From Thermoplasmata archaeon (GTDB taxonomy: Archaea; Thermoplasmatota; Thermoplasmata; Lutacidiplasmatales; UBA184), in NCBI GenBank assembly GCA_030037735.1, contig JASHQC010000042.1, positions 1 to 42,955 on the forward strand: 42,955 nt of DNA. The letters run 5' to 3'. Positions 1-42,955 of this stretch are shown here, piece after piece. The position numbers and the translations under genes were made by a program. The notes under the pieces are model-generated. The model saw only the letters and a program-made list of their open reading frames with translations, was not told where the DNA came from and did not search any database. Each line of letters begins with the position of its first letter. Position 1 is the stretch's first letter.

Positions 1-547
1 CGCCCAAGTGGTCCGAGAGCGGCGCCGGATTCGGGTCCAGGTTCACCCAGAGGAACCCGCGCCACGTTTCAAATGCCACGGGGTGAAGCCCGTACTCCTC
101 CTTCTGGAAGTTTTCAACACCCGCCATGTGCGGGGCGCCCCGCAGCCGGCCCGTGAGATCGTAGGTCCAAGCGTGGTAGGGACATCGAATGTTTGAAAGA
201 CCAGACTCGGCGGCCCCTTCCACGAGCCGGGTGCCCCGGTGCCGGCAGACGTTGTGGAACGCGCGAAGGACGCCCTCCTTGTCGCGTACGATCAGCACGC
301 CCGACCCGCCGACCTCTACGGACAGGAAGCCGCCAGCGCCGGCGACCTCGTCCTCCCGGCCAATGCAGGTCCACGTGCGGTGGAACATCCGCCGGAGTTC
401 CTCCGCGTACAGCGTCGGGTCGGAGAACATCCAACCCGGCAGCGTCGCGGCCTCCTTGACCGGGCGATCGACGGCTGGCAACCCCGACAGCGGGCGGTGT
501 TCGCGCCCCGAAGGGGAGGGAACCGAGGGCCGGACCGCCGTGCTCAT
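1..547 (-). CDS. Rieske [2Fe-2S] non-heme iron oxygenase alpha subunit, N-terminal part (runs off left window edge)
   Basis: Manual translation of the minus strand from ATG at 547: MSTAVRPSVPSPSGREHRPLSG...MFHRTWTCIGREDEV...HNVCRHRGTRLVEG...NIRCPYHAWTYDLTGRLRG...FLWVNLDPNP. Rieske C-x-H / C-x2-H motifs (CRHRG, CPYHAW). Absent from the ORF track because it is truncated by the window. AGAGGTAGG Shine-Dalgarno-like sequence just upstream. Confidence 0.93.
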   Translation of the reverse strand, partial: MSTAVRPSVPSPSGREHRPLSGLPAVDRPVKEAATLPGWMFSDPTLYAEELRRMFHRTWTCIGREDEVAGAGGFLSVEVGGSGVLIVRDKEGVLRAFHNVCRHRGTRLVEGAAESGLSNIRCPYHAWTYDLTGRLRGAPHMAGVENFQKEEYGLHPVAFETWRGFLWVNLDPNPAPLSDHLG

Positions 548-556
548 CCTACCTCT

Positions 557-1717
557 CTACGGTCCGTCCCGTGCCATACGGTCCTGATAGTACGCGTCGA
601 AATCCCAGACGAGGGTTTCCTGCTCGCTGTACCGGCCGCCGTGCCAGTTTCGCGTCTGGGTCCCCTTCTGGGCCAGCTCGCAGACATGCCAGTCCTGCTT
701 GTTGATGATGTCCCAGACCCCGACCGCATCGCTCGGATCGAAGTCCGGCTTCGCCATCTCCCTCGGGTCGAAGTAGAAGCTGTTCTCGACCCGGGAGCGG
801 CTGGGAGAGGTTGGCCAAGTAGAGTGAACCATCAGGTAGTCGGGGTGCAGGCTGAAGAAGGTGTTCGGCCAGAGCACGTAGTAGTAGATCCGCTTCCGGT
901 CCTCATCGGTCATGCCGGGGAGCGGCGACCGGCGCGTGTAGCCGGTCATCGTCATGGACGTGTAGTCGCCGGCGAATGTTTGGTAGCCGCCGGCGAACTG
1001 TCCCTCTCCCTCCGTGAAGAACGCATCGTTGTCGCCGGTCATGTACGGCGTGATCCGGTTGAGCTCGGGATGGATCGGCGCACAGTGGTAGCACTCGGAG
1101 TAGTTCTCGACGAGCAGCTTCCAGTTGGCCTCGATATCGTACGTGTGCGTGGGGCCGGGCCGGAGTTGGGCGAGCGGGAACCGGGCCATCCGGTCGAGGA
1201 AGGGACCGAGCTGCGCGCGCAGGGGCGCCGCGTTCGGATCCAGATTGATCCACAGGAACCCGGCCGCGCTCTCGACGTGCACGGGGAAGAGCCCATTGTC
1301 CTTCTTGCGGAATCCCTGGACGGCCTGCATGTGGCCAGCGCCCTGCAGCTGGCCGTCCAGGCCGTAGGTCCAGGCATGGTACGGACAGACGATTGACCGG
1401 AGCCCGGAACCGCATGGCGCCTCCAGGAGCTGGGTTCCACGGTGTCGACAGACGTTCTGGAACCCTCGGACCTGGCCCTCCTTGTCTCGGAGCAGTATGA
1501 TGTCCTCCGTTCCGATCGTTCGAGTCAGGTAATCGCCGGTCTTGGGGATCTGCTCGGCGCGGCCAACGAGGAGCCAGCTCCGGTAGTAGAACCGGTCCAG
1601 TTCCGTGCGCAGCACACCCTCGTCCTGGTAGACGTGCCCATCGGGGGTGGTGCCGGTGAGGTGCCCCGTCGGCTCGCCCGGGCGAACACCCTTCCGTCCG
1701 CTTGCAAGCGCCGACAT
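557..1717 (-). CDS. Rieske [2Fe-2S] non-heme iron oxygenase alpha subunit (choline monooxygenase / ring-hydroxylating dioxygenase-like)
   Basis: CRHRGTQL and CPYHAWTYGLDG Rieske motifs; ENYSECYHCAPIHPEL mononuclear iron motif; NWKLLVENYSECYH signature of the catalytic domain. Confidence 0.94.
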   Translation of the reverse strand: MSALASGRKGVRPGEPTGHLTGTTPDGHVYQDEGVLRTELDRFYYRSWLLVGRAEQIPKTGDYLTRTIGTEDIILLRDKEGQVRGFQNVCRHRGTQLLEAPCGSGLRSIVCPYHAWTYGLDGQLQGAGHMQAVQGFRKKDNGLFPVHVESAAGFLWINLDPNAAPLRAQLGPFLDRMARFPLAQLRPGPTHTYDIEANWKLLVENYSECYHCAPIHPELNRITPYMTGDNDAFFTEGEGQFAGGYQTFAGDYTSMTMTGYTRRSPLPGMTDEDRKRIYYYVLWPNTFFSLHPDYLMVHSTWPTSPSRSRVENSFYFDPREMAKPDFDPSDAVGVWDIINKQDWHVCELAQKGTQTRNWHGGRYSEQETLVWDFDAYYQDRMARDGP

Positions 1718-1741
1718 AACCGGAACAGGACCGCGCCGCGC

Positions 1742-1748
1742 ATAAAAA
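1742..1748 (-). promoter_or_regulatory. Putative archaeal TATA box for the Rieske operon
   Basis: Minus strand AGTTTTTATGCG, centre about 28 bp upstream of the ATG at 1717, as expected for a leaderless transcript. Confidence 0.5.
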
Positions 1749-1902
1749 CTTGGCGCCAGAGCGGGTATTGACCCGTCATTTCGATACGGTTGACCCCTCT
1801 ATCCTGTGTATTGAACCCGCAAGCCTCAATGCAGCACCGGGCTGCTGTAAGCCTACCCCGGGGGTTCTATGGTCTATCTCGTGCAGGAATGCTGAAACAG
1901 CG

Positions 1903-2000
1903 TTTTTGGTGCGAAAAATGACGATTTTGTACGAAATTATTCCGTTTTGGACTGAATCCGGGAGCAAAACTGGTCCGAAAGTGAATGATTTGGAACAGAA
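1903..2000. repeat. Five degenerate iteron-like direct repeats, consensus about TTTTGGnnCnGAAA, spaced 20-23 bp
   Basis: TTTTTGGTGCGAAAAA (1903), ATTTTGTACGAAAT (1924), TTTTGGACTGAAT (1945), AACTGGTCCGAAAGT (1968), ATTTGGAACAGAATC (1988); the GG core (a single G in copy 2) lies at 1908, 1929, 1949, 1972, 1992. Confidence 0.55.
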
Positions 2001-2044
2001 TCGGCGGCGGGAGTCCTCGGTCCGTCATCGGAGCGCCGGGGCGG

Positions 2045-3394
2045 TTAGCTTCCGGTGCCCGGTCGCCGCAGGGCCGCCTCGATCGTGTCGAGCCCCACAT
2101 CGAGGGTTTCCGGTTCGATCGTGAGCGGAGGCTCGATGCGGACGACGTGATCGCCGTAGTTCCAGAGCGGTATCGTGCCGTTCTTGACGCACTCTCGAAA
2201 CACGCGACGTCCGAGATCCGCGTCCGCCTTCCGGGAGCGCTTGTCGTGGACGAGCTCGACGGCGAGGCAGAGGCCCAGCCCGCGCACCTCGCCGACGGTC
2301 GGAAGGCGCTCCCACTCCTTCATCCGCCGCAGCGCCGTCGCTCCCAGGCGAGCGGAGCGCTCGGGGAGTTTGTCCCGAACGAGGATCTCGAGGGTCTTGC
2401 TCGCGGCCACGCAGGCGGCCGGATGGCCGGCGAAGGTGGTCCCGGCCGCGACCATCGCCTCGCCCATGACCTCTTCCGTGCCCATTACCGCGGCAACCGG
2501 CATCATTCCGCCCGAGATCCCCTTCCCGATCGCCATGAGGTCCGGGGCCACTCCGAAGTGCTCGATTGCCCACATCTTGCCGGTGCGTCCCAAGCCGGTC
2601 TCCACCTCGTCGTCGATGAAGTACCAGTCGTTCGCTTCGCAGAGCTTCGCCAATCCCCGGACGAATTTCGCCGGAGGGATCCAGATGCCGGCCTCGCAGG
2701 CCACCGGCTCGAGGATCACCCCGGCGATCCGGTCCGGCTCCGCCTGCCGCCCGAGGACCTGCTCCTCGATGTATTCGAGAACCCAGTCCCCATACTCCTC
2801 CTCGCTCATCCCGCGGGGACGACGGTAAGGGAATGGGTAGGGAGCGTACACCGCCCCCCCGCCCCACGCTTCCCAATACCTTCGCTCGTGGGAACTCAGG
2901 CTGCCGATCAAGTTCGCGCCGATTGAGAGACCGTGGTACTGTCCCAGGAAGCTGAGGATCAGCGGACGCTGGCTGGCCTCGACCGCGTGCTTCACTGCGC
3001 CCTCCGCGGCGCCGGTACCGGACAGTTCGAGGAAGACCCGGGACAAGTTGGGGGACGGCCGGTTCTCGATGAGCCGCTCGGCCAGCTCGATCATCGGAAC
3101 GTGGGGCGTCATGAAGTAGGTTAGGAAGCCGTACCGACCCAGCGCCTCGACGGTCGCCTCGAGGACCTCGGGGGGAACGTTCCCGAGGTTGTTCGTTGCC
3201 CACTGGCTCGTGAGGTCGATGTAGGTCTTGCCGGCGGTGTCTCGGACGGTAGAGCCCTTGGCGTCGGCCACAAAGATGCTCGCCAAGCGGGTCTCCTCGG
3301 ACCAGAAGTACCGCGGGTACAGCTCTTGGTACCGTGCCCAGTAGTCGATTCCCGACGGCACGGCCCGCCGGGGGGTGGACGTGGGAGCGGCCAT
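2045..3394 (-). CDS. Class III PLP-dependent aminotransferase (4-aminobutyrate/omega-amino acid aminotransferase-like)
   Basis: FIDDEVETGLGRTGKMWAIEHFGVAPDLMAIGKGISGG (PLP-Lys region), GTTFAGHPAACVA, VLEPVACEAGIWIPP. Confidence 0.92.
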   Translation of the reverse strand: MAAPTSTPRRAVPSGIDYWARYQELYPRYFWSEETRLASIFVADAKGSTVRDTAGKTYIDLTSQWATNNLGNVPPEVLEATVEALGRYGFLTYFMTPHVPMIELAERLIENRPSPNLSRVFLELSGTGAAEGAVKHAVEASQRPLILSFLGQYHGLSIGANLIGSLSSHERRYWEAWGGGAVYAPYPFPYRRPRGMSEEEYGDWVLEYIEEQVLGRQAEPDRIAGVILEPVACEAGIWIPPAKFVRGLAKLCEANDWYFIDDEVETGLGRTGKMWAIEHFGVAPDLMAIGKGISGGMMPVAAVMGTEEVMGEAMVAAGTTFAGHPAACVAASKTLEILVRDKLPERSARLGATALRRMKEWERLPTVGEVRGLGLCLAVELVHDKRSRKADADLGRRVFRECVKNGTIPLWNYGDHVVRIEPPLTIEPETLDVGLDTIEAALRRPGTGS

Positions 3395-3457
3395 CGGAGG
3401 GCGGAGTCGAAGGGAGTCTTAGAACATTCCGCCGAGAGGTGGAGGCCCCAACGGCAG

Positions 3458-5017
3458 CTATCCCTTCTTCAGGGCCGGTAAATCCTCGAGGATCGCGTGC
3501 GCCCCGTTGTACCCGGGGGCCCCCGTGACGCCGCCCCCCGGATGGGCGGTGGAGCCGCAGAAATAGAGTCCCGGGACCGGCGTCCGGTAGTTCGCCCACC
3601 CCAGCAGTGGGCGGTAGGAGAAGATCTGGTCCGGAGTGATGTCGCCTTGGAAGATGTTCCCGCCGGACATCCCGAGGGTGTTCTCGATGTCCTCGGGGGA
3701 GACCACCTGCCAGCGGGTGACCTGCTTCCGGATGTCCGGGGCGTACTCGGCAATCGTGTCGAGACACCGTTCACCGGCCGTTGGCTTGAATTTCGACCAG
3801 GTCGTACCCGAGAGATCCCGGGGGGCGTACATGACGAAGCAGGTCATCACGTGCTTCCCGGGAGGGGCCATGCTCGGGTCCGACGCGCTCTGGAACTCGA
3901 TGTCGAGGAACGGATGCGTGGAGAAGTTTCCGTACTTCGCATCGTCGAAGGCTTTCTCGAGGTATTCCATCGAGGGGGCAAGCTCGATCGCGCCCTTGTG
4001 ATGCGGCCCGGGCCGGCCCGGCGCCGCGGTGAACTCCGGTAGGTCGTTAAGGGCGGCATTGAACTTGAGCGCCGCGCCGCGGGTCCGGAACCGCTCGACT
4101 TGGCGTCGGACCTCCGGCGGCACCGCGTCCGGAGGGGCCAGCTCGAGCAGGGTGCGCTTCACGTCCAGGTTCGACGCGATCGCTTTGGCGTGGAACTGCT
4201 CCCCCGCCGCCGTCTCCACGCCCACCGCCTTTCCGTTCTGGACGAGGATCCTGCGCACCCCGACGCCGGTCCGAATCTCGACGCCGTAGTGTCGCGCCGC
4301 CGCGGCCAATGCCTCGGAGATCCGGCCCATTCCGCCCTTGGAAAATCCCCAGACCTTCCGTTGGCCGTCCAGCACGCCGATGTTGTGGTGGGCGAGCACG
4401 TAGGCGGTCCCGGGCGTTCGGGGGCCGCACATCTCCCCGATCACCGCGTTGGTGGCGAAGCTGATCTTGACCTCGTCGCTTTCGAACCACTCGTCGAGGA
4501 AATCCCAGGCGCTCAGGAGGAACAGCTCACGGACCAGCTCTTCGGCCTGAGGTCCCTCGAACATCCCCACCAGCTCCTGGAGCGGGACCGGGGGCGCGAG
4601 GAGCAGCGGCTCGACGAGGTCGAGGACATTGTCCCAGTACTCCTCGTACTTGGGATAGATTGCGGCGTCCTTCTTGGAGAACTTGGCGATCTCCTTCTGC
4701 GTCCTTTCTGTGTCGTTCCACAGGCTCAGCGAGGTGCCGTTGGGGAACGGGACGAACGACTGCGGGTCGTACAGGATTGTCTCGTACCCGTACGAGCCGA
4801 GTTGGAGGTCCTCGACGATCTGCGGACGGAGGAGGCCGGTGACGTACGAGAACGTGTTGATCCGGTACCCCGGCCACGGTTCCTCCGTGACGGCCGCCCC
4901 ACCGACGATCGGCCGGCGTTCTAGAACGAGAACCTGGGCGCCGGCCTTTCCCAGATAGGCGGCGGCAACGAGCCCGTTGTGCCCGCCACCGATGACAATG
5001 ACATCATGCGAGGACAC
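3458..5017 (-). CDS. FAD-dependent oxidoreductase, PYROXD2/phytoene desaturase-like (copy 1)
   Basis: DVIVIGGGHNGLVAAAYLGKAGAQVLVLERRPIVGGAAVTEEPWPG Rossmann motif; C-terminal GLYFCGSTAHPGGGVTGAPGYNG. ORF caller start is 5050, but a TTAAATA TATA-like box (about 5040-5046) sits on it; in-frame GTG at 5017 (VSSHDVIVIGGG) is preferred. Confidence 0.92.
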   Translation of the reverse strand: MSSHDVIVIGGGHNGLVAAAYLGKAGAQVLVLERRPIVGGAAVTEEPWPGYRINTFSYVTGLLRPQIVEDLQLGSYGYETILYDPQSFVPFPNGTSLSLWNDTERTQKEIAKFSKKDAAIYPKYEEYWDNVLDLVEPLLLAPPVPLQELVGMFEGPQAEELVRELFLLSAWDFLDEWFESDEVKISFATNAVIGEMCGPRTPGTAYVLAHHNIGVLDGQRKVWGFSKGGMGRISEALAAAARHYGVEIRTGVGVRRILVQNGKAVGVETAAGEQFHAKAIASNLDVKRTLLELAPPDAVPPEVRRQVERFRTRGAALKFNAALNDLPEFTAAPGRPGPHHKGAIELAPSMEYLEKAFDDAKYGNFSTHPFLDIEFQSASDPSMAPPGKHVMTCFVMYAPRDLSGTTWSKFKPTAGERCLDTIAEYAPDIRKQVTRWQVVSPEDIENTLGMSGGNIFQGDITPDQIFSYRPLLGWANYRTPVPGLYFCGSTAHPGGGVTGAPGYNGAHAILEDLPALKKG

Positions 5018-5078
5018 GGGCGGGGGCAGCCCGGCCCCGGTATTTAACACGCGGCTCGTGAGGTGGGCGACCCATCCG

Positions 5079-6629
5079 CTAGCGGGGACCGGACCCCGGG
5101 GTCTGGTGCAAATCGGCCAGCATCACTTGCGCCGCGTTGCGGCCGGGGACGCCCGTGACCCCGCCACCCGGATGGGCCGAGGAACCACATAGATAGAGAC
5201 CGGGAATCGGAAGCCGGTAGTCACTGGCTCCCGGGAACGGGCGCAGTGAGAACATTTGGTCCGGGGTCAGGTCGCCGTGGAAGCAGCTGCCTCCCGTCAT
5301 GCCGAGTATCGTCTCGATGTCCTCGGGCGTGACCAGCTGAGCCTGTTCGACCACCTCGCGGATGTCCGGAGCGTACTCCTCCAGCGTGGACAGCACGAGC
5401 TCCGCCGCGGCGGCCCGATGGTCTGCCCAGGAGGTTCCGACGAGCTCGCGCGGCGCGTACTTCACCGAGCAGGTCATGGTGTGATGACCGGGCGGCGCGA
5501 CGGAGGGATCGGCCGCGCTCTGGAACAGGATCTCGGCGAACGGAGGGTCCGAGAGATGCCCGACCGCTGCCATCGCGTATGCTCGGTCGAGGTAGTCGAG
5601 GGACGGGCCGATCGTCACCGACGCTTGGTGGTGAGGTCCCGGCACCTCCGGTTTCGCGGTAAATTTGGGAAGGCGGCGGAGCGCCGCGTTGAACTTGAGC
5701 GTGGTCGCGTAGGTCTTGAAGCCCCGCAGCTGCCGCAGCACCTCCTTCGGTACGGTATCCGGTGGGGCGAGCGCAAGCAGCGTCCGCTTGATGTCCACCC
5801 CGGAGGCGACGACCCGAGATTCGATGCGGCGCCCGTCCGCGGTCTCGACGCCGGTGACCCGGCCCCCTTGGACCTGGAGCGAACGCACACCGACCCCGGT
5901 TCGGATCTCGGCGCCGAATGCCTGGGCCGCCCGGGCGAGCGCCTCTGTGGTACGTCCCATGCCGCCCACCACGAAGCCCCATGCCCCAGCCCGTCCGCCC
6001 AGTTGGGTGACGCTGTTGTGCACCAGCACGTACGCCGTGCCGGGCCGCCGGGGGCTAGTGAAGGCCCCGACGCACGCGCTGAATCCGAGCGCCGCCTTGA
6101 GCTCCTCCGATTCGAACCACTCGGAGAGAAAATCCTCCGCGCTCCGGAGGACCAGATCCCGCAGGAGCCGCTCGTACTCGGGGCCGCGAAACCGCTCCGC
6201 CAGCTCGCGAAGAGAGGGAGGGTTCCCGCCGAGGATCGGCTCCAGGAGCTTCAGGATCTCTGCCCAATGCCGGAGGTACCGCGGATACGCCTCCGCGTCG
6301 TGCCGGGAGAACTGAGCGATCTCCTTCTGCGTGCGGGCGGTGTCAGCCCAAAACGATAACGACCGGCCGTCGGGGAACGGAACGAACCCCTCCGGGTCGT
6401 GCGGAATCGTCCGGTATCCGTGTCGGGCGAGGCCCAGCTCCTCGATCACCTGGCCGCTGAGCATCCCCGCGAGGTACGCGTAGGTGTTGATTCGGAACCC
6501 CGGCCAAGGTTCCTCCGTGATGCAGGCGCCGCCCACGAATGGACGCCGCTCGAGTACTACGACCTTCGCGCCGGCCCGGGCCAGATAGGCTGCAGCGGTG
6601 AGGCCATTGTGGCCGCCTCCGATGACCAC
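5079..6629 (-). CDS. FAD-dependent oxidoreductase, PYROXD2/phytoene desaturase-like (copy 2)
   Basis: VIGGGHNGLTAAAYLARAGAKVVVLERRPFVGGACITEEPWPGFRINTYAY; GLYLCGSSAHPGGGVTGVPGRNAAQ. True start may be a CTG at 6680 (see findings). Confidence 0.92.
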   Translation of the reverse strand: MVIGGGHNGLTAAAYLARAGAKVVVLERRPFVGGACITEEPWPGFRINTYAYLAGMLSGQVIEELGLARHGYRTIPHDPEGFVPFPDGRSLSFWADTARTQKEIAQFSRHDAEAYPRYLRHWAEILKLLEPILGGNPPSLRELAERFRGPEYERLLRDLVLRSAEDFLSEWFESEELKAALGFSACVGAFTSPRRPGTAYVLVHNSVTQLGGRAGAWGFVVGGMGRTTEALARAAQAFGAEIRTGVGVRSLQVQGGRVTGVETADGRRIESRVVASGVDIKRTLLALAPPDTVPKEVLRQLRGFKTYATTLKFNAALRRLPKFTAKPEVPGPHHQASVTIGPSLDYLDRAYAMAAVGHLSDPPFAEILFQSAADPSVAPPGHHTMTCSVKYAPRELVGTSWADHRAAAAELVLSTLEEYAPDIREVVEQAQLVTPEDIETILGMTGGSCFHGDLTPDQMFSLRPFPGASDYRLPIPGLYLCGSSAHPGGGVTGVPGRNAAQVMLADLHQTPGSGPR

Positions 6630-6676
6630 GACGTCGTACGTCCGGGTTCCGCCTCCGGCAGCGTCGACCGTCGGGT

Positions 6677-8155
6677 TCAGGCGTAGTTCACCGAGATCAG
6701 CTTGACCTCGGTCATCTCTTCCATCGCGTACCGGAGCCCTTCACGCCCGAGACCGCTCTCCTTGATACCCCCAAACGGCAGCGCGTCCCATCGGAGCGAC
6801 GTGGGGTCATTGATGTGGACCCCGCCGGCCCGGATCCGCTTCGCCAGAGAGAAGGCTCGCTGGATATTGTTCGTGTAGACCGCGGCCTGCAATCCATACG
6901 TGGTCCCGTTGGCGATCCGGATCGCCTCCTCGAGGTCGTGGAACCGGAGGATCGGCACGACGGGGCCGAACGGCTCCTCCTGCGTGATTTTCGAGTCCGT
7001 GCCGACGGAGTCGAGCACCGTGGGCCGGTAGAAATACCCGGGCGCTAGCTCGGTTGCTCGCTGGCCGCCGAGCAGGATCTTGGCGGAGTGGGATACCGCG
7101 TCGCCCACCAACCGGTCCAGCCGGTCCAGCGCCGCGGAATCGATGACCGGCCCGACCTGGGTATCTTCGGCGAGGGCCGGTCCGACCTTCAGTTTCCCGG
7201 CTCGTTCGGCCATGGCCTGGGCGAATCGATCGGCGACGGCGTCGGAGACCAAGAGACGCTTCGAGGCCGTGCACACCTGTCCTGAGTAGCCGAAGGCGCC
7301 GCGGACGGCCGCGGCGACCGTGCTCTCGAGGGGCGCATCGTCCAACACGATGAACGGGTCCATTCCGCCCATCTCCAGGATCACGCGTTTCGCGTGTCGA
7401 CCCGCCTTCTCAGCGATGCCCTTCCCCACCGAAGTGGAGCCGGTGAACGTGATCAGCCGGGTTTTGGGATGCTCGATGAGCGTGTCCCCAACCTCGCCCC
7501 CCGGGCCGACGACCACATTCAGAACGCCCTTCGGAAATCCGGCGCTCTCGGCGTGTTTGGCGAGTCGGAGGGCCGTCAGCGGGGCGGAGCTCGTCGGCTT
7601 CACCACGACGGGGTTGCCCGCCGCGAGAGCGGGGGCTACCTTGTGGGAGAGCAGGTTGAGGGGGAAGTTGAACGGGCTGATCGCCACCACGACCCCGATC
7701 GGGTCGCGGACAGAGAACAGGAACCGTCGCTCGTTGCCGACCGGATAGGCATAGGCATCGGCAGGGAAGGTTTCACCCGTAAGATGCCGGGCCTCGTCGG
7801 CGGCCAGCTGGTAGACGGACACGGCGCGCCCCGCCTCGACGCGGGCGTCGACGATCGGTTTGCCCACCTCCTGCGCGATGAGACGGGCCATCCCGGCGCT
7901 GTCAGACGCGAGCCGATCCGAGAGGGCACGTAGCAACCGGGCGCGCTCGTGGATCGGGGTCGATCCCCACGCTTCTTCCACGGCGGCCGCTGCGTCGACC
8001 GCGGCGGCGGCCTCATCCCGGGTAGCCACCGAGACGCGGCCGAGCCGGTGGCCGGTCGACGGGTCCTGGACGTCCTGCCACCGGTCCGACCGGGACGGCC
8101 GCCACTCCCCGCCGATGTAGAGGAGGCCGGTCTCCCCGGACTCTGCCGATGCCAT
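6677..8155 (-). CDS. NAD(P)-dependent aldehyde dehydrogenase (succinate-semialdehyde/lactaldehyde DH-like)
   Basis: LEMGGMDPFIVLDDA and FGYSGQVCTASKRL (catalytic Cys), FTGSTSVGKGIAEKAG. Confidence 0.94.
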   Translation of the reverse strand: MASAESGETGLLYIGGEWRPSRSDRWQDVQDPSTGHRLGRVSVATRDEAAAAVDAAAAVEEAWGSTPIHERARLLRALSDRLASDSAGMARLIAQEVGKPIVDARVEAGRAVSVYQLAADEARHLTGETFPADAYAYPVGNERRFLFSVRDPIGVVVAISPFNFPLNLLSHKVAPALAAGNPVVVKPTSSAPLTALRLAKHAESAGFPKGVLNVVVGPGGEVGDTLIEHPKTRLITFTGSTSVGKGIAEKAGRHAKRVILEMGGMDPFIVLDDAPLESTVAAAVRGAFGYSGQVCTASKRLLVSDAVADRFAQAMAERAGKLKVGPALAEDTQVGPVIDSAALDRLDRLVGDAVSHSAKILLGGQRATELAPGYFYRPTVLDSVGTDSKITQEEPFGPVVPILRFHDLEEAIRIANGTTYGLQAAVYTNNIQRAFSLAKRIRAGGVHINDPTSLRWDALPFGGIKESGLGREGLRYAMEEMTEVKLISVNYA

Positions 8156-8175
8156 GGCTCCGCCCCGGACGCGCC

Positions 8176-9672
8176 CTAGGCCGGATCGCCGTAGACCGTG
8201 TAGTGCCAGCCTTTACGCGCCTGTCCGGTGAGGTCGATGTACAGGTTCTTCACGACCGTGTAGTCGGCGAGCGAGTCGGCGCCGAGGTCCTTACCGAAGC
8301 CGGATTGCTTGAACCCGCCGTGCGGCGTTTCGGAGCCGAGCGGGAGGTGGTCGTTGACCCACACGTCTCCGAACCGTATGGCGTTCGCGGCCCGGAGCGC
8401 GGTACGCACGTTCTGTGTCCACACACTGCCGGCGAGACCGTACTCCACTCCGTTCGCGATCTCGACCGCGTCGTCGAACTTTTCGAATTCGATGATGTCC
8501 AGCACCGGCCCGAAGATCTCCTTCTGGGCGATCTCCATGTCCGGCGCTACTTGATCGAAAACGGTGGGGGTGACGAAGGCGCCCTGCTTCAGCTTCCCTC
8601 CGGCCTCGGTGCCCCCGGCCCGGAGCTTCGCTCCCTCGCCCTTGCCCTCCTCGACCCAGTCGAGCACCTTCTTCTGGTGGCTCGCGTGGACGAGGGGTCC
8701 CAGGTCCGTGGAACGGGACGATGGGTCCCCGATCCGGATCTGCTTGATCCGCTCCAGGAGTCCCTTTTCGAACTTCTCGCGCACTGACTTGTGGATGATG
8801 ATCCGGGTGGCCGCCGTGCAGTCCTGGCCCCCGTTCACGTAGCCGCCGACAATCGCCCCTTCGACAGCGGACGGGAGGTCCGCGTCCTCGAAGACGATGA
8901 AGGGAGCCTTCCCTCCGAGCTCGAGCTGTACGCGCTTCACGGTGCTGCTCGCCGCTTCCATGACCTTCCTGCCGGTCTCCGTATCCCCCGTGAGGGAGAC
9001 CATGTCGACCTTCGGGTTGCGGCACAGCTCGTCCCCAACTTCGGGCCCGGGCCCGGTCACGACGTTCAGCACGCCGACCGGGAGCCCCGCTTCGGTGAAG
9101 GCCTTCCCGAGCTCGAGCGTGGTGAGCGGCGTCCAACTGGCCGGCTTGAGCACGACCGTATTGCCGGTCACGAGCGCCGGTCCGACCTTCCAGACTGCCA
9201 TCATGAAGGGATAGTTCCACGGCGTGATCGACCCGACCACGCCGACTGGTTCGCGACGGAAGATCGTGGTTCCGTCTCCGAGGAATTCCTGGGGGCTCTT
9301 CGCATCGAGCGTGCGGCAGGCCCCCGCATAAAAGATCAGGTTGTCAATCGAGCCCGGGATGTCGACGTCCGCGGCCTGCTTGATCGTTTTGCCCTGGTTC
9401 CGGCTCTCCAGCTCGGCGATGGCCGCCGCCCGGGACTGGAGGATCTGAGCCGCCTTGAGGTAGACGTCCCCCCGGGCGCGCGCCGGCAGGCGCGGCCAGG
9501 GACCCTTATCAAAGGCGTCGCGGGCGGCGTCGATCGCCTTCCGGATGTCCTCGCGGGTCCCCTTGGGCACTTCACCGATCGATTTCCCCGTGAACGGACT
9601 CACGACGGAAATCGTCCCTTCGGACGAAGAATCCACCCACTCGCCACCGACGAGCATCTTAGAGGTCGCCAT
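8176..9672 (-). CDS. NAD(P)-dependent aldehyde dehydrogenase (betaine aldehyde / aminobutyraldehyde DH-like)
   Basis: MATSKMLVGGEWVDSSSEGTISVVSPFTGKSIGEVPKG; LELGGKAPFIVFEDADL; GGYVNGGQDCTAATRI. ORF caller start 9735 adds 21 aa; ATG at 9672 gives a family-typical N-terminus. Confidence 0.94.
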   Translation of the reverse strand: MATSKMLVGGEWVDSSSEGTISVVSPFTGKSIGEVPKGTREDIRKAIDAARDAFDKGPWPRLPARARGDVYLKAAQILQSRAAAIAELESRNQGKTIKQAADVDIPGSIDNLIFYAGACRTLDAKSPQEFLGDGTTIFRREPVGVVGSITPWNYPFMMAVWKVGPALVTGNTVVLKPASWTPLTTLELGKAFTEAGLPVGVLNVVTGPGPEVGDELCRNPKVDMVSLTGDTETGRKVMEAASSTVKRVQLELGGKAPFIVFEDADLPSAVEGAIVGGYVNGGQDCTAATRIIIHKSVREKFEKGLLERIKQIRIGDPSSRSTDLGPLVHASHQKKVLDWVEEGKGEGAKLRAGGTEAGGKLKQGAFVTPTVFDQVAPDMEIAQKEIFGPVLDIIEFEKFDDAVEIANGVEYGLAGSVWTQNVRTALRAANAIRFGDVWVNDHLPLGSETPHGGFKQSGFGKDLGADSLADYTVVKNLYIDLTGQARKGWHYTVYGDPA

Positions 9673-9830
9673 GTAAATCGCCGAGGGCGGAAGCCTCCTT
9701 CGGGTAAAGATGCTTTCGAGGGTAATCCGACGCACCGACCGCGTCCCGAGGGAAAACCTGCCTTCGGACCGCTATCCTAGGGTTTATGTGGTGGGTCCCC
9801 CTCTTCGCGCCAGCCGCTGGGAGGGATTCG

Positions 9831-11834
9831 ATGGATCCCCGATCTTTGCGAATTGGTGCCGTCGTCGTGGCCGTGCTGACAGCGCTGTCCGCCGGGGGAG
9901 CGTACTACGCACTCAGCACCGCGGCGGCCCACGCCGCCACCTGTTCCCTTTCGACCACGAGCGCGATCGTGGTCGACCAACCCGAGATCCCGGACTCGCT
10001 CGACCCAGCGGTCACCTACACGACTCCGGGTTGGGGAATTGTCCAGCAGGTCTATCAAACCCTGATCTTCTACAACGGCACCGAGTACGGACCTTCCACC
10101 ACGCCCAGCGCTACGTTGGGGCCGAACTATCAGGTCCCGCTCCTGGCCAAGAACTGGACGATCTCTGCTGACGGCACCCATTGGAACTTTACTCTGTGGT
10201 CCAATGAGTACTTCTCGAACGGCGACCCAATCAACGCGTACGTGATGTGGTATTCCCTCAGCCGCGGCTTGGTGATGAATCAGCCGCTGGTCTATCTCGA
10301 GGAGGAGAATTTCTTCCTCCCCGGGCTCACCTACGACAACAACTCGTCCACTCAGAGCCAAACGAACACGCAGAACTGGCTGGCCAACGTCCTCAACTCG
10401 ATGGACACCCTCTCCATCGTGACCAATCCGTCAGCGAGTCTCCTCGACATCATGACGGCCCACAACCAGTCGTTCCAGGTGATCAATGCCTCGACGATCG
10501 AGTTCAACATCGGTGCCGGTTCGGTAGACGCCAACAACCTCGCGCCGTACACGAGCCCGCGCCCGTACCCGTTCTTGCTCGACCAGCTCGCCACGCCCGG
10601 GTTCGCTGCCGTGGACCCGCTCTACGTCGCTGCCCATGGCGGTGTGGTGACGAACCAGGTCAACACCTGGATGTCCAACAACATGATGGGCAGCGGCCCG
10701 TACGCGCTGAGCTTCTGGTCCCCCTCCACCGGATATACCGTTTCCCCGAGCAAGGACTACTGGGGCACCGCCATCGCGGCCGCCCACCCGACCTACAACA
10801 ACCTCCAACCGGCGAAGAGCGCGATCGATGTCTCCTTCCAGGAGAACCCCACCATCGTCGTCGAGAACATGGAAACCGGCGCCGCGGCGCTCGGCTCCTT
10901 CGCGTATATCGGCCCCTCACAGATCCACGAGTTGCAGGGGCAGAAGTGTCTCTACGTGAAGCCGCTCCCGCCGGTCTTCGGCGCGCTCAGCTTCGCCCCC
11001 TGGGTCTACATGGACCAGAACGCGTCGGTCCTTCCCGGGCAGCCGGTCAATCCGTTCGCGAACCTGTCGGTCCGGGCCGCCGTCGTCCACGCGATCAACT
11101 ATAGCCAGATCGTCTCGGTCGCCTTAGGGGGCTACGGGACGAATTGGGTAGGTCCCATTCCCACGGGCTACCCGGACTACGATTCCACGAATCTGCCGAA
11201 CTACACCTACGACCTCACGCTGGCGATGCAGGAGATGAACGCGTCCCCGTGGCCGATGTCGAGCGGCGGGCTTAACCCCGTCTTCCCCCACGGGATCAAC
11301 TTCGAGTACTTTCAGACCGGGGATTGGAACACCGTCGCCGAGCTGATCCAGAGCACCCTCAAGAAGGTCGACATCCCGCTCAACCTCGTCCCGATGAGCA
11401 TCGACACGCTCGTGGAGGAGCAATCGCAAGAATCGTACGGAACGCTGCCGGTGGTGTGTACCTCCCAAACGCCGGCCAACGGGGGGCCCTTCTACATCGG
11501 GCTCGACTACTACACGGGAGACTACGTCGGCCCCGACGACCCGACGGAGCTCAACGCCTGGAGCGCGGGGGGCTACAACCTCTGCATGTCGGAGTTCGCG
11601 AACCAGACGGTCGATGACTGGTTCTACGACGCGGCCGAGAGCACGAACGTGGCGGCCGCCGCGGAGTACTACGGCGACATCACGAACTACATGTACTACA
11701 ACTACACCGACGCGTGGCTGCCGATCCCGACCTCGTTCCAGGTCTACAACGTCGGGGTTCAGGGTATCGTGCAGAACCCGATGGGTAGCGGGATCGGGTT
11801 CCAGCTGATCTACAACACCGACTACCTGAGCTGA
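9831..11834 (+). CDS. ABC transporter substrate-binding protein, family 5 (peptide/nickel/opine type)
   Basis: Signal-like N-terminus MDPRSLRIGAVVVAVLTALSAGGAYYALSTAAAHA; DSLDPAVTYTTPGWGIVQQVYQTLI; PYALSFWSPSTGYTVSPSKDYWG. Neighbouring Dpp/Opp genes. Start set to ATG 9831 after GAGGG. Confidence 0.88.
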   Translation: MDPRSLRIGAVVVAVLTALSAGGAYYALSTAAAHAATCSLSTTSAIVVDQPEIPDSLDPAVTYTTPGWGIVQQVYQTLIFYNGTEYGPSTTPSATLGPNYQVPLLAKNWTISADGTHWNFTLWSNEYFSNGDPINAYVMWYSLSRGLVMNQPLVYLEEENFFLPGLTYDNNSSTQSQTNTQNWLANVLNSMDTLSIVTNPSASLLDIMTAHNQSFQVINASTIEFNIGAGSVDANNLAPYTSPRPYPFLLDQLATPGFAAVDPLYVAAHGGVVTNQVNTWMSNNMMGSGPYALSFWSPSTGYTVSPSKDYWGTAIAAAHPTYNNLQPAKSAIDVSFQENPTIVVENMETGAAALGSFAYIGPSQIHELQGQKCLYVKPLPPVFGALSFAPWVYMDQNASVLPGQPVNPFANLSVRAAVVHAINYSQIVSVALGGYGTNWVGPIPTGYPDYDSTNLPNYTYDLTLAMQEMNASPWPMSSGGLNPVFPHGINFEYFQTGDWNTVAELIQSTLKKVDIPLNLVPMSIDTLVEEQSQESYGTLPVVCTSQTPANGGPFYIGLDYYTGDYVGPDDPTELNAWSAGGYNLCMSEFANQTVDDWFYDAAESTNVAAAAEYYGDITNYMYYNYTDAWLPIPTSFQVYNVGVQGIVQNPMGSGIGFQLIYNTDYLS

Positions 11835-11843
11835 TCCGGGGCC

Positions 11844-12944
11844 CTAGCCCCCCGTCGTCCCAACCAGGTGGCTGCCCGGCGCAATCGGAGAGGGCGCGGC
11901 GCCGCTCCCCTCCATCGCCATCAGGGTCTCCGGCGCGATATCGATGACCTCCTCCGCGCGGTGGCAGGCCGCAAGGTGCGTCGGGTCCTTGCCGATGCTC
12001 CGCAGGAGCGGCTCCTCTACCCGGCACCGATCGATGACGAACGGGCACCGGGTCGCGAACCGGCACCCGGGCGGGGGGCGGATGAGCGTCGGGATCTCGC
12101 CGGAGATACGGTACCGCGCCCGCCGGCGCCGGACATCGGGCACGGGAAGGGCGGCCAGGAGAGCCTTGGTGTAGGGATGCGTCGGATGCTCCAACACCTC
12201 GCGAACGCTCCCGATCTCGGCGAGCTTGCCGAGGTAGAGGACCGCGACCCGGTCGGCGACGTACTTGACCGCTGACACGTTGTGCGTGATCAGCAGGTAC
12301 GCGAAACGGAACTCCGACTGGAGAGCGACCAACCGATTCAGGATCTGTGCCTGGACGGCCACGTCCAGGGCGCTGGTCGGCTCGTCGAGGACGATGAGCT
12401 TGGGGCGGAGGCTCAGCGCGCGCGCCAGAGAGAGTCGCTGGCGGCCTCCCCCCGAGAACTCGTGCGGGTACTGGTCAAGGATCTCGGGCATCAGCCCGAC
12501 CGTCGGCAGCAGCTCGGCGACCCGCCGCCGGAGCTCCGCCCTCCCGAGCCCCGGTTCCTGGGCGCGGATCGGCTCGCTCACGATCTCCCAGACCCGCATC
12601 CGGGGGTCGAGCGACCCGACCGGGTCCTGGAAGACCACCTGGACGTTCCGGCGCCACGCTCTCAGTCGGGTGCCCTGAAGGTGGGCGACGTCCTGCCCTT
12701 CGAAGAGGATTCGGCCGGCGGTGGGCTCGTGCAGCCGGGAGATCAACCAGCCGAGCGTGGTTTTTCCCGAGCCGGACTCGCCGATGAGCCCCACCGACTC
12801 GCCATGGTTCACGTTGAATGACACACCGTCCACGGCCCGAATCGCGAGCTTGGCATGCCCCCGGAGCGTCTCGGTCAACGACCGCGTGAGCGGGAAGTAC
12901 TTCTGGATGTCCTCGATCTGAACGAGGGTCGGAGCGCTGCTCAT
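11844..12944 (-). CDS. Oligopeptide/dipeptide ABC transporter ATP-binding protein (DppF/OppF-type)
   Basis: Walker A GESGSGKTTL, signature FSGGGRQRLSLARAL, Walker B LIVLDEPTSALDV, C-terminal oligopeptide-transporter Cys motif GCRFATRCPFVIDRC. ATG at 12944 overlaps the upstream gene stop (ATGA). Confidence 0.94.
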   Translation of the reverse strand: MSSAPTLVQIEDIQKYFPLTRSLTETLRGHAKLAIRAVDGVSFNVNHGESVGLIGESGSGKTTLGWLISRLHEPTAGRILFEGQDVAHLQGTRLRAWRRNVQVVFQDPVGSLDPRMRVWEIVSEPIRAQEPGLGRAELRRRVAELLPTVGLMPEILDQYPHEFSGGGRQRLSLARALSLRPKLIVLDEPTSALDVAVQAQILNRLVALQSEFRFAYLLITHNVSAVKYVADRVAVLYLGKLAEIGSVREVLEHPTHPYTKALLAALPVPDVRRRRARYRISGEIPTLIRPPPGCRFATRCPFVIDRCRVEEPLLRSIGKDPTHLAACHRAEEVIDIAPETLMAMEGSGAAPSPIAPGSHLVGTTGG

Positions 12945-14089
12945 GGCATCGACGGCACCTCGTCCGGAAAGAAGCAGGCCGTCCGGTGCATCCCGCCGGC
13001 GGGCCCGGGCGGCAACAGAGCGAACGGCGGCCCGGGCTTGACCCGGCAGACGTCGCGCGCCAACGGGCAGCGCGGATTGAAAGTGCATCCCACTGGAAGC
13101 TTGGAGAGGTTCGGCACCGAGCCCGAGAGGGACGGCAGAACGCCCTCGTCCTTGTACCGGTTCGGTATCGATCGGAGGAGCGCCTTCGTGTAGGGGTGCC
13201 GGGGCGACTCGAAGATCTCGGCGACCGGCCCGAACTCGACCATGTGGCCGGCGTACATCACCCCCACATCGTCCGCCATCTCGGCGATGACGCCCAGGTC
13301 GTGGCTGATGAACATGATGGAGGTCCGTACCTCCTCCATCAGCTCCTTCATCAGCGTCAGAACCTGCGCCTGAATCGTCACGTCGAGCGCGCTCGTCGGC
13401 TCGTCCGCGATGAGGAGCGCCGGCTTGCCGCTCAGCGCCATGGCGATCATGATCCGCTGGCGCATGCCGCCCGACAGTTCGTGGGGGAACAGGTTGACAA
13501 TCCGCTCCGGGTCGTTAATCCGGACGAGCCGGAGGAAGTCGAGGACCTCCTGGTGAATCTCCTTTGTCATCGGCGGGCCCCGCGTCTTCAGGGTCTGGGT
13601 CACGTTCGGTGGAATGAACGGGCCGGTGACCACCTCCGAGGCCTTCGGAAGCTCCCGTTTCGAATAGTCGAAGCCCTTGACGTCGGGCTTCAAGGCGGGC
13701 ATGATGCCCCGTTCGCGGAGCTTCCGGATCCGGACGGATTCGGCGATCTGGTCCCCGACCCGGTACGCGGGATTGAGGGAGTTGATGGGCTCCTGGAAGA
13801 TCATGCCGATGCCGGTACCCCGCACCCCGGGCATCCGCCACTTCGGGATCTTCAAGAGGTCGGTCCCCTGGAAGACGATCTTGCCGGACGTCACCTTCGC
13901 CGGTGGCTCCGGAAGCAGCCGGGGAATGGAGTGGCCGAGCGTGCTCTTCCCGCAGCCCGTCTCCCCCACGACCCCGACGACCCGGCCCGGCAGCAGTTCA
14001 AGGGAGACGTCGGCGAGGGCGTGGAACGTACCCGCGCCGACCGCGTAGTCGACCGAGAGATGTTCGATCCGTAGCAGCGAGTCGGCCAG
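12941..14089 (-). CDS. Oligopeptide/dipeptide ABC transporter ATP-binding protein (DppD/OppD-type); start codon ambiguous
   Basis: Walker A GETGCGKST, LSGGMRQRIMIAMAL, LLIADEPTSALDVT, GCTFNPRCPLARDVC. The caller's start at 13969 lies inside the Walker A region; conserved sequence ADSLLRIEHLSVDYAVGAGTFHALADVSLELLPGRVVGVV continues upstream in frame to a CTG at 14089. Confidence 0.88.
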   Translation of the reverse strand: MADSLLRIEHLSVDYAVGAGTFHALADVSLELLPGRVVGVVGETGCGKSTLGHSIPRLLPEPPAKVTSGKIVFQGTDLLKIPKWRMPGVRGTGIGMIFQEPINSLNPAYRVGDQIAESVRIRKLRERGIMPALKPDVKGFDYSKRELPKASEVVTGPFIPPNVTQTLKTRGPPMTKEIHQEVLDFLRLVRINDPERIVNLFPHELSGGMRQRIMIAMALSGKPALLIADEPTSALDVTIQAQVLTLMKELMEEVRTSIMFISHDLGVIAEMADDVGVMYAGHMVEFGPVAEIFESPRHPYTKALLRSIPNRYKDEGVLPSLSGSVPNLSKLPVGCTFNPRCPLARDVCRVKPGPPFALLPPGPAGGMHRTACFFPDEVPSMP

Positions 14090-14131
14090 CGGCTCACCCC
14101 CCTCCCTGGCCCGAGGCGTACACGGGGCTCT

Positions 14132-15151
14132 TCATGGCCGTTCCGCTGCGGGCGTCGCCGCGGCCGTGGTCGACATGATCCGCCGGCTGCGGGGGTCGAG
14201 GATGTCCCGGAGCCCGTCGCCCAGCAGACTAAACGCGAGCACGGTGATGAAAATCGCCGCGGTGACGGACAGCACCGTCCAGGGCGCAGAGAGGAGGTAG
14301 TCCTGGTAGGAGAACATCAGATTTCCCCACTCGGGGATGGACGGAGGGACCCCGACGCCGACGTAGGAGATGGTCGAGTAGGTCACGATGACCGTGCCGA
14401 CGTCGAGGCTGAAGTAGACGATGAGCGGCTCGAGCAGGTTCCGGACGACGTGCCGGAACAGGATCCGGCTCTCGGACACCCCGGCCGCTCGCGCCGCGAT
14501 GACGTACGGCTGGACCTTGATCGACAGCACCTCGCCCCGGGTGAGCCGCACATAGAACGGCCACCACGTGACGATGACGGCAAGCTCGGACTGGATTTCC
14601 CCTCGGCCCCAGGCGGCCGTGATGGCGAGCGCCAGAACGAGGGTGGGGAACGAGAGGAAGATGTCGGTGACCCGGAGTATCGCCACCGACGCCCCGGCCG
14701 AGAGGGTACCTGGCGTGTCGTAGAAGCCTGCCACCAGGCCAAGGAGGCTCCCGATGATCAGGGAAACCCCGGCGACCGCGAACCCGATCCCGAGGTCCGT
14801 CGGAAGGGCGGCCATGACGTTCGAGAAGACGTCGGCTCCTGACTGGTCGGTGCCGAACAGGTGGACCAACGACGGCCCCTGAAAGATGGGGAATGCTCCC
14901 ACGTCGAGGGCCGGGTACGGAAGAATCGAGACGGAACGCCCGATCGCGAGCAACGACACCGCGGGGACGGCCACAATCAGAAACGCGGTCAAGGAAACGA
15001 GGACGACAAGGATGAATCCGACCAGGGTGAGCGGATTCGCGGCCAGTATCCGCAGGATCAGGAAGACGTTCGCCTTCAACGCCCCGCGGGGGCGGGCTGC
15101 CACACCGGCCCGGGCAGCGGCTTTCGTCGCGGGGGCGGCGGCGGTGACCAT
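14132..15151 (-). CDS. ABC transporter permease (DppC/OppC-type)
   Basis: Multiple TM segments; HLFGTDQSGADVFSNVMAALPTDLGIGFAV; binding-protein-dependent permease EAA-like region AARAAGVSESRILFRHVVRNLLEPLIVYFSL. Confidence 0.92.
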   Translation of the reverse strand: MVTAAAPATKAAARAGVAARPRGALKANVFLILRILAANPLTLVGFILVVLVSLTAFLIVAVPAVSLLAIGRSVSILPYPALDVGAFPIFQGPSLVHLFGTDQSGADVFSNVMAALPTDLGIGFAVAGVSLIIGSLLGLVAGFYDTPGTLSAGASVAILRVTDIFLSFPTLVLALAITAAWGRGEIQSELAVIVTWWPFYVRLTRGEVLSIKVQPYVIAARAAGVSESRILFRHVVRNLLEPLIVYFSLDVGTVIVTYSTISYVGVGVPPSIPEWGNLMFSYQDYLLSAPWTVLSVTAAIFITVLAFSLLGDGLRDILDPRSRRIMSTTAAATPAAERP

Positions 15152-16174
15152 CTAGCGCCACTCCACCCGGGGATCGAGAACGCCGTAGAGAATGTCGGCG
15201 ATCAGGTTCGCCGCGACCACCACGATGGCGAAGAAAATCACCACGCCGATGGTGCCGGCAAAGTCGTATTCGGTGATGGCCTCGTAGGCGTACCTCCCGA
15301 GGCCGGGCCAGACGAAGACCGACTCGATCACCACCGTTCCCGAGACCATCGTCCCCGCCGTCACCCCCAAGACCGTCGTGGTCGTGATGAGGGCGTTCCG
15401 AAGGGCGTGTTTGTATAGTACCCAAAACTCGCCGAGACCCTTCATCCGCGCGGTCTTGACGAACTCCAATGGAAGAATCTCGAGCATCGACGTGCGGGTC
15501 ATGCGCGTGGCGATCCCCATGTTGATGAAGGCCAGCGCTACCGCCGGAAGTATGAGGTGCACGATCGCATCGACCGTAGCTCCCGGGTTGAGCGCGATGA
15601 TTGCGTCGAGGACCGACATGTGGGTGATGGCGGGCACCGGCGAGGAGGTCGTCGAGAAGTCGCCTCCGCTCACCCCCAGTAAAGGTCCCAAGCCGATGGC
15701 CAACACCACCCCGGCGATGTAGGTTGGCGTGGCCCAGCCGCTGAGGTAGAAAATCCGGACCAGATGGTCCGCGATCCGGCCGTTGCTGGCCGCCGCGACG
15801 ACGCCGAGAGGAATGCCGATGAACACCATGAGGAAAGTGGCCGCGAGTACCAGCTCGAGCGTCGCGGGGAAGTCGGTGAGGAGGACCGAAAGGACCGGAG
15901 AGTGGAACAAGGGGTCTGTGCCCCAGTTCCCGCTGACGAGCCCTGCGAGATAGTAGTAGAACTGGACCGGAAGCGAGTCGTTGAAATGGTTGTTCTTCAC
16001 GCACGCCGCGATGGTCGAGGGCGAGGCCTTCGGTCCCGACCAAATCGCGCAGGGATTGGAGACGGCGATGTGCGTAAAGAAGAACGTGATGACAATGACT
16101 CCGAGCAGGACAGGGACGAGCTGCGCCAGGCGCTTGGCGATGAATACGACCAGGTCGCTACGCGAACGGCCCAT
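15152..16174 (-). CDS. ABC transporter permease (DppB/OppB-type)
   Basis: IAKRLAQLVPVLLGVIVITFFFTHIA N-terminal motif; EFVKTARMKGLGEFWVLYKHALRNALITTTTVLG EAA motif. Confidence 0.93.
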   Translation of the reverse strand: MGRSRSDLVVFIAKRLAQLVPVLLGVIVITFFFTHIAVSNPCAIWSGPKASPSTIAACVKNNHFNDSLPVQFYYYLAGLVSGNWGTDPLFHSPVLSVLLTDFPATLELVLAATFLMVFIGIPLGVVAAASNGRIADHLVRIFYLSGWATPTYIAGVVLAIGLGPLLGVSGGDFSTTSSPVPAITHMSVLDAIIALNPGATVDAIVHLILPAVALAFINMGIATRMTRTSMLEILPLEFVKTARMKGLGEFWVLYKHALRNALITTTTVLGVTAGTMVSGTVVIESVFVWPGLGRYAYEAITEYDFAGTIGVVIFFAIVVVAANLIADILYGVLDPRVEWR

Positions 16175-16225
16175 CTAATGTCGGACCCCCCCACGGGTTG
16201 GGGGATAACATACCTTCCTTGGCCA

Positions 16226-16243
16226 GTCCCCCCGGGCGGGGAC
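16226..16243 (-). terminator. GC-rich hairpin just downstream of the cupin gene
   Basis: Perfect 6-bp stem GTCCCC-CCGGGC-GGGGAC; no following T-run, so only a weak terminator candidate. Confidence 0.25.
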
Positions 16244-16260
16244 CAGAGGGAGTCGCTGCG

Positions 16261-16611
16261 CTATCGCGGGGTCGGCGACTCGGCGGGGGCAAACACGACG
16301 AGCAGCTCGAGCGGTTCTGTCACCGAATGGAAGCGGTGGTCGACCCCCCGAGCCACGAAGATCGTCTCTCCGGGCTCTACCGAGTAGTCCCGGCCCGCGA
16401 TCGTGATCGCTCCCCGGCCGCGGATAACGAAGTAGACTTCGTCCTCCCGGTGAGGGGTCTGAGGATCAACGCCGCCCGCATGCAGGGCATAGAGCCCCGC
16501 GCTCATCGAGCGGACCCGAAGGAACTCGAGGTACAGTCCTCCCGCCCGTTTCCGGCGGGCTTTCATCTCATCGAGGGGAAAGATCGCGCCACTCTTCGGA
16601 GGCGACGGCAT
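16261..16611 (-). CDS. Small cupin-domain protein
   Basis: LHAGGVDPQTPHREDEVYFVIRGRGAITIAGRDYSVEPGETIFVARGVDHRFHSVTEPLELLVVFAP, typical cupin_2 layout. ATG at 16611 preferred over caller start 16782. Confidence 0.9.
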   Translation of the reverse strand: MPSPPKSGAIFPLDEMKARRKRAGGLYLEFLRVRSMSAGLYALHAGGVDPQTPHREDEVYFVIRGRGAITIAGRDYSVEPGETIFVARGVDHRFHSVTEPLELLVVFAPAESPTPR

Positions 16612-16622
16612 CTCGACCTCCT

Positions 16623-18200
16623 CTAGGACCGAGGGACGGGCGAGGGCTCGGCGGCCCGGTGCCAGTCCTCCAGGATCACTTGGGCGGCGTTGTGGCCGGC
16701 AGCCCCGGTCACCCCGCCGCCGGGGTGCGCCGCAGAGCCACACAGATAAAGCCCCTTGAGTGGGGTCCGGTACTGGGCCCACCCCGGCACCGGACGGAAC
16801 GAAAGAATCTGGTCCGGCGTGATATCGCCCTGGAAGATGTTGCCGCCGGTCATGCCGAGGGTTTTCTCGATGTCCTTCGGGGAGATAACCTGCCAGTGCG
16901 CTACGACCTTTCGAATGTTAGGGGCGTACTCGGCGATCGTGTCGAGCACTCGTTCCGCGGCGGTCGGCTTGTACGAATCCCAGTCGGTCCCCCGCAGCTC
17001 CGTCGGCGCATACTGCACGAAGCAGGTCATCGTATGCTTTCCCGGGGGAGCCACAGATGGGTCGAGAACGCTCTGGAAGAGCATCTCGATGAACGGCTGA
17101 GAAGAGAACCGGCCATCGACGGCCTCCCGGTAGCCCCGCTCGAGATACGCCAGCGAAGGGGCAATGTCCACCGTCGAACGGTGGGCGTCGCTGGGCGAGC
17201 CCGGGTCCGCGGTGAATTCGGGAAGACCGCTCAACGCGGCATTGAACTTGAGCGCCGCGCCCCTCGACCGGATCCCACGCACCTCCTTCTCGAACTCGGG
17301 GGAGAGGGATCCGGAGGGAGCCAAACCGAGGAAGGTTGTCCGGGCGTCGGCGTTCGAGGCGACGATCGGAGCCGAGTAGGTCTCTCCGGAGGCCGTCTCT
17401 ACCCCCGTCACTGCACCGCGCTGGACGACGAAGCTCTTCACCGACACCCCGGTCCGGATCTGGACGCCGTTCGCCACGGCGGCCCGGGCCAGCGCCTGCG
17501 TGATCCCACCCATTCCCCCGACGGAGAATCCCCAGACCTGTTTGTGGCCATCCAGAATCCCCACGTTGTGGTGCGCGAGGACGTAGGCGGTTCCGGGAGT
17601 GCTAGGGCCGCACATCGTCCCGATCACCGCGTTCGGAGCGAGGGCGGCCTTGACCTCGTCGGACTCGAACCACTCGTCGAGCAAGTCCTGCGCGCTACGC
17701 AGGAACAGGTCCCGGACCAAGGTCTCGGTCTCCGGGGTCGAGAACATCTGGAACATGTCGGCGAGGGGCACCGGCGGGGCAAGCATCACCGGCTCGATCA
17801 ACTCCAGCACCCGGTCCCAGTACGCGACGTACTTCGGATAGGCCCGAGCGTCGGCCTTGGAGAATTGGGCAATCTCCTGGGCCGCCCGCTCGGTGTCGAC
17901 CCATAACTTGAGGGCCCGTCCGTTGGGGAACGGCATGCAGTACTGCGGGTCGTAGAGAATCGTACGGTACCCGTACTTCGGAAGCTCGAGGTCGTTGACA
18001 ATCTCCTGTCGCAGCAACCCCGCGACGTAGGCGTAGGTGTTGATCCGGAAGCCGGGCCATGTCTCCTCCGAGATTGCGGCGCCGCCCACGATGGGTCTCT
18101 GCTCCAGGACTAGGACCCGGGCACCGGCCCGACCTAGGTAGTTGGCCGCGACCAGTCCGTTGTGGCCTCCCCCGACGACGATGGCGTCCCACGAACTCAC
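16623..18200 (-). CDS. FAD-dependent oxidoreductase, PYROXD2/phytoene desaturase-like (copy 3)
   Basis: MSSWDAIVVGGGHNGLVAANYLGRAGARVLVLEQRPIVGGAAISEETWPGFRINTYAYVAGLL; GLYLCGSAAHPGGGVTGAAGHNAAQ. Confidence 0.93.
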   Translation of the reverse strand: MSSWDAIVVGGGHNGLVAANYLGRAGARVLVLEQRPIVGGAAISEETWPGFRINTYAYVAGLLRQEIVNDLELPKYGYRTILYDPQYCMPFPNGRALKLWVDTERAAQEIAQFSKADARAYPKYVAYWDRVLELIEPVMLAPPVPLADMFQMFSTPETETLVRDLFLRSAQDLLDEWFESDEVKAALAPNAVIGTMCGPSTPGTAYVLAHHNVGILDGHKQVWGFSVGGMGGITQALARAAVANGVQIRTGVSVKSFVVQRGAVTGVETASGETYSAPIVASNADARTTFLGLAPSGSLSPEFEKEVRGIRSRGAALKFNAALSGLPEFTADPGSPSDAHRSTVDIAPSLAYLERGYREAVDGRFSSQPFIEMLFQSVLDPSVAPPGKHTMTCFVQYAPTELRGTDWDSYKPTAAERVLDTIAEYAPNIRKVVAHWQVISPKDIEKTLGMTGGNIFQGDITPDQILSFRPVPGWAQYRTPLKGLYLCGSAAHPGGGVTGAAGHNAAQVILEDWHRAAEPSPVPRS

Positions 18201-18225
18201 GTCATCGCTCCGGGGAGGGCCAGGC

Positions 18226-19884
18226 TCAGAGGGCGTAGTCTCGCGGAAGCGCCTTCAGCTCAGGAAGGGTCTCGTTCACTATCGCGAGGAAGCGCTCGAC
18301 GTCCTTGTCCGAGTGGGTCGTAGAGAAGGTCAACCGCTCGTAGTTGTCGGGGTGGATGTAGATTCCGCGGTCCAAAAGCAGTTGGTGGTGGCGGAGGTAC
18401 AGGTTCCAGTCGATCTGGAGCGACTCGCGGTAGTTGGTGATCTTCTTACGTCGCGTGAAGAAGAACTGGAGCATGCCCGGCACCGATTGGACGAGCACCG
18501 GTAGCTTCGCGTCGCGCGCCGCCGCTTCGATGCCCTTCTCCATCTTGTCGGTCAGGCCCTTGAACCGGTCGTAAATCTCCGCGCCCCCGAGCTGGAGCAG
18601 GCGGAGATTCGCGTAGGCCCCCGCGAGGGTCAGCGAGTTCGCGAAGTAGGTGCCTCCGAAGGAGATCCGCCCCGGGGCGATCAGGTCCATGTACTCCGCC
18701 TTGCCGGACACGGCAGAGATGGGAACTCCCCCGCCCAGGGCCTTCGCCCAGCAGGAGAGGTCGGGCTCGACTTTGTAAACCTCCTGCGCGCCGCCCGGCG
18801 CGATGCGGAAACCGGTGAAGACCTCGTCGAAGATCAGGAGCATGTCGTTCGCGGTGGTGATCTCGCGGAGCTGTTTCAGGTAGTCCGGCGCCGGAGGGAT
18901 GATCCCGGCGTTGGCCATGACCGGTTCGAGAATGACGGCCGCGATCTTGTCCCGGTACCGCTTCACCATCCGCTCGAAGGCGGGGATCGAGTTGTACGGC
19001 GCAACGGTCACGTAGTCCGTGACCCCGGGGGGAATCCCCGCGGAGTTCGGCAGCGGGCGAGGATACTCGTCGAGCCCGGCGACAATCGGGGGCGCCTCCG
19101 CACTGATCAGCGCGTAATCGTGCTGGCCATGATAATGGCCCTCGAACTTGAGTATCCCATCCTTGCCCGTGACCGCTCGAGCGATCCGGATCGCGTTCAT
19201 CGTTGCATCGGAGCCGTTCGAACAGAACGCCACCCGCTCCGCGTTGGGAACTAACTTATGGAACAACGTGGCGACCTCAATCTCGAGCTCCGTCGGGGAG
19301 GCGAAGTGCAACCCCAATTCGGCCTGCTTCTGAATCGCTTTGATCATCTGGGGATGGGCGTGGCCGTTGATCAGACATCCATAGGCCAGGTTGAAGTCGA
19401 GGTACTCGTTCCCGTCCTCGTCCCAGATTTTGGACCCCTTCCCTTTCGCGATGAACGGGGGACAGGGGTCGTACGACGCGACCCGAATGAGCGAGCTCGT
19501 CGAGTTCGGGATGCGCTTCTTACCCTCCTCGAACAACTTCGCGCTCTTCTTGAGCTTGGGAACGAGGCGCGCGATCGGCAGGGGTAAGGGCATCGGCTCT
19601 TCCGCGGCCAGCGTGGCGGACTCCTTTTCCCTCGCCTCCTTGCTCTCTTTCGGCGCGGGGGCTTCCTTCGGTTCCTTGTGCTCTTTCGGGGCTGGACTCT
19701 CCGGGGGCGTCTCGGCCGGGGGATGGGCCGGTGGCTCGACGGCGGCCGGCGGGGTCGCGTTCGCCTCCGCTTGAAGGGAATCGGGAAGACGACGGACGGC
19801 GGGCGCAGGACTCAGGATCCCGTCGGCGTCGGGGGCCGGAACCGGCGCCGGAGGGGCGACGTCCCGGTCCGCCATAAGAAACAC
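18226..19884 (-). CDS. Class III aminotransferase, glutamate-1-semialdehyde aminomutase-like, with about 105-aa Pro/Lys/Glu/Ala-rich N-terminal extension
   Basis: Core GKGSKIWDEDGNEYLDFNLAYGCLINGHAHP, CSNGSDATMNAIRIARAVTGKDGILKFEGHYHGQHD, LLIFDEVFTGFRIAPGG, CWAKALGGGVPISAVSG. Low-complexity extension PAPKEHKEPKEAPAPKESKEAREKE. Confidence 0.92.
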   Translation of the reverse strand: MFLMADRDVAPPAPVPAPDADGILSPAPAVRRLPDSLQAEANATPPAAVEPPAHPPAETPPESPAPKEHKEPKEAPAPKESKEAREKESATLAAEEPMPLPLPIARLVPKLKKSAKLFEEGKKRIPNSTSSLIRVASYDPCPPFIAKGKGSKIWDEDGNEYLDFNLAYGCLINGHAHPQMIKAIQKQAELGLHFASPTELEIEVATLFHKLVPNAERVAFCSNGSDATMNAIRIARAVTGKDGILKFEGHYHGQHDYALISAEAPPIVAGLDEYPRPLPNSAGIPPGVTDYVTVAPYNSIPAFERMVKRYRDKIAAVILEPVMANAGIIPPAPDYLKQLREITTANDMLLIFDEVFTGFRIAPGGAQEVYKVEPDLSCWAKALGGGVPISAVSGKAEYMDLIAPGRISFGGTYFANSLTLAGAYANLRLLQLGGAEIYDRFKGLTDKMEKGIEAAARDAKLPVLVQSVPGMLQFFFTRRKKITNYRESLQIDWNLYLRHHQLLLDRGIYIHPDNYERLTFSTTHSDKDVERFLAIVNETLPELKALPRDYAL

Positions 19885-19916
19885 ATCCTAAGAGGTCCAG
19901 ACCACCCGAACGTCCC

Positions 19917-19924
19917 TATATATA
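19917..19924 (-). promoter_or_regulatory. Putative TATA box (TATATATA) for the aminotransferase gene
   Basis: TATATATA about 37 bp upstream of ATG 19884 in an AT-rich intergenic region. Confidence 0.5.
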
Positions 19925-20068
19925 ATTGGCGCGGCGGGAGAACTTGATATGGGCTTGTACAACCTAAAGCCAGATTATCGTTGGATGGTACATTGTGTAT
20001 GTAATCTTCAAATTTGATAGGTAACCAGCCGAATTTTTATTGTTCGAACGCTCAAAAGTGCCGTTTTC

Positions 20069-21274
20069 TCACTGCCACGTCTTATTGTCGGCGAGTCGGA
20101 GCGGAGGTTCCGGGGGGCATATCCGGGTGACCACTCCGCGCGCTGCGAGCATCGCCCGGAAGGGGGCGGGAGGCATCGAACGCTCTGGGGGGATGACGCC
20201 CTTTCCGACCGCCTTCCCCTGGGCGATGAGTATCGCACCGATCGACCCGCAGACTCCGACGGCGATCTCGGTCGCGGCGACCCCCCATTCGGGCTTGGAC
20301 CGGAAGGCCGCGTAGGCGTGCCGGGTCACGGGGCCCGAGGAGTCCTTTCCGCGAACCTCCACGTCCACGATCTCCCGATCCTCGACCTTCACGCCGGGAG
20401 GGTACCCGAGGAGTTTCTCGCGTTTCATCACCGCGAGGAGGACCTCCTTCGGCACGACGGACTGACCTCGCACATCGATGGGTTGGTTCGACCCGAGTCC
20501 GATCGCGGCCAGCAACTGGAGGACGTCGATCCCCGGTCCTCCTTCGCGCCATTCGCAGTGTTGGAGCCCTTGGGAGCGGAAGGACTCCGGGAAGGTCGCG
20601 GGCTCGGAGTGAAGGGTTCGAAACAGCCGAGTTCGGCCGATCGGCTCCGGAAAATCGTACTCCTCTCCTCCGCTCATCGCCGGCATTTCCCGGTACGCGC
20701 CATCCTCCCAGACCATCGCGGGCAGCACCATCTCGTCGAGGAATGTGCTCGGGGACCATGTGAACACCACCGGCGGGGCTCCCTGGGTGAAATCTTTCCA
20801 GCCGTCCCGTACCATGATCGAGTCGACGGTACGCAGGTCCTCGCAGGCCGCGGCCGCGAGCACGTTCGAAATGCCCGGCACCTGACCCATGCCCGGGACG
20901 GCGAGCAGGCCGGCGGCGCGGAAACGGTCATTCAGCGCGAGCTGCTTTCTCGTGGTGTGGAAGAGCCCGCCGAAGTCGAGGTACTCGACGCCGGCCGCGA
21001 GGCAGCCCTCCATCACGTCGAGATTGTAGGTGTACTGGACCGCGTTGACGCATACGCGGGCGCCTCGCAATATCTCGACCAGCGAGGACCGGTCCCGGAC
21101 GTCCACCGCCTGCGGCGTCACCAGGGATCGGCTCGATGCTTTGCGGGCCGCCTCTTCCGCGAGTCCGCGGTCGAGGTCGCCGACCCGGATCCGGTCGAAG
21201 ACCCCGCTCTCCGCCAGGTCCCAGACCGCGCATCGTCCCGTGAGCCCCCCTCCCCCCAGTACGACCGCGTCCAC
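20069..21274 (-). CDS. Saccharopine dehydrogenase-like NAD(P)-binding oxidoreductase
   Basis: VDAVVLGGGGLTGRCAVWDLAESGVFDRIRVGDLD Rossmann motif; VNAVQYTYNLDVMEGCLAAGVEYLDFGG, GMGQVPGISNVLAAAA, typical of saccharopine reductase/LYS9-like proteins. ORF extends to 21376, but GTG at 21274 gives a family-typical N-terminus. Confidence 0.85.
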   Translation of the reverse strand: MDAVVLGGGGLTGRCAVWDLAESGVFDRIRVGDLDRGLAEEAARKASSRSLVTPQAVDVRDRSSLVEILRGARVCVNAVQYTYNLDVMEGCLAAGVEYLDFGGLFHTTRKQLALNDRFRAAGLLAVPGMGQVPGISNVLAAAACEDLRTVDSIMVRDGWKDFTQGAPPVVFTWSPSTFLDEMVLPAMVWEDGAYREMPAMSGGEEYDFPEPIGRTRLFRTLHSEPATFPESFRSQGLQHCEWREGGPGIDVLQLLAAIGLGSNQPIDVRGQSVVPKEVLLAVMKREKLLGYPPGVKVEDREIVDVEVRGKDSSGPVTRHAYAAFRSKPEWGVAATEIAVGVCGSIGAILIAQGKAVGKGVIPPERSMPPAPFRAMLAARGVVTRICPPEPPLRLADNKTWQ

Positions 21275-21394
21275 GAAGATTCCCTGCCGGGTCCCGCAGC
21301 GCTGGTGGGGTATGAAGCCCCTTGGTCTGGCCGTGCTTGGGCAGGGGTTCGGGGGAGGCTGAAGGAATAAGCCCATGCCGAGGTTGAGGGGCCG

Positions 21395-21895
21395 ATGACC
21401 CGGCGAAGCATCCGAGGGGACATCGGGTTGCTTCGGGTGGATGTCGGCTTGCTCCGTCAGGGCTTCACGCTGATCAGCGAGTTCGGCCTCCGCTCCACGG
21501 AGCGGCTCGCCTCCGTAGCCGACTTCTTGGAACGGAGTGTCTACGCTCCGAAGTCGCTCCGCGTTCTACGAGATGGGGTGGGATTTACCTTGCTGAATCC
21601 TCCGCTGCGTGTCGGCGCGTTCTCCTCCCTCCGCCTGGCATGGGATGGGACATTCCTTCCACCCGACCGAGTCTTTGTTCGGCCGGAAGGACACGCCATT
21701 GACCGGCCGCTAGCCGACATTGAGCTGGCCCGGCCCATCGAGCTGCGCCCCGGAGAGCGATCCGACTTCCGCCTCGCCGGGATTGGCATCGATTCCAGCC
21801 CGCACCGGGTCCGCCTCGAGCTTCAGAGCGTCGCGGTGCCCCCCCTCGTCTGGTTCGAATTTGCCGACACGATTCGCGAGGCGGACCCCAAGTAG
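21395..21895 (+). CDS. Hypothetical protein, immediately upstream of the glucosidase-like gene
   Basis: Open 166-aa frame ending 2 bp before the next CDS on the same strand; no recognised domain. Confidence 0.6.
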   Translation: MTRRSIRGDIGLLRVDVGLLRQGFTLISEFGLRSTERLASVADFLERSVYAPKSLRVLRDGVGFTLLNPPLRVGAFSSLRLAWDGTFLPPDRVFVRPEGHAIDRPLADIELARPIELRPGERSDFRLAGIGIDSSPHRVRLELQSVAVPPLVWFEFADTIREADPK

Positions 21896-21897
21896 CC

Positions 21898-24126
21898 ATG
21901 CCGGGTTCCATCGATCCTCCGGTCGAACCCCTGCGAGAGCTCCGATCCCCGGACAGTCGTGCTACGATTTTGCTCACGGGACTTTCGGCCGCCGCCGTGC
22001 TGGGCGGCTCCGGCGACCTTTCCCTTATTCGCGAAACCCGCGGCGCGGACATGGATTGGGGAGGCGTGTACGGCGAGGGGGTCCGGCTGACCGGACCGTG
22101 GTGGATCCGGTTCGAAGATCGCCATGGAGCTCGGGGCACCCTCCCGGAGAGCATGGTCTGGTTGGAATCCTCCCGCACGCGGATCCGGAGTCGACACGAG
22201 ACCCCCGATTTCTACTGCAACCAGGAGATCGTCGCCTTGGCCGAGCTACCGGGGATCGGGCGCCGGCTGACGTTCTCGAACCGGAGGGACGACGAGACCG
22301 TGCTCCGCTTCGAGTCGACCTTCCGCCCCGAACTGGCGCCGGCTCTGATCGAGGGAATCAAACCCTGTGAGTACGACGTCGCCGCCACTTCGACCGGGGT
22401 TCGCGTTACCGCCTTCGGTTCCGCCCTCGAGTTCGCCTTATCCACTCCATGCAATGGCTTCCGACTCAACGAAGAACCGTGGAACGGTCGCTCCTTCCGT
22501 GGGGCCCTCGACACCGTGACCATCGAGTCGACCGTTCGGCTCCCGCCAGGGGACTCGGCGACGATCTCGTCTGTCATCTGGGGCGGCGTCGAGGCGACGG
22601 TTCGCGGGCATGCAGAACGGACGACCCAGCTCCTCGACGACGCGGGGAACTGGGCGACTTCCGCAGATGCCGCACGCCGAGAGTGGACGGCGCGTACCCC
22701 TCGGCTTCGGTTTCCGGCAGCCCCCGAGCTCGAACGCGGCTATCTGTTGGCCCGTGACGCGCTCCGTAGCCTCTACTTCTCGCCGGAGCCGGGGTTTATC
22801 GGGCTCGTGGCCGGTTACCCATGGTACGCGGCGCTCTGGTGCCGGGATCTCGCGTGGATGCTTCCCGCCGTGCTCTGGCTGGGTGACGCGCCGCGGGTGG
22901 CAGCCACCCTCCGCTCCGTGTTCCGCTTCCAGCCCCGCGCGGCGCTTCCCGTCATGGGCGCCTCGGCGGGAGAATTACCGATGCAGATCGGACCGGGCCC
23001 CATCTTCCTCTACGGAACGTCCGACACGACGCTCCATTACCCGGAGATCGTCCGCCGCTACTTCGCTCACACGGGCGACGATTCCGTAGTCCAAGAGCTC
23101 GCCCACCACCTCCAGCTCGCGGAACAGTGGGCCCGGAGGAAGATCAGCCCGTTCACGGGGTTGATCCGCAACGGCGAGGAGGGCGTGGGGTTGCACGAGG
23201 CCGCCGAGCAGCATGGACGGGTCCATTTCGGGTTCGACGCGTTCGACACCACGATATGGGATTCCACCGACCGCCGCTTCCATGCCATCGACATCCAAGT
23301 GCTCTGGGCCCAGGCGCTCGACGCGCTAGGGGAGCTTGCCCCGGTCACGAGTCCCGACTCCGATGGTTCACGATGGCGGACCGAGGCCCAGAAACTCCGC
23401 CAAACGATCGGGAACCGATACTGGTGGCCTGAGGAGAACTATCTCTACGATTCTCTCGCCGAGGACGGAACGCCGGTGCGGAAGGTCCGGCCGAACGCGC
23501 TGCTGGCAATCGCCGACGGCGTACTTCCGCGAGATCGGGCTGCCGCGGCGTTGATTCGAGCGGCCCAGGGTGACCTCGATACCGAGTGGGGCTATCGGAC
23601 CCTCTCCTCGACTGATCCGACCTACAACCCCATCTCTTACCACGACGGTCAGGTTTGGCCAATCGCGTCGGCGTGGGCGATTCGCGCGGCGTTCGCTGCG
23701 GGGCAGACTGCCCGGGCGGTCGATGACTTGCAGCGCTGGGCCCGACAACTGAACGCGGAGGCCGGAACGCTCAACGAGTGCTACCGCGGGGACCGGGCCG
23801 AGCCGTTCAACTCCTGCTTCCTGCTCGGCTTCAGTGTCGCGCCCATCTTATCCCAGATCTTCGAGGGTTTGTGGGGACTCATGCCGCAGGCTCTCTCGCG
23901 CACCTTGCGCGTAGAACCCCACTTCCCATCGGAGTGGACCCAAGCCGCGATCGAGGGGCTCTCCCTCTATGGGGGGGAGGTCACGTTGCGCTGGGAACGG
24001 CCCCGATTGACGGCGTACTGGAAGGGAAAGGGTCCCTTGAAGGTACAGTCCGGTATGCAAGCGCTCGAACTGACTGACGGAAGTTCGGGGTCATTGGAGT
24101 ACGCCCCGGCCTCAGAGCCTTCCTGA
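21898..24126 (+). CDS. Glycogen debranching / amylo-alpha-1,6-glucosidase-like six-hairpin glycoside hydrolase
   Basis: GYPWYAALWCRDLAWMLPAVLWLGD, GTSDTTLHYPEIVRRYFAHTGD, WPIASAWAIRAAFAAGQTARAVDDL, EPFNSCFLLGFSVAPIL; (alpha/alpha)6 layout of GDE C-terminal domains. Confidence 0.8.
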   Translation: MPGSIDPPVEPLRELRSPDSRATILLTGLSAAAVLGGSGDLSLIRETRGADMDWGGVYGEGVRLTGPWWIRFEDRHGARGTLPESMVWLESSRTRIRSRHETPDFYCNQEIVALAELPGIGRRLTFSNRRDDETVLRFESTFRPELAPALIEGIKPCEYDVAATSTGVRVTAFGSALEFALSTPCNGFRLNEEPWNGRSFRGALDTVTIESTVRLPPGDSATISSVIWGGVEATVRGHAERTTQLLDDAGNWATSADAARREWTARTPRLRFPAAPELERGYLLARDALRSLYFSPEPGFIGLVAGYPWYAALWCRDLAWMLPAVLWLGDAPRVAATLRSVFRFQPRAALPVMGASAGELPMQIGPGPIFLYGTSDTTLHYPEIVRRYFAHTGDDSVVQELAHHLQLAEQWARRKISPFTGLIRNGEEGVGLHEAAEQHGRVHFGFDAFDTTIWDSTDRRFHAIDIQVLWAQALDALGELAPVTSPDSDGSRWRTEAQKLRQTIGNRYWWPEENYLYDSLAEDGTPVRKVRPNALLAIADGVLPRDRAAAALIRAAQGDLDTEWGYRTLSSTDPTYNPISYHDGQVWPIASAWAIRAAFAAGQTARAVDDLQRWARQLNAEAGTLNECYRGDRAEPFNSCFLLGFSVAPILSQIFEGLWGLMPQALSRTLRVEPHFPSEWTQAAIEGLSLYGGEVTLRWERPRLTAYWKGKGPLKVQSGMQALELTDGSSGSLEYAPASEPS

Positions 24127-24234
24127 CGGCGCATTTGCAGGACCTTCGACCCAGTGGCACCCAGAAACGCGCTGCTTCCAGACCCCCCGGACATCACCTT
24201 GCCTTCATCTGGAGGGAGGAGTAGCGGTGGACCG

Positions 24235-24774
24235 ATGGCTCCCGACCCTCCTCCCTCCCCCGACCCGTCCCGTTTTCGCCGCCTCATGGCCCGTTGGGCC
24301 ACCGGAGTCTCGGTGGTCACGGCCCGGGAAAACGGACGCGATCGAGGACTGACGGTCAATGCGTTCCTCTCAGTGTCGCTCGAGCCGCCCCGGATCCTAG
24401 TGTCCATCGCGACCGACGCCGACGCGTGGCCCGCCATCCAACGGTCCCGCGCCTTCGCAGTGAGCGTCTTGGCGGCAGGTCAACGAGGGATCAGCCAGCG
24501 ATTTGCCAGTCGGGCATCTCCAGAGGAGAAGTTCGCCGGCATCGATCTCCATCGAGGGGCCACGGGCGTGGCTCTTCTGGACGGAACCCTTGCGGTTTTC
24601 GAGTGCCACGTGGAGCAGGAAATCTCGGCGGGCGACCATGTGTTGGTACTCGGGAGCGTCGTTGCACTGGAGGAGGGCGTCGATGCTCCACCTCTGGTGT
24701 TCTACCGAAGTGGATACGCCACGGCCGAACCGAACGAGCGGCTCCGCTTGCCCGGGAGCTCGGCCACTCAGTGA
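24235..24774 (+). CDS. Flavin reductase-like FMN-binding split-barrel protein
   Basis: FRRLMARWATGVSVVTARENGRDRGLTVNAFLSVSLEPPRILVSIATDADAWPAIQRSRAFAVSVLAAGQ. ATG 24235 preferred over caller start 24154. Confidence 0.9.
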   Translation: MAPDPPPSPDPSRFRRLMARWATGVSVVTARENGRDRGLTVNAFLSVSLEPPRILVSIATDADAWPAIQRSRAFAVSVLAAGQRGISQRFASRASPEEKFAGIDLHRGATGVALLDGTLAVFECHVEQEISAGDHVLVLGSVVALEEGVDAPPLVFYRSGYATAEPNERLRLPGSSATQ

Positions 24775-24821
24775 TGAACTGCGCGGAGAACGCTTAGAAC
24801 TCCCCATTCTTGGTTAGAACG

Positions 24822-25793
24822 ATGGCGGACGAATCACGACCCCGGCATGCGCGCGTCGTGATCGTCGGCAGCGGGCCCGCGGGTCTCACCGCCGCCATCT
24901 ACGCCGCTCGAGCCAATCTGAAACCGATCGTGGTCGGGGGCGTCCCGGCGGGCGGCCAATTGATGATCACCACCGACGTGGAGAACTTCCCCGGGTTCCC
25001 CGATGGCATCCAAGGGCCGGAATTGGTCGAGCGGATCCGCGGCCAAGCCATCCGCTTCGGGACGGAGATTATTGATGACCGGGTCACCGCCGTCGATTTC
25101 GGCCGGCGGCCGTTTCGGCTGGAGCTGGGCACCGAAAGCGCGCTCGAGGCGGACAGCGTGATCCTGGCAACGGGGGCGAACGCCCGTTGGCTCAACCTGC
25201 CCTCGGAGCAGAAGCTCAAGGGTCACGGAGTGTCCGCGTGCGCCACCTGCGACGGGTTTTTCTTTCGTGGAAAAGAACTGGCCCTCGTCGGAGGCGGAGA
25301 TACCGCGATGGAGGAGGCCCTCTTCCTCACCCGGTTCGCCACGCACGTGACCATCATCCACCGTCGGTCCGTGCTGCGGGCCAGCAAGATCATGGCGGAC
25401 CGGGCCCAGACGCATCCCAAGATTTCCTTCCGGTACGACACCGTAGTCGAGGAGGTCCTCGGCGACAAAACGGTCGATGGAGTACGGATCCGGAACGTCC
25501 GAACGGGAGAAGCTGCGGTGCTGCCCGTGCAGGGTTTGTTCGTTGCGATCGGCTACGACCCGGCCACCGAGGTCTTCCGGGGACAGATCGAACTCGAACA
25601 GACGGGGTACGTCAAGGTCCACCATTTGACGCGGACCTCCGTGGAGGGAATCTTTGCCGCGGGCGACGTGTACGACCATCGCTACCGGCAGGCCGTGTCG
25701 GCGGCCGGGTTTGGTTGCATGGCCGCGATCGACGCCGAGCGGTGGTTAGAGGAACAGGATTCCGCCGCCGAGAAAGCGGCGACCGGTCACTGA
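24822..25793 (+). CDS. trxB: Thioredoxin-disulfide reductase
   Basis: VVIVGSGPAGLTAAIYAARA, GGQLMITTDVENFPGFP, redox-active CATC in SACATCDGFFFRGKELALVGGGDTAMEEA, GIFAAGDVYDHRYRQAVSAAGFGCMAA. Confidence 0.95.
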   Translation: MADESRPRHARVVIVGSGPAGLTAAIYAARANLKPIVVGGVPAGGQLMITTDVENFPGFPDGIQGPELVERIRGQAIRFGTEIIDDRVTAVDFGRRPFRLELGTESALEADSVILATGANARWLNLPSEQKLKGHGVSACATCDGFFFRGKELALVGGGDTAMEEALFLTRFATHVTIIHRRSVLRASKIMADRAQTHPKISFRYDTVVEEVLGDKTVDGVRIRNVRTGEAAVLPVQGLFVAIGYDPATEVFRGQIELEQTGYVKVHHLTRTSVEGIFAAGDVYDHRYRQAVSAAGFGCMAAIDAERWLEEQDSAAEKAATGH

Positions 25794-25817
25794 CGCGGTT
25801 GCGTCTCCGAGAAACGC

Positions 25818-25824
25818 TTTATAG
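25818..25824 (+). promoter_or_regulatory. Putative TATA box (TTTATAG) upstream of ferredoxin/GGR
   Basis: CGCTTTATAGC about 36 bp upstream of ATG 25857. Confidence 0.55.
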
Positions 25825-25856
25825 CATCGCTACCGCTGGCACGCCCGAGACGGCGA

Positions 25857-26048
25857 ATGCCTAGCAAGAAGACGCTCCACATCGAGTCGAGCGGCCAGAT
25901 CTGCATCTACTGCGGGGCCTGTGTCGGCATCTGCCCGCTCAACTGTATTTACCTGGACGAGACGCGCATCACCTTCGACGAGAAGGTCTGCACCCGGTGC
26001 GAGATCTGTGTCCGGGCCTGCCCCGTCGGCGCCATCGCCATCGGATGA
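25857..26048 (+). CDS. 4Fe-4S dicluster ferredoxin
   Basis: ICIYCGACVGICPLNCIYL and CTRCEICVRACPVGAI (two CxxCxxCxxxCP motifs). Confidence 0.95.
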   Translation: MPSKKTLHIESSGQICIYCGACVGICPLNCIYLDETRITFDEKVCTRCEICVRACPVGAIAIG

Positions 26049-26076
26049 GCTTCGATTCAGAAGGGAGGTACTGCCC

Positions 26077-27267
26077 ATGCAGAACCTGAAGACGGACGTT
26101 CTGGTCATTGGCGCCGGCCCGGCCGGTTCGATGACCGCCAAGTGGGCGGCGAAGCACGGCGCCCGGACCTTGATGATCGAGAAGCGGCAGGAGATCGGCT
26201 CTCCCGTTCGCTGCGGCGAGGGGATGAGCAAGGCCTGGCTCCCCGATGTTGGCATCAAGCCGTCCTCGCGCTGGATCAACGTCGAGGTCGAGGGGGCCCG
26301 GATCTATTCTCCATCGGAGAAGGTTCTCGAGATTAACGAGAAGCACGCGGGCAACGAGGTCGGCTACGTCGTGGAGCGGGACTCCTTCGACAAGCAGCTC
26401 GCCATCGACGCCGCGAACGAGGGTGTCGACGTGATGCTCAAAACCGCCGCCATCAGCCTGCTGCGCGACGACGGACACGTCGTCGGGGTCACGGCAAAGC
26501 AGTCCGGCCAGACCTTCGAGATTCGGGCGCCAATCACGATCGGCGCCGACGGCTTCGAATCCCAGGTCGGGCGGTGGGCCGGGCTTCCCACGAACCTGCA
26601 GCTCCGGGACATGGATTCGTGCATCCAGTACCGTATGACGAACGTCGACTCCGACGTTCGGTACTGCGACTTCTACCTCGGCAAGGTCGCACCGGGCGGC
26701 TACGTCTGGATCTTCCCGAAGGACGAGGGGTTGGCCAACGTCGGTATCGGCGTTCAGGTCTCGAAGCTCCACAACCCGGCCGACGTGAAGATGTACCTCG
26801 ACACGTGGATCGCGCACCACCCCGGCTACGCGAAGGGCAAGAAGATCGACATGGTCGGCGGTGGCGTCTCGATTTCGCCACCGATGAAGCAGACCGTCGC
26901 GAACGGAATCCTGCTCGTGGGCGACGCGGCACGGATGATCGATCCGCTGACCGGTGGCGGCATCGCGAACGGGTGCATCGCCGGGAAGATTGCTGGCGAG
27001 GTCGCCGCGCGGGCGGTCACGGCGAATGACACTTCGAAGGAGTTTCTCCAAGCGTACGAGAAGGGCTGGCGGGCGAAGCTCGAGGACAAGCTGTACCGCA
27101 ACTGGCTCGCGAAGGAGAAGCTGGTCACCTTGCCGGACGAGACCTTCGACAAGATCATCGACGCCCTCCAGGATGTCAAGCTCGAGAAGCTCACCGTGCT
27201 GAACATCCTCAAAGCGGTCCACACCAAGTATCCCGAAGTGACCAAGGAGTTCGAAGCGTTCCTGTAG
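26077..27267 (+). CDS. Digeranylgeranylglycerophospholipid reductase (geranylgeranyl reductase family)
   Basis: LVIGAGPAGSMTAKWAAKHGARTLMIEKRQEIGSPVRCGEGMSKAW; DGFESQVGRWAGL; LLVGDAARMIDPLTGGGIANGCIAGKIAGE. ATG 26077 follows AAGGGAGGT SD; caller start 25921 is upstream in another gene's frame. Confidence 0.94.
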   Translation: MQNLKTDVLVIGAGPAGSMTAKWAAKHGARTLMIEKRQEIGSPVRCGEGMSKAWLPDVGIKPSSRWINVEVEGARIYSPSEKVLEINEKHAGNEVGYVVERDSFDKQLAIDAANEGVDVMLKTAAISLLRDDGHVVGVTAKQSGQTFEIRAPITIGADGFESQVGRWAGLPTNLQLRDMDSCIQYRMTNVDSDVRYCDFYLGKVAPGGYVWIFPKDEGLANVGIGVQVSKLHNPADVKMYLDTWIAHHPGYAKGKKIDMVGGGVSISPPMKQTVANGILLVGDAARMIDPLTGGGIANGCIAGKIAGEVAARAVTANDTSKEFLQAYEKGWRAKLEDKLYRNWLAKEKLVTLPDETFDKIIDALQDVKLEKLTVLNILKAVHTKYPEVTKEFEAFL

Positions 27268-27283
27268 GAACGCGGAGGACCGA

Positions 27284-27928
27284 TTGCCCGGCGCACCGAA
27301 CAAGCCACCGGCGATAGATGCTCCGCCGGCCCCGGAAGTGCCACTGGCCGGCGACAAGCGGCAGCACGCCCTGCGGCGGCTGGCTCCGGCCCGGCTGGTC
27401 TTGCGACTTCCCATCTGGCGTGGGGCGCCCCACTCCGACCTCGTGAAGCCGCTCGAGCGCGTTGCGGCGACGCTGGCCGCGGGAGAATTCCCCGATGCGG
27501 AGAAGGCCCTCGACCAGTTCTCGGTCCGGCTCGCGGAACCCCGGTGGCCCACGATCCCCGAGCCGTGGGTCCGGCTCCGGGTCGCGATCCCCGCTCCGCA
27601 GCCTCCGCACTGGGACCCGGATTTCAAGCTCGCTCCGTCCGACCGTGAGACCAAGAAGAATCGGGAATGGGCCCGCACCCAATTGCTGCTCGCGAAGGGG
27701 GCCCTGGAGCTCGCTCCGAGCCTCCACGTGGACCTGACGGATGTCCAATCGACCGTCGCCGAGGCGCAAGCCGTCTTCGACCGCGACGGCCCCCGGGCCG
27801 AGTTCTGGACGCCGATCGACCGACTCTGGGAGGCGGTCGAGAGCCGGGTCGCTCTCCCGGCGCCCGCCGCGGCGCGGGCCACTCCACCGGCCAAGCTTCC
27901 GCCGGGCATCCAGCCCGAGGAAGCCTAG
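27284..27928 (+). CDS. Hypothetical protein
   Basis: 214-aa ORF, TTG start with GGAGG 5 nt upstream; co-oriented with neighbours; no recognised domain. Confidence 0.6.
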   Translation: MPGAPNKPPAIDAPPAPEVPLAGDKRQHALRRLAPARLVLRLPIWRGAPHSDLVKPLERVAATLAAGEFPDAEKALDQFSVRLAEPRWPTIPEPWVRLRVAIPAPQPPHWDPDFKLAPSDRETKKNREWARTQLLLAKGALELAPSLHVDLTDVQSTVAEAQAVFDRDGPRAEFWTPIDRLWEAVESRVALPAPAAARATPPAKLPPGIQPEEA

Positions 27929-27989
27929 GGCCGCGGAGTGGTGCACCCCCACGGCCTTATGGCTCTGGACGCTCCCTCCCTTGCGTCCG

Positions 27990-29039
27990 ATGCCGAATCC
28001 CCGGCCCTTCCCACACGGCACCTTCTCCGTCGTCGCATGGGATCCCCTTCGGGGAGAATGGGGGGTCGCTCTCCAATCGAAGTTCATCGCGGCCGGCGCC
28101 GTTGTCCCCTGGGGGCAGGCGGGCGTCGGCGTGATCGCGACGCAGGCTCAATCGGACGGGTCCCAAGGTCCCAAGGGGCTTGACCTTCTCCGGAAGGGTC
28201 TCTCCGCTTCCGAGGTCGTGGACCGGCTGAGCCAAGAGTCGCCGGACCGGGACGTCATCCAACTCGGCGTGGTAGACAGCAAGGGACGCGCCGCCGCTTT
28301 CACGGGTTCGAAATGTCTGGAGTGGGCCGGCCACGTCGTCGGCAACGGCTACTCGTGCCAGGGAAACATCCTGTTCTCGTCCGAGGTCGTCCGGGCGATG
28401 GCTCGGACCTTCGAGACCACCCCCGGAGATTTGCCGGAGCGGTTGCTTGCGTCGTTGGTCGCCGGCCAGCGCGAAGGGGGTGACCGCCGGGGAATGCAGT
28501 CCGCGGCGTTGCTCGTATGGAAGGAACACGGGGGCTACCGTGGAGGGTTGGACCGTTGGATTGACGTGCGAGTCGACGACCACGCCACCCCGATCGAGGA
28601 ACTGGAACGCATCTTCCGGATTTACGATATGACCCTCCTCGCGCGGGAGGATCCTCGCACGGTGCGTCCGCTCGATTCCGAGACCGTCATGGCGGTTCAG
28701 CGGTCGCTCGGAGTACTCGGGTATCTCCTCGGCCCCAAGACCGGCACATGGGACGCGGCGACCGCGAACGCCTTCGCGAAGTTCGTCGGCGAGCACAACT
28801 TCGAGAACAAGGTCCGGACCGACGGCAAGATCTGGCCCTCCATCGTGCGGTTCCTCGACCTCAAGAGTGCCGAGGAGCTCGCCCGGCGCGAGACCACCGC
28901 ACCGATCCGTCCCGGCGCTCTCGACCAGGGTCCCGGCGCCACGATGCACAGCGTCCCGCCCGCGAAACCGTCGGGAGGAGGAAGTCCATCGCCGAGTTCA
29001 GTAAAACCGAAACCGCATCGCCGCCGACGGTCGAAGTGA
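27990..29039 (+). CDS. DUF1028 (Ntn-hydrolase-like) protein with C-terminal peptidoglycan-binding-like domain
   Basis: HGTFSVVAWDPLRGEWGVALQSKFIAAGAVVPWGQAGVGVIATQAQSD; GLDLLRKGLSASEVVDRL; VMAVQRSLGVLGYLLGPKTGTWDAATANAFAKFV. Confidence 0.88.
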   Translation: MPNPRPFPHGTFSVVAWDPLRGEWGVALQSKFIAAGAVVPWGQAGVGVIATQAQSDGSQGPKGLDLLRKGLSASEVVDRLSQESPDRDVIQLGVVDSKGRAAAFTGSKCLEWAGHVVGNGYSCQGNILFSSEVVRAMARTFETTPGDLPERLLASLVAGQREGGDRRGMQSAALLVWKEHGGYRGGLDRWIDVRVDDHATPIEELERIFRIYDMTLLAREDPRTVRPLDSETVMAVQRSLGVLGYLLGPKTGTWDAATANAFAKFVGEHNFENKVRTDGKIWPSIVRFLDLKSAEELARRETTAPIRPGALDQGPGATMHSVPPAKPSGGGSPSPSSVKPKPHRRRRSK

Positions 29040-29293
29040 GCCTGCGCCGGCGATACGGTTCGCCGGCCGAGGCCCAGCGACTGGCCGCGGCGCTGGTGGC
29101 GGACCATCCGGCAGATCTCAGGTGGCACGTGCGAGGCCGGGTACTGGAGTTCGAGTTCGTGGCGTCGAGTCCGGAGAGCGCCCGTGCGACAGCGGACGAT
29201 CTGTTGGCCTGCCTCTCGGCAGCCGAGAGGACCGGTGAAATCAGGCCGAAGCGACGGTCCGCGCCTGGGCGACCCCCGCTAGCCGGTCCGTGA
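29036..29293 (+). CDS. pcc1: KEOPS complex subunit Pcc1-like
   Basis: Start GTG overlaps the DUF1028 stop (GTGA). MSLRRRYGSPAEAQRLAAALVADHPADLRWHVRGRVLEFEFVASSPESARATADDLLACLSAAERT: size and pattern of Pcc1. Confidence 0.75.
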   Translation: MSLRRRYGSPAEAQRLAAALVADHPADLRWHVRGRVLEFEFVASSPESARATADDLLACLSAAERTGEIRPKRRSAPGRPPLAGP

Positions 29294-31076
29294 GCACGGG
29301 TAACACTTCGCCCCATGGGCCGACGATCCCTACGTCCACTCTCCGGAAGACCGCCGCGGCCGGGTCGGGGTTGACCGCAACGAGCACGCGCGTCCGGCGA
29401 AGTCCGATGAGATGGTTACCGGCCCCGCTCACGCCGACCAGAACCGCTAGGTCCGCCGCTACGCTCGTGCCGGTCAAACCCACTTGCTGGCCCCCGGGAA
29501 GCCATCCCGCGTCGATCACTCGTCGTGTCCCGCCCAGCGCAGCATTCCATGCCGAGAGGGTCGGTTCTAGAGCGGTCAAATGCTCCGGCCCCCCAAGACC
29601 CATTCCGATGATCAACACGACGCGCGCTGTTTCCAGATCTCCCCAATGCATGTCGCGCTCCTGGCCGCTGTCCACCAGGTCGGGCCCGTGGTCGGAGGAG
29701 ACCTGGGGAAGCACCTGCAACGGAAGGGGAGGGGCCGCGGGATCCTGAGAAGGGTGGAATCCGCCCGGGCGTACGGTCGCGAGATTCGGCCGAGTCCGTG
29801 AACGGATGCTCGCCACGAGACCCCCTCCGAACGCCGGCTTTCGCCAAGTCAGCGCTCCTGTGGCGTCCGCCGAAAAGGCGACGGCGTCTCCGGTCAGGCC
29901 AAGCCCTCGCCGGGCCGCGAACTGACCGCCGACTTCGCGTCCGAACGGGCTGGCCATCACCACCATGCCCGCGAGCAACGGGCGCTGCTCAAGGAGTTGG
30001 TCCATCGCCTGCGCTACTGTGCGCGAGCCGATGGGGAAACCATCCGAGGGGATCGCGTACCCACGCGCTGCCCCATGCCGCGCCACGTTGGCGCGCTCGA
30101 GGTCACTGGGGAGTCGGCCGACCCAGAGCGCTGAGGGCCAGATGTGGGACCCCCATCGCCGAAGCTCCGAAAGCACACCGAAGCTCGTCGGGTCCGTTTC
30201 ACCGGTTGGCCCCGACACCAGCACGAGGACCTCGCGCTCTGCCGCCAGCGAAGACGAGAGCGGAGGAAACGACACTGGGCGAGCCGCGGGCGCTCCGAGA
30301 AGGGCCTTGATCGCCGCGACGGCCTGCCCGACCCGCAGTTGGACCGATCCTCCTTCGAAGACCTGTGGATACCGTGCTGGCTCTTCGTTCTCCACGGCAT
30401 GTACGTACGTTGGGGACCCTTCCAGCCCCACCGCTTCCGCCGCCAATCCCAGGTCACGAATTCCCCGGCGCTCCACGGTCATCGCGAGTGCCCGAGCGCT
30501 CTCGGCCGGTGTGGGCTTGGGGGCCTTGCGAAGAATCCGTTCGTTCACCGTGACCAGCGCCGGCGGAGCGAAACGGTACCGGTTCCAACCGGTTCCGGTC
30601 TCCGTCACGGCCTCGAATTCGTTTGCGCCGGTGGTTCGGTCCAATCTTCGAGCGGAGGTCAGCGCAGGGACGTTGAGGAGGGCCGCCACCTCGGGTCCCA
30701 CCTGTCCGGTTTCGGAATCGATGGAACGGTCGCCGGCCAAGACCAGATCGTGCCCCATCTCATGCAATGCCCGCTCGAGTACTCGAGCAGTCACCAGGGT
30801 GTCCGAACCGGCCAACAGCGGGTCGGTCAACAGCACGATGCGGTCCACACCGAAGGCGAACGCCTCCCGGAGCTGGACCTCCGTGTCCGGTATGCCCATC
30901 GAGAGCACTGCCACCTGCTCGCCGGGTCTCCTCAGCTGAACGGCCACTCGAACGGCGCGGCTGTCGTTGGGGTTCAGGAAGGATTGAACCCCGGTCCGAA
31001 TCAAGGTCTTTCGGTCAGGGTCGAAGCGGAACTGCTCCACGGCAGGGACCACCTTCACCAGCACCGCAAAATCCAT
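29241..31076 (-). CDS. Fused electron transfer flavoprotein, beta (N-term) + alpha (C-term)
   Basis: N-term FAVLVKVVPAVEQFRFDPDRKTLIRTGVQSFLNPNDSRAVRVAVQL...LVLAGDRSIDSETGQVGPEVAALLNVPAL (EtfB); C-term GREVGGQFAARRGLGLTGDAVAF...RRVIDAGWLPGGQQVGLTGTSVAADLAVLVGVSGAGNHLIGLRRTRVLVAVNPDPAAAVFRRVDVGIVGPWGEVLPVLTDRL (EtfA FAD domain). Confidence 0.92.
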   Translation of the reverse strand: MDFAVLVKVVPAVEQFRFDPDRKTLIRTGVQSFLNPNDSRAVRVAVQLRRPGEQVAVLSMGIPDTEVQLREAFAFGVDRIVLLTDPLLAGSDTLVTARVLERALHEMGHDLVLAGDRSIDSETGQVGPEVAALLNVPALTSARRLDRTTGANEFEAVTETGTGWNRYRFAPPALVTVNERILRKAPKPTPAESARALAMTVERRGIRDLGLAAEAVGLEGSPTYVHAVENEEPARYPQVFEGGSVQLRVGQAVAAIKALLGAPAARPVSFPPLSSSLAAEREVLVLVSGPTGETDPTSFGVLSELRRWGSHIWPSALWVGRLPSDLERANVARHGAARGYAIPSDGFPIGSRTVAQAMDQLLEQRPLLAGMVVMASPFGREVGGQFAARRGLGLTGDAVAFSADATGALTWRKPAFGGGLVASIRSRTRPNLATVRPGGFHPSQDPAAPPLPLQVLPQVSSDHGPDLVDSGQERDMHWGDLETARVVLIIGMGLGGPEHLTALEPTLSAWNAALGGTRRVIDAGWLPGGQQVGLTGTSVAADLAVLVGVSGAGNHLIGLRRTRVLVAVNPDPAAAVFRRVDVGIVGPWGEVLPVLTDRLAGVAQARTVASA

Positions 31077-31111
31077 CGATTGGCCCGAGGAGGCTTGGAC
31101 GCGTGGAAGGT

Positions 31112-31119
31112 GTAATTAC
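31112..31119. promoter_or_regulatory. Putative bidirectional promoter element (palindromic GTAATTAC)
   Basis: Centre 31115.5 is exactly 39.5 bp from both divergent ATGs (31076 minus, 31155 plus). Confidence 0.5.
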
Positions 31120-31154
31120 CGTTGCCCGCTCGCGAGGAAGCCCAGAAATCTTTC

Positions 31155-32132
31155 ATGAGTCTCCCGACGGTCCCCGCAGGTGAGCCGGCGCCGGAGCGGG
31201 TGGCGCCGCTCGCCGCGTACTTCGCTGGAGTGGCGATCACCGTTCTCACGATCCTGAGCCAGTACTACCTGCCGGCACTGGTGCCGGCCGTGCGGCCGGT
31301 CTACGCGACGCTGGCGACCGATCTGCTGATCGTCTACGGAATTCCGATCCTCGCCTTCGTGCTGCTCGTCGGCGTTCGACCTCTGCGTCGATTCTTTTCG
31401 AACGGTGCGCTGGCCGTCGTGGAGGGGCTGCGCTGGTATGGCGCAATGGCGATCCTGGGCCTCCTTGCCGCCTTTACGATTGTAGCGGTGCTGGCCGCCG
31501 TCGATCCGTCCGCCGTCGCGCAGCTCAGCAAGTTGAGCCCTCCGCTGGTCGCCGCGGAGTCCGATCCCTGGTTCTGGGTCGGGTTTTCGTTTGTGATCGG
31601 CCTTATCGAGGAGACAATCTTCCGGGGATGGATCTTCGGCTACTGGCTCCTACGAAGCCCGTCCCGATGGCTCGCGCACGCGATCTGGACGAGCCTGCTC
31701 TTTGCGAGCATGCACCTCTATTACGGGACCACCTACGGGTTCGCGTCGGGCGTCGCGTTCGCGGAGCTCTTCTTCGCCGGGCTCGGTTTTTCCTTTGCCG
31801 TTCGGTACTCCCGGGGGAATCTCCTGGTAGTAGGACTCCTCCACGGTGCCCACGATGCGTTGAGTTTCTCCACGCTGGTATGGAAGCCGTTCGGTGAGGA
31901 GCTGTACTATTTTCTGATCCTGGCCGGAGCCATCGTGTTCCTGGTGGTCGCCCTCATCCGGGACCAGGAACCCCGGGCCTTGACTCCGTGGGAGGCCGGG
32001 TCGGCGACGACGCCCTCGGCCCCCGCCAGCAATCCTGCGATTGTCTGGCCGCCCCCGCCCCCGGCCGTCTATGACCGGCCCCCGCTCCCCGCCCCGTCAC
32101 CTCCGATCGAGCCGGGACACCCGCCCGGTTGA
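31155..32132 (+). CDS. CPBP (CAAX/Abi-type) intramembrane metalloprotease
   Basis: Multi-TM protein with FVIGLIEETIFRGWIFGYWLL (EExxxR) and LLHGAHDALSF. Confidence 0.88.
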   Translation: MSLPTVPAGEPAPERVAPLAAYFAGVAITVLTILSQYYLPALVPAVRPVYATLATDLLIVYGIPILAFVLLVGVRPLRRFFSNGALAVVEGLRWYGAMAILGLLAAFTIVAVLAAVDPSAVAQLSKLSPPLVAAESDPWFWVGFSFVIGLIEETIFRGWIFGYWLLRSPSRWLAHAIWTSLLFASMHLYYGTTYGFASGVAFAELFFAGLGFSFAVRYSRGNLLVVGLLHGAHDALSFSTLVWKPFGEELYYFLILAGAIVFLVVALIRDQEPRALTPWEAGSATTPSAPASNPAIVWPPPPPAVYDRPPLPAPSPPIEPGHPPG

Positions 32133-32182
32133 TGCCGAGATCCTCGCGTCAGGGCTATCGCGGCTCGAGAGGTCTCCCCGGT

Positions 32183-32611
32183 ATGGCGGACTCCGATGAA
32201 GAGATCCGGACACTGCTCGCGCGCGCCCGTACCATCGCCGTGGTCGGCCTCTCCGATAAGCCAAACCGGGATTCCAACGCTGTCGCCCGGTATCTGTTGA
32301 GCCAGGGCTACGACATCATTCCGGTCAATCCTAATCTGACGGAGGTGCTCGGGCGCCGCGCCTTCCCTTCCCTCCGCGACGTGCCGGCGGGGCAGCGGGT
32401 CGATATCGTCGACATATTCCGACGGCGCGACCAAGTCGGCCCGGTGGTCGACGAGGCCATTGCCCGGGGCGTCGGGGCCATCTGGATGCAGCTCGGAGTC
32501 TGGAACGAAGCCGCGGCCGAGGAGGCCCACATGCACGGGATCCCGGTCTTCCAAGATGTCTGCATCATGCAGGAACACCGCCGGCTCCGCATCGCCCCCG
32601 TCCGGGCGTAG
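32183..32611 (+). CDS. CoA-binding (YccU-like) protein
   Basis: TIAVVGLSDKPNRDSNAVARYLLSQGYDIIPVNPNLTEVLGRRAFPSLRDVP...AIWMQLGVWNEAAAEEAHMHGIPVFQDVCIMQEHRRL. Confidence 0.92.
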   Translation: MADSDEEIRTLLARARTIAVVGLSDKPNRDSNAVARYLLSQGYDIIPVNPNLTEVLGRRAFPSLRDVPAGQRVDIVDIFRRRDQVGPVVDEAIARGVGAIWMQLGVWNEAAAEEAHMHGIPVFQDVCIMQEHRRLRIAPVRA

Positions 32612-32667
32612 GGTCGACTGACCGCGGCCAAAACTCTTGAGTCCCGGAGCGTCGAGTAGCCCCTCTC

Positions 32668-33504
32668 ATGGCGGCCCCCGCTCCTGCAACGCCCACTGGC
32701 CCGCCCGGCACCGCACCCCCGTCGACGGCTTCCGCACCACCGCCGACCGCGCCGCCACCGCCTCCACTCTCGGGAACGCTTCGCCTCACCGGAACCCACC
32801 GCCTCCCCAACGTTCGAACGCTCGAATGGGTCGCTCGAGGGTTCACCAAGGTGGTCGGCGACGTGGAAGTGGCCACCGGGCATGTCATGGGGACGCTCGC
32901 TGTCGGGGGCAAGCTGGTCGCGCGGCAGCTAGACCTTTCGGGCACGCACCAAATCGAGGGCAACGTCCAGGTTTCCGAGGATTTCCGGACCCACGGAACC
33001 GTGCGCACGGGCGGCAACGTCTCCGCCCGGACCGTGCAGCTGACCGGAAGCGTAGAGATTGGGGGCACCCTCACCGTCGCGGAGCAGCTCCGGTGGAAGG
33101 GATCTCTCGAGGTCGGTCACGACGTCCGGGCCGACACCGTGCTGTTCCAAGGGCGCCTCGCGATCCAAGGAACCCTCATTGCCCAATCGATATCGGGAGA
33201 GGTCGAGACCCTCTCGTCGGTGGGCGAGATACAGGCGGACTGGGTCGAGATCCGGCAGCGGAAACCGCGCCTCTCGATTTTCCTCCTTCCTCCTCCGCCT
33301 TGGCACGAGCTCGAGGTGCAACGAATCGAAGCGAAGGAGGTCCACCTCGAGGGTGTGCGGGCCCGGTACGTGAAGGCCGACCGGATTTTCCTAGGACCCG
33401 ATGCTCACGTGGAGTACGTCGAGGGCCCCATCCTTCAACGCCACAAAGACGCCCACGTGGGCCCCGAATCGGAATCCCCACCCCCGCCGGGGATGAGCCG
33501 CTGA
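32668..33504 (+). CDS. Bactofilin/polymer-forming-like beta-repeat protein with Pro-rich N-terminus
   Basis: Short periodic beta repeats: GDVEVATGHVMGTLAVGGKLVARQLDLSGTHQIEGNVQVSEDFRTHGTVRTGGNVSARTVQLTGSVEIGGTLTVAEQLRWKGSLEVGHDVRADTV. Confidence 0.72.
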   Translation: MAAPAPATPTGPPGTAPPSTASAPPPTAPPPPPLSGTLRLTGTHRLPNVRTLEWVARGFTKVVGDVEVATGHVMGTLAVGGKLVARQLDLSGTHQIEGNVQVSEDFRTHGTVRTGGNVSARTVQLTGSVEIGGTLTVAEQLRWKGSLEVGHDVRADTVLFQGRLAIQGTLIAQSISGEVETLSSVGEIQADWVEIRQRKPRLSIFLLPPPPWHELEVQRIEAKEVHLEGVRARYVKADRIFLGPDAHVEYVEGPILQRHKDAHVGPESESPPPPGMSR

Positions 33505-33519
33505 ACGGGTGGACGCGCC

Positions 33520-33525
33520 TTTATT
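33520..33525 (+). promoter_or_regulatory. Putative TATA box for ileS
   Basis: CTTTATTC centred about 28 bp upstream of GTG 33551. Confidence 0.45.
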
Positions 33526-33550
33526 CGGAGTACCTCTCTCGCCGCCGACC

Positions 33551-36520
33551 GTGACGCCCGACCCCGCTCCTCCCTCACCGGCCCATCGATGGCTCGAGAT
33601 CCAGCGGAAGGTGGAGAAGTTCTGGAACGACACCGACCTCGCCGCGCGGGCGCTCGCGCTGCACCCGGACGGACCCTCCTTCCGCTTCACCGAAGGACCG
33701 CCGACGGCCAACGGTCGACCGCATCTGGGGCATGCGCTGACCCGAGCCTTGAAGGATGTCCCGCTCCGGTTCCGCCGGATGCAGGGGTACCGCATCGTGA
33801 CCCCGATGGCCGGATGGGACTGCCACGGACTCCCGGTCGAGCTCGAGATTGAGAAGCGGCACGGGTTCCGGAAGAAACGGGACATCGAAACGTACGGCGT
33901 CGAGCGGTTCTGCGAGGAATGCCGGGCCAGCGTGTACGAGTACGTTGAGGTTTGGCGCGGGATGAGCCGCCAGATCGGTTACTGGCTCGACTATGACCAC
34001 GCCTACGCCACGATGGACCCGGAGTACATAGAGAGCGTGTGGTGGTCCCTCAAGACACTGTTCGACCAAGGTCTGCTCTCGAAGGGATTCTACTCGCTTC
34101 CGTACTGTCCGCGGTGCGAAACGCCACTCTCTTCGCATGAGGTGGCGCAAGGGTACAAGGAGCTCACCGACCCGTCGGTCGTGGTGCGCCTGGACGTCGC
34201 TCCGGCCGACGGTGGAACACCCCGTCATCTACTGGTCTGGACCACGACCCCGTGGACCCTGCCGGCCAATCTCCTCATCGCGGCTCGGTCCGATCTCACG
34301 TACTTCGGCGTGAAGGGGGCGGACGGCCACGAGTACCTCCTGGCCGAGGGTGCGGTGGCCCGGTACTTTCCCGGCGCGCCCGACGTGCTCCGCCGGTATG
34401 CGGGTGCCGATTTGGCGAACCTGGCGTATGCACCGCTCTTCCCATACGCGGGACCGGGAAAGGGTCGGTACCGGATCATCCTCGACGATTTCGTCGGCGA
34501 ATCCGAGGGCACGGGACTCGTCCACGTCGCTCCGAGCTACGGCCCGGACGACCTGCGGATCGGCGAAAGGGAGCACGTGGGCCTCTTCGACCCATTGGAC
34601 AGCCACGGCGTCTTCACCGACGCCGTGCCACTCGTTCACGGGAAGGGATTCAAGGCCGCTGATCCCATCCTGCTCGAACATCTTCGAGCGGCTGGCGCAT
34701 TGTTCAGCGAGGACAAACTGCGTCATACGTACCCGACCTGCTGGCGTTGCGCGACGCCCCTCCTCTACCGGGCGCTCGATTCCTGGTTCGTGCGTAGTTC
34801 CACGATCCGCGACAGCCTCGTTCGCAACAACGACATGGTCCGCTGGATTCCTGCCCACATGCAGCACGGCCGTTTCGGGAATTTCCTCGACGAGGCGAAG
34901 GACTGGGCGCTTTCCCGCAACCGGTACTGGGGGACGCCGCTGCCGGTCTGGCGGTGCAGCGCCGGTCACTTCACCTGCGTGGGAAGCTTCGAGGAGCTCG
35001 CGCGGAATGCCGGCACCCCGCTGCCGGCCGACTTCGATCCCCACCGTGTGCAGGTCGACCGGATCCACTTTCCCTGTCCCACCTGCCGGGCCGATGCGAC
35101 ACGGGAGCCGTACACCATCGACGCGTGGTACGACTCCGGGTCCGCACCGTTCGCGCAGTACCATTACCCGTTCGCGCCCGGCCCGTTCGAACCGTCGGAG
35201 TCGCTCGACTACATCAACGAAGGCCTCGACCAAACCCGGGGCTGGTTCTACACGATGCATGTGCTCGCCACGGCCCTCTTCCATCGACCCGCGTATCGAA
35301 CCTGCCTCGTGAACGGACTCCTGCTCGACGAATCCGGGCAGAAGATGTCGAAGTCAAAAGGGAACGTGTTCGACCCCGTCGTCCTCCTCGGTGAGCTGGG
35401 GGGCGATGCGTTGCGGTGGGCGTTCTACATGATCGACTACACCGAATCCGGCCGTATCTCGCCCCGGTCGATCCAACTCACCGCGCAGCGGACCCTCGGC
35501 ACCCTCCTCCACGTCTACGAGTTCTATCGAACGAACGCGGAGGCCGATGGACTTCGGCCGGTGACCGAACGCCCCACCCCCCACCATCTGCTCGACCGGT
35601 GGCTCTTCTCCCGACTCGACGGACTGACCCGGACGGTGACCGACGCGCTCGAAGCCTACGATTCGCATGCGGCGGCGACCGCCATCGCTGCGTTCGTGGA
35701 CGACCTCTCCACCTGGTACGTCCGGAGGTCACGGCCCCGGTTTTGGAGCGACGAGCAGCCTGCGGACCGGCGGGCGGCCCACGCCACACTCTCGTACACG
35801 CTATGGCGACTCGCCCACCTGCTCGCACCGCTCGCACCGTTCCTGGCAGAGTACCTGTTTCAGGAGCTGACGGGAACGCCGTACTCGGATCCGCATCGAT
35901 CGGTGCACTTCTCGGCCTGGCCGTTCGCCGCGTCGTCCGGCGAGCCTGAGCTCGATCGCGCAATGGATGAGCTGCGGTCGTGGGTGGAAGTCGGCCGCGA
36001 GCTACGCCAGCGGGCCGGGGTGAAATCCCGGTTCCCGCTCCCGGTCATGGTCCTGGAGACCGACAATCCCCCGGCGTTCCTTCGGTTCGGGCCCGGGACG
36101 GTCGAGCTACTCCAAGATGAGCTCAACGTTCGGGAGTTCCGCGTGGTACCCACCGGGAAGTCCATCGCGTATCCCGCCGAGGAATGGATCGCCCGGGACG
36201 ACGGACGAGGCTGGGTGGCCCGGCTGCCCCTAACCGCTCCCCCCGAGCTCTATCGGGAGGGCCTCTTCCGGGAGGCGATGCGGCGCCTGCAACAGGCCCG
36301 GAAGGAGGCCCATCTCGCGTTCACCGACCGGATCCGACTGGCCCTCTGGGCCTCCGGGGACATGGGCGAAGCGCTTCGAAAACACTCGGATCGTTTACGA
36401 CGAGAACTGCTCGTGGAGGGCCCTTTGGAAATCCACGACGAACCGGCACCGGCCGGGGCGCTTCACTGGGAGCTGGAGGACTCCCAGCTCGCCGCCACCC
36501 TGGAACGCGTCACGGCGTAA
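33551..36520 (+). CDS. ileS: Isoleucyl-tRNA synthetase
   Basis: PTANGRPHLGHAL (HIGH), GWDCHGLPVELEIEK, WTTTPWTLPANL, DESGQKMSKSKGN (KMSKS). Start moved from 33509 to GTG 33551 because the upstream codons overlap the TATA box. Confidence 0.96.
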   Translation: MTPDPAPPSPAHRWLEIQRKVEKFWNDTDLAARALALHPDGPSFRFTEGPPTANGRPHLGHALTRALKDVPLRFRRMQGYRIVTPMAGWDCHGLPVELEIEKRHGFRKKRDIETYGVERFCEECRASVYEYVEVWRGMSRQIGYWLDYDHAYATMDPEYIESVWWSLKTLFDQGLLSKGFYSLPYCPRCETPLSSHEVAQGYKELTDPSVVVRLDVAPADGGTPRHLLVWTTTPWTLPANLLIAARSDLTYFGVKGADGHEYLLAEGAVARYFPGAPDVLRRYAGADLANLAYAPLFPYAGPGKGRYRIILDDFVGESEGTGLVHVAPSYGPDDLRIGEREHVGLFDPLDSHGVFTDAVPLVHGKGFKAADPILLEHLRAAGALFSEDKLRHTYPTCWRCATPLLYRALDSWFVRSSTIRDSLVRNNDMVRWIPAHMQHGRFGNFLDEAKDWALSRNRYWGTPLPVWRCSAGHFTCVGSFEELARNAGTPLPADFDPHRVQVDRIHFPCPTCRADATREPYTIDAWYDSGSAPFAQYHYPFAPGPFEPSESLDYINEGLDQTRGWFYTMHVLATALFHRPAYRTCLVNGLLLDESGQKMSKSKGNVFDPVVLLGELGGDALRWAFYMIDYTESGRISPRSIQLTAQRTLGTLLHVYEFYRTNAEADGLRPVTERPTPHHLLDRWLFSRLDGLTRTVTDALEAYDSHAAATAIAAFVDDLSTWYVRRSRPRFWSDEQPADRRAAHATLSYTLWRLAHLLAPLAPFLAEYLFQELTGTPYSDPHRSVHFSAWPFAASSGEPELDRAMDELRSWVEVGRELRQRAGVKSRFPLPVMVLETDNPPAFLRFGPGTVELLQDELNVREFRVVPTGKSIAYPAEEWIARDDGRGWVARLPLTAPPELYREGLFREAMRRLQQARKEAHLAFTDRIRLALWASGDMGEALRKHSDRLRRELLVEGPLEIHDEPAPAGALHWELEDSQLAATLERVTA

Positions 36521-37148
36521 GCGGGACGCGTCGTATCGGCCCGCCCGGCCTGTCCTCACCGAACACATCGGAGCCGAACCGAAACACCTCGGTCTCCGGC
36601 CGGAGCCAGGCGTCGAAAGCGAGACCGGCCTTCCCGCAGGTCTCGGACAAGAACTCCTCCGAGTCCCAGTCTTGCTCCACCGCGACCTGCGGAAGAAGCA
36701 GCCCCTCCGCGGCTCGACATCGAACGATCAGCCCGTCGGTCCCCACGCGCACCGCGGACGGACGGTCCCGGGGACGGACCGCCGGGAGCGCCTCGGGGAC
36801 CGTCAACAGCGAGACCTCCACCGTCAACCGCGTGAGCTCTGCCAAGCTCACCGGAAGGAAGCGCGGGTCCTCCAGCGCCGCGCTCGCCGCCGTCCGTGGG
36901 ATCCCGACGCGGAGCGGATAGACGGGGAGGGTATACCCGATGCATCCCCGGAGCAGCCCTGAGCCCGACTTCCGGAGCGTCGTGAACACGCCCCGCGCCT
37001 CGTCAAACGCCGGCGGGAGGGGAGTGTCCCGGAACGGCCGGGCAGGATCCTTCGGAGGGTCCGGTCCGAGGTTCACCTCCAGGGCGCTGCGGGCGAGCTG
37101 CACCGCGCGCTCGCCGATCTCCGACGACACGGGCGACGGGAGCGACAC
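36510..37148 (-). CDS. AMMECR1 domain protein
   Basis: GVFTTLRKSGSGLLRGCIGYTLPVYPL; AASAALEDPRFLPVSLAEL; VEVSLLTVPEAL; GLLLPQVAVEQDWDSEEFLSETCGKAGL. Confidence 0.93.
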   Translation of the reverse strand: MSLPSPVSSEIGERAVQLARSALEVNLGPDPPKDPARPFRDTPLPPAFDEARGVFTTLRKSGSGLLRGCIGYTLPVYPLRVGIPRTAASAALEDPRFLPVSLAELTRLTVEVSLLTVPEALPAVRPRDRPSAVRVGTDGLIVRCRAAEGLLLPQVAVEQDWDSEEFLSETCGKAGLAFDAWLRPETEVFRFGSDVFGEDRPGGPIRRVPLTP

Positions 37149-37210
37149 GCAGATGAAATCGAGCGCCGGGCCTTAACGTTACGCGACACCTCGCGGCCCA
37201 CGGAGAACCC

Positions 37211-37217
37211 TTTATAA
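37211..37217 (+). promoter_or_regulatory. TATA box (TTTATAA) for the eL40 gene
   Basis: CCCTTTATAACC centred about 28 bp upstream of ATG 37242. Confidence 0.7.
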
Positions 37218-37241
37218 CCGCGGAAGGTGGGCGGCCTTCCC

Positions 37242-37394
37242 ATGCCGTTCCCCGAAGCCGTCAACCGGCTGCTCCTGAAGCGCATCTGCATGAACTGCTC
37301 GGCGCGCAACCCGCCGCGGGCGGTCCAGTGCCGGAAGTGTGGCTACAAGGGATTGCGGCCCAAGTCGCGCGAACGCTCCGGCAAGACCAAGTAA
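37242..37394 (+). CDS. rpl40e: 50S ribosomal protein L40e (eL40)
   Basis: Manual translation [50 protein letters not shown] (50 aa, CxxC...CxxC zinc ribbon). Below the ORF-track length cutoff. Confidence 0.95.
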
Positions 37395-37401
37395 CCGCGC
37401 G

Positions 37402-38190
37402 CTACCGGGGTGCTCCCTCGGGGTGCTCGAGCAGGTGCTGGTCGTAGCCCTGCCGCTTCTCGCGGGACAGCTCGAATCGCTTCTGGAAGAGGAAGAGCAT
37501 GTTACGGGCGCCGTCGCGCCAGCTCGAGAGCTTGGGCGCTCCCCAGCGCTCCGAGTAGCGGATCGGCGTCTCTTCGAACCGGAGGCCGCGGATCAGCACC
37601 TCGAGCTTGAGCTCCTCGCTGAACGCCATGCCGTCCTGGGTGAGCTTCAACCGGTCCAAAATCTCGCGCCGGAAGATCCACATGCCACTCTGGCTATCGC
37701 GCAAGACCCGGGCGGGGGCGCCTTGGAGCGCCGAGTGGAAGAACGCCCGGAGGCTGAAGTTCAGCATCCAGTTCCCGAGCCGGTGCTCCGTCGTCATCGC
37801 CTTCGAGTCGAGGTAGGAGAGCCGGTCACAGGTCAGAAAATCCAGACGGTGCTCGAGCAGGTCGAGCGCGAACCACGGAATCTCCTGCACAGGGTAGCTC
37901 GCGTCCCCGTCCGCTGTGGCAATGATCTCGCCGGTGGCGGCGGCGAAGCCGGTGCGGTACGCCCGTCCGTAGCCCTTCCGGGGCTCAGAGATCACCCGGG
38001 CCCCCTCCTTCCGCGCCTCGTCGGCCGTGCCGTCGGTGGAGGGGCCGTCGATGACCAAAACCTCCCAGTCAATCGGGTTCCGGAAGAAGAACCGCTGATT
38101 CGCGGACTCGGCGGCGGCGCGGAACGCCCGAAGCACGAAGCCAATGGAGGCGGCTTCGTTGAGGGTGGGAATCACCAAGCTGGCCCGCAC
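37402..38190 (-). CDS. Glycosyltransferase family 2 (dolichyl-phosphate mannose synthase-like)
   Basis: ASLVIPTLNEAASIGFVLRAF; VLVIDGPSTDGTADEARKEGARVISEPRKGYGRAYRTGFAAATGEIIATADGDASYP. Confidence 0.93.
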   Translation of the reverse strand: MRASLVIPTLNEAASIGFVLRAFRAAAESANQRFFFRNPIDWEVLVIDGPSTDGTADEARKEGARVISEPRKGYGRAYRTGFAAATGEIIATADGDASYPVQEIPWFALDLLEHRLDFLTCDRLSYLDSKAMTTEHRLGNWMLNFSLRAFFHSALQGAPARVLRDSQSGMWIFRREILDRLKLTQDGMAFSEELKLEVLIRGLRFEETPIRYSERWGAPKLSSWRDGARNMLFLFQKRFELSREKRQGYDQHLLEHPEGAPR

Positions 38191-38289
38191 GGTCCCTCCG
38201 GCCCCGGCTGTGAGTCGCGGCGGCCCCTATAAGACCCGCTCCCGTTTTGATAGACGGGCTCCGGACGGGACCCGGCGGAGGCGACGCGC

Positions 38290-38709
38290 ACGACCCGGCG
38301 TTGGGGAAGCTTTCCCACCACCGCCGACGTCGGCATCTGGGCCCGCGGAGATTCCACGTCCAGTCTGTTCGAAGCGTTGGGATTGGGCCTGTTCGCGCTC
38401 ATGACGGACCTTAGGAAGGTCCGTCCGCGTGAGGAACGCGTGGTTCAGGCCAGTGGTATCGATCCCCCGGGACTCGTCGTCGCCTTCCTCACGCAACTGA
38501 TCACGCTCAATTCGGTGGAGGGCTTCCTGGTCCGCGAAATCCGGTGTCGCTCGGTGGGCACTCCTCCCACCGCGCTGCTGGCCCAACTGCGAGGTGAGCC
38601 GTTCGACCCCGCACGGCATTCCCGCCACTTCGAGGTGAAGGCCGCGACGTTCCACGAGCTCACGGTCGACCTCGACCACTACCGGGCCCGAGTGATTGTG
38701 GACATCTGA
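38290..38709 (+). CDS. Archease-family protein; no ATG/GTG/TTG start upstream of the conserved N-terminus
   Basis: Manual upstream extension of caller ORF 38377..38709: ...RRWGSFPTTADVGIWARGDSTSSLFEALGLGLFALMTDLRKVRP...FHELTVDLDHYRARVIVDI. TTADVGIWARG and C-terminal ATFHELTVD..RARVIVDI are archease-like. ACG at 38290 has GGAGG 8 nt upstream. Confidence 0.78.
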   Translation, partial: TTRRWGSFPTTADVGIWARGDSTSSLFEALGLGLFALMTDLRKVRPREERVVQASGIDPPGLVVAFLTQLITLNSVEGFLVREIRCRSVGTPPTALLAQLRGEPFDPARHSRHFEVKAATFHELTVDLDHYRARVIVDI

Positions 38710-38740
38710 GCCGGCCACTGGAAGGGCCGCTCTGGATCGA

Positions 38741-39877
38741 TCAGGGCATCCGGGATTCGATCGCTGCCAGAGCCGCGCCAGGCACCTTTGCGCGCCCGGA
38801 CTTCGCGAGAATCCGTTCCAGCCCGGCGAAGCAGATGAGCAGGTCGGCCCAAGAGGCGATCCCCATGTGGCCGATGCGGAAGATCTTGCCCCGGTAAGCT
38901 CCCTGGCCCCCCTGCACCTCGACGTTGTAGGTGTTGAGGAGCGCCTTGCGGACGGCGGCGTCGTCCATCCCCTCGGGGATCTTGATCGCGGAGACGGTGT
39001 CCGAAGCGTATCGCCGTTCTGCGAACAGCTCCAACCCCAGCGCATCCACCGCCGCGCGCGTCGCTTCCGCCAGCGCATGGGTTCGGGCCAGCCGGGCGTC
39101 GAGGCCCTCTTCCTTCAGCAGGATCAGCGCTTCATGGAGGGCCAGGAAAAGTGGGATGGCGGGAGTCCACGGCGTGTCGTTCTTCTCGAGCGATTTGAAG
39201 TGGGCCGTCAGGTCCAGGTAGTGGGTACGCGGCCGGACCTCCGCGAACGCCCGGTCGGAGAGGTGGACCAGGGCCAGCCCGGCGGGGGCGGCGAGGCCCT
39301 TCTGGCTTCCGGTAACGATCCCGTCGATTCCCCACTCCTGGATAGGGACGGGGAGACCGGCGACCGAGGAGATCCCGTCCACGAGGAAGAGAGCGCCGGA
39401 CTTTCGCACGAGCGGAGCCATCGCGGCCAGGTCATTCGCGAAGCCGGCGCTGGTCTCGTTGTGGACGACGATAACGGCGCGGACGTTCCCTTTCTCGAGC
39501 TCGGTCGCGAGCGAATCGAGCGGCACGGGATGCCCCCAGGGAGCGGAGAGCGTGGTGACGTGATTCGAGTACCGCCGGGCGATCTCGTCCCCTCGCTCGC
39601 CAAAGTTCCCGTTGGAGAGCACGACCACGCGATCCTCCGGACGCAGGAGCGCCGAGTAGGTGGCCTCCAAGCCGGCGGTGCCGCTTCCCGAGAGGATCGC
39701 GTGATGCCCGGGGGCCCCGAACAACATCGGAAGCATCTGCCGGATTTCCCCGACCCGCTGGTGGAAATAGTCGCCCCGGTGGTTGACCGATGAGAAGCTC
39801 ATCGCACGGAGCACTCGGGGATGGATGCGGACCGGCCCGGCGATCAGGAACGTCGCGGTCTCGGGATCGAAGGTCAT
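38741..39877 (-). CDS. Class V aminotransferase (alanine/serine-glyoxylate or phosphoserine aminotransferase-like)
   Basis: LIAGPVRIHPRVLRAMSFSSVNHRGDYFHQRVGEIRQMLPMLFG; LSGSGTAGLEATYSALL; DGIVTGSQKGLAAPAGLALVHLSDRAF (PLP-Lys). Confidence 0.93.
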   Translation of the reverse strand: MTFDPETATFLIAGPVRIHPRVLRAMSFSSVNHRGDYFHQRVGEIRQMLPMLFGAPGHHAILSGSGTAGLEATYSALLRPEDRVVVLSNGNFGERGDEIARRYSNHVTTLSAPWGHPVPLDSLATELEKGNVRAVIVVHNETSAGFANDLAAMAPLVRKSGALFLVDGISSVAGLPVPIQEWGIDGIVTGSQKGLAAPAGLALVHLSDRAFAEVRPRTHYLDLTAHFKSLEKNDTPWTPAIPLFLALHEALILLKEEGLDARLARTHALAEATRAAVDALGLELFAERRYASDTVSAIKIPEGMDDAAVRKALLNTYNVEVQGGQGAYRGKIFRIGHMGIASWADLLICFAGLERILAKSGRAKVPGAALAAIESRMP

Positions 39878-40827
39878 GGACGCCGGGCCACCTCGGTATT
39901 CACGAGATAAAGCGGTTCCTCGCCCCGGAGAAGGCGGAGCAGTTCCTCCGCCACCTGCACGCCGGCGCGGTGCTGCGCCTCGGGCGTCGACGCGCCGAGA
40001 TGGGGAGTGGCGATGACCTTGGGGTGGGCCAGCAGCGCTGTCCGAGTGGGCGGCTCCGCCTCGAAGACGTCGAGAGCGGCGCCGGCGACCTGGCCCGAGC
40101 CCAGCGCGGCCAGCAACGCCTCCTCGTCGATCAGGGTACCTCGCGCGACGTTGATAACGTAGCTCCCGCGGCGGAGATGCGAGAGCCGCTCGGCGTCGAG
40201 CAGGTGATGGTTCTCGGGGGTAAGCGCGGCGTGGAGGCTCACCAGGTCGGACCGGGCGAGCAGGTCGTCGAGCGGCAGGAGCGGCGTCTCGTCCGGGGAC
40301 CGGGGCAGTAAGGGGTCGAAGGCGACGATAGTGGCACCGAGGGCCCGGAGCCGGCGCGCCACGTCACGACCTATCCGGCCGTAGCCCACGAGGCCCACCG
40401 TTTTCCCGGAGAGCTCAGCGCCGTTGAGCCCCCGTTTCCACGCTCCGCCCTTGGTGGATTGGATCGCCCCGTACAGGTCCCGCACGAGGAGGAGCGCGAA
40501 AGTGACCGTGAGCTCCGCCACGCTCGTCGTCGCGGCGGTGGGCGCGTTGACCACGAGGACCTTCCGGGCTGTCGCCGCCGGCAGGTCGACGTTGTCAACC
40601 CCCACGCCGGCGCGGGCGACCACGTGGAGCCTTGGCGCGAGCGCCAGAAGCGCTTCGGTCACCTTGGTCCGGCTTCGGACGACAAGGGCCCACGCCTCTC
40701 CCACGTGGGCCGCGAGCGTCGCAGGATCGGCCGACACGTCGCTGACGCGGCATGGTCCACGGGCGAGCAGTTGGAGTGCCTCGGGATCCACCGGGTCGGC
40801 GACCACCACGACGGGCGAATCCGGCAC
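39874..40827 (-). CDS. serA: D-3-phosphoglycerate dehydrogenase
   Basis: HVVARAGVGVDNVDLPAATARKVLVVNAP; GKTVGLVGYGRIGRDVARRLRALGATIVAFDPLLPR; GSYVINVARGTLIDEEAL; ATPHLGASTPEAQHRAGVQVAEELL. Stop overlaps next ATG (ATGA). Confidence 0.93.
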   Translation of the reverse strand: MPDSPVVVVADPVDPEALQLLARGPCRVSDVSADPATLAAHVGEAWALVVRSRTKVTEALLALAPRLHVVARAGVGVDNVDLPAATARKVLVVNAPTAATTSVAELTVTFALLLVRDLYGAIQSTKGGAWKRGLNGAELSGKTVGLVGYGRIGRDVARRLRALGATIVAFDPLLPRSPDETPLLPLDDLLARSDLVSLHAALTPENHHLLDAERLSHLRRGSYVINVARGTLIDEEALLAALGSGQVAGAALDVFEAEPPTRTALLAHPKVIATPHLGASTPEAQHRAGVQVAEELLRLLRGEEPLYLVNTEVARRP

Positions 40828-40878
40828 GCCGCGCCGACCCGAAGGGCGTTCAAAAGTCCTTTGCCGACGAGTCGATGG

Positions 40879-41829
40879 TTATGGTACTTTGGGTACCGGG
40901 ACTCGGTCAAGAGCCTCGCGCACAACCTGGGTGCCACGCAGGCCACGAATCCACGGTTCCGGCTTGATTATGATCCGGTGAGCGAGTCCCGGCACAGCGA
41001 CGCCTTTGAGGTCGTCGGGGACCGTGTAGTCCCGTCCGCTGAGGAGCGCCCGGGCGCGCCCGAGCCTGAGCAGCGCGAGCGAGCCGCGCGGGGAGGCGCC
41101 TACCTCAACACGAGGGTCTGCGCGCGTGGCGTTCACGAGCTCCACCGCGTATCTCTCGAGCGCAGGGTCGAGCTCCACGTCCTCCACGGCCCGCTGCACG
41201 CTGCGGAACCGGGCCAGATCGAGCACGGTCGGCACATCCACCCGGTCGTCCTTCCGGGCCTTCCGGCGCTCCAGGATCTCGCGTTCCTCCTCCGGAGTGG
41301 GATAGCCCACGGAGAGTCGCATCAGGAACCGGTCCACCTGCGCTTCCGGTAGAGGGTACGTGCCCTCGAGCTCGATGGGGTTCTGGGTCGCGAGGACGAG
41401 GAACGGCCGTTCGAGCGGATGAGTTGTCCGCTCGCTCGTGATCTGGTACTCCTGCATCGCCTCGAGCAGCGCGGATTGCACCTTGGGCGGCGCCCGGTTG
41501 ATCTCGTCGGCGAGGACGAGGTTGGCGAAGAGCGGCCCCGGACGGAACTCGAAGCGGGAGTGTTCCGCGTCCCACACCTCCCCTCCGGTGATGTCCTGTG
41601 GGAGGAGGTCGGCAGTGAACTGTATCCGAGTGAAGGCGAGGCCCAGCGCCGTCGAGAACGACTTGGCGATCAGCGTCTTTCCGAGACCCGGGAGGTCCTC
41701 GATCAGCAAGTGTCCGTCCGCCAGTAGTGCGGTCGCGACCAGCTCGAGGGCATCGTTCCGACCGACCACCGCAGTGTGGACCGCCGCGAGGACGTCGGCC
41801 ATCGCTTGCCGAGCCTGGTCTGCCTGCAC
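40879..41829 (-). CDS. MoxR-family AAA+ ATPase
   Basis: GHLLIEDLPGLGKTLIAKSFS (Walker A), NLVLADEINRAPPKVQSALLEAMQEYQIT (Walker B), VLATQNPIELEGTYPLPEAQVDRFLMRLSVGYP. Confidence 0.96.
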   Translation of the reverse strand: MQADQARQAMADVLAAVHTAVVGRNDALELVATALLADGHLLIEDLPGLGKTLIAKSFSTALGLAFTRIQFTADLLPQDITGGEVWDAEHSRFEFRPGPLFANLVLADEINRAPPKVQSALLEAMQEYQITSERTTHPLERPFLVLATQNPIELEGTYPLPEAQVDRFLMRLSVGYPTPEEEREILERRKARKDDRVDVPTVLDLARFRSVQRAVEDVELDPALERYAVELVNATRADPRVEVGASPRGSLALLRLGRARALLSGRDYTVPDDLKGVAVPGLAHRIIIKPEPWIRGLRGTQVVREALDRVPVPKVP

Positions 41830-42008
41830 ACCCTTCCCTCGGAAGGGATGCCATGACCGGTCTCGGTATATGGGCGCGGGGGCGACGAGGGGGAGCGGCT
41901 GTGCCCCGGCCGTAACGGATGCGCGTCACCGGAGGCCGTTCGGCCCTCTCGGCGTCCTGACCCCGGCCGGGGGTGTCGGATACCGGGGTTGTCCTCTCTT
42001 CATACTCC

Positions 42009-42025
42009 GCGGACGACGCGTCCGC
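42009..42025. other. Perfect inverted repeat GCGGACG-ACG-CGTCCGC
   Basis: 7-bp perfect arms, 3-nt loop, within the 276-bp MoxR upstream gap. Confidence 0.5.
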
Positions 42026-42105
42026 TGTGGTCAGGAGGGACCCTTCGACAGCACCCGGAAGCCGCCCCGGAGGGCGTCTTCATCCCGGCATCGCGTAGGC
42101 CCACT

Positions 42106-42630
42106 TCAGGGTGTCGGCTCCGGATCCAGGACGTCGGCCGCCCCGCGGAGATACAGCCATGCGGCGAGCCCGAGCGCCGCCGCCACGGTGAGCGCTGCCA
42201 GGCCCTCCTGGCCCCCGGTCCCCTTCGGGAGGAAGAAAAGCACGGCAACGGCGAGCGCCACGCCCAGGGCCGGGACCAGCGCCGGCTCGAACTGCTGGCG
42301 AATGGACACCCCGCTCCGGGGCTCGGCACCGGCCCACAGGAGCAGCGCGACGCCCATCGCCGCCGCCAGTACGACGGCGGCGACCGAGAGAGGCGTCGTG
42401 AGGACCTCGACCAGGACGACCAGCACCGGCGGGACGAGCGCGAGGTCGTCAAACGTAGGTGGAAGCAGCCGGCGGAGGAGGAATCCCGAGCCGGCCCCGG
42501 CCATCACGAGCACCAACGTCAGCGGCAGTCCCAGCCTGTCGAGGGGCGTGCCCAAGGCCAACACTCCGACCAGGAACACTGCCGCGGCGATGTCGTCGAC
42601 GCTGCAAACCCACGAGCTCGGCCGCGTCAC
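42106..42630 (-). CDS. Hypothetical multi-TM membrane protein between DUF58 and MoxR genes
   Basis: Hydrophobic stretches AAAVFLVGVLALG, LTLVLVMAGAGSGFLL, LVPPVLVVLVEVL, SVAAVVLAAAMGVALLL, VALAVAVLFFL; GTG start right after the DUF58 stop. Confidence 0.75.
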   Translation of the reverse strand: MTRPSSWVCSVDDIAAAVFLVGVLALGTPLDRLGLPLTLVLVMAGAGSGFLLRRLLPPTFDDLALVPPVLVVLVEVLTTPLSVAAVVLAAAMGVALLLWAGAEPRSGVSIRQQFEPALVPALGVALAVAVLFFLPKGTGGQEGLAALTVAAALGLAAWLYLRGAADVLDPEPTP

Positions 42631-42632
42631 GG

Positions 42633-42955
42633 TCAGGCCCTTCGCCCCGCGAAGGCGGGGTTCTGCAGAAACCGAACGAACGACGCGAGAGACCAGTAGT
42701 CCTCCCAGTCGATCGTCGGGGCCTCTCGCCAGACCTCACTCAGCCGGTGGCGACGGACGAGGCGCAGGAGACGGTTGGCCGTCCGGTCCTCCTCCGTTTC
42801 TTCCGGAATGCCGAGCACCGCGAGGGGTGACGGACTCAGCACGACGGTTCGGAATCCCCGGCGGCGGAGCTGCGGAAGGACGGTGATCGAATCCTCCTCG
42901 AGGAGCGGCGAGATCAGGATCGTGAAGACGCCCGGAGGGAAGAACCGGCGGACCG
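42633..42955 (-). CDS. DUF58 domain protein, C-terminal part (runs off right window edge)
   Basis: Manual translation from the window edge: VRRFFPPGVFTILISPLLEEDSITVLPQLRRRGFRTVVLSPSPLAVLGIPEETEEDRTANRLLRLVRRHRLSEVWREAPTIDWEDYWSLASFVRF; DUF58-like C-terminus and MoxR neighbourhood. Confidence 0.75.
   Translation of the reverse strand, partial: VRRFFPPGVFTILISPLLEEDSITVLPQLRRRGFRTVVLSPSPLAVLGIPEETEEDRTANRLLRLVRRHRLSEVWREAPTIDWEDYWSLASFVRFLQNPAFAGRRA

Follow-up and report, generated by a model that had tools for sequence, protein, structure and literature searches.

What kind of element occupies the gap between a class-III aminotransferase gene and a Rieske oxygenase gene in a Thermoplasmata archaeon? 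The question arises in a 42,955-nucleotide stretch of its DNA (hereafter, the window), where an initial reading of the letters, the original prediction, had proposed a five-copy, iteron-like operator array placed on one face of the helix. Direct reading of the sequence located GG cores at 1908, 1949, 1972 and 1992 and a single G at 1929, with spacings of 21, 20, 23 and 20 bp, exactly as had been proposed. The striking AT-richness of the stretch was also evident, as its GC content is 36–46% in a neighbourhood of about 60–75%, and it represents the window's second most AT-rich 100 bp. The end of the aminotransferase gene (2045) is 45 bp away from the start of the array, and the five copies lie 186–283 bp ahead of the Rieske start codon (ATG at 1717 on the minus strand), in good agreement with the earlier placement just past the aminotransferase stop and about 190–285 bp upstream of the Rieske start. 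Since both flanking genes run leftward, the minus strand gives the best reading of the array, with a 14-bp WTTC-N5-NAAW as the repeat unit. Positions 1–21376 of the window form a catabolic cluster that includes two Rieske oxygenases, several FAD amine-oxidase/CrtI-like proteins, two class-III aminotransferases, two aldehyde dehydrogenases, a saccharopine-dehydrogenase-like protein and a peptide-type ABC transporter; most of the neighbouring proteins that were scanned are transporters or enzymes of catabolism.

The copies are degenerate: that at 1972 carries ACTGG and not TTTTGG, the sites differ much from one another and are individually weak, leave-one-out scores are low in some genomes, and a general repeat finder run on the window did not report the array copies, which are too degenerate for it. 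The sites are imperfect inverted repeats of 14 bp, with dyad centres that recur inside the array. In the register of the 14-bp units, the A+T fraction averages about 0.4 in the centre and exceeds 0.9 at most arm positions, that is, the centres lean toward G/C and the arms toward A/T. The best chain of five 14-mers spaced 19–24 bp scored 85 for the window array, compared with 59.7 ± 4.0 (maximum 78) in dinucleotide-preserving shuffles of the same AT-rich 125 bp, where 85 or more was reached in 0 of 2,523. Shuffled sequence of equal composition thus did not yield equally good repeats; had it done so, the original prediction would by its own terms have been refuted. The five proposed copies were recovered, but a probable sixth copy had been missed, and the unit is better described by the pattern given above. 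The sixth copy is suggested by an invariant TTC column that lies 19–20 bp beyond element 5 in the alignments, and with it the array would span about 165–285 bp upstream of the Rieske gene (Table 1).

Table 1. Features of the repeat region and its surroundings, in positions of the window.
Feature	Sequence	Positions	Strand	Basis
Element 1	ATTCTGTTCCAAAT	1988-2001	-	chain search and five-genome alignment
Element 2	TTTCGGACCAGTTT	1967-1980	-	chain search and five-genome alignment
Element 3	ATTCAGTCCAAAAC	1944-1957	-	chain search and five-genome alignment; the region's strongest dyad across five genomes
Element 4	TTTCGTACAAAATC	1923-1936	-	chain search and five-genome alignment
Element 5	TTTCGCACCAAAAA	1903-1916	-	chain search and five-genome alignment
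Probable element 6	TTTCAGCATTCCTG (window), TATTCAGCGCTCAA (G002)	about 1884-1897	-	alignments
AT-rich block with A/T tracts phased at 10.5 bp and predicted curvature		1882-2006		
Proximal conserved region, array to TATA box		1750-1883	-	alignment, conservation
Invariant BRE/TATA-like element	GGCGCCAAGTTTTTATG (TTTTTATG at 1741-1748)	1741-1758	-	alignment
Rieske oxygenase alpha subunit, gene downstream of the promoter		557-1717	-	Pfam Rieske and Ring_hydroxyl_A
Class-III aminotransferase, gene upstream of the array		2045-3394	-	Pfam Aminotran_3
Sister region: AT-rich, predicted to be curved, conserved, with a TATA box	CCAATTATATATAGGG (TATA box)	19885-20068	-	

The genome that holds the window (1.77 Mb in 112 contigs) was compared with five genomes of the same genus (G001–G005). 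The aminotransferase gene, the intergenic region and the Rieske gene occur in the same order in four of these five relatives (G002, G004, G005 and contig C12 of G003), and alignment of the orthologous intergenic regions, suggested earlier as a check, revealed that the repeats are kept in all four. In G001, the region is absent and the Rieske orthologue lies close behind an aldehyde dehydrogenase. G003 carries two Rieske loci (L146 on C12 and L147 on C15), both cut by contig ends, one 96% and the other 83% identical to the window protein; the pair reflects either a second copy or a mixed MAG. Across the five genomes with the region, the roughly 285 bp that precede the ATG can be aligned nearly without indels. 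Pairwise identity averages 0.70 within the array and 0.72 from the array to the start, whereas four-fold degenerate positions of the Rieske gene give 0.44 and the spacer beyond the region gives 0.41. In this sample of five sequences from one genus, two of which are close to each other, the difference shows that the region is clearly under purifying selection. Other intergenic stretches compared with G005 gave pairwise identities of 0.58–0.78, and some of these may contain unannotated genes; the case is therefore built on the five-genome comparison with four-fold sites together with the phasing, and not on pairwise identity. De novo chain searches in each genome recovered five homologous sites with matching spacings (19–24 bp) in all five, and the four relatives taken singly showed weaker self-similarity than the window, with 0–1 of 60 shuffles scoring equally well.

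The array makes up no more than the distal portion of this conserved region, which covers about 1717–2003 and reaches the TATA box. The proximal portion of about 130 bp is conserved as strongly as the array, and its conserved blocks, such as AGGCTTACAGCAGCCCGG (1837–1854), CAATACACAGGATAGAG (1797–1813) and TATCGAAAT (1778–1786), recur at about 22 bp with a sequence unlike that of the array. The TATA-like element lies about 28 nt from the ATG, a distance from which the Rieske gene start is probably leaderless. In the distal 120 bp, A+T content and conservation both repeat at 10.3–10.5 bp, with the A+T periodicity exceeding the 5% shuffle level in four of the five genomes; in the proximal part, the conservation period peaks at about 22 bp. 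A wedge model predicted a net bend of 88–146 degrees for the distal block across the five genomes, compared with about 42 degrees in shuffles, and ranked the array as the window's most curved 120 bp; the proximal portion displayed no predicted curvature, with no consistent bend excess under the same model. The A/T tracts phased at 10–11 bp are thus predicted to confer net curvature on the distal DNA. The original prediction had covered the array itself, but neither the conserved proximal portion, the predicted curvature, nor the sister region described below.

A profile of the array matched the five known loci with E values of about 1e-28 to 1e-31, giving one strong copy per genome and always at this promoter. 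Elsewhere in the genus, it returned nothing but one weak partial match in G003 (E = 0.09), and its weak matches outside the genus, mostly in AT-rich genomes, were put down to composition. A BLAST search of the region against 61 genomes gave only short, weak matches beyond the same-genus orthologues. An exact double-site pattern had zero matches in six genomes, known loci included, and is thus too strict. A single-site palindrome (GATTCN2TNCCGAATC) had 24 matches; the ones examined beyond the Rieske region stood alone, with no phased array. The literature search found no Thermoplasmata promoters or operators of this kind.

Within the window, a sister region is located in the same cluster, upstream of the second class-III aminotransferase gene (18226–19884). 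It is the window's most AT-rich stretch and ranks second in predicted curvature, and it is kept in four relatives, almost gap-free, and partly in G001, down to its TATA box. A 210-kb pool was drawn from six genomes and selected to contain these loci; its nine most curved segments, and 10 of its 11 segments with an A+T content of at least 50%, come from the two regions. The array site model, when carried over to the sister promoter, matched at inconsistent places and was rejected. Comparison of the two promoter profiles identified one shared block (element 6 and the sister's first block) slightly above the 95% null level, a sequence resemblance that is suggestive only; a pattern derived from this block matched these two promoters only in the six genomes and was set aside as circular. 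Behind the sister region lie genes for an FAD oxidoreductase, ABC permeases and an ATPase, and an uncalled conserved gene at about 16175–16622. This last stretch, between a permease and the FAD oxidoreductase, displays codon-like conservation in four genomes, is apparently coding and cupin-like by eye, and is absent from the open reading frame picks; 16175–16640 had been taken as a control alignment and was dropped, as it looks like a coding gene.

We consider it very probable that the Rieske upstream region is a genuine gene-control region and belongs to a general type already known. The explanation that we favor, and consider likely, is a cis-regulatory region with a multi-site operator, in which five to six degenerate 14-bp dyads lie along one helix face of DNA predicted to be curved and serve a putative oligomeric DNA-bending regulator. 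The sites are two helical turns apart and therefore on one face of the DNA; this spacing, the conservation in four relatives, the 10.5-bp phasing and the selective constraint uphold the proposal of an operator array on one helix face, and it is reasonable to suppose that the putative regulator would bind cooperatively. We infer here that the sites are bound by protein, that one oligomeric regulator is responsible and that transcription is affected. Most likely, a helix-turn-helix regulator would sit on adjacent sites, either as several dimers or as a single oligomer, and would bend or wrap some 120 bp; in this way it would set initiation at the Rieske promoter in response to a signal of the surrounding catabolic cluster, either a substrate or an amino acid. 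The conserved elements over the remaining 130 bp or so would connect the operator to the TATA box for a leaderless mRNA.

A narrower form of this explanation, possible though somewhat doubtful in our judgment, is that the array is in the strict sense the operator of a Lrp/AsnC family member. Archaeal Lrp operators comprise clustered, degenerate, imperfect dyads of 13–17 bp, a range that includes the 14-bp sites described here, with two- or three-turn spacing and about 100 bp of wrapped DNA (PMC2995911). The array resembles such operators (Ss-LrpB, Ptr2, FL11 and Sa-Lrp; PMC2995911, PMC4046817 and PMC3584215) in its imperfect-dyad clusters on one face and two turns apart, in its span of about 100 bp and in its setting in amino-acid metabolism; site length, dyad symmetry, clustering, spacing, span and metabolic context thus all fit. 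In further support, PF01037 proteins occur in all six genomes, including a full HTH + RAM Lrp-type protein near G000:C8:10121. However, archaeal Lrp sites are described as AT-rich in their centres, which the array sites are not. The array also contains five to six sites where those operators have two or three, and it lies at least 165 bp from the start. Furthermore, the array has predicted intrinsic curvature, unlike the Sa-Lrp gltB operator, which has no measurable intrinsic bend (PMC3584215). Among the neighbouring proteins scanned, there were no regulator domains and no Lrp gene; the full HTH + RAM protein is unlinked to the cluster, and the family is also present in G001, which is without the array. 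The PF01037 group common to the five array genomes and absent from G001 was rejected as a candidate, being a stand-alone RAM protein without an HTH. This protein (L182–L186) is highly conserved, and its absence from G001 possibly reflects a gap in an incomplete genome. Since the array site centres lean toward G/C, we suggest by analogy that the region would work like an archaeal Lrp operator, not that it is one.

It is rather unlikely that the array works mainly by shape, with phased A/T tracts producing curved DNA that would aid the promoter or hold a general architectural protein, specific recognition of the sequence playing little part. The strong predicted curvature of the array in five genomes and of the sister region, the 10.5-bp A+T period and the dominance of the two regions in the 210-kb pool are all consistent with such a role. 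Bacterial curved promoter regions carry A/T tracts every 10–11 bp upstream of the promoter, and the A/T tracts of the array are phased in the same manner; unlike those regions, the array has conserved G/C within repeated dyads and ends 130 bp from the TATA box. In the five-genome comparison, 33 A/T positions are invariant, but so are 20 G/C positions, which pure A-tract bending would not need; G/C is invariant at set positions of the sites, and the dyads recur. Moreover, histone or HU/HTa family proteins, the only such families sought, were not detected in four genomes of the genus, making a nucleosome-like positioning signal for those proteins unlikely.

Far less probable is that the region, or part of it, is a small RNA or the terminator or 3′ region of the aminotransferase operon, for which the T-rich tracts on the transcribed strand after the aminotransferase stop and a TTTTT run in four of the five genomes might be cited. 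Consensus folding by RNAalifold gave a covariation term that was a penalty (+7.7), there was no Rfam match, and a bacterial-type scan found no terminator-like site; a terminator would also leave unexplained why 285 bp, as far as the TATA box, are constrained with a helical period. RNA-structure signatures are thus absent, as are those of coding: a small protein-coding gene was rejected, since stop codons interrupt all frames in the relatives and no clear three-base periodicity is evident. Plasmid and phage iterons are tandem, near-identical direct repeats about two helical turns apart. The array sites are likewise tandem and about two helical turns apart; unlike iterons, they are degenerate dyads in a chromosomal promoter context, and no replication genes were seen. 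A replication-origin iteron array finds no support, as the repeats are too degenerate and the neighbours scanned are mostly of the catabolic and transport kind; the term iteron-like is not supported beyond the sense of a repeat for an array in a chromosomal catabolic cluster with no replication gene among the scanned proteins and one copy per genome (n = 5). Finally, a chance AT-rich spacer with meaningless repeats is barely credible: the copies are indeed degenerate and individually weak, but no shuffle matched their chain score, and this reading is contradicted by the conservation across five genomes (0.70, where neutral sites give 0.44).

A broader and more speculative proposal, to which we assign a low probability, is that the two regions (1741–2003 and 19885–20068) represent a class of long, enhancer-like, intrinsically curved upstream control regions in a Thermoplasmata genus without detected histone or HU/HTa proteins. 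A dedicated oligomeric regulator would wrap more than 100 bp on phased elements down to the TATA box, and would thereby couple two operons of one cluster. Gene control in uncultured Thermoplasmata is poorly known. A sequence-defined, genus-wide control region of about 285 bp with a clear repeat unit, together with its sister region on a related operon, offers bait for the regulator of an oxidative catabolic cluster, and makes it testable whether archaea without detected histones or HU build wrapped promoter complexes on curved DNA.
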